This document shows positions 1 through 64,000 of a stretch of 64,000 bases of DNA, piece after piece (the first letter of the stretch is position 1; every line of letters begins with the position of its first letter). The notes beneath the pieces were generated by a model. That model did no database searches and was not told where the DNA came from. It was given only the letters and a program-made list of their open reading frames with translations. A program made the translations under genes and the position numbers. Where the stretch lies: NCBI RefSeq assembly GCF_005795905.1, contig NZ_VAWE01000001.1, positions 6,313,001 to 6,377,000 on the forward strand, in the 5' to 3' direction. This stretch comes from Streptomyces marianii. GTDB taxonomy: Bacteria > Actinomycetota > Actinomycetes > Streptomycetales > Streptomycetaceae.

Positions 1-4
1 CCCG

Positions 5-475
5 ATGAGTACGCAACGAGCTCGAACCACCACTCCGATGGCCCTGGCCGCGTTGGCGCTGACGGCGGCCATGGCCCTCACCGCCTGCGGCGGGGACGCG
101 GACGAGGCCCCCGACGTGCCGAGGACGGCGACCGGGAGCCTGGAGGAACTGGCGAAGCAGGCCGAGTGCGAGCCGAACATCCAGACGGACGCGAAGGAAC
201 TGCGGCAGGCGAACTGCGCGACGAAGGACGGCAAGTACGTCCTCGCCACCTTCGCCACCGACCGCGGTCAGCGCGAGTGGATCAACGAGGCCAACGACTA
301 CGGCGGCTCGTACCTCGTCGGCAGGAAGTGGGTGGCGGTCGGCGACGAGAAGGTCGTGACGGCACTGCGCGGCCGGCTCGGCGGGGCCGTGGAGAGCGGT
401 GCCTCGCATGGCGGGCACTCGGGGAGCAGTGCCGGCAGTGGGGGGAACGAGGACGAGCACTCCGGCCATCACTGA
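5..475 (+). CDS. small His/Gly/Ser-rich lipoprotein
   Basis: This 156-residue protein has a basic N-terminus, a hydrophobic stretch and a lipobox (LTAC, Cys28), so it should be a lipid-anchored exported protein. The body (about residues 40-125) is small, mixed and unfamiliar. The last 25 residues are rich in Gly, Ser and His and end in HSGHH, which could bind metal but proves nothing. Its start lies 5 bases from the window edge, so no ribosome binding site can be judged and a slightly longer start upstream is possible. It converges with the DUF1996 gene, with a shared hairpin between them. I do not recognise a family; function unknown. Confidence 0.75.
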   Translation: MSTQRARTTTPMALAALALTAAMALTACGGDADEAPDVPRTATGSLEELAKQAECEPNIQTDAKELRQANCATKDGKYVLATFATDRGQREWINEANDYGGSYLVGRKWVAVGDEKVVTALRGRLGGAVESGASHGGHSGSSAGSGGNEDEHSGHH

Positions 476-508
476 GCAGGCCGCGCAGGCATGGGGGAGG
501 GGGAGGGG

Positions 509-540
509 CGGGGTTCGGCGGAAGGAGGCGCCGAACCCCG
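509..540. terminator. bidirectional hairpin terminator
   Basis: A perfect 12-bp stem (509-520 with 529-540) and an 8-base loop lie between the convergent lipoprotein and DUF1996 genes. It would serve both; there is no marked T tract, as is usual in Streptomyces. Confidence 0.7.
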
Positions 541-586
541 GGACTCGGGCGGGGAGTCCGGGGTCCGGCGCCGGCTCAGCGAGCGG

Positions 587-2125
587 TCAGCGGCACTTGC
601 GTCCGCCGTTGATGCAGCTCACCATCTTGTTCATCAGGTTCTCGTCGAAGACGTTGATGAAGTCGCCGTGGTCGGTGATGGGCTTGTGCAGCTGCTCCGG
701 GAAGGAGTCGACCGCGAAGACGCTCGGGTTCGCCCCGTCGAAGACCGGCGGCGGCACGTCGTAGACGATGCGCTGCACGAGCTGCGGAATGGCCCGGAAG
801 CCGTTGGGGCAGGCGCCGTTCGCCTGGGCGAAGGCGACATGGGTGCGGTGGTTGGCGCTGTCGGTGTTCTGACCGTCCCAGCAGCTCTGGAACTTGAACG
901 ACCGCACCACCTGGCTGCCCTCGGGGCAGATCGGGTACTTGTCCTTCAGCTGGCGGTTCTCGAACCCGGTGCAGCTCCACGACGCGTTCGCGTTCGCGTC
1001 ACCGTTGACGAACGCCTTGGCGTCGCCGGTGATGATCCGCAGGAACCGCGGCATGGCCGTCACCTTGGAGCGCGGGTTGCCGACGAAGTTCAGCGTGACC
1101 TGGGACGGCGTCTGGATCTCGCCGACGTTCTGGTCCTTGCCGCCGCCGTCGGCGTCGGCGTCGTTCTCCTGCTGCCCGTTCTGCAGCCGCAGCACCGGCC
1201 AGTAGTACGTCGACTTGTCGGCCTGGTTCACACAGGTCGTCTCGCCGTTGGCGAGGTCGTCGTCGCTGGCGAAGGCGTCGTTGGCCTGGTTGCCCACGTA
1301 GTCGTGCATGTGGTGGGCGCCGTTGGCGACACCGGGAGCGACGATCACGTTGTCCGGGTTGAACTTCCCGTTCTCGTTCACACCGCAGCTGGTCGTGAAC
1401 GTGCCCCGGGAGGCACCGCGCCGGTTGCGCGGGTTGTCGACGTTCGGCTGGACGGACTCGATGTCGACGAAGTCGGACTGCTCCGGGCCGTTGCCGGCCT
1501 GACCGCCGTTCCCGCCGCCCTGGCCGTTGTCCTGACCCTGGTCCTGGCCGCCGTTGTCCTGGCCCTGGTCCTGAGCGCCGTCCTGACCCTGACCGCCGTC
1601 CTGACCCTGGTCGTTGCCCTGGTTCTGGCCGCCGCCCTGGTTCTGTCCGTCGTTGTCGTCGGCCCGCAGGGTGCACGACGCCATGGACTCGAGGCCCTTC
1701 GGCTTGGGAGCCTTGCCGCGCTCGATGAGCGCCGCGATCCGCTGGAGGATCACCGTCCGCTCGTTCTTCAGCGGAGTGAGGATCTGCTGCTGCCCGTAGC
1801 GGGGGTCGCGCTCGATCCGCTGCCTGAGGTCGGCGAAGCGCTTGTACGCCTTGGTGATCTGGGTGTCCAGCGTGGCGAGTTCGCGGTCGACGTTGGCGCG
1901 TGCCTTCTGCGGCACCACGTCCAGTTCGTTTCCGACGTCCGGGCAGTCGATGGTGGAGAGCGACCGGCCGGCGGCCTGGGTCCCCTTGGGGTTCTGACCG
2001 CGGCTCTCACCCGCGGATGCGTAGACATTGACCGCGACCAGCCCACCCCCGCCCAGAATCAGGGCAGCCGAGGCGGCGATCGCCCGGTTTGCCAGCGTTG
2101 AGCGTTTGCGTGTTGTGCGTGCCAT
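587..2125 (-). CDS. secreted DUF1996-domain protein
   Basis: About 512 residues. The chosen ATG has GGAG eight bases upstream; the open frame runs further, but the upstream part is not protein-like. A signal/anchor segment (about 12-36) is followed by a helical, probably coiled-coil region (about 75-135), then a low-complexity Gly/Gln/Asp/Asn linker built of GQD/QNQG-type repeats (about 158-212), then a DUF1996 domain to the C-terminus. Recognisable pieces of the domain are the TSCG and [10 protein letters not shown] motifs near its start and the NHRTHVAF region. DUF1996 proteins are secreted and occur in fungi and actinomycetes; their activity is not established, though cell-wall or polysaccharide binding is often supposed. 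The repeat linker looks like a flexible spacer holding the domain away from the membrane or wall. Confidence 0.88.
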
Positions 2126-2455
2126 GGAACTCCAATCCCGGGGTGGGAGCAACGCGTCGTTCCATACGGAGTCGCGCGGCGCCACGTTCAGACGGGACCG
2201 GAATTCGTAGAAAACTCCATCCGCAAAACGGCTGCCACCGGGTGCCAACGGGCATGCCCACGAGGGTGGTTGGCGAAACCTCGCGGATGTGCCCGTCTGC
2301 GCCCGCGTGCCCCGGTACGCCCACCGCACTGACCGACTCGATGCCGGACGTGACACCGCGGGCCGGGACCGCCGCGGACGCCCGGAGGTGCGCCCGCCGG
2401 GCGCAGCCGGGTCCGGTGCGGCGGGGCAGCGGGCCGGCCCCGGCGCCCCGGGTGC

Positions 2456-3448
2456 TCAGGAGCCGCCGAGCAGCGCCGACTCCTGGGCCGCGGACAGGCC
2501 GACCGGGGGCCGGTCCTCACGCAGGGGGGCGCTTCCGCCCACCCTCCGGAGCCAGGCCCAGGTGTCGGCGACCGTCTCCTCGGCCGGGCGGCAGTGCAGA
2601 CCGGCGGCCAGGGCCCTGGACACATCGGCGCGGTGCATCGCGTCGTACGCCTCGCCGCGCGGGACCCACACCGGCAGGTCCGTCCAGGGCTCCACCCCGG
2701 CCGCGGCGATGCGCTCCGGGTCGAGCCAGCGCAACTCCGCGCCGGAGCCGGTCGCCCGGACGCAGGCATCAAGCAGCCCGCCCATCGTGGTGTGGCCGTG
2801 CGGCGACACCAGGTTGAACGGACCGGTCAGCCGCTTCTCCGCCGCGTCGAGGGTCCAGAGGGCGAGGTCGCGTACGTCCACGAACTGCACCGGCAGCTCG
2901 CGCGGACCCGGCGCGGGCACCGTACCGCCGCGCGCCATCCGGTTCAGCCACCACGGCAGCCGGCCCACGTTCTCCCAGGGCCCCAGGATCAGCCCCGCGC
3001 GCACCAGCAGCGACCGGTCGGAGCCGAAGGTCTCCGTCACGGCCAGCTCGCCGCCCCGCTTGTCGCGGGCGTAGTCGGTCGGCCCGGCGTCCGCCGCGGC
3101 ACCCTCCACCAGAGGGCCGTCCTCGTCGAGCCCCGCGGCCGCCGGCCACGCGTAGACCGAGCGGCTCGAGACGTACACGTAGTGGCCGACCCGGTCCGCG
3201 AGCAGCCGCGCCGGGGCGAGGACGGCGGACGGGGCAGCCGACCAGGTGTCGACGACCGCGTCCCACTCGCCCTCCGCGAGTGCGCCGAGCCCGTCCGGTG
3301 CATCCCGGTCGCCGCGCAGCACCCGCGCCCCCGCCGGGGCCTCGTGGCGCCCACGGTGGAACACCGTCACCTGCCAGTCGCGGGCCAGCGCGGCCTCCAC
3401 GACGGCCCGCCCCACGAACTCCGTACCGCCCAGCACCAGAAGTCTCAT
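2456..3448 (-). CDS. NAD-dependent epimerase/dehydratase family protein (extended SDR)
   Basis: 330 residues with an N-terminal Rossmann motif (GGTEFVG, residues 7-13), the strand YVYVSSRSVY and a YARDK motif that supplies the Tyr-x3-Lys pair of short-chain dehydrogenases. The length and C-terminal substrate half fit the extended SDR class (nucleotide-sugar epimerase or reductase-like). The substrate cannot be told from sequence. It is monocistronic, with a 331-bp gap to the divergent-side gene upstream of DUF1996. Regulation is not visible. Confidence 0.85.
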   Translation of the reverse strand: MRLLVLGGTEFVGRAVVEAALARDWQVTVFHRGRHEAPAGARVLRGDRDAPDGLGALAEGEWDAVVDTWSAAPSAVLAPARLLADRVGHYVYVSSRSVYAWPAAAGLDEDGPLVEGAAADAGPTDYARDKRGGELAVTETFGSDRSLLVRAGLILGPWENVGRLPWWLNRMARGGTVPAPGPRELPVQFVDVRDLALWTLDAAEKRLTGPFNLVSPHGHTTMGGLLDACVRATGSGAELRWLDPERIAAAGVEPWTDLPVWVPRGEAYDAMHRADVSRALAAGLHCRPAEETVADTWAWLRRVGGSAPLREDRPPVGLSAAQESALLGGS

Positions 3449-3997
3449 GGTGCCGAGCGTGCCCGCTCACCCGCTCCGACGTGCGGAGTTCCGCTGCGGG
3501 GGGAATCCGGCCGCGCCCCCCGTCTGCCGGAAGGGCGCCAGGGGCGGCACCATGTGCGGGCCATGACGGATGCCCGGTCGCCGATGCGCGCCTTCCGAGC
3601 AGCACTGTTCGCGGCAGTGTGCGTGACGCTTCGCGCCGCTGCTCCTCGCCGCCGTAGGCGTCCCCGAACCGGCCAGGCCCGCGCGTCGTCCTGGGCCTGG
3701 TGGCCCGGGCGCGTCGCCGGTCCACGGCGGCCTGACGGCACGGGGCCTGCCCGGGGAGCGTGGCGCTTCGGCGCCCCGGTCCGGCCCGCTCAGGCCCGTG
3801 GCCCCGCTCCGGCCCGCTGCGGTCCGCGCCCTGCTCCGTGGCGGAGGACGCGGCGGAGGACCTGACCGCGGACGTGACCGAGCAGGGGGAAACCGGGCCG
3901 GGGACGGGATACGCGATCGGAGCGGCGGGCGCCGGAAGCGGCGGCTGCTGGTCGGCGGGCCGTGCCCGCAGTCGCGGTGCTCGTGTCCCGGCGACGC
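3449..3997. other. long intergenic stretch, no convincing gene
   Basis: About 550 bases between the SDR gene and the glnII terminator. An ATG at 3584 opens a signal-peptide-like reading that becomes Arg-rich after about 3630; a hydrophobic stretch (PLLLAAVGV) continues only in another frame. This could be a frameshifted small secreted protein, but nothing downstream supports it. Confidence 0.3.
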
Positions 3998-4037
3998 GGA
4001 AGGGGCGCCCGCCGGTCAACCGGCGGGCGCCCCTTCC
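3998..4037 (-). terminator. glnII terminator
   Basis: A perfect 18-bp stem (3998-4015 with 4020-4037) with a TCAA loop lies 16 bases downstream of the glnII stop. This is one of the strongest hairpins in the window. Confidence 0.85.
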
Positions 4038-4052
4038 GAAGCGGCTGCGGGA

Positions 4053-5084
4053 TCAGACCTGGCCGGCCTTCTCCAGCGCGGAGCAGCAGGTGTCCACCAG
4101 CAGGCGGGTCACCACGTACGGGTCGACGTTCGCGTTCGGACGGCGGTCCTCGATGTAGCCCTTGCCGTCCTTCTCGACCTGCCACGGGATGCGCACCGAG
4201 GCACCGCGGTCGGAGACGCCGTAGCTGTACTCGTTCCAGGGGGCCGTCTCGTGCAGACCGGTCAGACGGTCGTCGATGCCGGCACCGTAGTTCTTGACGT
4301 GGTCCAGCGGCTTGGAACCCTCGCCCAGCGACTCACACGCGGTGATGATCGCGTCGTAGCCCTCGCGCATCGCCTTCGTGGAGAAGTTGGTGTGCGCGCC
4401 GGCGCCGTTCCAGTCGCCCTTCACCGGCTTCGGGTCGAGCGTCGCGGAGACGTCGAAGTCCTCCGCCGTGCGGTACAGCAGCCAGCGGGCGATCCACAGC
4501 TGGTCCGCGACCTCCACAGGTGCGAGCGGGCCGACCTGGAACTCCCACTGGCCCGGCATGACCTCGGCGTTGATGCCGGAGATGCCGAGACCCGCCTGCA
4601 GGCAGTTCTCCAGGTGCGCCTCGACGACGTCACGGCCGTGGATCTCGTCGGAGCCGACACCGCAGTAGTAGCCGCCCTGCGGGGCCGGGAAGCCGCCGAC
4701 GGGGAAGCCGAGCGGACGGTCCCCGTCGAAGAAGGTGTACTCCTGCTCGATGCCGAAGATCGGCTCCTGGGCGGCGAACTTCTCCGCCACCTCGACCAGC
4801 TGGGCCCGCGTGTTGGACGGGTGCGGGGTCATGTCCGTGTTCAGGACCTCGCACAGCACCAGCACGTTGTCGCCGCCGCGGATCGGGTCGGGACACGAGA
4901 AGACCGGCTTCAGCACGCAGTCGGACGCGTGACCCTCGGCCTGGTTGGTGCTGGATCCGTCGAAGCCCCAGATGGGAAGCTCGGAGACGTCTGCGGCGGC
5001 ACCCGTCAGAATCTTCGTCTTCGAGCGGAGCTTCGCGGTCGGCTCGGTGCCGTCGATCCAGATGTACTCAGCCTTGATGGTCAC
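4053..5084 (-). CDS. glnII: glutamine synthetase type II (eukaryotic-type)
   Basis: This enzyme makes glutamine from glutamate, ammonia and ATP in the cytoplasm. The 343-residue length and the motifs GSSTNQAEG, GIEQEYTFF, GVGSDEIHGRD, NAEVMPGQWEFQ, NGAGAHTNFST and YIEDRRPNAN are those of the GSII family found in eukaryotes and in Streptomyces and rhizobia; GSII is not adenylylated. It starts at GTG with a GAGG element just upstream. It stands alone, with a strong terminator behind and a probable GlnR-binding array about 55-95 bases before the start. glnA, the GSI gene, lies about 14 kb away in the same orientation. Confidence in identity is very high. Confidence 0.97.
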   Translation of the reverse strand: MTIKAEYIWIDGTEPTAKLRSKTKILTGAAADVSELPIWGFDGSSTNQAEGHASDCVLKPVFSCPDPIRGGDNVLVLCEVLNTDMTPHPSNTRAQLVEVAEKFAAQEPIFGIEQEYTFFDGDRPLGFPVGGFPAPQGGYYCGVGSDEIHGRDVVEAHLENCLQAGLGISGINAEVMPGQWEFQVGPLAPVEVADQLWIARWLLYRTAEDFDVSATLDPKPVKGDWNGAGAHTNFSTKAMREGYDAIITACESLGEGSKPLDHVKNYGAGIDDRLTGLHETAPWNEYSYGVSDRGASVRIPWQVEKDGKGYIEDRRPNANVDPYVVTRLLVDTCCSALEKAGQV

Positions 5085-5139
5085 GGGCCCTCATCCTTTG
5101 CGGGTGCAGCGGGTATGAGGCGCAGCTTCGCAACCCCTG

Positions 5140-5177
5140 GTTTCCCGGCCATTGCTCGATTGTGAACCCCGTGTTAC
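5140..5177 (-). promoter_or_regulatory. probable GlnR-binding array upstream of glnII
   Basis: Read on the minus strand, four 5-mers sit at exact 11-base spacing: GTAAC, TTCAC, GCAAT and GAAAC. The first two resemble the GlnR a-site (gTnAC) and the last two the b-site (GaAAc). Their order (a-a-b-b) is less regular than in the glnA box. The position upstream of glnII, a known GlnR target in Streptomyces, supports the call; the exact sites are inferred. Confidence 0.6.
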
Positions 5178-5255
5178 TCGGGGATCCGGCGGTCCCCGGA
5201 ACCCCCGTGCGCCCCGATTGCCGCCGGATCGCGGGCGAATGACACGGACCGGGGT

Positions 5256-5587
5256 CCCGGTGGGGCACGGGCGGGTGATCCGGACCGGACCTCCGCGGAC
5301 CGCGGGGGAGGACGCGCCCGTACCCGGCCGACGGGGACGGGCACGGCGCGTGGTGCACGAGAGCCTCGAGGCGTGCCGGAAGCGCTGCGCGAGGACGCCC
5401 GGCCGCGGTACCGCAGCCGTCGTATACGCCCCGGTGATCCGCGTGGGGGGCGGGATCCCGGTGGAGTACGGGCGGGTGATCCGGACCGGGCCTCCGCGGA
5501 CCGCGGGGGAGGACGCGCCCGTACCCGGCCGACGGGGACGGGCACGGCGCGTGGTGCACGAGAGCCTCGAGGCGTGCCGGAAGCGCC
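5256..5587. repeat. 130-bp direct duplication, 201-bp period
   Basis: The segment 5256-5385 recurs at 5457-5586 with about three mismatches (two in the first 12 bases, one near base 35). Because 201 is divisible by three the surrounding frames stay open, but no frame looks like a real protein. The stretch 5178-5773, between glnII and the oxidoreductase, holds nothing else recognisable. Confidence 0.85.
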
Positions 5588-5773
5588 GGGGGAGGGCGTC
5601 GTGACGCCCGCCGCGGCGGGCGTCCATCTCACCGGCCGGCCCTACCGGCCGACCGGCCGACCGGCGGTCCGGCCGGGCGGCTTCCCGGGGCTGACGGACG
5701 ATGTGCCGCGGCCCGGCGGGTGACCACCCGTCACCCGCTCTTCCGCTGCCGCCCGCGGGGGCAGACTGGCGGC

Positions 5774-6685
5774 ATGACGAGACTGCGCATCGGACTGATC
5801 GGAACGGGCCCCTGGGCGGAGCGCACCCAGGCACCGGCTCTCGCCGCGCATCCGGGGGCCGTCCTCAGCGGTGTGTGGGGGCGGCGCCCGGAGGCCGCCG
5901 CCGCGCTCGCGTCGGCCCACGGGGTCGAGGCGTACGAGGACGTGGATGCGCTCATCGGTGCGAGCGACGCCGTCGCGTTCGCCCTGCCACCCGACGTCCA
6001 GGCCCCGCTGGCGGCCCGCGCGGCCGCCGCCGGACGGCATCTGCTCCTGGACAAGCCGGTGGCGACGACCGTGTCCGGGGCCCGTGAGGTGGTGGCGGCG
6101 GCGGAGGGTACGGGGGTCGCGTCCGTCGTCTTCTGCACCCTGCGGTTCGCGGCGGACACGGCCCCGTGGATCGCCGAACAGGGCGCCGCGGGAGGCTGGT
6201 TCACGGGCCGGGCGCACTGGCTCAGCTCGCTCTTCGGGCCCGGTTCTGCGGGCCCGTACGCCGCCTCGCCCTGGCGGCGGGAGAAGGGCGGGCTGTGGGA
6301 CGTCGGCCCCCATGTGCTGTCGGTGCTGCTGCCGGTGCTGGGAGACATCACGGAGCTGACGGCGCTGCGCGGACCGGCCGACACCGCCCATCTGGCGTTC
6401 CGGCACGCGTCCGGGGCGTCGAGCACGGCCACCGTGGGCCTGAGCGCGCCTCCCGAGGCGGCCGGCGCGAGCATCGACCTGTACGGGGAGCGGGGCCGCG
6501 TTCCCATGCCGCCGTGGAGCGACGCGGTCGGCTCGTTCCGCTCGGCGGTGGACGCCCTGCTGCAATCGGTCCGCACGGGCGATCCGCACGCCTGCGACGT
6601 ACGTCTGGGCCTGCGGATCACGGAGATCCTGGCGCAGGCGGAGGAACGGCTGCAGAAGGCACGGCCCGGGGCGGCCGGGGGCTGA
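5774..6685 (+). CDS. Gfo/Idh/MocA-family oxidoreductase
   Basis: 303 residues. The N-terminal Rossmann motif GLIGTGPW (about 7-14) binds NAD(P), and DKPVATT supplies the conserved Lys-Pro of the family (EKP in most members). The C-terminal half fits the alpha/beta substrate domain. Members oxidise or reduce sugars, inositols and related compounds; this one cannot be assigned a substrate. A longer in-frame start at 5720 exists, but the ATG at 5774 begins exactly at the Rossmann strand, as is usual. It is monocistronic, with a shared terminator behind. Confidence 0.88.
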   Translation: MTRLRIGLIGTGPWAERTQAPALAAHPGAVLSGVWGRRPEAAAALASAHGVEAYEDVDALIGASDAVAFALPPDVQAPLAARAAAAGRHLLLDKPVATTVSGAREVVAAAEGTGVASVVFCTLRFAADTAPWIAEQGAAGGWFTGRAHWLSSLFGPGSAGPYAASPWRREKGGLWDVGPHVLSVLLPVLGDITELTALRGPADTAHLAFRHASGASSTATVGLSAPPEAAGASIDLYGERGRVPMPPWSDAVGSFRSAVDALLQSVRTGDPHACDVRLGLRITEILAQAEERLQKARPGAAGG

Positions 6686-6829
6686 ACCCGCACCCCGCGG
6701 TTGTGGGACGCCAGGGCCCGAGTGCCGCGGTTTCGAGGCCGTTGCACTGACGCGGAGCCTCCGGCCACGAAGAGGCCGGGCCGGGTGGACGGGACCCTCG
6801 GCTTCGTGATCCCGTCCGTACCGGCTTCC

Positions 6830-6864
6830 CCCGGGTGCCCGCAGGGCGGTCGCAGGCACCCGGG
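6830..6864. terminator. bidirectional hairpin terminator
   Basis: A 10-bp perfect stem (6830-6839 with 6855-6864) with a 15-base loop lies between the convergent oxidoreductase and barrel-repeat genes. Confidence 0.55.
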
Positions 6865-6879
6865 AGCAGGGGGGGCGCG

Positions 6880-7830
6880 TCAGCCGACGCGCTCGATGCG
6901 GGCGTTGCGGATCAGGAACTTCCCGGGCTCCCGGACCTGCTCGAACGCGGCGTTGTTGAGCAGCGCGCAGCTGCCGGATGTCGACGTGACCTCGACGGTC
7001 GTCGACTTGTCGTTGTCGAGGTTCGTCACCTTCAGCCGGGTGCCGACCGGGAACTGGCCGCTGGAGGCCGCCGGATCGCCGCCCTCACCGGACAGCGTCA
7101 CCGTCGATCCGGCGCAGACGACCTCACCGGCGGCACCTGACTGGTCCCCTCCGCCTGCCTGGTCCGCGGGCGGCTGCTCGGCGGCCGGGGGCTCGGCGGC
7201 CTCGCCGCCACCGCCCGCGCCGAGGCGCTCGATGCGGACCTCGCGGATCACGTTCTTGCCCGCCTCGCGGACCTGCTCGAAGGCCGCGGCGTTCAGCAGT
7301 GCGCAGCTGCCGGAGGTCGATGTGACCTCGACGGTGGTGGTCTTGTCGTTGGCCAGGTTGGTGACCTTGAGCTGGGTGCCGATCGGGAACTGGCCGCTGG
7401 AGGCCGCCGGTGCTCCGCCGTCGTTGGAGAACGTGAGGTTCTGGCCGGCGCAGACGACCTCCCCGGCCGCGTCGCCACCCGCGCCCGTACCTCCGGCCGC
7501 CTGGCCCCCATCGGCCGGAGGCTGGGCCGAAGCCGCCGCCTGGTCCCCTCCGCCGGAGCCCTTCGCACAGCCGGCGGCTTCCTGCTGGAGGTTGATCTGC
7601 CTGATCACCGCCTCGCGGTTGGCGATCCGTGCTTCCGACTGGGCGTCGGGATTGGCCCGTTGGCCCGCGATGAAGTTCTCGTTGTTGCGCACCGCCTGGG
7701 CGAGGCCGTCACAGGCCGCCGAGGCATTGCTTGTTCCGGTCATGACAATCACAGTGCCGCCGACCAGTGCCGTGGCACCGATCATGAGCGCGATCTTCTT
7801 CTTGCCGCTGAGGGTCTTCTTGCGCGACAC
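6880..7830 (-). CDS. exported protein with two tandem double-psi-barrel-like (RlpA/expansin-like) domains
   Basis: 316 residues. A very basic start (MSRKKTLSGKKK) and a hydrophobic segment (about 13-31) give a signal or membrane anchor. Residues 123-204 and 235-316 are tandem copies, 64 of 82 positions identical, joined by a Gly/Ala/Pro/Gln linker. Each copy has an EVVCAG start, a (F)P(I/V)GT strand, LKVTNL, a Cys in GSCALLN and an AAFEQVRE helix. The pattern of a GT..KVTN strand, a V.VTS.SGSC loop and an AAF helix resembles the double-psi beta-barrel of RlpA/expansin proteins, which act on cell-wall glycans. The RlpA catalytic Asp is not evident, so binding rather than cleavage is possible. 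Extracellular location is inferred from the N-terminus. Confidence 0.75.
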   Translation of the reverse strand: MSRKKTLSGKKKIALMIGATALVGGTVIVMTGTSNASAACDGLAQAVRNNENFIAGQRANPDAQSEARIANREAVIRQINLQQEAAGCAKGSGGGDQAAASAQPPADGGQAAGGTGAGGDAAGEVVCAGQNLTFSNDGGAPAASSGQFPIGTQLKVTNLANDKTTTVEVTSTSGSCALLNAAAFEQVREAGKNVIREVRIERLGAGGGGEAAEPPAAEQPPADQAGGGDQSGAAGEVVCAGSTVTLSGEGGDPAASSGQFPVGTRLKVTNLDNDKSTTVEVTSTSGSCALLNNAAFEQVREPGKFLIRNARIERVG

Positions 7831-8162
7831 GTAAGGCTCCTGTCCCCGGCTCTGAACGGCGGCCGGATCGGTTCCGTGTGCCGTTACGTACGAGTAGGCC
7901 GAGGGCCCCGCTCAACGTCTCAGCGGTGACTTCCTTAACTGCGGCTTAAGTTTTCGCAGGTGGGCGGGGGCCTGGAGGTTCAAGGCCGGTCGACGGACGC
8001 CGTCATCCCGGCCATCCCGGCATCGTTTTTTCGAACGCCGCCGTCGTCGCAGTCGCCGTCGCCGCCGCCGTCGCCGCTGTCACCGCCGTCGGTGCCGTCA
8101 CCGTCCTCAGCGGCGTGCCCGTCGGTGCGGTACGTCCGTGCGGTCCGGCGCGATGGGCGCGT
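7831..8162. other. intergenic region with simple-sequence tract
   Basis: It holds the promoter side of the barrel-repeat gene, including an AT-richer dyad (CTTAA, 6 bases, CTTAAG at 7934-7950) about 105 bases before the start, and at about 8036-8106 a GCC/GTC trinucleotide tract. No gene is seen. Confidence 0.5.
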
Positions 8163-8522
8163 TCAGCGGCCGAGTGCGGCCCGTACCGCCTCGTCGGTAC
8201 GCGCCACCACGGTCGTGCCGTCGTCCGCGGTGATGATCGGACGCTGGATCAGCCTCGGGTGCGCGGAGAGCGCCGCGATCCACCGGGCACGCGAGTCCGC
8301 GTCCTTCGGCCAGCCCTTCATGCCGAGTTCCCCGGCGATCGCCTCCTGGGTCCGGGCGATGTCCCACGGCTCCAGCCCGAGCCGTTGGAGGACCTCGCGG
8401 ATCTCCTGCTCCGACGGGACGTCGTCGAGGTAGCGGCGCACCGTGTACGACGCGCCCTCCTCGTCGAGCAGCCGCAGCGCGCTGCGGCACTTCGAGCACG
8501 CGGGATTGATCCAGATCTCCAT
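8163..8522 (-). CDS. ArsC/Spx-family thioredoxin-like reductase
   Basis: 119 residues, the normal length of the family. The N-terminus reads as a beta strand followed by NPACSKCRSAL, with Cys9 and Cys12 forming a CxxC at the position of the ArsC catalytic cysteine. The C-terminal IQRPIITADDG matches the family's conserved RP(I) loop. Proteins of this type are annotated as glutaredoxin-type arsenate reductases; with CxxC rather than a lone Cys, and no ars genes nearby, a general thiol-redox role is equally possible. Confidence 0.85.
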   Translation of the reverse strand: MEIWINPACSKCRSALRLLDEEGASYTVRRYLDDVPSEQEIREVLQRLGLEPWDIARTQEAIAGELGMKGWPKDADSRARWIAALSAHPRLIQRPIITADDGTTVVARTDEAVRAALGR

Positions 8523-8607
8523 TGCGGCACTGTACTCCCCGTGCGCCACTCGAACACCCCTGAACGCCCTTTGGCCTGGGGTGATTGTCAGTGGTGGGCG
8601 ATAAAAT

Positions 8608-8619
8608 CGAACTAGTTCG
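8608..8619. promoter_or_regulatory. perfect 12-bp palindrome before the small unknown gene
   Basis: CGAACTAGTTCG, preceded by an AT-rich ATAAAAT, lies 34-45 bases before the start at 8653. It could be an operator. It is two bases too short between half-sites to be a LexA box. Confidence 0.4.
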
Positions 8620-8652
8620 TGAGGGACCAACCACCGCGCCAGGAGGTCGCCG

Positions 8653-9000
8653 ATGGGCGTTGCCGCAATCACGATGATGACGGGGACGGAGCAGGGCACG
8701 AGGAGGGGGGCGAGGACGGGGGCCGCGAAGAGGAGGGCCAGGCGGCCGGAGCACCCGCCGGCACTGCCCGCGCCGGCGAAGAGGCCACTGCCCGCGGGAC
8801 TCCCGCGCGAGTGGTACGAATCCCACAACCGCCGGCTCAAGGCCATGCGTCTGGCCATCGCGCTGCTCGACACGGGTGTCTACCACCCGGCGAACGCGAG
8901 CAACCGGCGGATACGCACCACGGCCGAGCGCATAGGCATCCATCCGCCGTCCGACACGACGTGCCGCATGGTGCGTTCACTGATCCACTACGCGGACTGA
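8653..9000 (+). CDS. small basic protein of unknown function
   Basis: 115 residues after a textbook AGGAGGT ribosome binding site six bases before the ATG. The first 50 residues are Arg/Ala/Pro-rich and probably disordered. The rest (about 50-115: LPREWYESHN, then a helical RRLKAMRLAIALLDTG and a second helical stretch) looks folded and could be a small helical nucleic-acid-binding domain. I do not recognise a family. It is monocistronic, downstream of an AT-richer promoter-like stretch with a palindrome. Confidence 0.6.
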   Translation: MGVAAITMMTGTEQGTRRGARTGAAKRRARRPEHPPALPAPAKRPLPAGLPREWYESHNRRLKAMRLAIALLDTGVYHPANASNRRIRTTAERIGIHPPSDTTCRMVRSLIHYAD

Positions 9001-9342
9001 GGTCCCGCGAGACCGTCACGGCCGGACCCGCACCGGCGGAACCGGCATCCGCGACCCTCGGGTGACGGACGGCGGCGGTCTGACGGCCGGGACGCGCCTT
9101 CCGCGGTCCCCGGGCGCCCCTGCCCGGGGACCGCGCGCGGCGCTCGTCCCGTCCGCCTACCCCCGCCGTCCCGTCCGCCTACCCCCGCCGTCCCGTCCGT
9201 CCACCCCGCCGTCCCGGACGGTGCCCCGCCGCCTCGCCCGTGTGACGTGTCACAGACAAGCAGCCGGGGCTGTGGGAAGTTCAACTCTGTTGTTCCTCAC
9301 TAGAGTTGGGGTCGCCCGCGGCCCGCATGCCGAGAGGATCGA
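9001..9342. other. promoter region of the oxygenase cassette with a 22-bp tandem repeat
   Basis: Three copies of a 22-bp C-rich unit lie at 9146-9210, the third diverged. Two candidate operators and a GAGAGGA ribosome binding site at about 9331 follow. No gene is seen. Confidence 0.55.
9241..9308 (+). promoter_or_regulatory. two candidate operators before the oxygenase gene
   Basis: TGTGAC-GT-GTCACA (9241-9254) is a 6-2-6 inverted repeat, and CAACTCT (9282-9288) pairs with AGAGTTG (9302-9308) across 13 bases. Both lie in the AT-richest part of the leader, 35-100 bases before the start, which suggests a repressor-controlled cassette. No regulator gene is adjacent. Confidence 0.4.
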
Positions 9343-10212
9343 ATGAGCACACTGGAAGCCATGACGCTTGCCCAGGTGGTCGACGCGAACCGGTATCCGC
9401 TGTCGGAGCTCGACGGCGCCGAGGGACGGGCGGTGGTCGCCCGCGCCCGGCGCGAGCTGTCCGACCTGGGCTGCACCGTGCTGCCCGACTTCATCCGCCC
9501 GTCCCTCCAGGACGTCCTGCGCGAGGAGGGCTCGGCGCTCGCCCCCCGTGCGTACCACGACGTCGAGACGGTGAACGTCTACAACATCGCCGTCGACTCG
9601 GACCTGCCCGAGGACCATCCCGGCCGGAGGACGTTCCAGCGCGGCAACGCGTTCGTCGCCAGGGACCGCATTCCCGAGGACTCGCTGGTCGGCCGGCTCT
9701 ACTCGAACGACGTGTTCAGGGAGTTCGTCGCCCGCTGCTTCGGGCTGCCGCGGCTGTACGAACTGGCCGACCCGCTCTCCGGACTGGTCCTCAACGTGGT
9801 CCCGCCCGGCATGGAGCACCCCTGGCACTTCGACACCAACGAGTTCACCGTCAGCATGCTCACCCGGGAGCCCGAGGACGGCGGCGTCTTCGAGTACTGC
9901 CCCGGCATCAGGTCCGCGCAGGACGAGAACTTCGCCGGCGTGCGGGACGTCCTCGACGGCCGCGGCGGCCGTCTGGTCCGCCGCCTGCCCCTGCGGCCCG
10001 GGGATCTGCAGCTCTTCAAGGGCCGTTACTCGCTGCACCGGGTGAGCCCCGTCCGGGGCGGGACCGCCCGCCACTCCGCGATCTTCGCCTACAGCGAGCG
10101 CCCCGGCGTCATCGGGAGCGTCGCCCGCACCCGGCAGCTGTTCGGGCGGGTGCTGCCCGAGCACCTGGAGGCGGAGGGCGGTGCCGTGCGGGGCGACCGG
10201 CTGCTGGACTAG
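9343..10212 (+). CDS. HalD/BesD-related Fe(II)/2-oxoglutarate oxygenase, predicted amino-acid hydroxylase
   Basis: 289 residues of the cupin-type non-haem iron family. The iron-binding facial triad reads His162-x-Asp164 (in PWHFDTNEF) with distal His232 (in RYSLHRV). GDLQLFKGRYS before the distal His and AIFAYSERPG after it are features I associate with the HalD/BesD/ArpA-type group, which acts on free amino acids. Radical halogenases of this group replace the Asp by Gly to make room for chloride; here Asp is kept, so hydroxylation is predicted. It is the first gene of a cassette with a methyltransferase and a carnitine acyltransferase. Its stop codon lies at the edge of an inserted 62-bp element. 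The exact substrate is unknown. Confidence 0.8.
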   Translation: MSTLEAMTLAQVVDANRYPLSELDGAEGRAVVARARRELSDLGCTVLPDFIRPSLQDVLREEGSALAPRAYHDVETVNVYNIAVDSDLPEDHPGRRTFQRGNAFVARDRIPEDSLVGRLYSNDVFREFVARCFGLPRLYELADPLSGLVLNVVPPGMEHPWHFDTNEFTVSMLTREPEDGGVFEYCPGIRSAQDENFAGVRDVLDGRGGRLVRRLPLRPGDLQLFKGRYSLHRVSPVRGGTARHSAIFAYSERPGVIGSVARTRQLFGRVLPEHLEAEGGAVRGDRLLD

Positions 10213-10273
10213 GGCGTGTTGCGAAAGTAGCTCCGTCCGCCCGCAGGCCAGGAGGGACTCTTGCAACACGCCC
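10212..10273. mobile_element. 62-bp MITE-like element with terminal inverted repeats
   Basis: The termini are GGGCGTGTTGC (10212-10222) and its complement (10263-10273). Extended, the 23-bp ends match at 19 positions. A TA dinucleotide flanks each side (10210-10211, 10274-10275), so the empty site would have been CTAG, as expected of IS5-type elements. It encodes nothing and must have been moved in trans. It is placed so that TA plus its first G still gives the TAG stop of the oxygenase. Confidence 0.8.
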
Positions 10274-10646
10274 TAGCGGCTGTACCGCAATCCCCGGCGG
10301 GCGCGCGACGACGGCCACGGCGCCTCGCCGCGTTGTCGGATCATCCGAACACACCCGGTACGAGGACGACTCTCCGCCTTGCGATGCACCGCATCCGACG
10401 CCGCGCGCCGGCCCCCCGGGGGGACTGCGGGACAGCCCTCGAGGAGCCGTTCACCCGGGCCGCGCCCGGACCCTCCGGGCCGGCCCGCACGCGGCCCCAC
10501 GCGGCCACGGCGCCGGCACATCAGCCCACGGCCACCGGCACACGCGCCCCCCGCCCACCACCGCCGGACCACTGCGGCCGGGCAGCGTGTCCGTCCCGGC
10601 CCGCAGGCGTTTCCCACACAGCGATCCCCCGGAGGAGCAGAACCCC
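10274..10646. other. spacer between oxygenase and methyltransferase
   Basis: About 370 bases without a gene. The first part (10313-10406) is a copy of a dispersed repeat also found at 32592-32685. The rest is C-rich, ending in the methyltransferase ribosome binding site. Confidence 0.6.
10313..10406. repeat. dispersed 94-bp noncoding repeat, copy A
   Basis: It aligns without gaps to 32592-32685 at 69 of 94 positions (about 73%). Both copies are intergenic, and copy A lies 40 bases beyond the MITE-like element. Probably a relic of a widespread mobile or REP-like sequence. Confidence 0.65.
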
Positions 10647-11492
10647 GTGCGATTCGACGCCACCGGAAAAGTCACCCTCGAACACATCTACACACAGCCG
10701 GACCCCCGCACGTATTTCACCGTGCTCCGCCCCCTCGGCTACTGCATCCCCCAGCAGGCCAAACCCTGGTTCACCAAGCTGATCCAGGAGTATCGCGAGT
10801 CCCGGCAGGTCACCGTGCCGCAGGTGCTGGACATCGGTTGCTCCTACGGAATCAACGCCGCGCTGGTGAAGTACGACGCGACCATGGACGAGCTGTACGA
10901 CCGCTACGGCGACACTCGGGCCGCCGACGACAGCCGCGCGGCCCTGCTGGCCCGCGACCGTGAACTGGCCCGCTGCCGCCGCCCGGCACAGCCCCTCCGC
11001 TTCGTGGGTCTGGACGCCGCCGGCAGCGCGCTGGCCTACGCCCTCGAGGCGGGCTTCCTCGACGACGCGGTCCACGCCGACCTGGAGAACCACGATCCCA
11101 CGCCCCGCCAGCACGCCCAGCTCGCCGGCACGGACCTGGTGATCTCGACGGGCTGCCTCGGCTACGTCACCGAGCGGACGCTGATGCGCGTGGTCCGGGC
11201 CCAGGGCGGCCACCTGCCGTGGATGGCGCACTTCGTGCTGCGGATGTTCCCCTTCGACCAGGTCGAACAGGCCCTCGCCGGGCTCGGATACCGCACCGTC
11301 CGGGTCGGCGAGGTCTTCAGGCAGCGGCGGTTCGCCTCCCCCGAGGAGCAGGCGCTCGTCCTCGACGGCATGGCGGCCGCCGGGGTGGATGCGCGGGGCT
11401 TTGAAGCGGAAGGCTGGCTCCACGCACAGCTCTACCTTTCCCGGCCGTACGACACCCCAGGCACCGACGACCCGAAACGAGACCAGTGGTGA
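10647..11492 (+). CDS. class I SAM-dependent methyltransferase
   Basis: 281 residues from a GTG with GGAGGAG ten bases upstream. The S-adenosylmethionine motif I is VLDIGCSYG (about 60-68); an acidic motif II (RFVGLDAAG) and a motif IV-like DLVISTGCLGYV follow. The 60-residue N-terminal extension before motif I probably forms a substrate lid. Its stop overlaps the start of the acyltransferase by 4-7 bases, so the two are translationally coupled. In this setting N-methylation of the amino acid hydroxylated by the upstream oxygenase is a reasonable guess, but the sequence does not show the substrate. Confidence 0.82.
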   Translation: MRFDATGKVTLEHIYTQPDPRTYFTVLRPLGYCIPQQAKPWFTKLIQEYRESRQVTVPQVLDIGCSYGINAALVKYDATMDELYDRYGDTRAADDSRAALLARDRELARCRRPAQPLRFVGLDAAGSALAYALEAGFLDDAVHADLENHDPTPRQHAQLAGTDLVISTGCLGYVTERTLMRVVRAQGGHLPWMAHFVLRMFPFDQVEQALAGLGYRTVRVGEVFRQRRFASPEEQALVLDGMAAAGVDARGFEAEGWLHAQLYLSRPYDTPGTDDPKRDQW

Positions 11493-13348
11493 ACAACCGT
11501 CAGACGTCCGCGCCGGAGGCCCCGGCGCCCGGCACGGCCCCCTCCACCTTCGCCAACGAGGCGGGCCTGCCGCGGGTACCGCTGCCGACGCCGGAAGCGA
11601 GCTGCGAGCGGTTCCTCGCCTGGTGCGCTCCGCTGCTCACCGCGGACGAACTCGCGGCGACCGAGGCGGAGGTCTCCGCCTTCCTCCGGCCCGACGGCCC
11701 CGGCCGCGTCCTGCACGCGGCACTGGAGGAGTACGACGCCACCGAGGGCGTGCACAGCTGGCTGGACACGTTCTGGCCGTACCGCTACCTGGGCCGGCGG
11801 GACCGTATCGCGCTCAACGCCAACTTCTTCTTCCTGTTCCAGGACACCGGCGAGGGGCAGCTGGCGCGCGCGGCCGGGCTGATCGCGGGGGCGCTGCACC
11901 ACAAAGGCCTGCTCGACCGGGAGCAGCTCCCGCCCGTGGTGCAGCGCGGAGTGCCCCAGTCGATGGTGCAGAACACGTTCCTCTACTCCACCACCAGGAT
12001 CCCGGGAGTGCCCCAGGACACCGTCCGCGCCCCCTACGGGCACGGCCGGCCCGGCCCGTCCGACGCCCGGCACATCGTGGTGTTCTTCCGCGGCGGCATG
12101 TTCCGGCTGGACGTGCTCGGCCCGGACGGCGTCCCCCACGGGCTGGAGGAACTGGAGGCCGGACTCGGCGAGGTCGTGAAGGCCGGGGCGGAGCCCGCCG
12201 CACCGGACACCTCGGTGGGCCACCTCACCACGATGGCGCGTGCGGAGTGGGCGTCCGCCCGTGCGGAACTGCTGCACGCCGACCCCCGCAACGCGGAGTC
12301 GCTGGACGTCGTCGAAACCGCGCTGTTCTGCGTCTGCCTGGAGGACTTCACACCCTCCGGGGTCCAGGAGGCATGCGACGAACTGCTGTACGGCGACCGC
12401 GGGAACCGCTGGTTCGACAAGGCCGTGTCGTTCGTCGTCTTCGCGGACGGCCGCGCGGGCATCAACGTCGAGCACTGCGAACTCGACGGCACCACCATCC
12501 TCGGCTTCACCGACTTCCTCCTGGACACCCCGGCCGGGGAGCACTCCCGCCGCTCGGGGGCCCGCTGCCAGGGCCTGCCCGTGCCGGAGCCGGTCGTCTT
12601 CACGCTGGACGCTCCGCTCAGGGAGAAGGTGCGCGCCGCCGCGGAGTCCTTCGCCGCGTACGGGGAGGCCACCGCGACCACCACCGTGTCCTTCCCGGAC
12701 TTCGGCAGCGCCACGGCCAAGTCGCTCGGCATGTCCCCGGACGCCTTCGTCCAGTGCGCCTACCAGCTCGCCCACCAGCGGGCCAGGGGGTTCCTGGGCG
12801 CCACGTACGAATCGATCGCCACCCGGCAGTACCGCAACGGGCGCACCGAGGCCATGCGCGTCGTCACACCGGAGATGCGGGCGTTCGTCACGGCGATGGA
12901 GGATCCCGCCGCGTCCCCGGCCGGGCGCCTCGCAGCGTTCCGTGCCGCGGCCGACGCCCATGTGGCGCGTGCGAAGGCATCCCAGGCCGGACAGGTGCCC
13001 GAACAGCACCTGTGGGAACTGGAACTCGTCCAGCGCCGTCGAGGCCCGGAGCTCGGCGTCACCGAGCAGCCCGCGCTCTACCGCACCCCGGGCTGGCTGA
13101 AGATGCGCGACGACTACCTCAGCACCAGCTCCGCGCCCTCCGGCAACATCCAGTTCTTCGGCTTCGGATCCACCAGCAGCCGCTGCATCGGGGTGGCCTA
13201 CGTACTGCTCCCCGAGCGCTTCAACCTCTACCTGAGCACCCCGCTGCCGGTCGCGGACCGGATGCACGCCTTCGCGGACCGCCTGCGCGACGCGGTCGCG
13301 GAACTTCGCGCCCTGCTGCGGCCCGGAGGGGCGCAGCAGGACGGCTGA
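11486..13348 (+). CDS. choline/carnitine O-acyltransferase family protein
   Basis: 620 residues, the full length of carnitine acyltransferases, which are rare in bacteria. The catalytic His is His330 in VEHCELDG, the family's H-x3-D-G motif. GRTEAMR (about 452-458) matches the Y.GRTE region that binds the carnitine carboxylate, and the STS motif near 545 fits the family. These enzymes move an acyl group between coenzyme A and the hydroxyl of carnitine or choline. Two GTG starts lie in tandem (11486 and 11489); the second makes a GTGA overlap with the methyltransferase stop and is equally likely. The retained carboxylate-binding Arg suggests a carnitine-like, carboxylated acceptor. No signal peptide, so cytoplasmic. 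Confidence 0.88.
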   Translation: MVNNRQTSAPEAPAPGTAPSTFANEAGLPRVPLPTPEASCERFLAWCAPLLTADELAATEAEVSAFLRPDGPGRVLHAALEEYDATEGVHSWLDTFWPYRYLGRRDRIALNANFFFLFQDTGEGQLARAAGLIAGALHHKGLLDREQLPPVVQRGVPQSMVQNTFLYSTTRIPGVPQDTVRAPYGHGRPGPSDARHIVVFFRGGMFRLDVLGPDGVPHGLEELEAGLGEVVKAGAEPAAPDTSVGHLTTMARAEWASARAELLHADPRNAESLDVVETALFCVCLEDFTPSGVQEACDELLYGDRGNRWFDKAVSFVVFADGRAGINVEHCELDGTTILGFTDFLLDTPAGEHSRRSGARCQGLPVPEPVVFTLDAPLREKVRAAAESFAAYGEATATTTVSFPDFGSATAKSLGMSPDAFVQCAYQLAHQRARGFLGATYESIATRQYRNGRTEAMRVVTPEMRAFVTAMEDPAASPAGRLAAFRAAADAHVARAKASQAGQVPEQHLWELELVQRRRGPELGVTEQPALYRTPGWLKMRDDYLSTSSAPSGNIQFFGFGSTSSRCIGVAYVLLPERFNLYLSTPLPVADRMHAFADRLRDAVAELRALLRPGGAQQDG

Positions 13349-13361
13349 CTCCCGCGCCCGA

Positions 13362-13404
13362 CGCGGAGGTTCCGTCCCGCGGACGGCGGGACGGAACCTC
13401 CGCG
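13362..13404 (+). terminator. terminator of the oxygenase-methyltransferase-acyltransferase cassette
   Basis: A perfect 19-bp stem (13362-13380 with 13386-13404) and a 5-base loop lie 13 bases after the acyltransferase stop. Confidence 0.85.
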
Positions 13405-13684
13405 TCCCGGGGAGCTTTGCCGTCAGCCGGCAACGGCCGTATCGAAGGGCCGGGCGCGGCGGGGAAGTCCATCGCCGTGCCCTACATCTTCGCCTTGAGC
13501 GCGCGGTCAACGGGGAGGTCCACCACCGTGCCCCGAGGACCTCGACGGTCCGGACTCCGGACGGCACTCCGTGTACGCACAGGAACCGGAGAGCCGTCCA
13601 CATGGCCACCTCCGTCGATGCTGTGACCGGGCTCGGGGCGGAACGGGCTTCGCCTTCCATCCACCGTCCGGCGAACGGCCTGCT
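13405..13684. other. intergenic, no gene seen
   Basis: About 280 high-G+C bases between the cassette terminator and the low-G+C DUF4239 gene. No hairpin or conserved frame noticed; this is probably one edge of the acquired segment. Confidence 0.3.
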
Positions 13685-14512
13685 TCATGCAATGCCCTTG
13701 GGTCTGACGGACTGCGGTTCGGCGAGAGGATCGAACGAAATTCGAAGGTCCTCGTATTGGGTGGGTTCAATTTTGAGTTCGCCCCTGAAGGGGTCGTCCA
13801 TTGCCGCAATCACGAAAATCATCAAAGCTAGAGTCGTGCTCGCCATGAGTGAAATCAGAATATGCATCCTCATCGACTTCACGGGCAGTAGGAAAATTGA
13901 CGCCAGAGTTGAGATCGCCCCAACGTAGACGATGACCCACAGCACTGCAGGAATCGTTTGGTTCACCTCTCCCAGTCGCCCGCGCCGCGCATCCAGGAAG
14001 TCTCCGTAAGCTGAAAGTGTTTCTTGATAGATGGCGTTCTGCCTGTTTGTGGTGGGCTCGAATTTGTATAGCTTGTCGAGGAAGTTGGTGACCTCTTGGC
14101 GGCATAGGCGTGTTGGGTTTGCGCCCTGACTCTGCGCTGGCCACTCCTTTTCTAGCACGCAGTCGAGGTAGGCTTTGATGTCATCTTGCATTCTCCCTCT
14201 GTCCGGCTCCGGGAAGGCCTCGATGAGCCTGTAGGAGTGGGAGATTTCGTTTGCCTCTGTCTGGGTCGACGAGGAGGCTGTCGAAAAGTCCTGATAGGTC
14301 GCGACGATGATCAAGGCGACCAGGAGTCCGTAGAACACGATGATGGCATTGGAGAAGACTTGACAAATGTCCCCCCACTTCGGCTCTCTGTCGATGGTTT
14401 GCGTGAGGTACTTTCGCGCGGCCAGCGTTCCCGCCATTGCGATTGCACCGAAAACCAGGATGAAGATGAGCGCCGAAGGCCAAAGAGGCACATCGTAGAA
14501 GATGCTAATCAT
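13685..14512 (-). CDS. DUF4239-like integral membrane protein, low G+C
   Basis: 275 residues starting at ATG with GAGGAAAA directly before it. Membrane segments are seen at about 8-28 and 50-68 and as a pair in the C-terminal half (PAVLWVIVYVGAISTLASIFLL and ILISLMASTTLALMIFVIAAMDD). This 2+2 arrangement with a soluble helical middle fits DUF4239, whose function is unknown. Base composition is strikingly low for this genome: 32 of 60 bases are G or C at 14281-14340, against about 70% around it. With IS remains immediately upstream, recent acquisition is likely. Confidence 0.75.
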   Translation of the reverse strand: MISIFYDVPLWPSALIFILVFGAIAMAGTLAARKYLTQTIDREPKWGDICQVFSNAIIVFYGLLVALIIVATYQDFSTASSSTQTEANEISHSYRLIEAFPEPDRGRMQDDIKAYLDCVLEKEWPAQSQGANPTRLCRQEVTNFLDKLYKFEPTTNRQNAIYQETLSAYGDFLDARRGRLGEVNQTIPAVLWVIVYVGAISTLASIFLLPVKSMRMHILISLMASTTLALMIFVIAAMDDPFRGELKIEPTQYEDLRISFDPLAEPQSVRPKGIA

Positions 14513-14774
14513 TTTTCCTCGGATGGAAACGGAAGTGCAATTTGACCTGAATATACTTGCTCGGCCCGGATCCGCCACGTGACGGTCGGGTGATGGCGGC
14601 CAAATGTGAGGAGGTGCCTTTACCAGTCCCACGAAGCAGGACACCGCTGAATCCGGCTGCGCGCCGGATTCGCCGACGGCGGCGGCCATATGATTCCGCA
14701 GTGTCCACCCGGCAATATCCGGCTTCCGGGCGATCTCGGACGCGGCCGCTCTTCCCGCGGCAAGCGCCAGGACC

Positions 14775-15232
14775 CGCGGTTCATACCTGCGGCGGGCCGT
14801 CGACCAGGACGGCAACGTCCTGGACATTCTTGTGCAGTCCCGCCGGGACAAGGCTGCGGCCAGGCGCTTCGTCCGCAGGCTGCTGAAGAAGACCGGTGCG
14901 GTGCCGAGGGTGGTCGTCACCGACAAGCTCCGCTCCTACGGCGCGGCTCACCGTGAGGTCATGCCCTCGGTGGAGCACCGCTCGCACAAGGGGCTGAAGC
15001 AACCGGGCGGGAGAACAGTCACCAGCCCACTCGCCAGCGCGAACGGGCGATGAAGGGCTTCCGCTCCGCTGGAGCAGCCCAGCGGTTCCTGTCCGCGTTC
15101 AGCGGCATCTCACCCCACTGCCGGCCCCACCGCCACCGGATGGCCGCACACAACTACCGAGCCGAAATGACCCTCCGCTTCATGCTCTGGGAGCAGGTCA
15201 CCGGAGTCGCCGGCCTGCCCACCAAGGGCTGA
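14775..15232 (+). pseudogene. IS6-family transposase remnant, 5'-truncated and frameshifted
   Basis: From about 14784 the translation matches the middle of IS6-family transposases (YLRRAVDQDGNVLD, then RRDKAAARRFVRRLLKK, VVTDKLRSYGAAHREVMP). The catalytic Glu region (RENSHQPTRQRER) and the C-terminal part (MKGFRS, FLSAFSGISPH, HRMAAHNYRAEM) are in another frame. Two extra G bases around 14998-15015, relative to the usual L-N-N-R-A-E-N codons, explain the shift. The N-terminal helix-turn-helix and the first catalytic Asp are missing. No inverted repeat ends were found. Confidence 0.82.
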
Positions 15233-15580
15233 GCAGCAACCCGGAACCGGGCTTCACCACGCCCCGACGCGCCGCCAGACACCCACGCACTCAACAACGT
15301 GACAACGCCTCTCGCCCGGGTACCGGTGCCCCTTGTACGACGGCGACACGGATCCCACGAACGGCCCCTCCCGCCCTGATCAACACCAAGATCATCCTAC
15401 GAGCCAGCCAACGTGACAACGCCGCTGCCGTGACTACTGGCCGCCTGCGGGGCGAACTACACGGCCATTGACACGTGTCGCGCACACCTGTCCGGCCGTG
15501 CATAGCTAGAAGTCCGGGCCGGGCCGAGATTAGATCGGCTTCGGAAGGACTATTCGCCCTCGAGACGCTGAGGACACACC
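15233..15580. other. intergenic region with a 15-bp direct repeat
   Basis: CAACGTGACAACGCC occurs at 15295-15309 and 15409-15423. No gene is seen. This may be debris of the degraded IS region. Confidence 0.4.
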
Positions 15581-16045
15581 ATGAGAACTTCGCGCGCGCT
15601 GCCGCTGTGCGTACTGACCGTCTTCCCCGCCGTGCTCAGTGCGCCTCTGGCCCACGCGGACACCGGCCACGACAAGGACCGCGTGAAGAAGATCACCCTG
15701 ACCACCACCGACCCCCAGGGGCAGTTCCCCAATTTCACTGCCGACCTGGTCAACTCGAAGGGCGAGACCGTCGGCTTCGTCACGACCAACTGTGTCCTGG
15801 CGGCTTCCACTCCCCAGACCAGCACCTGCTACGGGTCCTATGTCCTCGAAGACGGCCAGATCACGTGGCAGAACGCCACGCGCGATCCGCAGCCCCCCTT
15901 TCTGACCGCCATCACCGGAGGAACCGGCAAGTACTGCGACGCCAGCGGCCAGATCCGCGTGGTCAGAACCTCGTCGGACCCCGAAGGCGGCCTCTACCAG
16001 CTCGAAGTCATCACCAGCCGCAAGTGCTCCACTTCCCAAGCTTGA
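15581..16045 (+). CDS. secreted protein with allene-oxide-cyclase/dirigent-like barrel
   Basis: 154 residues with a clear signal peptide (cleavage likely after LAHA, about 26). The mature part has the pattern of the AOC/dirigent beta-barrel: D-x-K-x-G-E-T-V-G-F strand, CYGSYVLEDGQITWQN and AITGGTGKYCDASGQIRV, the last being the hallmark aITGGTG.Y..a.G motif. Three Cys pairs are possible. Bacterial members are secreted and mostly uncharacterised; AOC activity should not be assumed. It stands alone among mobile-element remains. Confidence 0.75.
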   Translation: MRTSRALPLCVLTVFPAVLSAPLAHADTGHDKDRVKKITLTTTDPQGQFPNFTADLVNSKGETVGFVTTNCVLAASTPQTSTCYGSYVLEDGQITWQNATRDPQPPFLTAITGGTGKYCDASGQIRVVRTSSDPEGGLYQLEVITSRKCSTSQA

Positions 16046-16216
16046 CCTCGATTCTTCGGTGGCGTGACGGCGTCGCCGTGTGCGGCTGGCTGCCCGGTAT
16101 GTCCCATGCCGTATCGGGACTGGCCGTCGCGTGACGCTGCGGGGCGTCGGGTTCCACGGGCCCCGGGGGTGCTGCGGTCCTCTCCTCTCCGGTGTCGTCG
16201 GGGTGGTGGCCGGTCG

Positions 16217-17677
16217 TCAGGTACGGGCCGGGAGTTCGGTGGCGCGCTTCCAGGCGGCGGTGAACGCGCCGGCCCAGGGCCAGGTGCGGTCAAGGTGGAG
16301 GGTGCGGCGGCGGGCGTGGGAGGTGAGGCGGGCGGGCAGGTGGTAGAGCTTCCTGCGGATCGTCTCCGGTTCGGCGGCGGCGAGTTCGGGCTCGTCGTGC
16401 AGGAGGAGGAGCCGGGTCCAGGCGTCGAGGTCGGCGGCGAGCGTGGCGGCCAGCACCCAGGCGGCGTTGAACTGCCAGGATTTCGAGGGCAGCAGCCCGA
16501 GGCCGACCCGCTTGATCGCTTTGACGCGGTCCTCGACCTCGGCGTGATCGCGGTACAGGGCGTCGACGAACCAGACCTGGCCGGAGCCGGGTACCCCGGA
16601 AAGTCCCTGGTGGGAGGGGATGTTCGTGGCGACGATCTGGTAGCGCCAGCCGGTGCGTTTCTCGAAGGCGGTCAGCTTCTTCGCATCCCGGCGCGAGGGC
16701 TTGACCCGGCGCACGATCAACCGCATCCCCTCGGGCCAGCCGGTCAGGTCACGGACCCCGGTCAGCTCAGCGACCTGGTAGGACAGCCATTCGCCGTCGG
16801 GGCCCTTGATCTCGTGCAGTTGGCCGTCTTGCCGCAGCGCCGCCGTCCACACCTTCTCCGGCAGCCGGGCGATGGCCTTCTCGTCGGCGTCGTTGATGGC
16901 CCAGCCGGTCACCCAGCGCACCCGGCGCCGGCTGGTGGTCAGGCTCTGGAGGTGGCCGAGGACGTCGTGGCTGAAGGCCGCGCCGTCGATCCGTATCAGC
17001 AGCTTCGACCACAGCGGCAGCGGGAGCTGCCGAAACGCCGAGGCCAGGACACTCTTGTGGTCGTCGACATCGTTCGGCGGCGCGTTGCCGGGTCGCAGCA
17101 GCATGGCGACACACTCGCGGGTGTTGGCCACCCACGCTCCCAGCGGCATGTGGCCGAAGCTGCCCTTGAAGGTGCCGGCCGCACCCTCCTTCTTGCTGCT
17201 ACAGGTCACGATGGTGGCGTCGAGGTCGAGGACGTACCAGCCGGTGAGTTCTCTGCCGCACACCGCGATCCAAGGGAAGCCGCCGGGGCGCAGGGCGAGC
17301 AGGGTCCACACCATGCGCCGGACCACGGCGCGCACGCGCTCGATCCGCGCCGCCACCGGACCGTCGATCGCCTCCAGAGTGCGGCGCAGGGTGCTGTCCG
17401 AGACCGGCCGCGGGAACAGGCTCTTCCAGTGGTGCTGCAGTTGCTCGGCTTCCAGGATGTTCGTCGCGCCGAGCACGATCGCGCAGGCCAGCTGGACCAG
17501 CGCCATGCCCCGGTCACGCCAGCCAGGCCCAGTGCCCTTCGGCAGCGCCGCGCTGAGCACGGTGGCCAGGCCGACGCGGTCGGCGACCTTCCGCAGCAGC
17601 ACCACGCCCGCGTGGCCGGTCAGGTTCTTGCCATCGGCCCGCACGGCAAGCCGGTGATCCCATTCGGTAGCCTGCAC
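16217..17677 (-). CDS. IS1380-family transposase, apparently intact
   Basis: 486 residues without interruption from a GTG. It has the DDE layout of IS1380 transposases: LDLDATIVT (first Asp), IRIDGAAFSHDVL (second Asp) and a downstream AEVEDRVKAIKR region with the catalytic Glu, plus the conserved ADGKNLTGHAG start and YQIVATNI strand. The length is normal. I searched 16046-16216 and 17678-17990 for terminal inverted repeats and could not define them with confidence, so the element's limits are unknown. It is probably capable of transposition. Confidence 0.9.
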   Translation of the reverse strand: MQATEWDHRLAVRADGKNLTGHAGVVLLRKVADRVGLATVLSAALPKGTGPGWRDRGMALVQLACAIVLGATNILEAEQLQHHWKSLFPRPVSDSTLRRTLEAIDGPVAARIERVRAVVRRMVWTLLALRPGGFPWIAVCGRELTGWYVLDLDATIVTCSSKKEGAAGTFKGSFGHMPLGAWVANTRECVAMLLRPGNAPPNDVDDHKSVLASAFRQLPLPLWSKLLIRIDGAAFSHDVLGHLQSLTTSRRRVRWVTGWAINDADEKAIARLPEKVWTAALRQDGQLHEIKGPDGEWLSYQVAELTGVRDLTGWPEGMRLIVRRVKPSRRDAKKLTAFEKRTGWRYQIVATNIPSHQGLSGVPGSGQVWFVDALYRDHAEVEDRVKAIKRVGLGLLPSKSWQFNAAWVLAATLAADLDAWTRLLLLHDEPELAAAEPETIRRKLYHLPARLTSHARRRTLHLDRTWPWAGAFTAAWKRATELPART

Positions 17678-18117
17678 CTGTTGGGTGTCTCTTCTCTGCG
17701 ACGGTTTTGATCTAGGAAGTCCAGATCATCGCAGGTGGGAGGCACCCTTCTTCTGTCGGGGCATCAAGTCACGGCCGTAGCTGAATACATGAGGTTGAGC
17801 GAAAACACGTCGGATGTGGGTGTGATGGCGGTCATGTCCAGGGGACGCGGCGTGACGGCCGCTCGGTTGCCGAGCCGCGCGCACGTCAGTCCGCTTTTAT
17901 CAAGAGCCTGGACGAGCCAGCGAGGGCCGCTACCCCGACTATGCGGTAGCGGCCCTCGCAGCGTTTCTGACATCAAGTCAGAGAATTGGCCGGGCGGTGC
18001 ACACTCGGTGCACAAGGGGGTGGAAAGCAAGCGGTGACAGTGAGAACTACTGAGAAGAGTCTTCGCAGGTCACAGCCAGTTTCCAGGGCCTCAGCCCAGG
18101 TCGCCCGACCATGCCTC
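17678..18117. other. flank of IS1380-type element and glnA downstream region
   Basis: It contains the untranslated leader of the transposase, two copies of CATCAAGTCA (17763 and 17971) and the hairpin at 17920-17959. No gene is seen. Confidence 0.4.
17920..17959. terminator. strong hairpin downstream of glnA
   Basis: A 15-bp perfect stem (17920-17934 with 17945-17959) and a 10-base loop lie about 160 bases beyond the glnA stop. Confidence 0.65.
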
Positions 18118-19527
18118 TTAGATGTCGAAGTAAAGCTCGAACTCGTGCGGGTGCGGACGCAGCTGGATCGGGGCGATCTCGTTCGTGCGCTTGTAGTCGA
18201 TCCAGGTCTCGATCAGGTCGGCCGTGAAGACGCCGCCGGCCTGGAGGTACTCGTTGTCCGCCTCGAGGGCGTCGAGGACCGCCGGGAGGGAGGTCGGGAC
18301 CTGCGGGACGCCCGCGTGCTCCTCGGGGGCGAGCTCGTAGAGGTCCTTGTCGATCGGCTCGGCCGGCTCGATCTTGTTCTTGACGCCGTCGAGGCCCGCG
18401 AGCAGCAGCGCCGAGAAGGCCAGGTACGGGTTCGAGGACGGGTCCGGCGCGCGGAACTCGACGCGCTTGGCCTTCGGGTTGGAACCCGTGATCGGGATAC
18501 GCATCGCGGCCGAGCGGTTGCGCTGCGAGTACACCAGGTTCACCGGCGCCTCGAAGCCCGGCACCAGGCGGTGGTACGAGTTGACCGTGGGGTTGGTGAA
18601 GGCCAGCAGCGACGGGGCGTGCTTCAGGATGCCGCCGATGTAGTAGCGGGCGGTGTCCGAGAGGCCCGCGTAGCCCTGCTCGTCGTAGAAGAGCGGGGAG
18701 CCGCCCTGCCACAGCGACTGGTGGACGTGCATGCCGGAGCCGTTGTCACCGAAGATCGGCTTGGGCATGAAGGTCGCGGTCTTGCCGTTGCGCCAGGCGA
18801 CGTTCTTCACGATGTACTTGAAGAGCATCAGGTCGTCGGCCGCGGCGAGCAGCGTGTTGAACTTGTAGTTGATCTCGGCCTGGCCGGCCGTGCCGACCTC
18901 GTGGTGCTGGCGCTCGACCTGCAGGCCGGCGTTCTCCAGTTCCAGCGAGATCTCGGCGCGCAGGTCGGCGAAGTGGTCGACCGGCGGGGCCGGGAAGTAG
19001 CCGCCCTTGTAGCGGACCTTGTAGCCGCGGTTGTCCTCGATCGCGCCGGTGTTCCAGGCGCCGGCCTCGGAGTCGATGTGGTAGAAGCCCTCGTTCGCCG
19101 AGGTGGCGAAGCGCACCGAGTCGAAGACGTAGAACTCGGCCTCGGGGCCGAAGTACGCGGTGTCCGCGATGCCGGTGGAGGCGAGGTAGGCCTCGGCCTT
19201 CTTGGCGATGTTCCGCGGGTCGCGGCTGTACTGCTCGCCCGTGATCGGGTCGTGGATGAAGAAGTTGATGTTGAGGGTCTTGTCGCGGCGGAACGGGTCC
19301 AGACGCGCCGTGGAGAGGTCCGCGCGCAGCGCCATGTCGGACTCGTGGATGGCCTGGAAGCCGCGGATCGACGAGCCGTCGAAGGCGAGCTCCTCGGACG
19401 GGTCGAACGCCGTGGCCGGAATCGTGAAGTGCTGCATCACGCCGGGAAGGTCGCAGAACCGGACGTCGATCATCTTCACGTCGTTGTCCGCGATGTACTT
19501 CTTGGCGTCGTCGGCGTTCTGGAACAT
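18118..19527 (-). CDS. glnA: glutamine synthetase type I
   Basis: 469 residues, the GSI-beta length. The start is set by AGGAGGAG six to eight bases before the ATG; the frame stays open far upstream but is not coding there. Recognisable motifs are [44 protein letters not shown] and the adenylylation site Tyr in [11 protein letters not shown], so activity should be controlled by GlnE. It makes glutamine from glutamate and ammonia and is the main assimilating enzyme in Streptomyces. A classical GlnR box lies 100-140 bases upstream. It is monocistronic. Confidence 0.98.
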
Positions 19528-19625
19528 CCAACTCCTCCTACTCCCGTCCCGGGGAGGGGCGGGGTTGTGACTCGGTCGTGCGGCCAGTGCGGTGGCACAC
19601 GCAGGACACGACCCTAGGCAGCCGG

Positions 19626-19665
19626 GATTTCTCCAGCATGACTCATTTGTTTCGCGGAAGTTAAC
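19626..19665 (-). promoter_or_regulatory. GlnR box of glnA (a1-b1-a2-b2)
   Basis: On the minus strand the order is GTTAAC, GAAAC, GTCATG, GAAATC, with the 11-base spacing of the published GlnR consensus gTnAc-n6-GaAAc, twice. It is nearly identical to what is known for glnA in Streptomyces. Confidence 0.92.
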
Positions 19666-19827
19666 CGGGCAGCCGGAGCCCTGAGCCGCGACACGCTTCG
19701 CGGACCCCTCGGGCTGCCCTCGCCCGGCCCCGTCCGGGCCGGGGGCCGAGGCCCGGGAACGGGCTGCCCCGGGGCTTCCGGGCACCCGGGAGGCGGTGAT
19801 CGAAAGCGTGCACAGTACCGTGGACGG

Positions 19828-20295
19828 GTGGACAACAGGCAAGCAATCGGATCGTGGCTCTCCGGGCCCCGCGCGGCGGCCGAGGACATGGGCGCCGACT
19901 TCGGCCACCGGGGCGAACGGCTCGGGCTGCCGGCGGAGGGACCGGGTTCGGTCGCCCCGCTCGGGCGGCGCTTCGGCGCGCTGTTCATCGACTGGGGCCT
20001 GTGCGTGCTCATCGCATACGGCCTCGTCACCGGCCGCGACTGGTCCGCGACGGGCAACCCCGCACTGGTGGTCTTTCTCGTGCTCACCGTGCTGACGGTG
20101 GGTACCGTCGGCAGCACTCCCGGCAAGCGCCTTCTCGGGCTGCGGGTCGTCGGCGAGAACGGCGGACGGCTCGGCGTCGGCAGGGTCCTGGTCCGCAGCG
20201 TGCTGCTCTGCCTGGCCGTCCCGGCGCTCATCTGGGACCGCGACGGTCGCGGCCTCCACGACCGGCTCGCCCGCGCGGTCCAGGTACGCGTCTGA
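19828..20295 (+). CDS. RDD-family membrane protein
   Basis: 155 residues from a GTG. After a soluble N-terminus the sequence shows [13 protein letters not shown] (the Arg and Asp of the RDD motif), a second membrane segment (about 82-98), [12 protein letters not shown] and a terminal segment ending in [13 protein letters not shown] with the last conserved Asp. This gives three membrane helices, normal for the family. Function unknown; members are suspected transporters or ion exchangers. Divergent from glnA, as in other Streptomyces as far as I recall. Confidence 0.88.
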
Positions 20296-20670
20296 CGCGT
20301 GTCCCGGGCGCGGTCCGGATACGCGTCTGACGCGCCTCCCCGGCGGGAGCCCGGGGCGCCGGGAAGCGGCTGCGCGTACGCCCCGCCGACAGCCCCGGGT
20401 GCCGGGAAGCGGTTGCGCGTACGCCCCGCCGCGAGCGGTGAGCTCGTAGACCCGCAGCCCGGCAGCCCGTAGCCGGCAAGACCGCATGACCGCTCGCTCC
20501 CGGCGCCGTGCTGCCCGCGTACCCCGCCCCGCGCGCGTCGTCCCGCCCCGCGTACCCCGCCCCGCGCGCGTCGTCCCGTGCCGGTGCCCGTCCGCGCACC
20601 CCGCGCGAACCCGGCCGTAGGCGCGCACCGCGCGCGCTCCTACGGCCACCCGTGCCCGTCCCACCGCATG
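20296..20670. repeat. intergenic region with two sets of direct repeats
   Basis: A 31-bp segment at 20358-20388 recurs at 20401-20431 with one mismatch, and a 29-bp segment at 20517-20545 recurs at 20549-20577. No gene is seen. Confidence 0.75.
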
Positions 20671-20709
20671 CGAAGAGGGCGCCCCGATCGGACCGGGGCG
20701 CCCTCTTCG
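20671..20709 (-). terminator. terminator of the DUF4191 gene
   Basis: A perfect 15-bp stem (20671-20685 with 20695-20709) with a 9-base loop lies about 50 bases beyond the stop. Confidence 0.8.
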
Positions 20710-20762
20710 TCCGTGTCGAGCGGTCGTGCCCGTCCGCCGGCGAGGCCGGGGACGGGACGGCG

Positions 20763-21461
20763 TCAGCGCATCTTTCCGCCTCGTGGCATCCGCATGCCCT
20801 TCGGCATCGGGCCCTTGGGCAAGGGCATGTTGCTCATCAGGTCGCCCATCGCGCGCAGACGGTCGTTCGTCTGCGTCACCTGCGGACCGGTCAGCACACG
20901 GGGGAGCTTCGTCATCGTGGTGCGCAGCTTCTTGAGCGGCACCTGGCCCTCTTCGTTGCCGACGATGATGTCGTGCACCGGGGCGTCCACCGCGACCCGG
21001 GCCATCCGCTTCTTCTCGGCCGCCAGCAGGGTCTTGACCCGGTTCGGATTGCCCTCGGCCACCAGCACGATGCCGGCGCGGCCGACGGCCCGGTGGACGA
21101 CGTCCTGGTTGCGGTTCATCGCGACCGCAGGGGTCGTGGTCCAGCCTCGGCCCACGTTCTGCAGTACGGCGGCCGCCGCTCCCGGCTGTCCTTCCATCTG
21201 CCCGAAGGCGGCACGCTCGGCGCGGCGCCCGAAGACGATCGCCATCGCGAGGAAGGCCAGCAGGAAGCCCAGGATGCCCAGATAGATCGGGTGGTCGATC
21301 AGGAAACCGATCGCGAGGAAGACACCGAAGGTGACGATTCCCACACCCGCGACGACAAGACCGACCTTGGAGTCGACCCGCCGGGTCATCTTGTAGGTAA
21401 GGGCGATCTGCTTCAGTCGCCCGGGGTTCGCAGAGTTCTCTGCCTGATCCTTCCTCGCCAT
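20763..21461 (-). CDS. DUF4191 membrane protein
   Basis: 232 residues. The start ATG gives [16 protein letters not shown], the usual N-terminus of the family; the frame extends upstream without coding character. Two adjacent membrane helices (about 35-75) are followed by a cytoplasmic part with [11 protein letters not shown] and [18 protein letters not shown], and a Met/Pro/Lys-rich tail. Function unknown; always found beside lipA in actinomycetes as far as I recall. It lies 19 bases after the small gene at 21481-21684 and is probably co-transcribed with it and perhaps with lipA. Confidence 0.88.
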
Positions 21462-21480
21462 GTCCTGAAGTTTACGTGCC

Positions 21481-21684
21481 TCAGGAAGAGCGAGTCGCCA
21501 CGGCCTCCAGGACGTGCTGCGCCTCGACCCGGTCCCTGGCACGGCGCCGGTCCTCGAGGACCGCGGTCCAGGCGTTGCGGCGGGCGGTGCGCTGGCCGCC
21601 GCCCAGCAGTACGGACTCGACGGCGAGCAGGGTCTGGGTGAGCGTCGGGAAGGCGTTGGCGCGTACGGAGGTCGCGGCCTGCAT
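21481..21684 (-). CDS. small conserved-looking protein
   Basis: 67 residues from ATG with a GAGGGAG element upstream. The composition (a helical ATSVRANAFPTLTQTLLAVES followed by Arg-rich helix and EAQHVLEAVATRSS) suggests a small helical cytoplasmic protein. I do not recognise a family. Its tight 19-base spacing to the DUF4191 gene and its good ribosome site support it as real. Confidence 0.6.
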   Translation of the reverse strand: MQAATSVRANAFPTLTQTLLAVESVLLGGGQRTARRNAWTAVLEDRRRARDRVEAQHVLEAVATRSS

Positions 21685-21917
21685 GGCGGAGGTCTCCCTC
21701 GGAAGCGGGTGGTGAGCGGTGGGAGCGTGCGTGCTGTGCGTGAAGACAGCGTCACTGATTGGTGTTACCAGGGCGTGACTCGCCGGTCAAACGCTGATGA
21801 AACCTTTCCGCGCACTACCGGAAGCATGGCGCGGCCCGCACGGGCCCCCGACCTGCGGGGAGCGTACGGGCCGCGACGAACCGGCCATTACCGACCGGTA
21901 ATTTCTTGTGCGTGAAT

Positions 21918-22910
21918 TCACACGGCCGGGGCGGTGGCCGTGCTCTCCCCGCTCCGCCGTGCGGCTGCCGACCGCCGCTGGTCCACGGCCTGCTGGTAGA
22001 GGCGTCCGGCCCGGTACGAGGACCGCACCAGCGGGCCCGACATCACACCGGAGAAGCCGATCCCGTCGGCCTCCTCCTTCAGCTCCACGAACTCCTGCGG
22101 CTTCACCCAGCGCTCGACGGGGTGGTGCCGTACCGACGGCCGCAGGTACTGGGTGATGGTGATCAGCTCGCAGCCCGCGTCGTGGAGGTGCTGCAAGGCC
22201 TCGCTGACCTCCTCGCGGGTCTCACCCATGCCGAGGATCAGGTTCGACTTGGTGACCAGGCCGGCCGCACGGGCCTCCGTGATCACCTTGAGGGAGCGCT
22301 CGTACCGGAAGCCGGGGCGGATGCGCTTGAAGATGCGCGGCACCGTCTCGACGTTGTGCGCCAGCACCTCGGGGCGGGAGGAGAAGACCTCGGCCAGCTG
22401 GTCCGGCTCCGCGTTGAAGTCGGGGATCAGCAGCTCGACCTTGGTGCGGCCGGCCTCGCGGTCCGCCGTCTGCGCGTGGATCTGGCGCACGGTCTCCGCG
22501 TACAGCCAGGCGCCGCCGTCCTCCAGGTCGTCGCGGGCGACGCCGGTGATCGTGGCGTAGTTCAGGTCCATCGTGACGACGGACTCGCCGACGCGGCGCG
22601 GTTCGTCGCGGTCGAGCGCCTGCGGCTTGCCCGTGTCGATCTGGCAGAAGTCGCAGCGCCGGGTGCACTGGTCACCGCCGATGAGGAAGGTGGCCTCGCG
22701 GTCCTCCCAGCACTCGAAGATGTTGGGGCAGCCGGCTTCCTGGCAGACCGTGTGCAGGCCCTCGCTCTTGACGAGCTTCTGCAGCTGGTTGTACTCGGGA
22801 CCCATTTTCGCCCGGGTCTTGATCCACTCGGGCTTGCGCTCGATGGGGGTCTGGCTGTTCCGGACCTCCAGGCGCAGCATCTTGCGTCCGTCGGGTGCTA
22901 CAGCGGACAC
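21918..22910 (-). CDS. lipA: lipoyl synthase
   Basis: This radical-SAM enzyme inserts two sulfurs into octanoyl groups on lipoyl domains. It has the CTRRCDFC motif (CxxxCxxC) for the SAM cluster, the N-terminal auxiliary-cluster motif [12 protein letters not shown] (C-x4-C-x5-C) and the C-terminal RSSY serine ligand. The GTG at 22910, with AGGGAG seven bases upstream, gives [15 protein letters not shown], 330 residues, the usual length; the frame is open further upstream. It follows lipB by 102 bases and serves the E2 protein encoded at 36.8 kb. Confidence 0.97.
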
Positions 22911-23012
22911 GACCGGCTCCCTACACTTCGATTCCTCGGCGGACACCAGGGTACGCCCGTTGATTGTGATGCCCTCACCCGTGGCCAACCTCTGGCCAGG
23001 GGTGGGCATTCC

Positions 23013-23861
23013 TCAGGCCGCCGGGGCGGGCTCCGTAGCCGGGCCCGCGGGCTCCGTCACGTCCGCCGGGCCGGTCCCGCGCTCCACGGCCCGGGGCCGC
23101 AGATCGGCGTTCTCCAGCACCTCGCGGAGGTGCTTCTCGACGACCGGCAGCACCTCGGCGATCGTCACGTCACGGCCCAGTTCGTTGGCGAGCGAGGCCA
23201 CCCCCGCGTCCCGGATGCCGCAGGGCACGATCCGGTCGAACCACGTGTTGTCCGGATTCACGTTCAGCGCGAAGCCGTGCATCGTCACGCCCTTGGCGAC
23301 GCGGATGCCGATGGCGGCGAGCTTGCGGTCCTCACGGCGCTGACCGGCGTTGGACGGGGCGTACTCCGGGCCGCTGAGGCGGGGGTCGAACTCCTCGTCG
23401 TGCAGCCGCGGGTCGAGGTCCAGCGAGAGTCCTCCCAGCGGGCGCTGCTCGACCGGGTCGCCCAGGGCCCAGACGCCGCTGCGGCCCTCGATCCGGGTGG
23501 TCTCCACGCCGAAGTCCGCGCAGGTCCGGATCAGCGCCTCCTCCAGGCGCCGCACATGGGCGACCACGTCCACGGGCCGGGGAAGCTGCATGATCGGATA
23601 ACCGACCAGCTGGCCGGGGCCGTGCCAGGTGATCTTGCCGCCGCGGTCGACGTCGACGACCGGGGTGCCGTCCAGCGGCCGCTCGCTGTCCTCCGTACGC
23701 CGTCCGGCCGTGTAGACGGGCGGGTGCTCCAGCAGTAGACAGGTGTCCGGGATCTCGCCGGCGAACCGGGCCGCGTGCACACGGCGCTGCTCGTCCCAGG
23801 CCGCCTGGTACTCGACGGCGTCGTCGCCGAAGCCCAGATGGACAAATCGCAGCTCGCTCAC
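23013..23861 (-). CDS. lipB: lipoyl(octanoyl) transferase
   Basis: This enzyme moves the octanoyl group from acyl carrier protein to lipoyl domains. The motifs [31 protein letters not shown], and the catalytic Lys/Cys regions ([17 protein letters not shown]) are present. 282 residues; about 30 extra residues lie between the RSGVWAL strand and the RKLAAIG strand, and the last 30 residues form an Ala/Pro-rich tail, both commonly seen in Streptomyces. First gene of lipB-lipA. Confidence 0.96.
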
Positions 23862-24103
23862 CGTTGTGCCTCCCTCAAGCGTTCACGGTGCACTCATCAG
23901 GCTCCGGCCACTGTACGACTCGTGCCGCACCCGTCAGCGCTGCCCTCAATCCTCACACGATCGGATGAATGCGCGACGAAGGCGGCGGTTGCGCCGGTAT
24001 GGGCCGCTAAATTCGCGCCGTTCCTCCCCCAGAGCTGAGCCCGGGGGAACCCCAGGCTGCGAGGGCCGCACCCGGGCCCGGAAGGCAGGAGACCGCACAG
24101 CTG

Positions 24104-25555
24104 ATGACGGACCGACCCCCGCAGCGCACCCCGAACCGCCAGCTCGCCGCCCTCATCGCCGAAGCCGGCTTCTCCAACGCGGGGCTGGCCCGCCGGGTGG
24201 ACCAGCTCGGCCTGGAGCACGGCCTCGACCTGCGGTACGACAAGACGTCCGTGACGCGCTGGCTGCGCGGGCAGCAGCCGCGCGGCACCACACCGGCACT
24301 GATCGCCGAGGTGTTCACCCGGCGGCTCGGGCGGCGGCTGTCGGCCCAGGACCTGGGCCTGGACGCGTGTGCGCCGGTCTACGCGGGGCTGGAGTTCGCC
24401 GCCACCCCCGAGGAGGCCGTGGACATCGTCAGCGGACTCTGGCGCAAGGACTCGGGCAGCCACGCCGAACTGCGCAAGATCGCGTTCACTCCGGCCGGGC
24501 TCGTCGTCCCGAGCCGCGACTGGTTGATCGGCCGCGCCGACGAGCGGGTGGCCCGCGGGGAGCCCGTGCCGAGCGGAGCGCAGGCCAGGGTGCCGGGGCA
24601 GGGCGGCCGCGCGTCGGTGCCGCGGCAGCGCGGCACCGACCGCGGCCCGGGCCAGCGGGTCGGGCCCGGCGACATCGCGGCCCTGCGGTCGGTCGGCGAG
24701 CTCTTCCGGACCCTCGACCACGCCTACGGCGGCGGTCACGCCCGTCAGGCGCTCGTCCGCTACCTGGAGCACGAGGCCGAGCCGATGCTGCGCGGGGCGT
24801 ACGGGGAGAGCACCGGACGCCGGCTGTTCGGGGCGGTCGCGGACCTCACCCGGCTGGCGGGCTGGACGTCGTTCGACATCGCCGCCCACGGCCTCGCCCA
24901 GCGGTACTTCGTCCAGGCGCTGCGGCTGGCCCAAGCCGCGGGCGACCGTGCCTACGGGGCGTACGTGCTGGTCACCATGGCCCGGCAGGCCGTCTACCTA
25001 GGGCACGGACGAGAGGCCGTCCAGCTCACCCGGGTCGCCCAGCAGGGCGTCGGCTCCGCCGCCTCGCCGGCCGTCCAGGCCCTGCTGCACGCGGTCGAGG
25101 CCCGCGGGCACGGCGTGCTCGGGGAGGTGCGCTCCTGCACGGCCTCGCTCGTCCGGGCCGAGCGCGCCCTGGACACCGCCCGGCCCGGGGACGACGTGCC
25201 GCACTGGGCACGGTTCTTCGACGAGGCGCAGCTGGCCGACGAGTTCGGGCACTGCCACCGGGATCTGCAGCAGTACCGAGCGGCCGTGCAGCACGCCGAG
25301 CGCTCCCTCCAGCTGTGCGCCCCGGGTTTCGCGCGCAGCCGCCTCTTCTGCCGAGTCGTCCTCGCCACCTCCCGGCTCGGCCTGGGGGAGCTGGACCAGG
25401 CGTGCGCTCTCGGTGCGGAGGCGGCGCAGCAGGCCTCGGAGATGCGGTCGGCCAGGGCCATCGAGTACGTGCGCGACTTCGAGCGACGGCTGGAGCCCTA
25501 CCGCGACGCGGCCGCGGTCCGCACCTACCGGGACCGTGTCGCGGCGATGGGCTGA
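24104..25555 (+). CDS. NsdA-like helix-turn-helix/TPR regulator
   Basis: 483 residues. The N-terminus (about 8-60: RQLAALIAEAGFSNAGLARRV, then DKTSVTRWLRGQQPRGTTP) is a divergent helix-turn-helix. An Arg/Gly-rich low-complexity insert follows (about 155-190). The C-terminal half is made of TPR-like helices (LAQRYFVQALRLAQAAGD, LLHAVEARGHG, QYRAAVQHAERSLQLCAP). This layout is that of the NsdA/NsdB regulators that restrain sporulation and antibiotic production in Streptomyces. Target genes cannot be read from the sequence. Divergent from lipB, a conserved neighbour as I recall. Confidence 0.8.
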   Translation: MTDRPPQRTPNRQLAALIAEAGFSNAGLARRVDQLGLEHGLDLRYDKTSVTRWLRGQQPRGTTPALIAEVFTRRLGRRLSAQDLGLDACAPVYAGLEFAATPEEAVDIVSGLWRKDSGSHAELRKIAFTPAGLVVPSRDWLIGRADERVARGEPVPSGAQARVPGQGGRASVPRQRGTDRGPGQRVGPGDIAALRSVGELFRTLDHAYGGGHARQALVRYLEHEAEPMLRGAYGESTGRRLFGAVADLTRLAGWTSFDIAAHGLAQRYFVQALRLAQAAGDRAYGAYVLVTMARQAVYLGHGREAVQLTRVAQQGVGSAASPAVQALLHAVEARGHGVLGEVRSCTASLVRAERALDTARPGDDVPHWARFFDEAQLADEFGHCHRDLQQYRAAVQHAERSLQLCAPGFARSRLFCRVVLATSRLGLGELDQACALGAEAAQQASEMRSARAIEYVRDFERRLEPYRDAAAVRTYRDRVAAMG

Positions 25556-25752
25556 TCCGCCGATCGCCGGGCCCCGTGGCGGTATCGGGCGGGACGCGCC
25601 CGCGGGTGCGACGGGCGTGGGCTCCGCCGTGTCCGCGAACGCGGGTCACGGCTCTGACCACGCGTCCGGAGCCTCGGTGCCCCCGGTCCCGTCGGCCCGG
25701 CCCGGGCTGCGGCCCCGGAGCCGGACGGTCCCGTTCCCGGCGGCCCCGATGG

Positions 25753-27129
25753 TCAGGCCGCGGCGGTACCGAGCAGCGCGGGTGCGAGTTCCGGCTGGAT
25801 GCCGAAGTCGCGCAGTACCGCGTGCGCCGCCCGGCGCCCCGAATACAGCGCGCCCTGGACGGTGCTCGTGTCCCGGTGGCCTCCGCAGACGTAGAGCCCG
25901 CAGAGCAGCCGCACCGGCCGGCGCAGGTCGTGGGGTACGGGCATGGCGGGGACGGCTTCCGGGTCGTGGTGCACGTCCAGCAGCTCCCAGTCGGCGGTGG
26001 ACGTCCCGTACAGCGTCGCGAGGTGGGCCCGGACCCTTTCGTCGAGCGCGGCGGGCGGATCGCCCAGCACGGCGGAGGTGACCAGCACGCGGCCCTCGGG
26101 CGCACGCGACGGGTCGACCTCGCTCATCACCGCCGTGTGCGCGACCGGACCGGAGCCGTCCGCGTCCAGCACCAGGGCCGGCTCGGCCAACGGCGTCGCA
26201 GGGGCGGTGTGGTGCACGACCGTCAGCGGGTGGAAGTCCGGCACCCGAAGCCCCGGGAGGAGCTCCGCCGCGGCCCGGGCTCCCGTCGCCACGAGCAGGG
26301 AGCGGCAGGTGAAGGTGCCGTGCTCCTCGGTGGTGACCGAGGAGATGGACGCCTCGGTGACCCGGGCACCGGTGAGCACGGTGCCCGGCGGCAGCGCGTC
26401 CGCGAGCAGTTCGGGAAGCCTGTCGGCGCCGCCCGTCGGCACACAGAGCCGACCGCGCGCGAAGCCGCGCAGCACGAGGTCGGTGCAGCGGCTGGAGGAG
26501 ACCAGCTCGGCGTCGTTCAACAGGGCGGCGAGCAGCGGCCGGAGGAAGCCGTGAACGGTCCGTGGGGGCAGACCGCGGCTGAACAGGGCCTCATGTGCGG
26601 GAAGTTCACGCCGGGCCAGCAGGCGCCGGGGCGGTGTCGCGGCGAGCCGTCCGAGCGCCGCCGCGAGCCGGGCCTGGTCGAAGGCGCCGCCGAGAGGTGT
26701 CCGGGGGGAGCTTGCCAGGGCGCGCGCCGCAGTCAGTGCGCCCCTCGCGCGCCGCGCGCCTCCCGTCCCGCGCATGCCGAGGACCTCTCCGGCGCGGTGG
26801 TGCCGGCCCTCGCTGTGCACGAGCACGCCGGGCGAGAACCGGCTCAGCGGGAGGCCGGCCAGGGCGGGGGTGCGGCGGAGTTCCGGATACGAGGTGCTGA
26901 GCAGCCGGACCGTCCGGTCGAGCCGGAACCCGTCCAGCTCCCCGGTGGCCGTCCGGCCCCCCACCTTGGGTCCGGCCTCCAGTACGACGACCGTGACTCC
27001 CGCACTGGTCAGCCGATGAGCCGCCGCGAGCCCGGCGATCCCGGCTCCGACGATGACGACGTCCGCGTGGCGTGCGCTGCTGAGCACGTGCCCTCCCCGA
27101 GGTCGGCGCGGCTGTGGTGGGGTGCTCAT
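25753..27129 (-). CDS. FAD-dependent amine oxidase/phytoene desaturase-like oxidoreductase
   Basis: About 458 residues. VVIVGAGIAGLAAAHRL followed by VVLEAGPKVGGRT is the dinucleotide-binding motif of the flavin amine oxidase/carotene desaturase superfamily, and the C-terminal GLYVCGGHRDTSTVQGALYSGRRAA is the second FAD contact. The start is uncertain: ATG at 27129 or GTG at 27087, the latter with GGGAGGG very close upstream. Substrate unknown; no carotenoid genes are nearby. The adjacent gene behind it is a tandem SDR in opposite context, so it is probably monocistronic. Confidence 0.82.
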   Translation of the reverse strand: MSTPPQPRRPRGGHVLSSARHADVVIVGAGIAGLAAAHRLTSAGVTVVVLEAGPKVGGRTATGELDGFRLDRTVRLLSTSYPELRRTPALAGLPLSRFSPGVLVHSEGRHHRAGEVLGMRGTGGARRARGALTAARALASSPRTPLGGAFDQARLAAALGRLAATPPRRLLARRELPAHEALFSRGLPPRTVHGFLRPLLAALLNDAELVSSSRCTDLVLRGFARGRLCVPTGGADRLPELLADALPPGTVLTGARVTEASISSVTTEEHGTFTCRSLLVATGARAAAELLPGLRVPDFHPLTVVHHTAPATPLAEPALVLDADGSGPVAHTAVMSEVDPSRAPEGRVLVTSAVLGDPPAALDERVRAHLATLYGTSTADWELLDVHHDPEAVPAMPVPHDLRRPVRLLCGLYVCGGHRDTSTVQGALYSGRRAAHAVLRDFGIQPELAPALLGTAAA

Positions 27130-27451
27130 GCCCCCAACCGGCTGGCGGAATGCCGAAGTTCGGAACGAGGGTAGAAACCCGGCCGCGGGAATCCACGCGC
27201 GCGCGGCGGGCGCCCGGGAGCACGGGGTCGCACGGCCGTGGGACCGTCCTCGGGCCGGCGCGCACGCTGGGGCGTGCGGAGCGCACCACCGTCCTCGCGC
27301 GGAACCGCCGGGCGTGAAAGGCAGCGCCCCGGGGTGCCCGCGCCGGGACACGCACCGCCCACGGCGAGGGCCGCTCAGGAGCCCCCGGCGGAGCCCCCTC
27401 GGGCCGTCGGTCCCCGGCGCCGCCGGTCCGTCGGGCCTGCCCGTGTCCGTG
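27130..27451. other. intergenic, no gene seen
   Basis: 322 bases upstream of the flavoprotein gene and downstream of the TIGR01777 gene. High G+C, no clear hairpin. Confidence 0.3.
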
Positions 27452-28351
27452 TCAGGCGAGCGCCGCGCGGATCGCCTCGTCGATGGACGGATGGGAGAAG
27501 GCGAAGCCGGAGTCGAGGAGCTTCCTCGGCACGACCCGCTGGCTGCCGAGGACGTCCTCCGCGAACTCGCCGAGATACACCCGCAGGGCGACCGGCGGCA
27601 CCGTGAGCAGGGTCGGACGGTGGAGCACACGGCCCATCGCCGCCGTCACCTCGCGATTGGTCAGCGGATCCGGAGCGGTCAGATTGACCGGGCCCGACAG
27701 CGTGTCCGTGTCCACGATGTGGCGCAGCGCCGCGACCTCGTCCTGCAGGGAGATGAAGCTCCAGAACTGGCGGCCGCTGCCCAGCCGCCCGCCCAGGCCC
27801 GCCCGGAACACCGGGAAGAGCCTTCCCCACGCACCGCCCTCACGCGCCACCACCAGTCCCGTGCGGGCGAACGCCACCCGGACGCCCGCCTCCTCGGCCG
27901 GTGCCGCCGCGGCCTCCCACTCCTCGCAGACACCGGGCAGGAAGCCCGCGCCGGGGGGCGCGTTCTCGTCGACCGCGCGGTCGCCCGTGTCGCCGTAGTA
28001 CCCGATCGCCGAGCCGCACACCAGCACTCGCGGCGGCTCCTCCAGTGACGCCAGCGCCTCCGCGAGTGCGGCCGTGCCGAGCACCCGGCTGTCCCGGATC
28101 TCCTTCTTGTACGCCTCGCTCCAGCGCCGGTCGCCCACGCCGGCGCCCGCGAGATGGACGACCGCCTCGCAGCCGACGAGCCCCGCCGCGTCCACGTACT
28201 GCCGAGCCGGGTCCCACCGGACCTCGTCCGCGGCCCGAGGCGCCCGTCTGACGAGCCGCACCACCTCGTGCCCACCCGCGCCTTCGGCTCGCAGGGAACG
28301 CACCAGTGCCGAACCGATCAGACCGCCCGCGCCCGTCACAGCAATACGCAT
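27452..28351 (-). CDS. TIGR01777-family SDR (epimerase-like)
   Basis: 299 residues. ITGAGGLIG-type Rossmann start (VTGAGGLIGSALVRSL), VVHLAGAGVGDRRW, SAIGYYGD and the C-terminal DUF1731-like part (TVPPVALRVYLGEF, DSGFAFSHPSIDEAIRAAL) identify the YfcH/SulA-like TIGR01777 family. It is NAD(P)-binding with unknown substrate. Divergent from the GNAT gene, with 34 bases between the starts. Confidence 0.92.
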   Translation of the reverse strand: MRIAVTGAGGLIGSALVRSLRAEGAGGHEVVRLVRRAPRAADEVRWDPARQYVDAAGLVGCEAVVHLAGAGVGDRRWSEAYKKEIRDSRVLGTAALAEALASLEEPPRVLVCGSAIGYYGDTGDRAVDENAPPGAGFLPGVCEEWEAAAAPAEEAGVRVAFARTGLVVAREGGAWGRLFPVFRAGLGGRLGSGRQFWSFISLQDEVAALRHIVDTDTLSGPVNLTAPDPLTNREVTAAMGRVLHRPTLLTVPPVALRVYLGEFAEDVLGSQRVVPRKLLDSGFAFSHPSIDEAIRAALA

Positions 28352-28385
28352 GCGTCACATCCTGCCCCATGACACAGTGACCGCC

Positions 28386-28913
28386 ATGTCCGAACCCGGC
28401 ACGCCCTTCGTCATACGCCCGGCACAGGGAACCGACGACACCGCCCTCGCCGAACTCGACCGCGCCACCTGGTCGACGCTGCACGCCGTCCAGCCGCGCC
28501 CGGTCCCCCCGTACCGGCCGTTCTTCGACGAAGCCCACCCGCCGGAGCAGCACCTGGTCGCCGAACCCGTGACCGAAGGAGCGGTCGGTGACGGAAGAAT
28601 CGCCGGGTACATCCGTGTCTGCGCCCCCACGCCGCTCTCCTGCAACCAGCACGTACGCCAGATCCAGGGCCTCGCGGTGGCCGACTGGGCGCGCGGACTG
28701 GGCGTCGCGCGGGCGCTGCTCCGCGCCGCCGGTGACGCCGCACGCCGGGAGGGCGCGGTCCGCCTCACCCTGCGGGTGCTCGGGCACAACACCCCGGCCC
28801 GCCGGCTCTACGAGTCGGAGGGCTACACCGTCGAGGGAGTCCTGCCCGGCGAGTTCTTCCTCGCCGGGCGGTACGTCGACGACGTGCTCATGGGGTGCCC
28901 GCTCACCGGGTAG
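28386..28913 (+). CDS. GNAT-family N-acetyltransferase
   Basis: 175 residues. The acetyl-CoA loop is ADWARGLGVARALLRAA (Q/R-x-x-G-x-G/A pattern) and the C-terminal strand-helix RVLGHNTPARRLYESEGY is typical of GNATs. Substrate unknown. A start 36 bases upstream (28350) is possible, but the chosen ATG fits the family better. Its last 11 bases overlap the convergent TetR gene. Confidence 0.88.
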   Translation: MSEPGTPFVIRPAQGTDDTALAELDRATWSTLHAVQPRPVPPYRPFFDEAHPPEQHLVAEPVTEGAVGDGRIAGYIRVCAPTPLSCNQHVRQIQGLAVADWARGLGVARALLRAAGDAARREGAVRLTLRVLGHNTPARRLYESEGYTVEGVLPGEFFLAGRYVDDVLMGCPLTG

Positions 28914-29571
28914 CCCGGGTCGCGGGGGCCAACGGGCGGAGCCCGCCGGACAGTTCGCGCAGACACCGCACCGCCGGGTCGGCCGGCGACCCGGTATCGC
29001 CCGCCGCCCCGGGCGGCGCGTCCGACGCGGCCCAGACCTCCAGTCCGATCCGCAGCGCGTCCACGGCGACCGCCGCCGCGAGCCGCAGTTCCAAGGGGTC
29101 GGCGTCCGGCCCGGCCAGCCCGGCGAGCACCGGTACCAGGCGTTCCTCCGACTCCTGGTTCACCCGGTACCAGACAGCCCGCAGCGCCGGATCCCGTACC
29201 GCCGCGCGCAGCAGCGCCCGGGTACGGCGCAGCCCCTCGGCCGATCCTCCCTCCGGCACCGACAGCGCCGCGGCGAGCGTCCGCTCCAGGACCTCGGGCA
29301 GCGGGGTGCCCGGGCCGGCGGCCGCGAGGAGCGCCCGCCAGCGCTCGGCGGCCATGGCGAGCAACGGCCCGGCGGCGTCCTGTTTGTTGCGGAAGTACCG
29401 GTAGAACGTGCGCAGGGCCACCCCGGCCCGCTCCGCGATCTCCTCGGCCGACGTGGCATTCGGGCCGCGCTCCGTGAACAGTTCCGCGGCGGCGCGGGCG
29501 ATCTCCAGCCGGGTCGCGGCCTTGCGGCGCTCGGTCAGCGGCCGGCGAGGTGACGGCGGCTTGGTGCTCAC
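28903..29571 (-). CDS. TetR-family transcriptional regulator
   Basis: 222 residues. The N-terminal helix-turn-helix (about 18-64) reads ATRLEIARAAAELFTERGPNATSAEEIAERAGVALRTFYRYF in two parts around the recognition helix, ending in the RTFYRYFRNK signature. The C-terminal ligand domain is Ala/Leu-rich and not diagnostic. It ends tail to tail with the GNAT gene. Target unknown; autoregulation is usual for the family. Confidence 0.92.
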   Translation of the reverse strand: MSTKPPSPRRPLTERRKAATRLEIARAAAELFTERGPNATSAEEIAERAGVALRTFYRYFRNKQDAAGPLLAMAAERWRALLAAAGPGTPLPEVLERTLAAALSVPEGGSAEGLRRTRALLRAAVRDPALRAVWYRVNQESEERLVPVLAGLAGPDADPLELRLAAAVAVDALRIGLEVWAASDAPPGAAGDTGSPADPAVRCLRELSGGLRPLAPATRATR

Positions 29572-29716
29572 CGGACGAAGGGTACGCCCGCCGGCAGCAG
29601 ACGGGACCGACCGTACGTCAGGTCCGGAGCGTCACCCGTCCGGCGCCGTACGCTCTCCGTCCGTGCACGCTCGCGGAGCGTTTCGCGCTCCGGCGCGCGC
29701 CTGGACGGGGGCACTG

Positions 29717-29736
29717 GGGCGTGTTTCGAGAGTCCC
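29717..29736. mobile_element. solitary MITE-like terminus
   Basis: GGGCGTGTTTCGAGAGTCCC matches 18 of 20 bases of the right end (complement) of the element at 10212-10273. No partner end was found within the following 70 bases. It may be a decayed relic. Confidence 0.4.
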
Positions 29737-29787
29737 GTCCGGGCGGGGCGGACGGCGCTGCTTCCGCGACGTCACAGGGAAATACAC

Positions 29788-30306
29788 CTAGGACCCGAAG
29801 CGTTCCCACAGCGCCGGGAACCGCTCCGCGAGCACCCGGTCGTTCTCGAGGTCGAACGGGGTGCCCTCCGGTTCCGCGGACTGCGCGGGGATCCCCAGAT
29901 CGGGTGCGGCCGTTCCGGTGAGCTGCTCGTAGGCCTCGTCGGCCGCGTACCCCAGCTCCTCACCGTCTCCGTCGATCTCCTCGTCGAAGTCGTCCAGAAG
30001 TTCGGCGAGGGAGTCCGGGTCGTGCACGGCGCCCTCGAAGACCTCCCGGCCCTGGCCGATCAGCCAGCAGCGGAAGTAGTCGAACGCGTCGTCGCTCGCC
30101 CCGTCCAGCAGCACGGTGGCCGCCCCCCACAGATCCCAGCGGTACGCACGGTTGTAGCGGGACTCGAAGTGCCGTGCGAAGTCCACGACGGAGTCGGGGT
30201 CGAGCTGCAGCAGCCGCTCGACGAGCAGGTCGGCGTGGTCCTCGGGGTCGCCCTCGGCGGCCTCGCGCGTGCTGTCGACGATCTCCCAGAACTCCGTCTC
30301 GTCCAT
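29788..30306 (-). CDS. DUF4240-domain protein
   Basis: 172 residues beginning MDETEFWEIVDSTREAAEGD, the typical DUF4240 start, with a WDLWGAATVLLDGASDDAFDYFRCWLIGQG core. An acidic C-terminal part follows. The domain is widespread in Streptomyces and of unknown function; WGR/SMI1-like roles have been suggested for relatives but are not shown. Divergent from the SDR at 30538. Confidence 0.9.
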   Translation of the reverse strand: MDETEFWEIVDSTREAAEGDPEDHADLLVERLLQLDPDSVVDFARHFESRYNRAYRWDLWGAATVLLDGASDDAFDYFRCWLIGQGREVFEGAVHDPDSLAELLDDFDEEIDGDGEELGYAADEAYEQLTGTAAPDLGIPAQSAEPEGTPFDLENDRVLAERFPALWERFGS

Positions 30307-30449
30307 CACGGGACAAGCATCGGGGCTCGCGGGGGGCCGCGCACGTGGAGCGGCCGAAATACAGCCCCTCGGAAATCGGCCGGGACATGCGGCCGGACCA
30401 CGGCCCGGGAGGCGGCCGGGCCGCGTCCGTGACACGGACCGGAAGGCGG

Positions 30450-30501
30450 CCGGGAAACGCCGTCGGGAAACGCGGTCGGGAATCGCGGTCGGGAAATGCG
30501 G
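30450..30501. repeat. four iteron-like 13-bp direct repeats
   Basis: Units at 30450, 30463, 30476 and 30489 share (T/C)CGGGAA(A/T)(C/T)GC(G/C)G. They lie 37-88 bases before the SDR start, between divergent genes, and could be an operator array. Confidence 0.6.
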
Positions 30502-30537
30502 ACGGAGGATGTCGGAATTCCGTGCGAGCGTCGCAGC

Positions 30538-31458
30538 ATGACGACCGAAACAGCACTGCAGGGGAAGATCGTGCTCGTCGCGGGCGCGACACGGGGCGCG
30601 GGCCGGGCCATCGCCGTACAACTGGGCGCGGCGGGCGCCACCGTCTATGTCACCGGACGCACCACGAGGGAGCGCGTCAGCGAGGTCGGCCGGCCGACCG
30701 AGACCATCGAGGAGACGGCCGAACTGGTCACGGCGGCGGGCGGCCTGGGCGTCGCGGTCCCCACCGACCACCTCGACGCGGCCGCGGTCCGCGCGCTCGT
30801 CGCCCGCGTCGACGAGGAGCACGGCCGGCTGGACGTCCTCGTCAACGACGTCTGGGGCGGCGAACACCTCGTCGTCTGGGACACCAAGATGTGGGAGACC
30901 GACCTCGACCGCGGACTGCGCATGCTGGAACTGGGCGTCCGCAGCCACATCATCACCAGCAGCTGCGCCCTGCCCCTGCTCGCGCGCAGGCCCGGCGGGC
31001 TCGTCGTCGAGGTCACCGACGGCACGGCGGAGACCAACCGCCGCTTCCGTGAGAACTTCTACTACGACCTCGCCAAGAACGCCCCGATCCGTATGGCGTT
31101 CACCCTCGGCGAGGATCTGAAGGACACCGGCTGCACCGCGGTGTGCGTGACGCCGGGCTATCTGCGCTCCGAGCAGATGCTGGAGGCCTTCGGGGTCCGT
31201 GAGGACAACTGGCGGGACGCGGTCGCCCACCAGCCCCACTTCGCCGTCGCCGAGTCGCCGGTGTACGTCGGCCGCGCCGTCGCCGCCCTCGCCGCCGACC
31301 CGGACCGGGCCCGCTGGAACGGCCGGTCGCTCTCCAGCGGACAGCTGGCCCGGGAGTACGGCTTCACGGACACCGACGGGAGCCGGCCGGACGCCTGGGC
31401 GTACTTCGAGGACGTCGTGTACGGGGGCAAGGAGGGGACGGCGGAGGACTACCGCTGA
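30538..31458 (+). CDS. short-chain dehydrogenase/reductase (SDR)
   Basis: 306 residues. The NAD(P) motif is VAGATRGAGRAIA (TGxxxGxG class), the active-site pair is Tyr and Lys in YYDLAKNA, and VTPGYLRSEQ follows as in many classical SDRs. Length is slightly above the classical 250 because of an added C-terminal segment (YGFTDTDGSRPDAWAYFEDV). Substrate unknown. Its 3' end overlaps the convergent WYL regulator by 10 bases. Confidence 0.9.
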   Translation: MTTETALQGKIVLVAGATRGAGRAIAVQLGAAGATVYVTGRTTRERVSEVGRPTETIEETAELVTAAGGLGVAVPTDHLDAAAVRALVARVDEEHGRLDVLVNDVWGGEHLVVWDTKMWETDLDRGLRMLELGVRSHIITSSCALPLLARRPGGLVVEVTDGTAETNRRFRENFYYDLAKNAPIRMAFTLGEDLKDTGCTAVCVTPGYLRSEQMLEAFGVREDNWRDAVAHQPHFAVAESPVYVGRAVAALAADPDRARWNGRSLSSGQLAREYGFTDTDGSRPDAWAYFEDVVYGGKEGTAEDYR

Positions 31459-32444
31459 GCCGCGGTCCCGGCGGGCGGGCCCCCGTAGAGGGCGTGCATG
31501 CCGGCCGCGGCCTCCGCGAACCTCTCGCGGAGGCCTTCCGGGCCCAGTACCTCCGACTCCGGTCCGAGCGACAGGAGCTGGGCGAACGCCACCACCTCGG
31601 ACTCCACCGGCAGCGTGATCGTGCGCCACCCCCGGTCGTCCGCCGGGCCCGCCGCCGCCAGCGCCTCCTCGGCGGCGGCCCGGTCCGTGACGTGGGGCAG
31701 CCGGCGGGCCGCCTCCGGGGACAGCCGCAGCACCACCTCGGCCCGCAGGATCGACCGGGCGAACTGCGCGGCGCGCTCCTCCCAGAAAGCGGGCAGATCG
31801 AAGGACGCGTCCCGCTCGAAGCGCTCGGCGGTCAGGGAGACGGCCGTGAACCGGTCGATGCGGTAGACGCGGAACGACGTGCCGTCGGCGAGGGCGCACA
31901 GGTACCAGACCCCGGCCTTCAGCACGAGGCCGTACGGCTCCAGCCGGCGCTCGGCGTCCCGGTAGCGGGCCGTCACCACCAGGTCGTCCCACACGGCCTC
32001 GGCGACCACCGGCAGCAGGTCCGGGGTCTGCGGCTCCTGGTACCAGCCGGGCGCGTCCAGATGGAACCGCTGCGCCGCGGAGCGTGAGGCGTCCCGCAGC
32101 GCCGGGATCAGCGCGGCGGAGACCTTGAGTCGCGCGGCGGAGGCCGCGTCCTCCAGTCCCATCTCGCGCAGCGCCCCGGGCACCCCGGACAGGAACAGCG
32201 CCTCGGCCTCGCTCCTGGCCAGCCCGGTCAGCCGGGTCCGGTACCCGCCGACGAGCCGGTACCCCCCTGCCCTCCCGCGGTCCGCGTACACCGGGACCCC
32301 CGCCTCCGACAGTGCGAGCGCGTCCCGGGTGACGGTCCGCTCGGAGACCTCCAGCTCCCGGGCGAGCTCGGCGGCGGTCATGGAGGGGCGGGACTGGAGC
32401 AGCAGGACCATCTTGATGAGCCGGGCAGCGCGCATGGTGGCCAT
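31449..32444 (-). CDS. YafY-type helix-turn-helix/WYL regulator
   Basis: 331 residues. An N-terminal DeoR-like helix-turn-helix (RLIKMVLLLQSRPSMTAAEL, then LEVSERTVTRDALALSEAGV) precedes a WYL domain with the RLEPYGLVLKAGVWYLCAL and FRVYRIDRFTAV strands, and a WCX-like C-terminus. Such proteins bind ligands or nucleic acid through WYL and often repress the neighbour. The convergent SDR is the nearest candidate partner. The ATG at 32444 (MATMRAAR) is preferred to the long upstream frame. Confidence 0.9.
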   Translation of the reverse strand: MATMRAARLIKMVLLLQSRPSMTAAELARELEVSERTVTRDALALSEAGVPVYADRGRAGGYRLVGGYRTRLTGLARSEAEALFLSGVPGALREMGLEDAASAARLKVSAALIPALRDASRSAAQRFHLDAPGWYQEPQTPDLLPVVAEAVWDDLVVTARYRDAERRLEPYGLVLKAGVWYLCALADGTSFRVYRIDRFTAVSLTAERFERDASFDLPAFWEERAAQFARSILRAEVVLRLSPEAARRLPHVTDRAAAEEALAAAGPADDRGWRTITLPVESEVVAFAQLLSLGPESEVLGPEGLRERFAEAAAGMHALYGGPPAGTAAQR

Positions 32445-32591
32445 TGTCGCGTCCCGTACGGACGGGGACCGTCGTCCGGGCCGCCGGAGCGGAACGCGGA
32501 CGCCCCCGCGGCCCGAGGGGGCTGCGGGGGCTGCGGGGGCGTCCGGGAGGGCCGGTGCCGCGTCAGGCAAGGTTCACCCCGTCGCGACGCC

Positions 32592-32685
32592 CGGCACGGC
32601 GACTCGCGGCGTTGCCGAATCAACCGAGTAGGCCCACCACGAGGTCGATCCGGCGCCTTGCGACGTACCGCACCGGCCGCCGCTC
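32592..32685. repeat. dispersed 94-bp noncoding repeat, copy B
   Basis: Ungapped match to 10313-10406 (69 of 94). It is bracketed by an imperfect inverted repeat, GGCAAGGTT at about 32567 and its complement AACCTTGCC at about 32698, which may be its ends. The inner part 32693-32707 also forms a small GGGCAA/TTGCCC hairpin after aceE. Confidence 0.6.
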
Positions 32686-32723
32686 CTTGACGGGCAAACC
32701 TTGCCCGCCCCGGCACCGGGGGC

Positions 32724-35408
32724 TCAGAAGCCGTAGCGCTCGCGGGCGTCCTTGACCGCGGACGCGGGGACCTCCCCGCGCCGCGCGAGCTGCGCCAGCG
32801 CGGCGACCACGATCGACTGCGCGTCCACACCGAAGTGGCGGCGCGCCGCCTCACGGGTGTCCGACAGACCGAAGCCGTCCGCTCCCAGCGACGACCAGTC
32901 CTGCTCCACCCACTGGGCGATCTGGTCCGGCACCTGCCGCATGTAGTCGCTCACCGCGAGCACCGGACCCTCGGCGCCCTCCAGAGCCTGGCGCACGTAC
33001 GGGATCCGGGACTCGCCGCGCAGCAGCGCCTCGTCCGCCTCCAGGGCGTCGCGCCGCAGCTCGGTCCAGGACGTCGCCGACCACACGTCCGCCGTGACGC
33101 CCCACTCGGCGGCCAGCAGACGCTGCGCCTCCAGCGCCCAGTGGATCGCCGTGCCCGACGCGAGCAGCTGGATGCGCGGGTCGTCCGCCGCGCCCTCGCC
33201 CTCCCTGAAGCGGTACAGGCCGCGGACGATGCCCTCGTCGACGCCCTCCGGCTTCGCGGGCTGCGGCATCGGCTCGTTGTAGACCGTCAGGTAGTAGAAG
33301 ACGTCCGGGTCCTCGTCCGGGCGGGCCTCGCCGAACATCCGGCGCAGACCGTCCTTGACGATGGCCGCGACCTCGTAGGCGAACGCCGGGTCGTACGTGA
33401 GCGCCGCCGGGTTCGTCGCCGCGATCACCGGCGAGTGGCCGTCCGCGTGCTGCAGGCCCTCGCCCGTCAGGGTCGTACGGCCTGCCGTGGCGCCGACGAG
33501 GAAGCCCTTGCCGAGCTGGTCGGCGAGCTGCCACATCTGGTCGGCGGTCCGCTGCCAGCCGAACATCGAGTAGAAGATGTAGAAGGGGATCATCGTCTCG
33601 CCGTGCGTCGCGTACGACGACGCGGCGGCGATGAAGTCCGCCATCGAACCGGCCTCGGTGATGCCCTCGTTGAGGATCTGGCCGTTCTTCGCCTCGCGGT
33701 AGTACATGAGCTGGTCGCGGTCGACCGGCTCGTACGTCTGGCCCTTCGGCGAGTAGATGCCGAGTGACGGGAACAGCGACTCCATACCGAAGGTACGGGC
33801 CTCGTCCGGGACGATCGGGACCCAGCGCCTGCCGGTCTCCTTGTCGCGGATCAGGTCCTTGACCAGGCGGACGAACGCCATGGTCGTCGCCACCGACTGG
33901 TTGCCGGAGCCCTTGTCGAAGGCGGCGAAGGCCTTCTCGGCGGGCGCGGGCAGCGGGGCGACCGGGTGGACGCGGCGGGCCGGGGCCGGTCCGCCGAGGG
34001 CCGCGCGGCGCTCCTGGAGGTAGCGGACCTCGGGGGAGTCCGCACCGGGGTGGCCGTAGGGCACCTGTCCGTCGGTGAAGTCGCCGTCCCTGATCGGCAG
34101 GTCGAGCAGGTCCCGCATGGCCTTGAACTCGTCCGCCGTCAGCTTCTTCATCTGGTGGTTGGCGTTCTTGGACGCGAAGCCCTCGCCGAGCGTGTAGCCC
34201 TTGACCGTCTGGGCCAGGATCACCGTCGGGGCGCCCTTGAACTCCAGCGCGGCCTTGTACGCGGCGTACACCTTGCGCGGCTCGTGTCCACCGCGCGAGA
34301 GGTGGAAGCACTCCAGGATCCTGTCGTCCGAGAGCAGCTTCGCCATCTCGACGAGCGCGGGGTCCTTGCCGAAGAAGTCCTCGCGGATGTAGGCGGCGTC
34401 GCGCGTCTGGTACGTCTGGACCTGTGCGTCCGGGACCTCGCGCAGCCGGCGGACCAGGGCGCCCGTGGTGTCGAGCTGGAACAGCTCGTCCCAGGCGTTG
34501 CCCCAGAGCGTCTTCACGACGTTCCAGCCGGCACCGCGGAACTGGGCCTCCAGCTCCTGCACGATCTTGAAGTTGGCGCGGACCGGCCCGTCGAGGCGCT
34601 GGAGATTGCAGTTGATCACGAAGGTCAGGTTGTCCAGACCCTCACGGCTGGCCAGGGCGAGCGCCGCGGTCGACTCGGGCTCGTCCATCTCGCCGTCGCC
34701 GAGGAACGCCCAGACGTGCGAAGCGGAGACGTCCTTGATGCCGCGGTTGGTCAGATAGCGGTTGAAGCGCGCCTGGTAGATCGCCGACAACGGGCCGAGG
34801 CCCATGGAGACCGTCGGAAACTCCCACAGCCAGGGCAGTCGGCGCGGGTGCGGGTAGGACGGCAGGCCGCTGCCGCCCGCCTCCTGGCGGAAGTTGTCGA
34901 GGTGCGCCTCGGTGAGACGCCCGTCGAGGAAGGCGCGGGCGTAGATGCCGGGGGAGGCGTGGCCCTGGATGTAGAGCTGGTCGCCGGAGCCGTCCTGCTC
35001 CTTGCCGCGGAAGAAGTGGTTGAAGCCGGTCTCGTAGAGCCAGGCTGCGGAGGCGAAGGTGGCGATGTGGCCGCCGACGCCGTGCTTGGCGCCGCGGGTC
35101 ACCATCGCGGCGGCGTTCCACCGGTTCCAGGCGGTGATCCGGCGCTCCATCTCCTCGTCACCGGCCGGGACGGGCTCGGCGGCGGTGGGGATGGTGTTGA
35201 CGTGGTCCGTCTCCAGAAGCTTGGGCAGGTCGAGCCCCTCGACGCCCTCGGCGTGCTGGAGGGTGCGGCGCATCAGGTACGCGGCGCGATGGGGGCCGGC
35301 GGCCTTGGTGACGGCGTCCAGGGAGGCCGCCCATTCGGCGGTCTCCTCGGTGTCACGGTCCGGGAGCTGGTCGAGCTCGCTCGGAAGCATGGCTACGGGG
35401 TCGGTCAT
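32724..35408 (-). CDS. aceE: pyruvate dehydrogenase E1 component, homodimeric type
   Basis: 894 residues, the length of single-chain E1p. It decarboxylates pyruvate with thiamine diphosphate and passes acetyl to a lipoyl group on E2. The cofactor motif is [10 protein letters not shown] followed about 25 residues later by [46 protein letters not shown] and [13 protein letters not shown] are family landmarks. The start is ATG 35408 with GGAAGG upstream; the open frame beyond it is noncoding. Between it and the GntR gene lies a 7-1-7 palindrome. In S. coelicolor, as I recall, the same order aceE-gntR-sucB-lpd holds. Confidence 0.97.
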
Positions 35409-36057
35409 GACACCGCCTTCCGGAGAGGAGGGGGAGGTGGAGATGGGGCCTGTCTGGCAGGACGGGGCCGGGCGGACTGGTGAGTCCGTGGTGAACTGTA
35501 AGCCGACGATCGATGATCGATCAAAGCGTTGAGCGAAAAACCTCTCCGGACCGAGAAAGTCGGCACAGGGTGCCGCGAAACGGGGCACGCGGTGCCGGTG
35601 CGCCGCGCCCCTGTACGGCAGGTTTCCGCCAGGTCCTCCACGTCGCGCCCCCTGCGGACACGCGGGTGCCGGGCGTGGACGCGGCTGCGGGCTTCTGCGA
35701 CGCCCGGCGGTGCGGGCCCGCCGGGCGCCCGAGGGCGGCGTGCCCACGCCCGCAGCGCCGCGGCGCGGACGGTTGCGGCGCGGACGGCTCCGTGCGGGAG
35801 AGGGCTCACCGCGGGCGCGGCTCCCGGCGCGGTGCCATGTGCGGGTTCGGCGCTCCGCGCGGGGCGGGCGCTACGCGCGGACGGTGCGCTCCCGACCGCG
35901 GTGCGGGGCCTTCGTCGACCGGGCGCGCACCGGATGGGCGGTACATCCCGGAGCGGTGTCGCACCCGTGTGTCACGCCTCGCACGGGCGACACGGGGCGG
36001 CCTCCACGGCGGGCGAAGCACTCCGCCCGGACACGCGGCGCCCGCCCGGACACAGCG
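35409..36057. other. aceE upstream region
   Basis: 649 bases without a convincing gene. The first 120 hold the aceE leader and palindrome; the rest is high-G+C sequence with no recognisable protein in any frame. Confidence 0.4.
35508..35522 (-). promoter_or_regulatory. palindrome in the aceE promoter region
   Basis: GATCGAT-G-ATCGATC is a perfect 7-1-7 dyad in an otherwise G/C-rich leader, 100-114 bases before the aceE start. It is a candidate binding site for the adjacent GntR regulator; this is inference only. Confidence 0.45.
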
Positions 36058-36681
36058 CTATGCGCGGGGGGCGCAGCCCAGGACGTGGGCCTTCACGAGG
36101 GCGCCGATCTGCGGATCACGCCGGCGGAACGCCTCCACCAGCTCCTCGTGCTCCTCCGCGTACGACTTCTGCTTCGTCCCCAGCCACCGGATGGACAGCG
36201 CGGTGAAGACCTCGATCCCCAGACCCTCCCAGGTGTGCAGCAGCACCCCGTTGCCCGCCGCCTTCACCAGCTCCCGGTGGAACGCCACCGTGTGCCGCAC
36301 CTGCGCCGTCCCGTCCGCGGCACGGTCCGCCTCGTACAGCGCCGCGACGTGCGGCTCCAGTGCCGAGCAGTCGGCGGCCAGCCGCTCCGCGGCCAGCTCG
36401 GCGGCGATCTGCTCCAGGCCGGCCCGGACCGGGTAGCTCTCCTCGAGGTCCGCTGCGGTGAGGTTGCGCACCCGGACGCCCTTGTTGGGGGCGGACTCGA
36501 TCAGCCGCAGGGACTCCAGCTCCCGCAGGGCCTCCCGTACGGGCGTCTGGCTCACGGCCAGTTCCGTGGCGATACGGCGCTCGACGATCCGCTCGCCCGG
36601 CTTCCAGCGGCCGCTGACGATGCCCTCCACGATGTGCTCGCGGATCTGATCGCGCAGCGAGTGGACGACGGGCATGGTCAT
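36058..36681 (-). CDS. GntR-family regulator (FadR/FCD type)
   Basis: 207 residues. The N-terminal winged helix (HSLRDQIREHIVEGIVSGRW, then ERRIATELAVSQTPVREALRELESLRLI) is followed by an all-helical FCD ligand domain with Asp/His metal-site residues (EESYPVRAGLEQ, VAFHRELVKAAGN, EEHEELVEAFRRRD). GAAGGAG is the ribosome site. Position between aceE and the E2 gene suggests control of 2-oxoacid dehydrogenase genes by a carboxylate ligand, as for PdhR-like proteins. It may also regulate itself through the site just upstream. Confidence 0.9.
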   Translation of the reverse strand: MTMPVVHSLRDQIREHIVEGIVSGRWKPGERIVERRIATELAVSQTPVREALRELESLRLIESAPNKGVRVRNLTAADLEESYPVRAGLEQIAAELAAERLAADCSALEPHVAALYEADRAADGTAQVRHTVAFHRELVKAAGNGVLLHTWEGLGIEVFTALSIRWLGTKQKSYAEEHEELVEAFRRRDPQIGALVKAHVLGCAPRA

Positions 36682-36704
36682 GAACCGCTCCTTCAAGAAG
36701 AGAA

Positions 36705-36720
36705 GACTCCTAGACAATAC
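36705..36720 (-). promoter_or_regulatory. candidate GntR operator/promoter
   Basis: GTATTGTCTAGGAGTC on the minus strand lies 24-39 bases before the GntR start, the most AT-rich point of this region. The TNGTC/TAG core resembles FCD-type operators. Confidence 0.35.
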
Positions 36721-36790
36721 GGCGGCGGCCCCGCCCGGAAGTACTCCCGGGCGGGGCCGCCGCTGGTGAGGCTGGTTACAGCCGAGGCGC

Positions 36791-38569
36791 TCAGAGGCCG
36801 AGCTCGACCTCGAACTCACCGGCCTCGAGGATCGCCTTGACCGTGGTCAGGTAGCGGGCGGCGTCGGCGCCGTCCACCAGACGGTGGTCGTAGGAGAGCG
36901 TCAGGTACGTCATGTCGCGGACGCCGATGACGGTGCCCTCGGGCGTCTCGATGACGGCCGGACGCTTCACCGTGGCGCCGATGCCCAGGATCGCGACCTG
37001 GTTCGGCGGCACGATGATCGTGTCGAACAGCGCACCGCGCGAACCGGTGTTGCTGATCGTGAAGGTCGCACCGGCCAGCTCGTCCGGCGTGATCTTGTTG
37101 CCGCGGACCTTGCCCGCCAGGTCGGCGGTGGCCTTGGCGATACCGGCCAGGTTGAGGTCGCCCGCACCCTTGATGACCGGGGTCATCAGGCCCTTCTCGG
37201 AGTCCACGGCGATGCCGATGTTCTCCGAGTCGAAGTAGGTGATGGTGCCCTCGTCCTCGTTGATCCGGGCGTTGACGACCGGGTGGGCCTTCAGCGCCTG
37301 GGCCGCGGCCTTGACGAAGAACGGCATCGGGGAGAGCTTGACGCCCTCCCGCGCCGCGAACCCGTCCTTGGCCTGGGTGCGCAGCTTCATCAGCCGCGTG
37401 ACGTCGACCTCGACGACCGACGACAGCTGGGCCTGGCCGTGGAGCGCCTTCATCATGTTGTCGCCGATGACCTTGCGCATACGGGTCATCTTGACGGTCT
37501 GGCCGCGCAGCGGGGACGGCTCGGTCGAGACACCGGCCGGGGCCTTCCCGGCGGCCGGAGCGGCGGCGGCCGGAGCCGGCGCGGCGGCCTTCGCGGCCTC
37601 GGCGGCGGCGACCACGTCCTGCTTGCGGATACGGCCGCCGACACCGGTGCCCTTGACCGAGGACAGGTCCACACCGCTCTCGGCCGCCAGCTTGCGGACC
37701 AGCGGGGTGACGTAGGCACCCTCGTCCACGGCCGTCGCGGCGGGAGCCGGGGCCGGGGCGGCGGCAGCGGCGGGGGCGGGCTGCGCCGGGGCCGCGGGAG
37801 CCGGAGCGGCCGGCTGGGCCGGGGCGGCGGCGGGCGCGGGCTGCGCGGGGGCCGGAGCGGCCGGCTGGGCCGGGGCCGCGGGAGCCGGGGCCGCGGCGGG
37901 CTGCGCCGGAGCCGGGGCGGCGGCCGCGGGGGCGGCCGGTGCGGCACCCGGGGCGCCGATGACGGCGAGCTTCGCTCCGACCTCGGCGGTCTCGTCCTCG
38001 CCGACCACGATCTCCAGCAGCACGCCGGAGGTCGGTGCGGGGATCTCGGTGTCGACCTTGTCGGTGGAGACCTCGAGCAGGGGCTCGTCCTCCGTGACCT
38101 CCTCGCCGACCTCCTTCAGCCAGCGGGTCACGGTGCCCTCGGTGACCGACTCGCCCAGTGCGGGCAGGACGACGTCGGTGCCCTCGGCGCCGCCGCCACC
38201 GGCGGCGGCCTCGGCGGTCGGGGCCGGAGCGGGCGCGGCCTGCTCCGCGGCCGGGGCGGCCTGTTCCGGCTCGGGGGCGGGGGCCTGGGCCTGCTCGGCG
38301 GCGGGCTGCGGGGCGGCGGCCGCCGCACCCGAGCCGTCGTCGATGACGGCCAGCTCGGCGCCGACCTCGACGGTCTCGTCCTCGGCGACCTTGATGGACG
38401 ACAGGACGCCGGAGGCCGGTGCGGGGATCTCGGTGTCGACCTTGTCGGTCGACACCTCGAGCAGCGGCTCGTCGGCCTCGACGCGCTCGCCCTCGGCCTT
38501 CAGCCAGCGGGTGACGGTGCCCTCGGTGACGCTCTCGCCGAGCGCCGGGAGGGTTACGGAAACCGGCAT
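36791..38569 (-). CDS. sucB: 2-oxo acid dehydrogenase E2 (dihydrolipoamide acyltransferase), two lipoyl domains
   Basis: 592 residues. Two near-identical lipoyl domains carry lipoyl-Lys43 and Lys171, each in an [14 protein letters not shown] setting, joined by Ala/Pro/Glu-rich linkers. A long Ala/Pro swivel, a peripheral-subunit-binding domain ([20 protein letters not shown]) and the catalytic domain follow, with the HxxxDG motif ([16 protein letters not shown]) at the end. The family is usually annotated succinyltransferase (sucB), but actinomycete proteins of this layout, next to aceE and lpd, can serve as the pyruvate complex E2; the symbol should be read as a homology label. It lies 97 bases after lpdA with a hairpin between. 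Confidence 0.88.
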
Positions 38570-38598
38570 GGTTTCGGTTGCTCCTTACGGTGTGGTCT

Positions 38599-38628
38599 CC
38601 CCGGCCCGCGCGAAGCGCGGGGCCGGGG
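38599..38628 (-). terminator. hairpin between lpdA and the E2 gene
   Basis: A 12-bp G/C stem (38599-38610 with about 38616-38628, one bulged G) and a 5-base loop. It may reduce read-through rather than end transcription fully. Confidence 0.5.
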
Positions 38629-38665
38629 GAAGTGCGGTAGTGGTCGTCGCGCCCGTGGACTCGGC

Positions 38666-40054
38666 TCAGTCGTGGGAGTGGAGGGGCTTGCCGGCCAGGG
38701 CCAGGTGGGCCTCGCCGAGCGCCTCGCTCTGCGTCGGGTGCGCGTGGACGAGCTGCGCGACCTCGGCCGGCAGAGCCTCCCAGTTGTAGATCAGCTGGGC
38801 CTCGCCGACCTGCTCGCCCATACGGTCACCGACCATGTGGACGCCGACCACGGCACCGTCCTTGACCTGGACGAGCTTGACCTCGCCGGCGGTCTTCAGG
38901 ATCTTGCTCTTGCCGTTGCCCGCCAGGTTGTACTTCAGAGCGACGACCTTGTCCGCGCCGTACACCTCCTTGGCCTTGGCCTCGGACAGGCCCACGGAGG
39001 CGACCTCGGGGTGGCAGTACGTCACCTTCGGCACGCCGTCGTAGTCGATCGGGACGGTCTTCAGACCGGCCAGGCGCTCCGCCACCAGGATGCCCTCGGC
39101 GAACCCGACGTGCGCGAGCTGGAGGGTCGGGACGAGGTCGCCGACGGCCGAGATGGTGGGCACGTTCGTGCGCATGTACTCGTCGACCAGGACGTAGCCG
39201 CGGTCCATCGCGACGCCCTGCTCCTCGTAGCCCAGGCCCTGGGAGACCGGGCCGCGGCCGACGGCGACCAGCAGCACCTCGGCCTCGAAGGTCTTGCCGT
39301 CGGCGAGGGTGACCCGCACGCCGTCCTCGGTGTACTCGGCCTTCTCGAAGAAGGTGCCGAGGTTGAACTTGATGCCGCGCTTGCGGAAGGCCCGCTCGAG
39401 GAGCTTCGAGCTGTTCTCGTCCTCGACCGGGACGAGGTGCTTCAGGGCCTCGATGATCGTGATGTCGGTGCCGAAGGACTTCCAGGCCGAGGCGAACTCG
39501 ACACCGATGACGCCGCCGCCCAGGACGATCGCGGACTTCGGCACGCGGTCCAGGACCAGCGCGTGGTCGGAGGAGATGATCCGGTTGCCGTCGATGGTCA
39601 GGCCGGGCAGCGACTTCGGCACCGAACCGGTGGCGAGGAGGACGTGGCGCCCCTCGACCCTGCGGCCGTTGACGTCGACGGACGTCGGGGAGGACAGCCG
39701 GCCCTCGCCCTCGATGTACGTGACCTTGCGGGAGGCGACCAGACCCTGCAGGCCCTTGTACAGCCCGGAGATCACCTCGTCCTTGTACTTGTGCACGGCC
39801 GGGACGTCGATGCCCTCGAAAGTGGCCTTGACGCCGAACTGCTCGCTCTCGCGGGCCTGGTCGGCGATCTCGCCGGCGTGCAGCAGGGCCTTGGTGGGAA
39901 TGCATCCGCGGTGCAGGCAGGTGCCGCCGACCTTGTCCTTCTCGATCAGGGCGACGTCCAGGCCCAGCTGAGCTCCGCGCAGGGCCGCGGCGTAACCACC
40001 GCTGCCACCGCCGAGGATCACTAGGTCGAAAACGGTGCTGGCGTCGTTCGCCAC
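38666..40054 (-). CDS. lpdA: dihydrolipoyl dehydrogenase (E3)
   Basis: 462 residues. It reoxidises the dihydrolipoyl groups of E2 using FAD and NAD+. VILGGGSGGYAAAL binds FAD, the redox pair is in GGTCLHRGCIPTK (Cys-x4-Cys), GGGVIGVEFASAW binds NAD and the C-terminal HAHPTQSEALGE gives the His-Glu pair. The GTG at 40054 with GGAGG seven bases upstream is the likely start. With the E2 gene it forms a probable operon. Confidence 0.96.
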   Translation of the reverse strand: MANDASTVFDLVILGGGSGGYAAALRGAQLGLDVALIEKDKVGGTCLHRGCIPTKALLHAGEIADQARESEQFGVKATFEGIDVPAVHKYKDEVISGLYKGLQGLVASRKVTYIEGEGRLSSPTSVDVNGRRVEGRHVLLATGSVPKSLPGLTIDGNRIISSDHALVLDRVPKSAIVLGGGVIGVEFASAWKSFGTDITIIEALKHLVPVEDENSSKLLERAFRKRGIKFNLGTFFEKAEYTEDGVRVTLADGKTFEAEVLLVAVGRGPVSQGLGYEEQGVAMDRGYVLVDEYMRTNVPTISAVGDLVPTLQLAHVGFAEGILVAERLAGLKTVPIDYDGVPKVTYCHPEVASVGLSEAKAKEVYGADKVVALKYNLAGNGKSKILKTAGEVKLVQVKDGAVVGVHMVGDRMGEQVGEAQLIYNWEALPAEVAQLVHAHPTQSEALGEAHLALAGKPLHSHD

Positions 40055-40343
40055 GTCACGTCCTCCATGCATGTGCGCCGGGCGCCGGTGTCTCCCAGGG
40101 CGGGGGACTACCGGGCGGCGGCTGGTGTTCGGCCGCTTGTCTTCGGCCCTGTGGTGGGGGCCCTGTCCTGCCGAGAACCCATCTTCGCACTTGTCGACGG
40201 AAGGCGGGACGCGGGGCCGGGATACGGGACGGCGGTTCGGCCGTCCCCGGCGGTTACCTGTACGTACGAACCTACGGATCTCGTCGAGGGCGAACGGAAG
40301 GCCGGCGCCCGATATTCCTGCGGACCCGGGGCGCCGGCCTGGG
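40055..40343. other. lpdA promoter region and pepA downstream region
   Basis: About 290 bases without a gene between the lpdA start and the pepA terminator. Confidence 0.35.
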
Positions 40344-40378
40344 GCGGCGGGTTCCGGGCGTCCCCCGGAACCCGCCGC
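40344..40378 (-). terminator. pepA terminator
   Basis: A perfect 15-bp stem (40344-40358 with 40364-40378) with a 5-base loop, eight bases beyond the pepA stop. Confidence 0.82.
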
Positions 40379-40385
40379 GCGGGCG

Positions 40386-41894
40386 TCAGCCCAGGTCGCC
40401 GTGGGCCGTGCGCTCGGCCAGCCTGACCAGGGTGCGGACCGCGGAGCCGGTGCCGCCCTTGGGGGTGTAGCCGAACGGCGCGCCCTCGTGGAAGGCCGGG
40501 CCCGCGATGTCCAGGTGGGCCCAGGTGATGCCCTCGCCGACGAACTCCTTCAGGAACAGTCCCGCGACCAGGCCACCGCCCATCCGCTCGCCCATGTTCG
40601 CGATGTCGGCGGTCGGGGAGTCCATGCCCTTGCGCAGGTCCGCGGGGAGCGGCATCGGCCAGGAGTCCTCGCCGGCCTCCTCCGCGATCTCGTGGACCGA
40701 GGTGCGGAACGCCTCGTCGTTGGACATGATCCCGAAGCGCCGGTGGCCCAGCGCCAGGACCATCGCGCCGGTCAGCGTCGCCACGTCCACGATCGCGTCC
40801 GGGTTCTCCTCCGAGGCCTTGGTGATCGCGTCGGCCAGCACCAGACGGCCCTCCGCGTCGGTGTTGAGCACCTCGACCGTCTTGCCGCTGTACATGCGCA
40901 GGACGTCGCCGGGCCGGGTGGCGTTGCCCGACGGCATGTTCTCGGCCAGCGCCAGCCAGCCGGTGAGGTTCACGCGCAGCCCGAGCCGGGCCACCGCGAC
41001 GACGGCGGCGAACACGGCGGCGGCGCCGCTCATGTCGCACTTCATCGTCTCGTTGTGGCCGGCCGGCTTCAGCGAGATGCCGCCGGAGTCGTAGGTGATG
41101 CCCTTGCCGACGAGCGCGAGGGACTTCTCCGCGTCCGGGTGCGTGTACGCCAGCTTCACCAGGCGCGGGCCGTGGGCCGCGCCCTGGCCGACGCCGAGGA
41201 TGCCGCCGAAGCCCCCCTTGACGAGCGCCTTCTCGTCCCAGACCTGCACCTTGAGGCCGTGCTCCTTGCCGGCGGCGGTGGCGACGGCGGCGAACGACTC
41301 GGGGTAGAGGTCGTTCGGCGGTGTGTTGATCAGGTCGCGGGCGCGGTTCATCTCGCCGGCCACGGCGACGGCACGCTCCGCGGCGGCCTTGAAGGCCTTG
41401 TCGCGCGGCTTGGTGCCCAGCAGCGCCACCTCGGCCAGCGGCTTCTTGGCGTTCTTCTCGTCCTGGTAGGCGGTGAAGGCGTACGCGCCCAGCAGGGCGC
41501 CCTCCGCGATCGCCTGGGCGTCCTCGGCGGCCTCGACCGGCAGCGCGAACGCGGCCTTCTTCGAGCCGGCCAGCGCGCGGGCGGCGGAACCGGCGGCGCG
41601 GCGCAGCGACTCGGCCGGATACGCGTCGTCCTTCTCCGGCGCGGCGCCGAGCCCGACCGCGATCACGACCGGGGCCTTCAGGCCCGACGGCGCGGGCAGC
41701 TTGGTCACCTCGCCCTCGGTACCGGAGGCGCCGAGGGTCTCGAGGACGGTGGCGAGCTTCCCGTCGAACGCCGCGTCCACGGCCTCGGCGCCGGCTGCGA
41801 CGACCGGGCCCTTGGTGCCCTTGGCGACGCCGACGACGACCGCGTCGGCGCGCAGCGTCGCAGCGCCGGCTGTGCTGAGAGTGAGAGCAGTCAC
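40386..41894 (-). CDS. pepA: leucyl aminopeptidase (M17)
   Basis: 502 residues, normal for the family. It removes N-terminal residues from peptides in the cytoplasm with two metal ions. The catalytic domain shows GKGITYDSGGISLKP (catalytic Lys and metal Asp) and the M17 signature NTDAEGRLVLADA, preceded by MKCDMSGAAAV. The start is GTG. Monocistronic, divergent from the polysaccharide deacetylase. Confidence 0.96.
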   Translation of the reverse strand: MTALTLSTAGAATLRADAVVVGVAKGTKGPVVAAGAEAVDAAFDGKLATVLETLGASGTEGEVTKLPAPSGLKAPVVIAVGLGAAPEKDDAYPAESLRRAAGSAARALAGSKKAAFALPVEAAEDAQAIAEGALLGAYAFTAYQDEKNAKKPLAEVALLGTKPRDKAFKAAAERAVAVAGEMNRARDLINTPPNDLYPESFAAVATAAGKEHGLKVQVWDEKALVKGGFGGILGVGQGAAHGPRLVKLAYTHPDAEKSLALVGKGITYDSGGISLKPAGHNETMKCDMSGAAAVFAAVVAVARLGLRVNLTGWLALAENMPSGNATRPGDVLRMYSGKTVEVLNTDAEGRLVLADAITKASEENPDAIVDVATLTGAMVLALGHRRFGIMSNDEAFRTSVHEIAEEAGEDSWPMPLPADLRKGMDSPTADIANMGERMGGGLVAGLFLKEFVGEGITWAHLDIAGPAFHEGAPFGYTPKGGTGSAVRTLVRLAERTAHGDLG

Positions 41895-42196
41895 GGTGGT
41901 GAAATCTCGCTTCCGTTGAGTTTCCTGGGCCGAAGTGGTGGGTCGGCCGCCCGGCGCATCGTAAGTCGGGCGGGCCGGAGCGCCGCCACGAGCCTACGCG
42001 CGCCCGCGATGTTCGCTCGTGCCGACGGGGATTCACCCATCCGTGGTGTCTCCGCAGAGTTGCCCACCCGACCGGCGAGTCCTGCGCCACACTCGGGCCG
42101 AATGCGCAAGGGAGCAAGTGGCTGCTTTGCATGATTTCCACATGTCCTCCCCGGTGTCTTCGCAGGGGAGGATCAACAAGGGGTGGGGGAAACACC
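41895..42196. other. divergent promoter region pepA / deacetylase
   Basis: 302 bases. Apart from the hairpin at 42145-42172 nothing specific is seen. Confidence 0.35.
42145..42172 (+). promoter_or_regulatory. leader hairpin before the deacetylase gene
   Basis: TCCTCCCC (42145-42152) pairs perfectly with GGGGAGGA (42165-42172), 12-base loop, ending 24 bases before the ATG. It contains a Shine-Dalgarno-like GGGGAGGA in the stem and could influence translation. Confidence 0.3.
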
Positions 42197-44347
42197 ATGG
42201 CACCCGTATTCGCCACGGGGTTCGGCACGCGTGCACTGACGAGCGGATCCGGCCGGGCATCCGCGCCGGGCGCGCTTCACGGGGGAACGGCCGGGCGGGG
42301 GCCCGGCCGAGGGGGCAGGCTCGGCGCGGCGGCGGTCGCGCTCACCACGTCGGCGCTGTTCGCGGCGGCACTGCCCGCGTCCCCGGCGGCGGCCGCCGAG
42401 CCGGTGCCGAGGGTCGACCTGAAGGTCCTCGTCGTCGACGACGGAGGCTCGGCGGTCGCCGCCGTCACCTCCGAGCTGCGCAGCACCGGCGTCCCGTACA
42501 GCGTGCTCGACCTCGGGGACCCGGGCCGTCCGAAGATCGACGCGGAGTTCCTGAGCGACACCGTGAGCGGCCGGCCGCGTGCCAAGTACCAGGGAGTGGT
42601 GCTGCCGAACGAGGCCCCGTTCGGGTCGGACTCCGCCGGGACCGCCGAGCAGGCCGCGCTCGTCGCGTACGAGAAGCGGTTCGGCGTCCGCCAGGTCGAC
42701 GCCTACACCTGGGCCCACCCGGGAGTGGGGCTCGACTACACCAGCGAGGGCGGCTGGTCCGGCACGCTCGACGGCACGGCGGCCGCGGTGACCGCGGCGG
42801 GCCGGTCCGGTCCGTTCGGGTACCTCGACGGCGCCCTGGCCTTCGAGGACAACGCGCCGGGGATCAGCGAGAGCTACGGCTACCTGGCCCGCCCGCGCGA
42901 GGGATTCACCAGCTTCGTGGACGCCCCGGTGCCGGGCGGCGAGGGCCGCGCCAGCCTCCTCGGGGAGTACGCCCACGACGGGCGCAGCGAGCTCGTCGTC
43001 ACCTTCGCGTACAACCAGCACCAGCGGCAGTTCCGGCTGCTGGCGCGCGGCATCGTCGAATGGCTCACCCAGGGCGTCCACCTCGGTCAGAGCCGCAACT
43101 ACTTCTCGGTCCACATCGACGACGTCTTCGCGCCCGACGCCCGCTGGGACACCGAGCGCAACTGCACGCCCGGAGACATCGACTGCGCAGGCGGAGCGGG
43201 CGAGCAGACCCCGGACATCAGGATGACCGCCGCCGACGCGCAGTACGCCGCCCAGTGGCAGCAGACCAGCGGCTTCACCCTCGACATGGTCTACAACGCG
43301 GGCGCCGGCGAGGAGTGGAAGGCCGAGAACGGCGGTGCGGACGCGCTCACCGCGCAGCTGCTCGCCGACCGGGCCCAGTACCGCTGGGTCAACCACACCT
43401 ACACCCACCCGTTCCTCGGCTGTGTCCAGGACGTCTCCGTCGTCCCCTGGCAGTGCTCGAAGGACTCGGCGGGCAACATCCGCTGGATGAGCCGCGCCGA
43501 GATCTCCGCGCAGATCCGCGACAACCTCGACTGGGCGGTGAGCAAGGGCGTCTCCGTCGACCGCACGGAGCTCGTCACCGGAGAGCACTCGGGGCTGAAG
43601 ACGCTTCCGCAGCAGCCCGTGGACAACCCCAACCTGGCGCCCGCGCTCGCCGACAACGGCGTCAGGTGGATCGCGAGCGACAACTCCCGCGAGCCGCAGC
43701 AGCGCCCCGTCGGCAGCGCCGTCACCGTGCCCCGCCACCCGATGAACGTGTACTACAACGTGGGCACGGCGGCCGAGATGGCCGACGAGTACAACTGGAT
43801 CTACACCTCCCGGGCCGACGGCGGAAGCGGTATCTGCGAGACCAACCCGGCCTCCACCTGCCTGGACGAACCGCTCGACGTGGCCACCGGCTACGGCACG
43901 TACATCGTCCCGCAGGAGGCCAGGATCGCCCTCGGCCACATCGTGGCCAACGACCCTCGTCCGCACTACGTCCACCAGTCCAACCTGGCCGAGGGCCGGA
44001 TCCTCTACCCCGTCCTCGACCGGATCCTGGACGACTACCGGGCGCTGTTCGCCGACAACACACCCCTCGTCAACCCGCGCCACCGCGACGCCGGCACGGA
44101 ACTGGGCCGCCGCGCCGCCTGGCAGTCGGCCCTCGACGCCGGCCGGGTCACCGCGTACCGGATCGGCACCACCGTCACCGTCCAGGCCCCCACCGGCGTG
44201 GTCGTCCCGGTCACCGCACCCGAGGGCACCCGCAAGCAACTCCTGCTCGGCACGAGCGTCTTCGGCACCGCCTACGCCGGTCAGCGCTCGGCCTGGACCC
44301 AGCCGGAGCTGCTGCAGTCCGCCGTCACCCTGCGGCTGCCCTCCTGA
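42197..44347 (+). CDS. secreted Agd3/PelA-like polysaccharide deacetylase
   Basis: 716 residues. After an Ala/Gly-rich N-terminus a hydrophobic signal (about residues 48-72, ending PAAAA) exports the protein. The first third (VDLKVLVVDDGG onward) resembles a carbohydrate-binding/ancillary domain. The second half carries SVHIDDVFAPDARWD (metal Asp), WVNHTYTHPFLGC (His-x3-His) and SGLKTLPQQP/GVRWIASDNSREPQ strands, which fit the CE18-type deacetylase of fungal Agd3 and the PelA C-terminus, enzymes that deacetylate N-acetylgalactosamine polymers. I assign family by these motifs from memory. It is first in a four-gene locus with PelF-like, membrane and GH114 proteins, which supports the assignment strongly. 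Confidence 0.8.
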   Translation: MAPVFATGFGTRALTSGSGRASAPGALHGGTAGRGPGRGGRLGAAAVALTTSALFAAALPASPAAAAEPVPRVDLKVLVVDDGGSAVAAVTSELRSTGVPYSVLDLGDPGRPKIDAEFLSDTVSGRPRAKYQGVVLPNEAPFGSDSAGTAEQAALVAYEKRFGVRQVDAYTWAHPGVGLDYTSEGGWSGTLDGTAAAVTAAGRSGPFGYLDGALAFEDNAPGISESYGYLARPREGFTSFVDAPVPGGEGRASLLGEYAHDGRSELVVTFAYNQHQRQFRLLARGIVEWLTQGVHLGQSRNYFSVHIDDVFAPDARWDTERNCTPGDIDCAGGAGEQTPDIRMTAADAQYAAQWQQTSGFTLDMVYNAGAGEEWKAENGGADALTAQLLADRAQYRWVNHTYTHPFLGCVQDVSVVPWQCSKDSAGNIRWMSRAEISAQIRDNLDWAVSKGVSVDRTELVTGEHSGLKTLPQQPVDNPNLAPALADNGVRWIASDNSREPQQRPVGSAVTVPRHPMNVYYNVGTAAEMADEYNWIYTSRADGGSGICETNPASTCLDEPLDVATGYGTYIVPQEARIALGHIVANDPRPHYVHQSNLAEGRILYPVLDRILDDYRALFADNTPLVNPRHRDAGTELGRRAAWQSALDAGRVTAYRIGTTVTVQAPTGVVVPVTAPEGTRKQLLLGTSVFGTAYAGQRSAWTQPELLQSAVTLRLPS

Positions 44348-44371
44348 CCGGGCCGGCCCGGTAGTTCCGCG

Positions 44372-44400
44372 CGCACCCCGGCCCGCACGGCCGGGGTGCG
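44372..44400 (+). terminator. hairpin between deacetylase and PelF-like genes
   Basis: A perfect 12-bp stem (44372-44383 with 44389-44400) with a 5-base loop, 24 bases beyond the deacetylase stop; may be partial, with pelF-like transcription starting anew. Confidence 0.65.
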
Positions 44401-44525
44401 TCGCCCCGCGCTTCCGCGCGCCCCGCTCGTGCCGGGGGCACCTCACGGGCCCCGGCCCTTCGAGGCCTCAGCACCCTCAGACCCTCAGTACGTCAACACC
44501 GTCATGTCCAGGGGGACACAGCACG

Positions 44526-46091
44526 ATGAGCCAGGGACGCCGTGTCACCATGCTCACCGAAGGCACCTATCCACACGTCCACGGCGGTGTCAGCACCTGG
44601 TGCGACCAACTGGTCCGGGGCATGCCCGAGGTCGACTTCACCGTCATCTCCCTCACCGGCAGCGGCCGTGAGCCCGTCACCTGGGAGCTGCCACCCAACG
44701 TCCGCGCCCACACCGTCGTTCCGCTGTGGGGGCCGCGGCCCGGCCGCGGCCGCTCCCCGCGCCGCGGCGCCGACCGCAGCCGCTTCCTCGACACCCTCGA
44801 GCGCTTCCTGCTGTCCCTGCTCGCCCCCGAGGCACACGCCGACTTCGGCCCCGCGCTCGACGAGCTGGCCGACGAGGCGCGCGGGGGCCGGCTCTCCGCC
44901 GCACTCCGCACCGAGGCCGCCGTCCGCACCCTGATGCGCCTGTGGACCCGGCAATCCCTGCCCACCGCCGCCGCCGGACCCACCGTCCACGACGCCCTCA
45001 CCGCGGTCGACCTGCTCGAACACGCTCTGCGCCCGCTGGCGGTGCGCATCCCGGGGGGCAGCGTCGCCCACGCCGTCAGCAGCGGCCTCGCCACCCTGCC
45101 CGCACTCGCCGCACAGCGCCTGGACGGGGTGCCGTTCCTCCTCACCGAGCACGGCGTCTATCTGCGCGAGCGCTACCTCGGATACCGCACCGAGGCACCG
45201 CGCTGGCCGGTCAAGGCGCTGATGCTCGGCTTCTACCGCGAGCTCAACACACTCGGCTACGAGCGCGCCGATCTGATCACCCCGTGCAACCACTACAACC
45301 GGCGCTGGGAGGAGCGCGGCGGCGCGCTCCCCGGAAAGATCCGCACGGTCTACAACGGCGTCGACCCGCGCGCCTTCCCGCACGCCGGGGCCGAACCGTC
45401 CGTGCCCACCCTCAGCTGGGCCGGCCGGATCGACCCCGTCAAGGACCTCGAGACGCTGGTCCGTGCCTTCGCCCTGGCCCGGGCGGAGGTCCCGGACCTG
45501 CGGCTGCGGCTGTTCGGCGCGGCGCCGGCCGGGTGCGAGTGGTACGCCACCGGGCTGGAGAAGCTGGCCGCCGAACTGGGCGTCGCCGACGGGGTGTTCT
45601 GGGAGGGCCGGATCGACGACGTGGCGCGCGCGTACGCCGCGGGGCACGTCGTGATGCTCTCCAGCATCAGCGAGGGCTTCCCGTTCTCGATCATCGAGGC
45701 GATGTCCTGCGGGCGCACGACGGTGTCCACCGACGTGGGCGGGGTGCGCGAGGCCGTCGGCGACACCGGCCTGGTGGTCCCGCCGCGCGAGCCCGAGGCG
45801 CTGGCCGCCGCCGCCCTGGAACTGCTCCGGGACGACGCGCGCCGCGCCGAACTGGGCCGCCGTGCCCGGCAGCGGGTCGTGGACCTCTTCACCCTGAGGC
45901 GTTCGGTGGACGCCTTCCGGCAGATCTACCGGGAGCTCGCCGGTACGCCGGGGGCGGTGTACGAGCCGCCGGCCGCCGAGACGGTCGCCGACTGGACCCT
46001 GGAGCTGAGGGACCCCTGGTACCAGGAGCACACGGCCTGGGGGCACCACTGGTCCGAACCCTCCGCGTCCGCCGGAGGGGGCACCCGGTGA
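44526..46091 (+). CDS. PelF-type GT4 glycosyltransferase
   Basis: 521 residues. The N-terminal DUF3492-type half has TEGTYPHVHGGVSTWCDQLV and LTEHGVYLRERYL, both marks of PelF. The C-terminal GT-B half has VYNGVDP, SWAGRIDPVKDLETL and EGFPFSIIEAMSCGRTTVSTDVGG, the nucleotide-sugar-binding region with its Glu. PelF polymerises UDP-N-acetylhexosamine (galactosamine in Pel) in the cytoplasm. The stop overlaps the next start by GTGA, so the two are translationally coupled. An alternative is a general GT4, but the N-terminal motifs favour PelF. Confidence 0.87.
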   Translation: MSQGRRVTMLTEGTYPHVHGGVSTWCDQLVRGMPEVDFTVISLTGSGREPVTWELPPNVRAHTVVPLWGPRPGRGRSPRRGADRSRFLDTLERFLLSLLAPEAHADFGPALDELADEARGGRLSAALRTEAAVRTLMRLWTRQSLPTAAAGPTVHDALTAVDLLEHALRPLAVRIPGGSVAHAVSSGLATLPALAAQRLDGVPFLLTEHGVYLRERYLGYRTEAPRWPVKALMLGFYRELNTLGYERADLITPCNHYNRRWEERGGALPGKIRTVYNGVDPRAFPHAGAEPSVPTLSWAGRIDPVKDLETLVRAFALARAEVPDLRLRLFGAAPAGCEWYATGLEKLAAELGVADGVFWEGRIDDVARAYAAGHVVMLSSISEGFPFSIIEAMSCGRTTVSTDVGGVREAVGDTGLVVPPREPEALAAAALELLRDDARRAELGRRARQRVVDLFTLRRSVDAFRQIYRELAGTPGAVYEPPAAETVADWTLELRDPWYQEHTAWGHHWSEPSASAGGGTR

Positions 46092-47497
46092 GCGGCACGC
46101 CGCGGCCGAAGGGCCCGGGGACGGCCGTGCGGGACGCCCTGCCGCCGACACCGGACAAGCGGGGCCCCGCCCGGGCCGGGAGCGACCCGGTCGACGAACT
46201 GGCCGGGCGGCTGGCCGGTTTCGTGGCGACCGCGGTCCATCCCGACGAGGTGGCGGCGCTGCTGGAGTCCGACGGGCTGACGGACGAGCAGATACGCCGG
46301 CGGTACGGACACGACGACTCCTTCGCCCTCGCGGAGGACCTGTACGCGCGCGTCGAGCGGCGCTTCCCGCGGTCCGAGGAACCGCCGCCGGGCCCCGGTA
46401 GCCCGGCGCTCCTCGTGTGTCTGCTGCGGGGCCTGCTGTTCACCCTCCCGGGGCTCGGCCACGTCCTGGCCGCTCCGGTCCTCGGGGCCGGTCGCCCCGC
46501 CCACGTCCCGCTGCTGGCGGCGGCGCTGGCCGGCTGGGCCTGGAACCAGGCCCTCGCCCACCGCGCTTACACCTGGCTGGGACTGGGCGAACGCCCGGCG
46601 GCGGCCCGGGCGCTGCTGCGGGGCGCGCCCGTGGGGGTGCTGCTCGGCGCTGCCGCCGCCGCGGCCGCCGCACCCGTTCATGTTCCGGCGCTCCTGTTCG
46701 CCGCGGGACAGTCGCTCTATCTCGCCGCGGCGACGGTGCTGCTGGTCCTCGGCCGGGAGCGTGTCCTGCTGCCGGCCCTGCTGCCGCTGGTGGGCGGGGT
46801 GCTGCTCGCGGCGGTGCACCCGGTGCCCGCCTGGGCGCACCTCGTGCTCCCCCTGGCGTCGGTCACCGCGGCCGTGGGCCTCGCGGCGGGCGCGGTCACG
46901 GGCGTGCTGCGGTCGGCGGGCTCAGCCGGCCGTGGCCGGAACGGATGCCGGCGCACGGGGCCGGGAGGGCTGGGCGGTTCGGTGCCGTACGGCCTCTTCG
47001 GGCTCGGCTCCGGGGTGCTGGTGCTCCATGTCGCCCTGGAGTCACCGCCGTTCGCGGTGGCCCTCACTCTCGGCATGGGCCCCGCGGAGTGGCTGCTGTA
47101 CCGGTTCCGCGCCGACAGCCTCGCCGGACTGCGGGCCTGCACCTCCCCGCGCGCCTTCCGGATGTCGGTCGCGGCGGCGCTGGTGCGTGCCCTCGCCGGG
47201 TACGCGGGCGCCCTGCTGACGCTCATGGCCGCCGCGCTGCTGCTGTGGCCAGGCGGGGGAGCCGGCCCGGACCCGGCCACCGCGGCCGGTGTGCTGCTGC
47301 TCGGGGCGGTGCTGTGGAACGGGCTGCTGCTCCAGGCGTTCGGGGCCGTGCTGAGTCCCGCACTGGTGTGCTGTGCGGCCGCGCTCCTCCCGCCGCTCCT
47401 GCCCGGTTCGGAGCTGCTTCTCGTCCCGGCCGCCGCGTCGGCGGTGCTCGTCCTGCTGGTCTGTGCTCAGCTGGGCCGGATCACCGCACATCGCTGA
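46088..47497 (+). CDS. polytopic membrane protein (about 12 segments), possible PelG-like exporter
   Basis: 469 residues. A soluble N-terminal helical domain (about 1-105, VDELAGRLAGFVATAV, LTDEQIRRRYGHDD) precedes roughly 11-12 hydrophobic segments rich in Leu/Ala/Gly. The count and position after the PelF-like gene, with a 4-base overlap, match PelG, the MATE-like membrane partner of PelF. No sequence motif proves this, and I cannot exclude another transporter fold. It is followed 13 bases later by the GH114 gene. Confidence 0.7.
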   Translation: MSGTPRPKGPGTAVRDALPPTPDKRGPARAGSDPVDELAGRLAGFVATAVHPDEVAALLESDGLTDEQIRRRYGHDDSFALAEDLYARVERRFPRSEEPPPGPGSPALLVCLLRGLLFTLPGLGHVLAAPVLGAGRPAHVPLLAAALAGWAWNQALAHRAYTWLGLGERPAAARALLRGAPVGVLLGAAAAAAAAPVHVPALLFAAGQSLYLAAATVLLVLGRERVLLPALLPLVGGVLLAAVHPVPAWAHLVLPLASVTAAVGLAAGAVTGVLRSAGSAGRGRNGCRRTGPGGLGGSVPYGLFGLGSGVLVLHVALESPPFAVALTLGMGPAEWLLYRFRADSLAGLRACTSPRAFRMSVAAALVRALAGYAGALLTLMAAALLLWPGGGAGPDPATAAGVLLLGAVLWNGLLLQAFGAVLSPALVCCAAALLPPLLPGSELLLVPAAASAVLVLLVCAQLGRITAHR

Positions 47498-47510
47498 GGG
47501 AGCCCCGGAC

Positions 47511-48314
47511 ATGAGCCTTCCCGCCCGGACGAGAGGCCTGCTGCTGCCGCTCATGGCCCTGCTGCTGCTCGCCGGCTGCACCTCCGTCCCGGACGACCCC
47601 GCGCCGCCGCGCACCACCCGCTGGCTGCCGGGGCCCGGCACGCCGTGGCAGTGGCAGCTCAGCGGCCGGCTGGACCGGGACGTGGACGTCCCGGTGTACG
47701 ACATCGACGGCTTCGAGCACCCGAGGTCCACGGTCGCCGACCTCCAGCGGCGCGGCCGGAAGGTGATCTGCTACCTGTCCACCGGCGCCTGGGAGGAGTT
47801 CCGCCCCGATGCCGCGCGGTTCCCCCGGGAACTGCTCGGCAAGGGGAACGGCTGGCCGGGGGAGCGCTGGCTCGACATCCGCCGCACGGACGTGCTGGAG
47901 CCGCTGATGGCCGAGCGCTTCGACATGTGCCGGGACAAGGGCTTCGACGCGGTCGAGCCCGACAACATGGACGGCTACGCCAACGACACCGGCTTCCCCC
48001 TCACCGCCGGCGACCAGCTCCGCTACAACCGGCTGATCGCCCGGATGGCCCATGAGCGGGGGATGTCGGTCGGGCTGAAGAACGACCTGGACCAGATCCC
48101 CGAGCTCGTCGGCGACTTCGACTTCGCCGTCAACGAACAGTGTGCGCAGTACGCGGAGTGTGCGGCGCTGACGCCGTTCGTCGAGGCGGGCAAGGCCGTC
48201 TTCCATGTCGAGTACGAGGTGCCGGCCGGCCGCTTCTGCCCCCAGGCGCGGCGGCTCGGACTGAGTTCGATGCTGAAGCGCTACGAACTGGACGCCTGGC
48301 GCCGGCCCTGCTGA
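47511..48314 (+). CDS. GH114 endo-alpha-1,4-polygalactosaminidase-like lipoprotein
   Basis: 267 residues. A signal with lipobox (LLAGC, Cys about 23) anchors it to the membrane outside. The barrel shows WQWQLSG, VYDIDGFE, VICYLSTGAWEEFRPD, FDAVEPDNMDGYAND, SVGLKNDLDQI and FAVNEQCAQY, a recognisable GH114 series in which the Asp of YDIDG and the Glu of VEPDN are the probable acids. GH114 enzymes cut alpha-1,4-galactosamine polymers such as fungal galactosaminogalactan. In this locus it would trim or release the polymer made by the PelF-like protein. Last gene of the locus. Confidence 0.9.
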   Translation: MSLPARTRGLLLPLMALLLLAGCTSVPDDPAPPRTTRWLPGPGTPWQWQLSGRLDRDVDVPVYDIDGFEHPRSTVADLQRRGRKVICYLSTGAWEEFRPDAARFPRELLGKGNGWPGERWLDIRRTDVLEPLMAERFDMCRDKGFDAVEPDNMDGYANDTGFPLTAGDQLRYNRLIARMAHERGMSVGLKNDLDQIPELVGDFDFAVNEQCAQYAECAALTPFVEAGKAVFHVEYEVPAGRFCPQARRLGLSSMLKRYELDAWRRPC

Positions 48315-48399
48315 CCCGGCTCCACCGGGGACCTGCCGCCCGTGCGGGTGGGCAGGCAGCGGGACCGGGCGGCCTCCGGGGTCCGGTGCGGGCTCCCGC

Positions 48400-48501
48400 C
48401 GCTCGCCCGTGCCCGCCGCTCGCCGGTGCCCGCCGCTCGCCGGTGCCCGCCGCTCGCCGGTGCCCGCCGCTCGCCGGTGCCCGCCGCTCGCCGGTGCCCG
48501 G
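48400..48501. repeat. 17-bp tandem repeat, six copies
   Basis: Units start at 48400, 48417, 48434, 48451, 48468 and 48485 (CGCTCGCCGGTGCCCGC, the first with one change). They lie between the convergent GH114 and cobS genes. Confidence 0.9.
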
Positions 48502-48510
48502 CGCGGCCGG

Positions 48511-49308
48511 CTACCAGGGCGACCCGACGACGAGCGCGAGCAGCACCGCGGTGGCCGCCGTCTCCGCGATCCCCCCGAACACGTCGCCCGTGACCCCGCC
48601 GAAGCGCCGGACGCAGTGCCGCAGCAGCAGTTCGGCGGCGGCGGTCCCGGCGAGTACGGTCAGCGCGAGCCGCAGCGGCCCGTACCCGCCCGGCAGCGTT
48701 CCCCAGGCGGCGCAGACGGCGGCGACCACGAGGGTGACCGCCAGCGCCTGCCGCACCGGGACGGTGGCGGCGACCATCGCGCCCAGCCCCTCCGGGCGGG
48801 CTGCGGGGACGCCGGTGCGGGAAGCGAGCGTCAGCGCCAGTCGGGCCACGACTCCGGCGGTGGCCGCCGCCGTCGCCCCGTACGCCCAGCCGCGCCCGTA
48901 GAGTTCGTACAGCGCCGAGACCTGGGCCAGCAGCACGAACAGCAGGGTGATCACCCCGAACGGGCCGATGTCCGACCGCTTCATGATCCTCAGCGCGTCC
49001 TCGGCGGGCTTGCCGCTGCCCAGGCCGTCGGCGGTGTCGGCGAGTCCGTCCAGATGCAGACCGCGGGTGAGCACGGCGGGCACGGCGGCGGAGGCGACCG
49101 CGGCGAGCAGCGGGCCCGCGCCGAGCAGCAGGAGCATCCCGCCGGCGGCCGCCGCACAGAGGCCGACGGCGAGCCCGGCGAGCGGGGCCCAGCGCATTCC
49201 GGAACGTGCCGCGTCGCGGTCCCAGCGGGTCACGCGCACCGGCAGCACCGTGAGGGTGCCGAAGGCGAACCGCAGGCCCACGGGTCCGTCTGTGTTGAGG
49301 GAGCTCAC
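48511..49308 (-). CDS. cobS: adenosylcobinamide-GDP ribazoletransferase
   Basis: 265 residues. It joins alpha-ribazole to adenosylcobinamide-GDP, the last step of cobalamin assembly, in the membrane. LTRGLHLDGLADTADGLGSG is the family's Asp-rich metal motif, followed by MKRSDIGPFGV; five to six membrane segments follow. The tandem repeat of 48400-48501 lies just past its stop. It is separated from cobT/cobU by two other genes on this strand. Confidence 0.94.
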   Translation of the reverse strand: MSSLNTDGPVGLRFAFGTLTVLPVRVTRWDRDAARSGMRWAPLAGLAVGLCAAAAGGMLLLLGAGPLLAAVASAAVPAVLTRGLHLDGLADTADGLGSGKPAEDALRIMKRSDIGPFGVITLLFVLLAQVSALYELYGRGWAYGATAAATAGVVARLALTLASRTGVPAARPEGLGAMVAATVPVRQALAVTLVVAAVCAAWGTLPGGYGPLRLALTVLAGTAAAELLLRHCVRRFGGVTGDVFGGIAETAATAVLLALVVGSPW

Positions 49309-49349
49309 CGCGCGCAGGGTAGCCGGTGCGCCACGACGGTAAATTGCGC

Positions 49350-50165
49350 ATGACGGACAAAACGGGAGCGGGTGGCATGGGTCACTGGTTTTACCGCAAC
49401 ATCGTGGAGCCCGGGAAGCTCCCGCTGCTCCTCGCGCTGGCCTCGTTCGTCCTGACCTTCCTGGTCACCCGGACCGTCACCCGGATGATCCGGGCGGGCA
49501 AGGGGCCCTTCGGGAACGTCAAGGCGGGCGGACTCCACATCCACCACGTGGTGCCGGGCGTCGTGCTCACCGTGGTCGGCGGCTTCGGCTCGGTCGCCAG
49601 CAGCCAGCACACCGGCGCCGGGACCGTGGTGTTCGCCCTGGTCTTCGGCGTGGGCGCCGGGCTCGTCCTGGACGAGTTCGCGCTGATCCTCCACCTGGAC
49701 GACGTCTACTGGACCGAGGACGGCCGCAAGAGCGTCGAAGTCGTCGTCCTCACCGCGTCCGTGCTGCTGCTCACCCTCGGCGGCTTCGCGCCGCTCGGCG
49801 TCAACGACCTCACCGCGGACGAACGCGACGACCGGCGGGCCTTCCTGCTGACCCTCGCCGTCAACTTCATGTTCGTCCTGATCACACTCTTCAAGGGCAA
49901 GCTGCGCATGGCGGTCATCGGCACCCTGGTGCCGTTCGTCGCGATCATCGGGGCGCTGCGGCTGGCCAGACCCACCTCGCTCTGGGCCAGGCGCTTCTAC
50001 CGGCACCGCCCGCGCTCCCGGGCCAGGTCGATGCTGCGCGCCTTCCGCCACGACCGGCGCTGGAGCGGGCCGCGCCGGAAGTTCCAGGATCTGATCGGCG
50101 GCGCCCCGGACCGGCTGCCGATGACCGGCGCACCGGGATCCGGCCGGGACCGCGAACCGCGCTGA
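49350..50165 (+). CDS. integral membrane protein of unknown function
   Basis: 271 residues. Membrane segments are seen near 25-43, 70-85, 90-110, 128-145, 165-180 and 190-205; the loop KAGGLHIHHVVPGVVLTVVGGF and the segment LVLDEFALILHLDDVYW contain His and Asp/Glu residues that are conserved-looking. The last 60 residues are Arg-rich and cytoplasmic. I do not recognise a characterised family. Its last 169 bases overlap, antisense, the end of the rhomboid-like gene. Confidence 0.72.
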   Translation: MTDKTGAGGMGHWFYRNIVEPGKLPLLLALASFVLTFLVTRTVTRMIRAGKGPFGNVKAGGLHIHHVVPGVVLTVVGGFGSVASSQHTGAGTVVFALVFGVGAGLVLDEFALILHLDDVYWTEDGRKSVEVVVLTASVLLLTLGGFAPLGVNDLTADERDDRRAFLLTLAVNFMFVLITLFKGKLRMAVIGTLVPFVAIIGALRLARPTSLWARRFYRHRPRSRARSMLRAFRHDRRWSGPRRKFQDLIGGAPDRLPMTGAPGSGRDREPR

Positions 50166-50803
50166 ATGCACGCCGTCACGGCCAGTGCCACGAACACCCC
50201 GGCGATCGCCGCCAGGTGCTCCTTGCCGGCCAGATTGGGCTTCACCACCACTTCCACCACCATGGCGACGACCACCAGACCCATCGTCAGCCGTGCGGCG
50301 TAGCGGGCGCACACGTACACGGCGAGGCCGACCACCGCGGCCGACGGCCCGGTGTCCACGACGTGGGCGTCCGAGGCGGGCAGCCCGAGCGGATGGTCCG
50401 GCCCGAGCGCGACCCCGGCCCGGGCGTACAAGGTCCCGGCGAGCGTCGCCGCGTACGCGACCGCCAGTGTGCGCGGCCGGCCCAGGCAGATCTCGGCGAT
50501 GCCGAACACCAGGAGGATCTGCGCCAGCGCGCCCCACACCGGAAGGTCGAGCGCCGGGACGAACAGGGAGAGCGGAGTGCGCAGCAGAGCGAGCCAGAGC
50601 GGGTCGTCGGCGCGCACCGAGCCGATGCTCTGCACCGGCCCGTATCCCCAGGGCCGGTTCTGTACGAGCTGACAGAGGGCGGTGAGGCAGACCGCGGTGA
50701 GTGTGAGGGGGATCGCGCGCCACGACCTCGTCGTGAGGGCCGTGCGCACGGTCCGGTACAGCGGCCCCCACTCACGGCGCGCGAACGCGCGCGCCCGGTT
50801 CAC
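49997..50803 (-). CDS. rhomboid-like membrane protein
   Basis: About 268 residues from a GTG at 50803 (start weakly supported, no clear ribosome site). About six membrane segments are present. DTGPSAAVVGLAVY resembles the rhomboid Ser loop (G-x-S-x) and GKEHLAAIAGVFVAL supplies the later His; the strict GxSG is GPSA here, so protease activity is uncertain. The C-terminal 55 residues are read from DNA that is also the 3' end of the gene at 49350-50165 on the other strand. One of the two ends may be mis-set, but both frames look coding in their cores. Confidence 0.7.
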   Translation of the reverse strand: MNRARAFARREWGPLYRTVRTALTTRSWRAIPLTLTAVCLTALCQLVQNRPWGYGPVQSIGSVRADDPLWLALLRTPLSLFVPALDLPVWGALAQILLVFGIAEICLGRPRTLAVAYAATLAGTLYARAGVALGPDHPLGLPASDAHVVDTGPSAAVVGLAVYVCARYAARLTMGLVVVAMVVEVVVKPNLAGKEHLAAIAGVFVALAVTACIQRGSRSRPDPGAPVIGSRSGAPPIRSWNFRRGPLQRRSWRKARSIDLARERGRCR

Positions 50804-51123
50804 CGGCCGTCCGCCGAGGGCGCGCGGCGGGCCGGCCCGGGCGGGCGGCGGACGGTGCCGGTCCGCAGGGGATCGGCGGCCTCGTGGGCGAGCATGGAAC
50901 GCGGCTCCCGGACGGGTCGGTACTCGGCATGGGCGCGGTACGACGACTCGTTCCACCACCGGCGGGGCGGTTCCCGGGGCCGGATGGCGAGCACCCCCCG
51001 GCGCCGTTCCGCCCGAGCGTCGCGCCGTGTTCCAAGACCCGGCGGAACACCCGGAAGTTGACTCGGGCCGGAGTGATCCCGATCTCTCGCCGGCGGCCGG
51101 CGAACGGGTCCGTCGGCGGGCGC

Positions 51124-51225
51124 GCCGGCGGCGCGTGGTGGGTGCGTCGGCGGGTGTGCCGGCGGCGCGTGGTGGGTGCGTCGGCGGGTGTGCCGGCGGC
51201 GCGTGGTGGGTGCGTCGGCGGCGGG
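51124..51225. repeat. 34-bp tandem repeat, three copies
   Basis: Units begin at 51124, 51158 and 51192 (GCCGGCGGCGCGTGG start); the last is diverged at its end. Confidence 0.85.
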
Positions 51226-51370
51226 CGCCCGGTGACTGGCGGGTGCGCCGGTGGCGCGTGGCGGGTGGTGGGTGCCCGGCGCCTCGTCGGGTGGCGGGTG
51301 CGCCGGTGGCCAGCGGCAGGTGCGCCCTGCGACTGACCGGGTGGGCTCGGTCGGCGGTTCGTCGTCCCCG

Positions 51371-51654
51371 CTCGTGTCGGTGGGCCTCGCCGTGGCCTGC
51401 GGGCGGGCGGGCCGTGTCGGTGCCTCCGTGAGCGGGCGGCCGGGCCCGGGTGGTGCTCCGTGAGCGGGCGGGTGGGCGCGGCCGGCTGCTCGCCGCACCC
51501 GCTCGTGTCGGTGGGCCTTGCCGTGGCCTGCGGGCGGGCGGGCCGTGTCGGTGCCTCCGTGAGCGGGCGGCCGGGCCCGGGTGGTGCTCCGTGAGCGGGC
51601 GGGTGGGCGCGGCTGGCTGCTCGCCGCACCCGCTCGTGTCGGTGGGCGTCGCCG
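51371..51654. repeat. 131-bp tandem repeat, two copies plus a partial third
   Basis: Units begin at 51371, 51502 and 51633 (CTCGTGTCGGTGGGC start). The first two are nearly identical; the third stops after about 22 bases at the cobT 3' end, suggesting slippage or unequal crossing over. Confidence 0.9.
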
Positions 51655-51655
51655 T

Positions 51656-52786
51656 TCAGCGGGCCTCGCCGTCGCCGGCGGCCACGCTTCCGCTCCCCGC
51701 CTCGGCCGGGGTGGCCTCCCCGGCGTCGCTCCCGCTGCCGGCCGGGCGCTCGGGCAGCTCCGCGGCGAGCGCGGCGGCCGCCTGGACGAGGGGGAGGGCG
51801 AGCAGGGCGCCGGTGCCCTCCCCGACCGTGACCCCGTGCTCCAGGAGCGGCTCCAGAGCCATCCGGTCGAGCGCCTTCGCCTGGGCCGGCTCCCCGCTGA
51901 CCTGCCCCGCGAGCCACCAGTCCGGCGCCCGGAACGCCGCCCGCTGGGCGACGAGGGCGCACGCGGCCGACACGACCCCGTCCAGGATCACCGGCATCCG
52001 GCGGACCGCCGCCTGCAGCAGGAAGCCGGTCGTCGCGGCCAGATCCGCGCCGCCCACGGCCGTCAGCAGGGCCAACTGGTCGCCCAGCACGGGCCGGGCC
52101 CGGCGCAGTGAGTCGCGGATCGCCGCACACTTGCGCATCCACGCCAGGTCGTCGATGCCTGCGCCGCCGCGGCCGGTGACGACGGAAGCGTCCGTACCGC
52201 ACAGCGCGGCCACCAGAGCGGAGGCGGGCGTCGTACCGCCGACGCTGAGGTCGCCGAGCACGACCAGGTCGGTGCCGGCGTCGGCCTCCTCGTCGGCGAT
52301 CGCCACGCCGAGACGTACGGCCCGCTCGGCCTCCTCGGGGGTGAGTGCGTCCTCGACGTCGATCCGGCCGCTTCCGCGCCGCACCCGGTGCCGGACGACG
52401 TCCTCCGGAAGCAGGTCGGGGTCGCAGTCCAGACCGGCGTCCACGACCCGCACCGGCACGCCCATCCGCCGGGCCAGCACCGCGACCGGGCTCGCACCGT
52501 CCAGCACGGACCGCACGAGTTCGTGCGCCGAGCCCGCCGCACGGCCGGACACACCCAGTTCCGCCACCCCGTGGTCTCCGGCGAACAGCACCACCCGGGG
52601 CCGCTCGACGGCCCGAACCGGTACGGCACCCTGCGCCGCCGACAGCCACTCACCCAGTTCGTCCAGCCGCCCCAGGGCACCCGGCGGTACGGCCAGCCGC
52701 TCCCGGCGTTCCTCGGCATCGCGCCGCACACCGCTGTCCGGGCGCTCGATCAGATCGGAGAAGTCGTCGAGATTCAGCGAGCTCAT
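51656..52786 (-). CDS. cobT: nicotinate-nucleotide--dimethylbenzimidazole phosphoribosyltransferase
   Basis: 376 residues. It makes alpha-ribazole phosphate for the lower ligand of cobalamin. Landmarks are LFAGDHGVAELGVS, GDLSVGGTTPASAL, GRGGAGIDDLAWMRKCAAI and GVTVGEGTGALLALPLVQAA, the last holding the catalytic Glu. The ATG at 52786 gives MSSLNLDDFSDLIERPD, the usual N-terminus. The C-terminal 30 residues are low complexity. It follows cobU on the same strand with a 356-bp gap. Confidence 0.95.
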   Translation of the reverse strand: MSSLNLDDFSDLIERPDSGVRRDAEERRERLAVPPGALGRLDELGEWLSAAQGAVPVRAVERPRVVLFAGDHGVAELGVSGRAAGSAHELVRSVLDGASPVAVLARRMGVPVRVVDAGLDCDPDLLPEDVVRHRVRRGSGRIDVEDALTPEEAERAVRLGVAIADEEADAGTDLVVLGDLSVGGTTPASALVAALCGTDASVVTGRGGAGIDDLAWMRKCAAIRDSLRRARPVLGDQLALLTAVGGADLAATTGFLLQAAVRRMPVILDGVVSAACALVAQRAAFRAPDWWLAGQVSGEPAQAKALDRMALEPLLEHGVTVGEGTGALLALPLVQAAAALAAELPERPAGSGSDAGEATPAEAGSGSVAAGDGEAR

Positions 52787-53142
52787 TCGCCGAACAGTAC
52801 CGGCCCGCGCCCGGTGTCCCGCCGCCGGGCCGCGTCGGGATTCCGGCGGCGGGAGCAGCACCACGGCCCTGCTCCCGCGCCCGCGGTCCGGGGGCCGGGA
52901 GGGTCGGCTGCGCCGGTCGCGCGCGGTTCACCGGTGGTGCGGCCCGGCCCGCGGGGCGTCTCCGGGCGGGGAACGTTCGGGAGGCGCTGTACCGGCCTCG
53001 TCCCGCGCCCCGGCGACGGGGCGGGCCGGCTCGTGCGGGGCCGCCACGGGACCTCCCCGGGCCCGGAGTCCGTCGCCGGGCCCGGAACCGGCGTCGGCGG
53101 GCCGGGGCGGTGCCGCGCTGGGGCCGTCGCCCCCGCCCGGGG
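52787..53142. other. cobU-cobT spacer
   Basis: 356 bases of G/C-rich sequence, no hairpin of note and no gene; unusually long for a shared operon. Confidence 0.35.
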
Positions 53143-54348
53143 TCACCGGAGCGGCAGCGCCTGCCCCGCCACCACCAGCAGCACGTGCTCGCACTCGGAG
53201 GCGAACGCGGCGTTCAGACGGCCCAGTTCGTCCCGGAAGCGGCGGCCCGAGGAGGTCGCGGGGACGACGCCCGAACCGACCTCGTTGGTGACGGCGACGA
53301 CCGTGCGGCGCGTGGCGCGCAGAGCCTCGACGAGCGCGGTCGTGCGATGGCGCAGGGCCGCACGGCCGACCGCCTCCCAGCGCTCGTCGTCCCAGGCGCC
53401 CACCTGGTCCATCGCGTCCGTCAGCCACAGCGCCAGGCAGTCGATGAGCAGCGGAGGGCCGTTCTCGGCCAGCAGCGGGACGAGGTCGCAGGTCTCCACG
53501 GTCCGCCAACTCCCCGGCCGGCGTTCGCGGTGGGCCGCGACCCGCTCCGCCCACTCCGTGTCGCTGCCGCGCGTCCCGCCCGTCGCCACGTACACCACGT
53601 CGGGGAAGGACTCCAGCCGCCGCTCCGCCTCCAGCGACTTCCCGGACCGCGCCCCACCGGTGACGAGGGTCCGCCGGGGCACGTCCGGCACGTCCTGGTA
53701 CTCGCCCACGTACAGCGTCGTCCCGTCCGGTGCGGTACGGGCGCCCGCCGCCGCCAGCCGCCGGTCGAGTTCGGGGCCGGGCGGGACGTCGTGGTCGATG
53801 TGGACGGCGACGATGTCGGTCGCCGGCCCGACCGCACCCCGCGCCCGCAGCTTCGCCAGTCCGTCCGGCCGCCCCAGCACATCGGCGACGACCATGTCGT
53901 ACGGGAGGGGATCGCCGTCCGTGGCACCGGCCGGTGCCCCGCCGGGCGGCAGGTACAGCAGCCGCTCCCCGTCGGGCGAGGTGACCTCGTAGCCCGTGCC
54001 CGGAGAGTCCAGCGCCACCGCCCGCACCCGGTGCCCGCTGATCAGCGTCAGTTCCTGGCCGTCCGGCACCCGCCCCGCCGACGGCAGCCCCGCGGGCAGT
54101 TCCACGGCGGGCCCGCTGTGCGGGTGCGACAGGAGCACCTGGCGTACGCCCACGAGCGAATGGCCCGCGCGAGCCGCCGCCAGCGCGGCACCGGGCGTCA
54201 GGTCGAGCAGCAGTGCGCTGTCCACGAGCAGGGCCGTCGCGGCGCGCGCCCGGTCGCCGCGGGCGGCGGCGCAGACGGCACAGGTGCAGTCGGGGCGGGG
54301 GAGTCCGGTGGGGGCTCCGGTGCCGAGCAGAGTCAGTTCCACGGTCAC
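53143..54348 (-). CDS. cobU: MBL-like domain fused to adenosylcobinamide kinase/guanylyltransferase
   Basis: 401 residues. The C-terminal 175 residues are CobU: TLVTGGARSGKSLEAERR (P-loop), VYVATG, ERRPGSWRTVET (guanylylated His region) and VTNEVGSGVVPATSSGRRFRDELG. It phosphorylates and guanylylates adenosylcobinamide. The N-terminal 220 residues resemble PhnP-type metallo-beta-lactamase-fold proteins: LTLLGTGAPTGLPRPDCTCAVC, then VLLSHPHSGPAVEL and VHIDHD. The expected HxHxDH is HPHSGP, so most metal ligands are lost. The fusion is common in Streptomyces as I recall; the role of the first domain is not known. Start GTG. Confidence 0.93.
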   Translation of the reverse strand: MTVELTLLGTGAPTGLPRPDCTCAVCAAARGDRARAATALLVDSALLLDLTPGAALAAARAGHSLVGVRQVLLSHPHSGPAVELPAGLPSAGRVPDGQELTLISGHRVRAVALDSPGTGYEVTSPDGERLLYLPPGGAPAGATDGDPLPYDMVVADVLGRPDGLAKLRARGAVGPATDIVAVHIDHDVPPGPELDRRLAAAGARTAPDGTTLYVGEYQDVPDVPRRTLVTGGARSGKSLEAERRLESFPDVVYVATGGTRGSDTEWAERVAAHRERRPGSWRTVETCDLVPLLAENGPPLLIDCLALWLTDAMDQVGAWDDERWEAVGRAALRHRTTALVEALRATRRTVVAVTNEVGSGVVPATSSGRRFRDELGRLNAAFASECEHVLLVVAGQALPLR

Positions 54349-54458
54349 GATCTTCCCGCGTCCCCGCGGCGGGTGCGCGCCCGGCTACGCTGCGGGCAGC
54401 AAGGTGATCGGCAAGGACGATCGGCAGAGCGATCACGTGGTGGGACCGGGAGGCGCAC

Positions 54459-54665
54459 ATGGCATGGACGTGGCGGTTCGAGAAGTCCGACGGGACGGAG
54501 GTCCAGCCGGCCGTCGAGCCGGAGGAGTTCAGCACGCAGGGGGACGCCGAGTCCTGGATCGGCGAGGTCTGGCGCGATCTCCAGGAGGGCGGCGCCGACC
54601 AGGTCTTCCTCTATGAGGACGGCAGCCGCGTCTACGGCCCCATGAGCCTGCACGCCGAGAGCTGA
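54459..54665 (+). CDS. small conserved-looking acidic protein
   Basis: 68 residues beginning MAWTWRFEKSDGTEV, with ESWIGEVWRDLQEGGADQVFLYEDG and a YGPMSL end. This compact pattern is familiar from actinomycete hypothetical proteins, but I cannot name a family. It is divergent from the cobU fusion (110 bases between starts) and closed by a very strong terminator. Confidence 0.72.
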   Translation: MAWTWRFEKSDGTEVQPAVEPEEFSTQGDAESWIGEVWRDLQEGGADQVFLYEDGSRVYGPMSLHAES

Positions 54666-54675
54666 CCCCTCGCAG

Positions 54676-54721
54676 CCGCGGGGCCCGGGGCGCCGCCGAC
54701 GCGGCGCCGCGGGCCCCGCGG
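54676..54721 (+). terminator. very strong hairpin terminator
   Basis: A 21-bp stem with one mismatch (54676-54696 with 54701-54721) and a CGAC loop, 11 bases after the small gene. Confidence 0.85.
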
Positions 54722-54987
54722 TCTCTCGTTCCGGCCGGGCCTTCGACGGGCCCGCGCTCCGGGTCTGTTTCCGGCGGGCCCCGCAGTCCACGGCGGCATG
54801 GGCCGGCCCGCTTTCCGGCGGGTCTGCCTTCGACGGTTCCGCAGTCCACGGGCTGCATGGGTCGGGGCTGCTTCCGACGGGCCCGCGTTCTGCGGCCCTC
54901 GTCCCCGCGCCTCCGCGGCGACGGCGTCCCCGCGCCTCCGCGGCGACGGCGTCCCCGCGCCTCCGCGGCGACGGCGCCTCCGCCCTC
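54722..54987. repeat. repeat-rich intergenic region
   Basis: A 25-bp unit (GTCCCCGCGCCTCCGCGGCG start) occurs three times in tandem at 54901, 54926 and 54951; before it are degenerate copies of a roughly 58-bp unit containing CGCAGTCCACGG (54782 and 54840). No gene. Confidence 0.8.
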
Positions 54988-56835
54988 TCACCGCGCCGCG
55001 GACAGGAACTGCGTCGCCGCGAGTTCCCCGTAGAGCGGGTCCTCCGCCACCAGTTCCGAGTGGGTGCCGACCGCACGGACCCGCCCCGCGTCCATCACCA
55101 CGATCCGGTCGGCCAGCGTCACGGTGGAGAGCCGGTGGGCGACCACCAGGACGGTCACCTCTCGGGCGGCCTCGGCGACGACGTCCCGGAGCGCCAGTTC
55201 GTTGACCGCGTCCAGCTGCGAGGTCGCCTCGTCGAGGAGCAGCAGCCGGGGCCGGCGGAGCAGGGCGCGGGCTATCGCGACCCGCTGGCGCTCGCCGCCC
55301 GAGAGCTTGGAGCCGCGGTGCCCGACCACCGTATCCAGCCCGTCCGGCAAGCGGTCCACGAGCGCGTCCAGCCTCGCCCGGACGAGGACGTCCCGGATCT
55401 CGTCCTCCGTCGCGCCGGGCGCCGCGAAGACCAGGTTCTCCCTCAGGGTTCCGGCCAGCACCGGAGCGTCCTGCTCGACGTAGCCGATGGCGGAGCGCAG
55501 TGCGGGCAGGGACCAGTCCCGTACGTCCCTGCCGTCGACCAGCACCCGTCCGCCGGACGGCTCGTAGAACCGCTCGACGAGGCCGAAGACCGTCGTCTTG
55601 CCCGCGCCCGACGGGCCGACGAAGGCCGTCATCCCGGGGCCGGGTACGTCGAAGGTGACCCCGTGGTGGACGTACGGTAGATCGTCCCGGTAGCGGAAGC
55701 TCACGTCCTCGAACCGTACGGACGCCGCCCCGCCGGGGGCGCCCGGCCCCGCCTCCGGCCTCCGCGCCCCCGCCGGCTCCGCCGCCACCTCCGGCCTCCG
55801 CGCCCCCGCCGGGCGTTCCGGTCCGGCCGGGTGCAGCTCCTCCGTCTCCAGCCGCTCCGCCTCCGCGATCCGGGCGACGGCCGCCGACCCCACCTGGTAC
55901 TGGGAAGCAGCCTCGACCAGCTCGGTAACCGGCTCGATCAGGTAGAAGAGGTAGAGCAGGAACGCCATCAGGGTGGACACGGATATCGCCCCCGAGGCGA
56001 CCCGCGCCCCACCGATCCCCAGCACCGCCAGGAACGACACCTGCACGGCGAGCCCTACGGACGACGCCGCCACCGACTGCCACTTCGCCGTCCGCACGCC
56101 GTACCGCCACGCGCGCCGCGCCGCCGTCTCCACGACCGCGGTCTCGCGCTCCTCGGCGCCCGACGCCTTGACCGTACGGAACGCGCCGAACACCCGCTCC
56201 AGCACGGTGGAGATCTCCCCGACCGCCTCCTGCGACCGCTGGGTGGCCTGCGCGATCCTCGGCATCACCAGTGCGACGGCCCCGCCGATCAGGACGATCA
56301 CCCCCACGGTGACGCCGAGCAGAACGGCGTCCAGGACCGCCATCAGCACGAGCGTCGCGACGCACGAGAGGGACCCGGTGACGGCCGAGACGATCGACTG
56401 GGTGGTGACGGCCCGCAGGAGGGTGGTGTCCGAGGTGACCCTGGACATGAGATCGCCCGGCTGGGTGCGCTCCACTTCCGGCACCCGCAGCCGCAGCAGG
56501 CGGCCGATGAGCGTCCGGCGAGCGGCGAGCACGACCGATTCGGCGGTGCGTTCCAGTACGTAGGCGCCGAAGGCGTGGATCGCGGTGCCGAGGACCACCA
56601 GCGCGGTGAGCACCAGCAGGATCCCGTTGATCGACTCGCCGGCGCCGAGCCGGTCCACCAGGGACTTCGCGGCAAGCGGCTGGAGCAGTCCGCTCACGGC
56701 CCCGAGCAGGGCGAGGACCGCCCCGAACGCGACCGTCCAGCGGTGCGGCCGGAAATGGCGGTAGAGCGCCCGGAACGTCTCTCGGGCGGGCAGACGGGGG
56801 ATGTCCGTCGTGGTCGTGTCTGATGCAGTGGTCAC
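54988..56835 (-). CDS. ABC exporter half-transporter (permease fused to ATPase)
   Basis: About 615 residues. Six membrane helices in the first 320 residues are followed by an ATPase: [11 protein letters not shown] (Walker A), [18 protein letters not shown] (Q loop), [16 protein letters not shown] (signature), [12 protein letters not shown] (Walker B) and VVAHRLSTV (H loop). The layout is that of MsbA/LmrA-type multidrug or lipid exporters that work as dimers. A Pro/Ala/Arg-rich linker (about 340-375) joins the halves. The start, a GTG ([10 protein letters not shown]), has no good ribosome site, so it is provisional. No partner gene is adjacent, suggesting a homodimer. Confidence 0.92.
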
Positions 56836-57039
56836 AAGGAGACGGACGCACCGACGGCAGCGCCGCCTGAGCGGGTGCCGCCTTTCGTGCGATCGGGTGC
56901 CGCGGGCGCCACCCCGGGCGAGCCGGCCCGGCGTCCGCCGGAGTCCGTCACCGCCCCGGTGCGCAGGCACCCGCCCGCACGGCGGACCGCGCGGCCCGTA
57001 CGGCCTGCGATCCGCACGGGCGCCGGCCCGTACGCGTCG

Positions 57040-57876
57040 CTACTGGCCGCGCACTCCGCAGAGATGCAGCAGCGCCGCCACCGAGCGGTACGGGTCCGTC
57101 CGGCCCGCGCGGTCCTCGGCCGCCAGCAGCCGGGTCAGCTCGTCCCCGGACGGCGGTTCGGCGTCGTCCGCCGCGGTGTCCGTGAAGACCCGCACCCCGT
57201 ACCAGGCGTGCAGCGGCGCAGCGCTCCCCGCCAGGGTCGCCGTCAGCGACGCCAGCCGGTCGCCGCGCACCTGGAGGCCGAGACGGTTGGTGTACGTGTC
57301 CGTGTCGAAGGCGGTCAGCGCCCTGTCCCAGTCCCCGGCCAGTCCGGCCCGCATCGCCAGCGCGTCCGCGTTCCGCACGAGCAGCGACAGCAGACCGCCC
57401 GGTGCCAGCATCCGCGCCAGACCCGCCAGCATCGCGTCCCGTTCCTCGACGTACATCAGCACGCCGTGGCACAGCACCACGTCGAAGGAACCGGGCAGGA
57501 AGTGCACGCCCGTGTCCCGGCCGTCGCCCTCGATCATCCGGAAGCGCTCCCGGATGCCCTCGGGCTCGTGGGCCAGGGCCTCACGCGCGACCTGCAGCAT
57601 CCCGGAGTCGGACTCCAGACCGGTGACCTTGTGCCCGGCCCGCGCCAGACGCAGCGCCTGGGTGCCCTGGCCCATCCCGACGTCGAGGACGCGCAGCCGC
57701 TGCCCGACGGGGAAGCGGGCGGCCAGCTGCTCGTCGAGCTGCCGGGCCACCAGCTCCTGCCGGACCGTGTTGCGCAGCCCGCCCAGGCCCTGCAGCCAGG
57801 CGGCGGCCCCGCTCGCGAAACCGGAGACGTCGCCTCTGCCGGAGACGTCGGACTTCGAGGAGACGTCCGTGCTCAG
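57040..57876 (-). CDS. class I SAM-dependent methyltransferase, apparent CTG start
   Basis: 278 residues if translation begins at CTG 57876. In this frame no ATG or GTG lies near the natural N-terminus: the next ATG upstream (58062) would run 62 codons inside the DUF3043 gene, and the next one downstream is inside motif I. The CTG overlaps the upstream TGA (CTGA), and GGAGAG lies six bases before it. The protein has LRVLDVGMGQGTQALRLARAG (motif I in parts), VTGLESDSGM, GSFDVVLCHGVLMYVEE and an APGGLLSLLVRN strand. Tail residues suggest the SmtA-like family; substrate unknown. The N-terminal STDVSSKSDVSGRGDVSG is a short repeat. Confidence 0.82.
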   Translation of the reverse strand: MSTDVSSKSDVSGRGDVSGFASGAAAWLQGLGGLRNTVRQELVARQLDEQLAARFPVGQRLRVLDVGMGQGTQALRLARAGHKVTGLESDSGMLQVAREALAHEPEGIRERFRMIEGDGRDTGVHFLPGSFDVVLCHGVLMYVEERDAMLAGLARMLAPGGLLSLLVRNADALAMRAGLAGDWDRALTAFDTDTYTNRLGLQVRGDRLASLTATLAGSAAPLHAWYGVRVFTDTAADDAEPPSGDELTRLLAAEDRAGRTDPYRSVAALLHLCGVRGQ

Positions 57877-58469
57877 GGCCGCTCTCCGCGCTTGACCTGG
57901 GGCTTGGGCAGACGCAGTCGGCGGATCTGGAGCGTGCGCATCAGGCCGTAGGCCACCGCGCCGCGCTTCGGCTCGTCCGGGAAGCGCTCGTTCAGCTGCT
58001 TCTTGAGCCGGAACCAGATGCCGATCGAGTCGATCACGATCATCACGATCACGCCGAGCCACAGCAGCATCGCGATGTTCTGCAGCTGGGGGATGCGGAT
58101 CATGGAGAGCACCAGGATCACCACCGCCAGCGGCAGGAAGAACTCGGCGATGCAGAACCGGGAGTCCACGAAGTCGCGGACGAAGCGACGCACCGGGCCC
58201 TTGTCGCGCGGCGGCAGATAGCGCTCGTCGCCACCGGCCAGCGCCTCGCGCTGCTTCGCCAGGTCGGTACGGCGCGCCTCGCGCTGGCGGCGCATGGCCT
58301 CCTTGCGGTCGAGGGGGGTCGACTGCGCCCGGCGGCGCTGGGTCTGGGCCTCACTCCGCTTCGGGGTCGGGCGGCCCTTGGGGGCCTCGGGGTCGCGGGG
58401 CTGCTTGGAGAGGTCCGCCGTCACCTTGCCGGTGGGGGCCTTCTCTTCCTTGGAACGGCTACGGAACAC
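57873..58469 (-). CDS. DUF3043 membrane protein
   Basis: 198 residues from GTG 58469 (VFRSRSKEEKAPTGKV). A highly charged N-terminal half (Lys/Arg/Glu/Pro) is followed by two membrane helices near 125-165 (FFLPLAVVILVLSM and LLWLGVIVMIVIDSIGIWF) and a basic tail. This is the usual DUF3043 form in actinomycetes; function unknown. No Shine-Dalgarno is visible, so the transcript may be leaderless. It is translationally coupled to the methyltransferase behind it. Confidence 0.88.
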   Translation of the reverse strand: MFRSRSKEEKAPTGKVTADLSKQPRDPEAPKGRPTPKRSEAQTQRRRAQSTPLDRKEAMRRQREARRTDLAKQREALAGGDERYLPPRDKGPVRRFVRDFVDSRFCIAEFFLPLAVVILVLSMIRIPQLQNIAMLLWLGVIVMIVIDSIGIWFRLKKQLNERFPDEPKRGAVAYGLMRTLQIRRLRLPKPQVKRGERP

Positions 58470-58757
58470 AAAACACAAGGGTACGGGGTGGCGGGCGACT
58501 GCCCCAGCCCCCTGGGGAACGATCCGGCAACGGCGCGCGTCTTCACGGGGCAGAGCAGCAGGAACGCGCCCCGGGCGACACGACCGCCGCCTCCCCCGAA
58601 GACCACCTACTCCTTGCGCGGGAGCGGGACGGCCCGCAGGTCGTCCTTGGGGATGAGCGCATCGGCGCCCGAACAGTGCGGTAATGGATGCAGGGCCCGT
58701 ACTGTGGGTTCTGGAGAAGCCGGAGCTGAGTCCGTCAGAAGGGGGCGCGCGAAGCCC

Positions 58758-59552
58758 ATGAGCGGTGTCATGAAGCGTATGGGGATGATCTTCCGCGCGA
58801 AGGCAAACAAGGCCCTTGACCGGGCCGAGGATCCGCGCGAGACCCTCGATTACTCGTACCAGAAGCAGCTGGAGCTGCTGCAGAAGGTCCGCCGCGGCGT
58901 CGCCGACGTGGCGACCTCCCGCAAGCGCCTGGAGCTGCAGCTGAACCAGCTCCAGAGCCAGTCCTCCAAGCTGGAGGACCAGGGCCGCAAGGCGCTGGCC
59001 CTCGGCCGCGAGGACCTGGCGCGCGAGGCGCTGTCCCGTCGCGCCGCGCTCCAGCAGCAGGTCACCGATCTGGAGACCCAGCACCAGACGCTGCAGGGCG
59101 AGGAGGAGAAGCTCACCCTCGCCGCCCAGCGGCTGCAGGCCAAGGTCGACGCCTTCCGCACGAAGAAGGAGACCATCAAGGCCACGTACACGGCCGCCCA
59201 GGCCCAGACCCGGATCGGCGAGGCGTTCTCCGGCATCTCCGAGGAGATGGGCGACGTCGGTCTGGCGATCCAGCGCGCCGAGGACAAGACCGCCCAGCTG
59301 CAGGCGCGGGCCGGTGCCATCGACGAGTTGCTGGCGTCCGGGGCGCTGGACGACCCGACCGGGATGGCGAAGGACGACATCGCGGCGGAGCTGGACCGCA
59401 TCTCCGGAGGCACGGACGTCGAACTGGAGCTGCAGCGGATGAAGGCCGAGCTGGCCGGAGGCGGCACCCAGCAGCAGGCCATCGAGGGAGGCGACGGCTC
59501 GGCGCAGGACCAGGCCCAGGGCCGTACCCAGCACAAGTTCGACAAGCAGTAG
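58758..59552 (+). CDS. pspA: PspA/IM30 (ESCRT-III-like) protein
   Basis: 264 residues, nearly all coiled-coil helix. The sequence MSGVMKRMGMIFRAKANKALDRAEDP, with an amphipathic first helix, and AQAQTRIGEAFSGISEEMGD are typical. PspA proteins coat and repair stressed membranes. The Gln-rich tail (about 235-264) is not part of the fold. The ATG at 58758 is chosen for the family start; a weak ribosome site precedes it. It lies 12 bases before pspAA, so the two are an operon. Confidence 0.95.
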   Translation: MSGVMKRMGMIFRAKANKALDRAEDPRETLDYSYQKQLELLQKVRRGVADVATSRKRLELQLNQLQSQSSKLEDQGRKALALGREDLAREALSRRAALQQQVTDLETQHQTLQGEEEKLTLAAQRLQAKVDAFRTKKETIKATYTAAQAQTRIGEAFSGISEEMGDVGLAIQRAEDKTAQLQARAGAIDELLASGALDDPTGMAKDDIAAELDRISGGTDVELELQRMKAELAGGGTQQQAIEGGDGSAQDQAQGRTQHKFDKQ

Positions 59553-59564
59553 GGACGGCGCGTC

Positions 59565-59843
59565 ATGATCGTACGGATCATGGGTGAGGGCCAGTGGACC
59601 GTGGCGGACAGCCACTTCGCCGAGCTGAACAAGCTCGACGACGAGTTGCTGGCCGAGATGGAGACGGGTGACCGGGACGGCTTCCGCCGCACGTTGTGCG
59701 CACTGCTCGACGAGGTGCGCCGCTGCGGGGCACCGCTCGCGGACGACGCACTGGAGCCCTCCGAGCTGATCCTGCCCTCCCCGGACGCGACGCTCGACGA
59801 GGTCCGCGCCATGCTCAGCGACAACGGCCTCATCCCGGGCTGA
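59565..59843 (+). CDS. pspAA: PspA-associated protein PspAA
   Basis: 92 residues. MIVRIMGEGQWTVADSHFAELNKLDDELL is the characteristic beta-strand and helix start of PspAA, a small protein found next to pspA in actinobacteria. It likely helps regulate or assemble PspA. It ends in SDNGLIPG. Translated immediately after pspA. Confidence 0.92.
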   Translation: MIVRIMGEGQWTVADSHFAELNKLDDELLAEMETGDRDGFRRTLCALLDEVRRCGAPLADDALEPSELILPSPDATLDEVRAMLSDNGLIPG

Positions 59844-60269
59844 CCCCGGCTCTCGCTTCGACCACGGCCCTCGGCCGGACACCACGTCCGGCCCGGCTCC
59901 CGCTTCGACGACGGCCCGCGCCCGGACAACCCCGTCCGGCCGCGGGCCGCGTCGTTCCCGCCCCCGGTCCGACCCGGGACGTGTCGTCCGGCCCGAGCGC
60001 CTGCGTCCGGCCCTGGGGCCCGCCTCCCGCCATCCGGCCCCGGTTCCGCCTCGGTCCGGACCCGCCCCGGTTCCGCCTCGGCCGGACCGCCTCCCGCCCG
60101 CCGCCCGTGCGTTCGGATGCTTCCCTCCGGCCCGCGGTTCGTCCGCCCGTCCGCCCCGTCCGCCCGTCCGCGCGCCACGGGCCCACTGCCCCCGGCTCCC
60201 GCCGCCCGGCCCCGGGGCTCTGCCTCCGCCCGGACCGCGCGCGGACCCGACCCCGTACCGTTGCCTGAC
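59844..60269. other. C-rich low-complexity intergenic region
   Basis: 426 bases of pyrimidine-biased sequence with imperfect short repeats (for example an 18-base unit at 60037 and 60064). No gene; it holds the histidine kinase promoter if it has one of its own. Confidence 0.45.
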
Positions 60270-61538
60270 GTGACCGCACCTCTGACCGGATTCAGCCGGC
60301 TCGCGCCGACCCGCTCCTGGCTGCGCGCGCATCCGACGGCGTTCGACGCGGGCCTCGCGGCCGCGGTGCTCGTCTGCATGGTCGTCGCGTCGTTCGCCGA
60401 CCCCCACGGGCCGCACGGGCCGACGTTCGGCACCCGCACGCCCGAGCTCCGCAGCCTGCTGCTGATGACGGCGGCCGCCGGCGCCCTCGTGTTCCGTCGC
60501 GGCCGCCCCGTGACCGTGCTCGCGGTCACCGGTGCCGTGTCCGTCGCCGAGCTCGTTGCCGGCGACCCGCCCGCGCCCGTCGCGATGTCCGCGGTGATCG
60601 CCCTCTACACGGTCGCCTCCCGCACCGACCGGCCGACGACCTGGCGGGTCGGCCTGCTGACCATGACCGTGCTGACCGGGTCGGCCATACTGTTCGGCTC
60701 CGCGCCCTGGTACAGCCAGGAGAACCTCGGCATCTTCGCCTGGACCGGCATGGCGGCGGCCGCGGGCGACGCCGTACGGAGCCGGCGTGCCTTCGTCGAC
60801 GCCATAAGGGAGCGGGCCGAACGGGCCGAGCGCACCCGCGACGAGGAGGCCCGCCGCCGTGTCGCCGAGGAGCGGCTGCGGATCGCCCGCGACCTCCACG
60901 ACGTCGTCGCCCACCACATCGCCCTGGTCAACGTCCAGGCCGGAGTGGCCGCGCACGTCATGGACAAGCGCCCCGACCAGGCCAAGGAGGCCTTGTCGCA
61001 CGTGCGGGAGGCGAGCCGTTCGGCGCTGAACGAGCTGCGGGCCACCGTCGGTCTGCTGAGGCAGTCGGGGGACCCCGAGGCGCCCACCGAACCGGCCCCC
61101 GGACTCGCCGTCCTCGCCCCGCTGCTGGACGGCTTCCGGCGGGCCGGGCTGCCGGTCGAGCTGGCCCGCACCGACCAGGACACCGCACTGCCCGCCGCTG
61201 TCGACCTCGCCGCGTACCGGATCGTCCAGGAGGCGCTCACCAATGTGCGCAAGCACGCCGGGGCGGCGGCCAAGGCGGAGGTGAGCGTCGTACGGGTGGG
61301 CCGGACCGTGGAGGTCACCGTCCTCGACGACGGCTGCCCCGCCGGCACCGTGCGGGAGGGCGCCGGCGGCGACCCGGCGGCCGGGGGCGGCAGCGGCGGG
61401 CACGGCCTGATCGGCATGCGTGAGCGCGTCACCGCACTCGGCGGCACGATGACCGCGGGCCCCCGCTTCGGAGGCGGCTTCCGGGTGCAGGCGATACTGC
61501 CGGTCAAGGCCGGCGCGGAGGGGGACGAGGACGGATGA
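60270..61538 (+). CDS. NarL-type sensor histidine kinase
   Basis: 422 residues from GTG. Four to five membrane segments in the first 165 residues form the sensor part, without a large extracellular domain. The HisKA_3 dimer domain has RLRIARDLHDVVAHHIALVNVQ in two parts, with the phosphorylated His in RDLHDVVAHH; the ATPase has ALTNVRKHAG, VLDDG and GHGLIGMRERV. A short Gly-rich insert (about 370-385) interrupts the ATPase lid. Its stop overlaps the response regulator start (ATGA). Position after pspA-pspAA suggests it senses envelope state, as LiaS-like kinases do, but this is inference. Confidence 0.93.
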   Translation: MTAPLTGFSRLAPTRSWLRAHPTAFDAGLAAAVLVCMVVASFADPHGPHGPTFGTRTPELRSLLLMTAAAGALVFRRGRPVTVLAVTGAVSVAELVAGDPPAPVAMSAVIALYTVASRTDRPTTWRVGLLTMTVLTGSAILFGSAPWYSQENLGIFAWTGMAAAAGDAVRSRRAFVDAIRERAERAERTRDEEARRRVAEERLRIARDLHDVVAHHIALVNVQAGVAAHVMDKRPDQAKEALSHVREASRSALNELRATVGLLRQSGDPEAPTEPAPGLAVLAPLLDGFRRAGLPVELARTDQDTALPAAVDLAAYRIVQEALTNVRKHAGAAAKAEVSVVRVGRTVEVTVLDDGCPAGTVREGAGGDPAAGGGSGGHGLIGMRERVTALGGTMTAGPRFGGGFRVQAILPVKAGAEGDEDG

Positions 61539-62221
61539 CGATCAGGGTGCTGCTCGCCGACGACCAGGCTCTGCTGCGCAGCGCGTTCAAGGTGCTGGTG
61601 GACTCCGAGCCCGACATGGAGGTCGTGGGGGAGGCCGCGGACGGCGCCGAGGCCGTGGAACTCGCCCGCTCGGCTCGCGCCGACGTCGTCCTCATGGACA
61701 TCCGGATGCCGGGCACGGACGGCCTCGCGGCCACCCGCATGATCAGCGCCGACCCCGGACTCGCCGAGGTGCGGGTGGTGATGCTGACGACGTTCGAGGT
61801 GGACGAGTACGTCGTCCAGTCGCTCCGGGCCGGGGCCTCGGGGTTCCTCGGCAAGGGCGCGGAACCCGATGAACTGCTGAACGCGATCCGGATCGCAGCC
61901 GCCGGCGACGCGCTGCTCTCGCCCGCGGCCACGAAGGGGCTCATCGCCGAGTTCCTCGCACAGGGCGGCAGTTCGGAGGACGGACGGGGCTCCGGGGCGT
62001 ACTCGGAACGGCTGGCCGCGCTGACGGGCCGCGAGCGCGAGGTCCTCGTCCTCGTCGCAGGCGGCCACTCCAACGACGAGATCGCGGACCGGCTGGAGGT
62101 CAGCCCGCTCACCGTCAAGACGCATGTGAACCGGGCGATGGCGAAGCTCGGCGCCCGCGACCGGGCGCAATTGGTGTTCATCGCGTACGAATCGGGCCTG
62201 GTACGCCCACGGGTGGACTGA
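61535..62221 (+). CDS. NarL/FixJ-family response regulator
   Basis: 228 residues. The receiver has LLADDQALLRSAF (acid pair), the phospho-Asp in VVLMDIRMPGTDG, MLTTFE (Thr) and GKG (Lys), followed by the LuxR helix-turn-helix LTGREREVLVLVAGGHSNDEI, then LTVKTHVNRAMAKLGARDR. It is coupled by ATGA to the kinase and must be its partner. Targets are unknown; the upstream pspA genes are candidates. Confidence 0.95.
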   Translation: MTIRVLLADDQALLRSAFKVLVDSEPDMEVVGEAADGAEAVELARSARADVVLMDIRMPGTDGLAATRMISADPGLAEVRVVMLTTFEVDEYVVQSLRAGASGFLGKGAEPDELLNAIRIAAAGDALLSPAATKGLIAEFLAQGGSSEDGRGSGAYSERLAALTGREREVLVLVAGGHSNDEIADRLEVSPLTVKTHVNRAMAKLGARDRAQLVFIAYESGLVRPRVD

Positions 62222-62222
62222 G

Positions 62223-62249
62223 CCGGGGCGGCGGCCGTCTCCGCCCCGG
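62223..62249 (+). terminator. terminator of the two-component pair
   Basis: A 9-bp G/C stem (62223-62231 with 62241-62249) begins immediately after the stop. Confidence 0.6.
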
Positions 62250-62560
62250 GCGGGTGTGGGCTCTCGCGACGCGGCCTGCGTGTCCGTCCGGCGCCGGACG
62301 GGTTGGCGGACCCCTGACGGCCCCTCGACCGGCGCGACGCCGTGCCCGCTGCGGGGCTCGCCCGCGGGAGGCACGGGGGCGGTGGGGAGCGTTCGGCAGC
62401 CACCCGTTCCGGCCCCCGGGGCGGCGGCCGTTCCCGCTCCGCGCGGCCGTTCCCGGACGCTTCTTGATCTGCGAGGCGAACCGACCCACGACTCCCGCTC
62501 CGCGCGGCCGTTCCCGGACCGCCCAGCGGGGTCCCCCGGCCCCGCCTCGCGGGAGAACGC
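62250..62560. repeat. intergenic with 27-bp direct repeat
   Basis: The segment 62432-62458 recurs exactly at 62493-62519, a 61-base period. No gene is seen. Confidence 0.75.
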
Positions 62561-62601
62561 CGTCGCCCCGGCACTCGGGCGGGCCGTGTGCCGGGGCGAC
62601 G
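62561..62601 (-). terminator. nadA terminator
   Basis: A perfect 14-bp stem (62561-62574 with 62588-62601) with a 13-base loop, 36 bases beyond the nadA stop. Confidence 0.75.
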
Positions 62602-62637
62602 CGAGGTCAGCGGACGCGGAGGGCGCGCCCGTCAGCG

Positions 62638-63849
62638 TCAGGGAAGCGCCAGCATGCGCTCCAGGGCGAGCTTGGCGAAGCTCTCCGTCTCGGCGTCGAC
62701 CTGGATCCGGTTGACCAGGTTGCCCTCCGCCAGGGACTCCAGCGCCCACACCAGGTGCGGCAGGTCGATCCGGTTCATCGTCGAGCAGAAGCAGACCGTC
62801 TTGTCGAGGAAGACGATCTCCTTGCCCTCGGGGGCGAAACGATTCGCCAGACGGCGCACCAGGTTCAGCTCCGTGCCGATCGCCCACTTGGAGCCCGCCG
62901 GCGCGGCCTCCAGCGCCTTGATGATGTACTCCGTGGAGCCCACGTAGTCCGCCGCCGCGACGACCTCGTGCTTGCACTCGGGGTGGACCAGGACGTTCAC
63001 ACCCCGGATGCGCTCGCGGACGTCGTTCACGGAGTCCAGCGAGAAGCGGCCGTGCACGGAGCAGTGGCCGCGCCAGAGGATCATCTTCGCGCCGCGGAGC
63101 TGCTCGGCGGTGAGACCGCCGTTCGGCCGGTGGGGGTTGTAGACGACGCAGTCGTCCAGGGACATCCCCATGTCCCGGACGGCGGTGTTCCGGCCGAGGT
63201 GCTGGTCGGGCAGGAAAAGGACCTTCTCGCCCTGCTCGAAGGCCCAGTCCAGCGCGCGCTTCGCGTTCGAGGACGTACAGATCGTGCCGCCGTGCTTGCC
63301 GGTGAACGCCTTGATGTCCGCCGAGGAGTTCATGTACGAGACGGGAACGGTCCGCTCCGCGACGCCGGCCTCGGTGAGGACGTCCCAGCACTCCGCGACC
63401 TGCTCGGCCGTGGCCATGTCGGCCATGGAGCAGCCGGCGGCGAGGTCGGGGAGGACGACCTTCTGGTCGTCGCCGGTCAGGATGTCCGCCGACTCGGCCA
63501 TGAAGTGCACACCGCAGAACACGATGTACTCGGCCTCCGGCCGCGCCGCCGCGTCCCTCGCGAGCTTGAAGGAGTCGCCGGTGACGTCCGCGAACTGGAT
63601 GACCTCGTCGCGCTGGTAGTGGTGACCGAGCACGAACACCTTGTCGCCGAGCTTCTCCTTCGCCGCGCGGGCGCGCTCCACCAGGTCCGGGTCGGACGGG
63701 GAGGGAAGGTCGCCGGGGCATTCGACGCCCCGCTCGCTCCTGGGGTCGGCTTCGCGTCCGAGCAGCAGCAGGGCGAGCGGCGTCGGCTGGACATCCTGGG
63801 AGCCCCCTGCCGCGCCGGGCGCGGCGAGGGAGGGCTGGGCGGTGGTCAC
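62638..63849 (-). CDS. nadA: quinolinate synthase
   Basis: 403 residues from GTG 63849 (VTTAQPSLAAP), which has AAGGG eight bases upstream; a GTG nine bases earlier (63858) is the alternative. It condenses iminoaspartate and dihydroxyacetone phosphate to quinolinate for NAD. The motifs VLGHHYQRDEVIQFAD, YIVFCGVHFMAESAD, TICTSSNAKRAL, LVHPECKHEVVAAAD and CFCSTMNRIDL include the cluster-binding Cys residues. The N-terminal 45 residues are an extension over the E. coli enzyme, usual in Streptomyces. A dyad-rich AT-richer region precedes it. Confidence 0.96.
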   Translation of the reverse strand: MTTAQPSLAAPGAAGGSQDVQPTPLALLLLGREADPRSERGVECPGDLPSPSDPDLVERARAAKEKLGDKVFVLGHHYQRDEVIQFADVTGDSFKLARDAAARPEAEYIVFCGVHFMAESADILTGDDQKVVLPDLAAGCSMADMATAEQVAECWDVLTEAGVAERTVPVSYMNSSADIKAFTGKHGGTICTSSNAKRALDWAFEQGEKVLFLPDQHLGRNTAVRDMGMSLDDCVVYNPHRPNGGLTAEQLRGAKMILWRGHCSVHGRFSLDSVNDVRERIRGVNVLVHPECKHEVVAAADYVGSTEYIIKALEAAPAGSKWAIGTELNLVRRLANRFAPEGKEIVFLDKTVCFCSTMNRIDLPHLVWALESLAEGNLVNRIQVDAETESFAKLALERMLALP

Positions 63850-63935
63850 GTCACGCACCCTTTCTACTCTTCGGTCGGGGCGGCGGAGCCGCCGCCGGTG
63901 GATCCCCGGGGTGCACCGGAGAACCTTTTCGTCTA

Positions 63936-64000
63936 TTTGACGCTATCTATCATAACCGCTTCACGTCACTTTGACGAAGTCCATAGCGTCGATGTGACGT
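63936..64000. promoter_or_regulatory. dyad-rich promoter region upstream of nadA
   Basis: This is the most AT-rich stretch in the window. GACGCTAT (63939-63946) is mirrored by ATAGCGTC (63983-63990), ACGTCAC (63963-63969) by GTGACGT (63994-64000), and TTTGACG occurs at 63936 and 63970. TATGAT on the minus strand is a possible -10. A repressor site for nadA, or a shared site with a divergent gene beyond the window, is plausible. Confidence 0.45.

Follow-up and report, generated by a model that had tools for sequence, protein, structure and literature searches.

The window, by which we mean the whole 64,000-nucleotide stretch analyzed (C1:6313001-6377000 of a 9.0 Mb genome), contains genes whose closest organism-named homologues are from Streptomyces. 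We propose, with a probability of roughly 0.78, that four of these genes form a Pel/galactosaminogalactan (GAG)-type exopolysaccharide locus that belongs to a distinct actinobacterial branch. The four genes lie on the plus strand in one block, bounded by minus-strand pepA and cobS, and are predicted to encode a secreted Agd3-like (CE18/CBM87-related) polysaccharide de-N-acetylase, a PelF-type cytoplasmic GT4 glycosyltransferase, a membrane protein that we call MEM, and a GH114 endo-alpha-1,4-polygalactosaminidase. The S. coelicolor gene numbers of this locus are, we assume, SCO2174-2178. One of these, SCO2176, appears in PMC3087755 among proteins strongly predicted to be transmembrane.

In the mechanism that we propose, UDP-GalNAc would be supplied by an epimerase encoded elsewhere in the genome, where three GalE matches score above the cut-off, and PelF, judging from its family, would polymerise this substrate on the cytoplasmic side of the membrane. 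The chain would then be exported through MEM, a protein of predicted MOP fold that stands in the place of PelG; we propose MEM as the exporter on the basis of this fold and its position. Outside the cell, the Agd3-like enzyme would strip some of the acetyl groups to leave a positively charged polymer, and the GH114 lipoprotein on the outer face would cut the deacetylated stretches, both activities being suggested by active-site residues that are in place. Cutting by GH114 may set the chain length or free the polymer. By analogy with known systems, the product would probably be an adhesive matrix on hyphae, from which we infer a role in hyphal adhesion or pellet formation.

The gene block between pepA and cobS

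The four genes listed in the preliminary description are all present on the plus strand at 42197..48314. They are agd3 (42197..44347; 716 aa, ATG start), pelF (44526..46091; 521 aa, with a DUF3492 domain), the MEM gene (46088..47497; 469 aa) and gh114 (47511..48314; 267 aa, ATG start). Their conserved neighbors, pepA (leucyl aminopeptidase; 40386..41894, minus strand) on the left and cobS (48511..49308, minus strand) on the right, are placed outside the pathway. The start of MEM overlaps the pelF stop via GTGA and only 13 bases separate MEM from gh114; because the gap between agd3 and pelF is 178 bases, we infer rather than assert one transcript for all four genes. Guanine plus cytosine content per codon position backs the coding status of agd3, pelF and gh114. 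The same script missed the MEM gene and picked an overlapping minus-strand frame instead, but the reality of this gene is backed by 1240 homologues and by its conserved position.

An alignment of 37 locus-I loci revealed conserved blocks in the divergent pepA/agd3 intergenic region (41895..42196), of which TTTGCATGATTTCCACA at 42126-42142 is an example; no regulator was assigned to this gap from the phylogenetic footprint of these 37 loci. Between gh114 and cobS lies a tandem array of a 17-base unit (48395-48504; 6.5 copies, 97% matches). Elsewhere in the window, G+C drops to 63% at 14001-16000, compared with 68-78% in the other 2-kb steps, and this stretch, overlapped by a gene at 13685-14926 whose codon-position bias is weak, may be a recent insertion.

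An Agd3-like match, in some cases partial, was found in 69 of 150 Streptomyces genomes. We surveyed the gene neighborhoods of the best 80 of 201 stretches from named genomes that encode relatives of the Agd3 homologue P0212. In this set pepA adjoins all 80 loci, and 66 of the 80 reach cobS or cobT and are referred to as spanning loci. Among these 66, which derive from the best 80 of 201, pelF occurs in 64, as does MEM, Spherulin4 (PF12138, GH135/Sph3-type) in 62, GH114 in 58 and both hydrolase genes in 55. Because 62 of 66 spanning relatives also hold a GH135-type gene, the window locus is one variant, without Spherulin4, of a fuller five-gene locus. At the window locus itself (L053) we found no match to a Spherulin4/sph3-type gene, and there is no room for one between 47497 and 47511. 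The pattern seen in the window, GH114 without Spherulin4, recurs in L190 (S. wuyuanensis), L193 and L212 (S. pacificus), and pelF and MEM are absent from L199 and one other spanning locus. A pepA neighbor was also found in 28 of 40 further regions, which come partly from the same genomes. Four loci (L145, L146, L155 and L199) have Agd3 genes with no pelF or MEM nearby and are perhaps decayed or put to a separate use.

Predicted deacetylase, hydrolase and glycosyltransferase

The deacetylase has a hydrophobic, signal-like stretch from residue 42. Its scores against the Pfam models CBM87_Agd3 (22.9 bits, E 7.9e-5) and Agd3_CE (16.2 bits, E 0.005) fall under the cut-off of 27.6, and we therefore name it Agd3-like and CE18-related, not a CE18 member; precomputed PF25115 assignments occur on 5 of 120 of its homologues among the matches listed. 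Residues D308, D309, H400, H404, R513 and H593 align with Agd3 residues D377, D378, H510, H514, R613 and H668, which comprise the catalytic base, metal triad, arginine and catalytic acid described for the fungal enzyme (PMC7229062). The counterparts of the base, triad and acid (D308, D309, H400, H404 and H593) are invariant in 15 of 15 aligned sequences, and the arginine (R513) is kept in 14 of 15. Catalytic motifs CM1-CM4 are all present in an alignment with relatives, two of which give E 1.6e-26 and 1.7e-37 against Agd3_CE, and CM1, CM3 and CM4 also align directly with 6NWZ. The earlier designation of this gene as Agd3/CE18-like is thus sound as to its catalytic residues, while the Pfam Agd3 models lend it only weak, below-cut-off scores.

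Among solved structures, Aspergillus fumigatus Agd3 was reached at E 1.7e-29, over two collinear stretches, by a mixed profile built from the window deacetylase, five close homologues and three distant non-Streptomyces bacterial relatives. Neither the single deacetylase sequence nor a Streptomyces-only profile matched solved Agd3. As only the mixed profile finds it, kinship to the fungal enzyme appears to run via bacterial intermediates, and we place the deacetylase, from these profile comparisons, on a bacterial branch for which other bacterial proteins are the only bridge to fungal Agd3. The label "fungal-type" that it had been given is accordingly withdrawn.

The predicted hydrolase scores 290.2 bits against the GH114 Pfam model (cut-off 27), matches fungal Ega3 (6OJ1) at E 1.5e-61 and has, on visual inspection, a lipobox-like LLAGC that includes Cys 23, all in agreement with its first description as a GH114 lipoprotein, here a predicted one. 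Its residues D151 and E209 are spaced 58 residues apart, as are the nucleophile Asp189 and the acid/base Glu247 of Ega3 (PMC12054363), and the two pairs share their motif contexts. A link to the old S. griseus galactosaminidase was considered and dropped. The nr label of the Agd3 homologue P0212 is S. griseus, but its best named genome match is S. filamentosus (93%), and for this reason we make no claim on the old enzyme.

The identification of the second gene product as a PelF-type transferase is borne out by NCBIfam NF038011 (164.5 bits, cut-off 100) and DUF3492 (193.2 bits). The EX7E motif typical of the GT4 family is found as EGFPFSIIE at residues 383-391, one of four matches to this pattern in the protein. 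In a tree of 36 PelFs, of which 32 are associated with MEM or an intermediate protein (described below) and four with canonical PelG, a branch with 100/100 support parts the MEM/intermediate-linked rows from the PelG-linked rows; the latter include two short rows, and long branches that meet are flagged. On the evidence of this tree, the PelF of the locus sits on a separate branch. One PelF labelled as belonging to locus II, that of L144, groups with locus I, and L144 has neither a pepA neighbor nor sugar genes.

The membrane protein and its possible relation to PelG

MEM consists of an N-terminal helical domain (about residues 34-88) followed by 12 transmembrane helices (106-468), in keeping with the preliminary account of a membrane protein of about 12 segments coupled to pelF by GTGA. 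The predicted structure of its membrane part is a 12-helix MOP flippase fold. No Pfam or NCBIfam family matched MEM. The PelG/EPS-E model (PF16933) matched neither MEM nor 18 members of the MEM family, no canonical PelG was found in the whole genome at E <= 1, and an hhalign comparison of MEM with 12 PelGs gave E 0.57. With no PF16933 match and this hhalign value, we regard membership of MEM in the PelG family by sequence as unproven. PelG is a protein of the MOP class, and MEM shares with it a place after pelF and 12 helices with similar spacing; it differs in the lack of a significant sequence match and in its extra N-terminal helical domain.

Three intermediates (L097, L098 and L099) combine the N-terminal domain of MEM with a membrane part that resembles PelG. 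Of the two scanned with the Pfam PelG model, L097 gave a below-cut-off match (E 2.4e-4) and L099 none. When aligned to PelG with hhalign, the intermediates gave E 0.22 with thin profiles and E 8.5e-4 with 12 PelGs, and their membrane part alone gave E 8.4e-5 (probability 60), compared with 0.04 and 0.06 for reversed controls. MEM matched the intermediates at E 3.9e-12 over 414 columns, but at E 0.2 once the N-terminal domain was cut away, a comparison in which 82 of 86 MEM rows were used. Left out of the MEM set are two split matches (L042 and L044), the short L046 and all rows from locus III, and PelG rows L113 and L116 were shortened to 480 residues. Weak, below-cut-off PelG matches occur in G437, G450 and G534, the first of which is tied to a pelF locus. 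Taken as sequence evidence, these comparisons make kinship between MEM and PelG suggestive, and the MOP fold carries more weight. Canonical PelG scores above the cut-off in 3 of 296 actinobacterial genomes, where it lies between pelF and the Agd3 gene in two and between pelF and GH114 in one.

In family f47 genomes (L097:6109-14586 and L099:6016-12083) the pelF proteins, of which that of L097 has HEAT repeats, adjoin an intermediate exporter and one or two proteins of about 710-730 residues with no family assigned. An apparent MEM-Spherulin4 fusion (P0299) looks frameshifted or misassembled and was discarded.

Known polymer systems, paralogous loci and alternative readings

The window locus belongs to a class already known from prediction. 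Bacterial agd3 operons described by Bamford et al. 2020 (PMC7229062) share with it an Agd3 homologue, a cytoplasmic glycosyltransferase, a multi-spanning membrane protein and usually GH114, and some of those in Actinobacteria contain Spherulin-4 genes; as far as the available text of that paper goes, the window locus falls in the same class. In that text the Gram-positive glycosyltransferase is not named PelF-type and the membrane protein is not assigned, whereas we predict a MOP fold for the latter and connect it weakly with PelG. The Gram-positive pelDEADAFG operon of Bacillus cereus (PMC7112168; PMC13254593) likewise places a membrane exporter gene after pelF and includes a surface deacetylase. 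However, its exporter is PelG, its deacetylase founds CE26 (PMC13254593) whereas that of the window is Agd3-like, and the window unit, unlike this operon, contains a GH114 hydrolase. A whole-genome search for PelD, the protein of that operon with a degenerate GGDEF domain (model PelD_GGDEF), gave a best E of 0.86, below the cut-off, which makes control by c-di-GMP through PelD unlikely. Of the PelA/B/C/D that the earlier description could not see, PelD has no match above the cut-off in the whole genome, and neither has PelG.

The galactosaminogalactan cluster of Aspergillus comprises uge3, gtb3, sph3, ega3 and agd3. Agd3- and Ega3-like enzymes are shared by the window, and an Sph3-like (Spherulin4/GH135) gene by 62 of its 66 spanning relatives (from the best 80 of 201). 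Unlike the Aspergillus cluster, the window locus has no epimerase, and it has PelF and MEM where fungi have their own synthase. Its own MOP-fold protein in the place of PelG, its separate PelF branch and its fuller five-gene relatives make the proposed description as a reduced Pel system doubtful. In the literature searched, which included few subscription journals, we found nothing that characterises the pepA-cobS locus, its membrane protein or the three paralogous loci.

Two further related loci, which lie outside the window and do not figure in the preliminary description, are present in the same genome. Locus II (about C1:7.725-7.735 Mb) holds agd3 in two frames, pelF, MEM, Spherulin4 and GH114, together with sugar genes (L006:8444-11122) for a LegB-like 4,6-dehydratase, a nucleotidyltransferase and a second SDR. 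Locus III (about C1:2.88 Mb; L007:5710-10572) lies beside moeZ and encodes a PelF-like protein (104.4 bits, slightly above the cut-off of 100), a shortened MEM-like protein, an SDR and Spherulin4, with no match to agd3 or GH114. Both kinds of locus recur in other Streptomyces. Judged by their family matches, the sugar genes of locus II suggest a different NDP sugar; because the LegB-like dehydratase scores 450 bits, under its cut-off of 475, a 6-deoxy sugar at this locus is a guess.

These sugar genes, which point to other NDP sugars within the locus family, and the distance of the locus PelF from better-matching PelFs would fit a rival reading in which the same machinery makes a polymer not based on GalNAc, such as one of another N-acetylhexosamine or of the 6-deoxy-HexNAc that locus II may make. 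We consider this unlikely for the window locus, which has no sugar-modifying gene and a GH114 protein close to the galactosaminidase Ega3; the reported substrate of Agd3 is alpha-1,4-GalNAc (PMC7229062). It is also rather improbable that MEM is a lipid-linked sugar flippase and that PelF adds sugars to a lipid carrier or to wall glycan, with no free exopolysaccharide made: no sugar-phosphate transferase or polymerase was found among the four genes and four neighbors scanned, MATE matches score higher for the MEM model, and the locus shows a conserved pairing with endo-hydrolase and deacetylase types known from free polymers.

The galactosaminidase activity reported for Streptomyces griseus (PMC7229062, PMC12054363) and the Agd3 genes that have no pelF nearby (L145, L146, L155 and L199) would fit secreted enzymes that attack the polymers of competing fungi, in a locus for foraging or defence and not for synthesis. 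We give this reading very little credence, as pelF and MEM are each kept in 64 of 66 spanning loci (from the best 80 of 201), against 58 of 66 for GH114, and the window GH114 is a predicted lipoprotein and not freely secreted.

Beyond our preferred reading of a Pel/GAG-type locus, we tentatively suggest that the galactosamine-polymer machinery of Streptomyces and other actinobacteria may be a lineage of its own, a third one in addition to Gram-negative/Firmicute Pel and fungal GAG. It would be defined by a separate PelF branch coupled to MOP exporters of a still unnamed family that carry an N-terminal helical domain of their own, would have no PelD-type c-di-GMP receptor that we could find, and would be duplicated within one genome into loci whose polymers differ chemically (that of locus II may be a 6-deoxy-HexNAc polymer). 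Gram-positive pel loci have been identified in searches that set out from the pel proteins of Pseudomonas and used pelF and pelG as anchors (PMC7112168, PMC7112194), and surveys that rely on PelG would miss loci of such a third lineage. If right, our reading of the locus would offer a candidate for the missing exporter, make an actinomycete galactosamine polymer directly testable and add a further matrix polymer system in Streptomyces to CslA/GlxA and MatAB (PMC5972031). The joint presence of Agd3, Spherulin4/Sph3 and Ega3/GH114 types in 55 of 66 spanning loci (from the best 80 of 201) also bears on the origin of the fungal galactosaminogalactan genes, for which a bacterial source has been proposed (PMC7229062).

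Among 11 locus II regions from other genomes, three (L034, L045 and L046) have no agd3 match. In the genome studied here the agd3 gene of locus II is split over two frames at L006:15843-15849 (G000 C1, about 7.7338 Mb), which reflects either sequencing error or decay, and the locus II agd3 matches in G351 and G332 also carry an inside stop.
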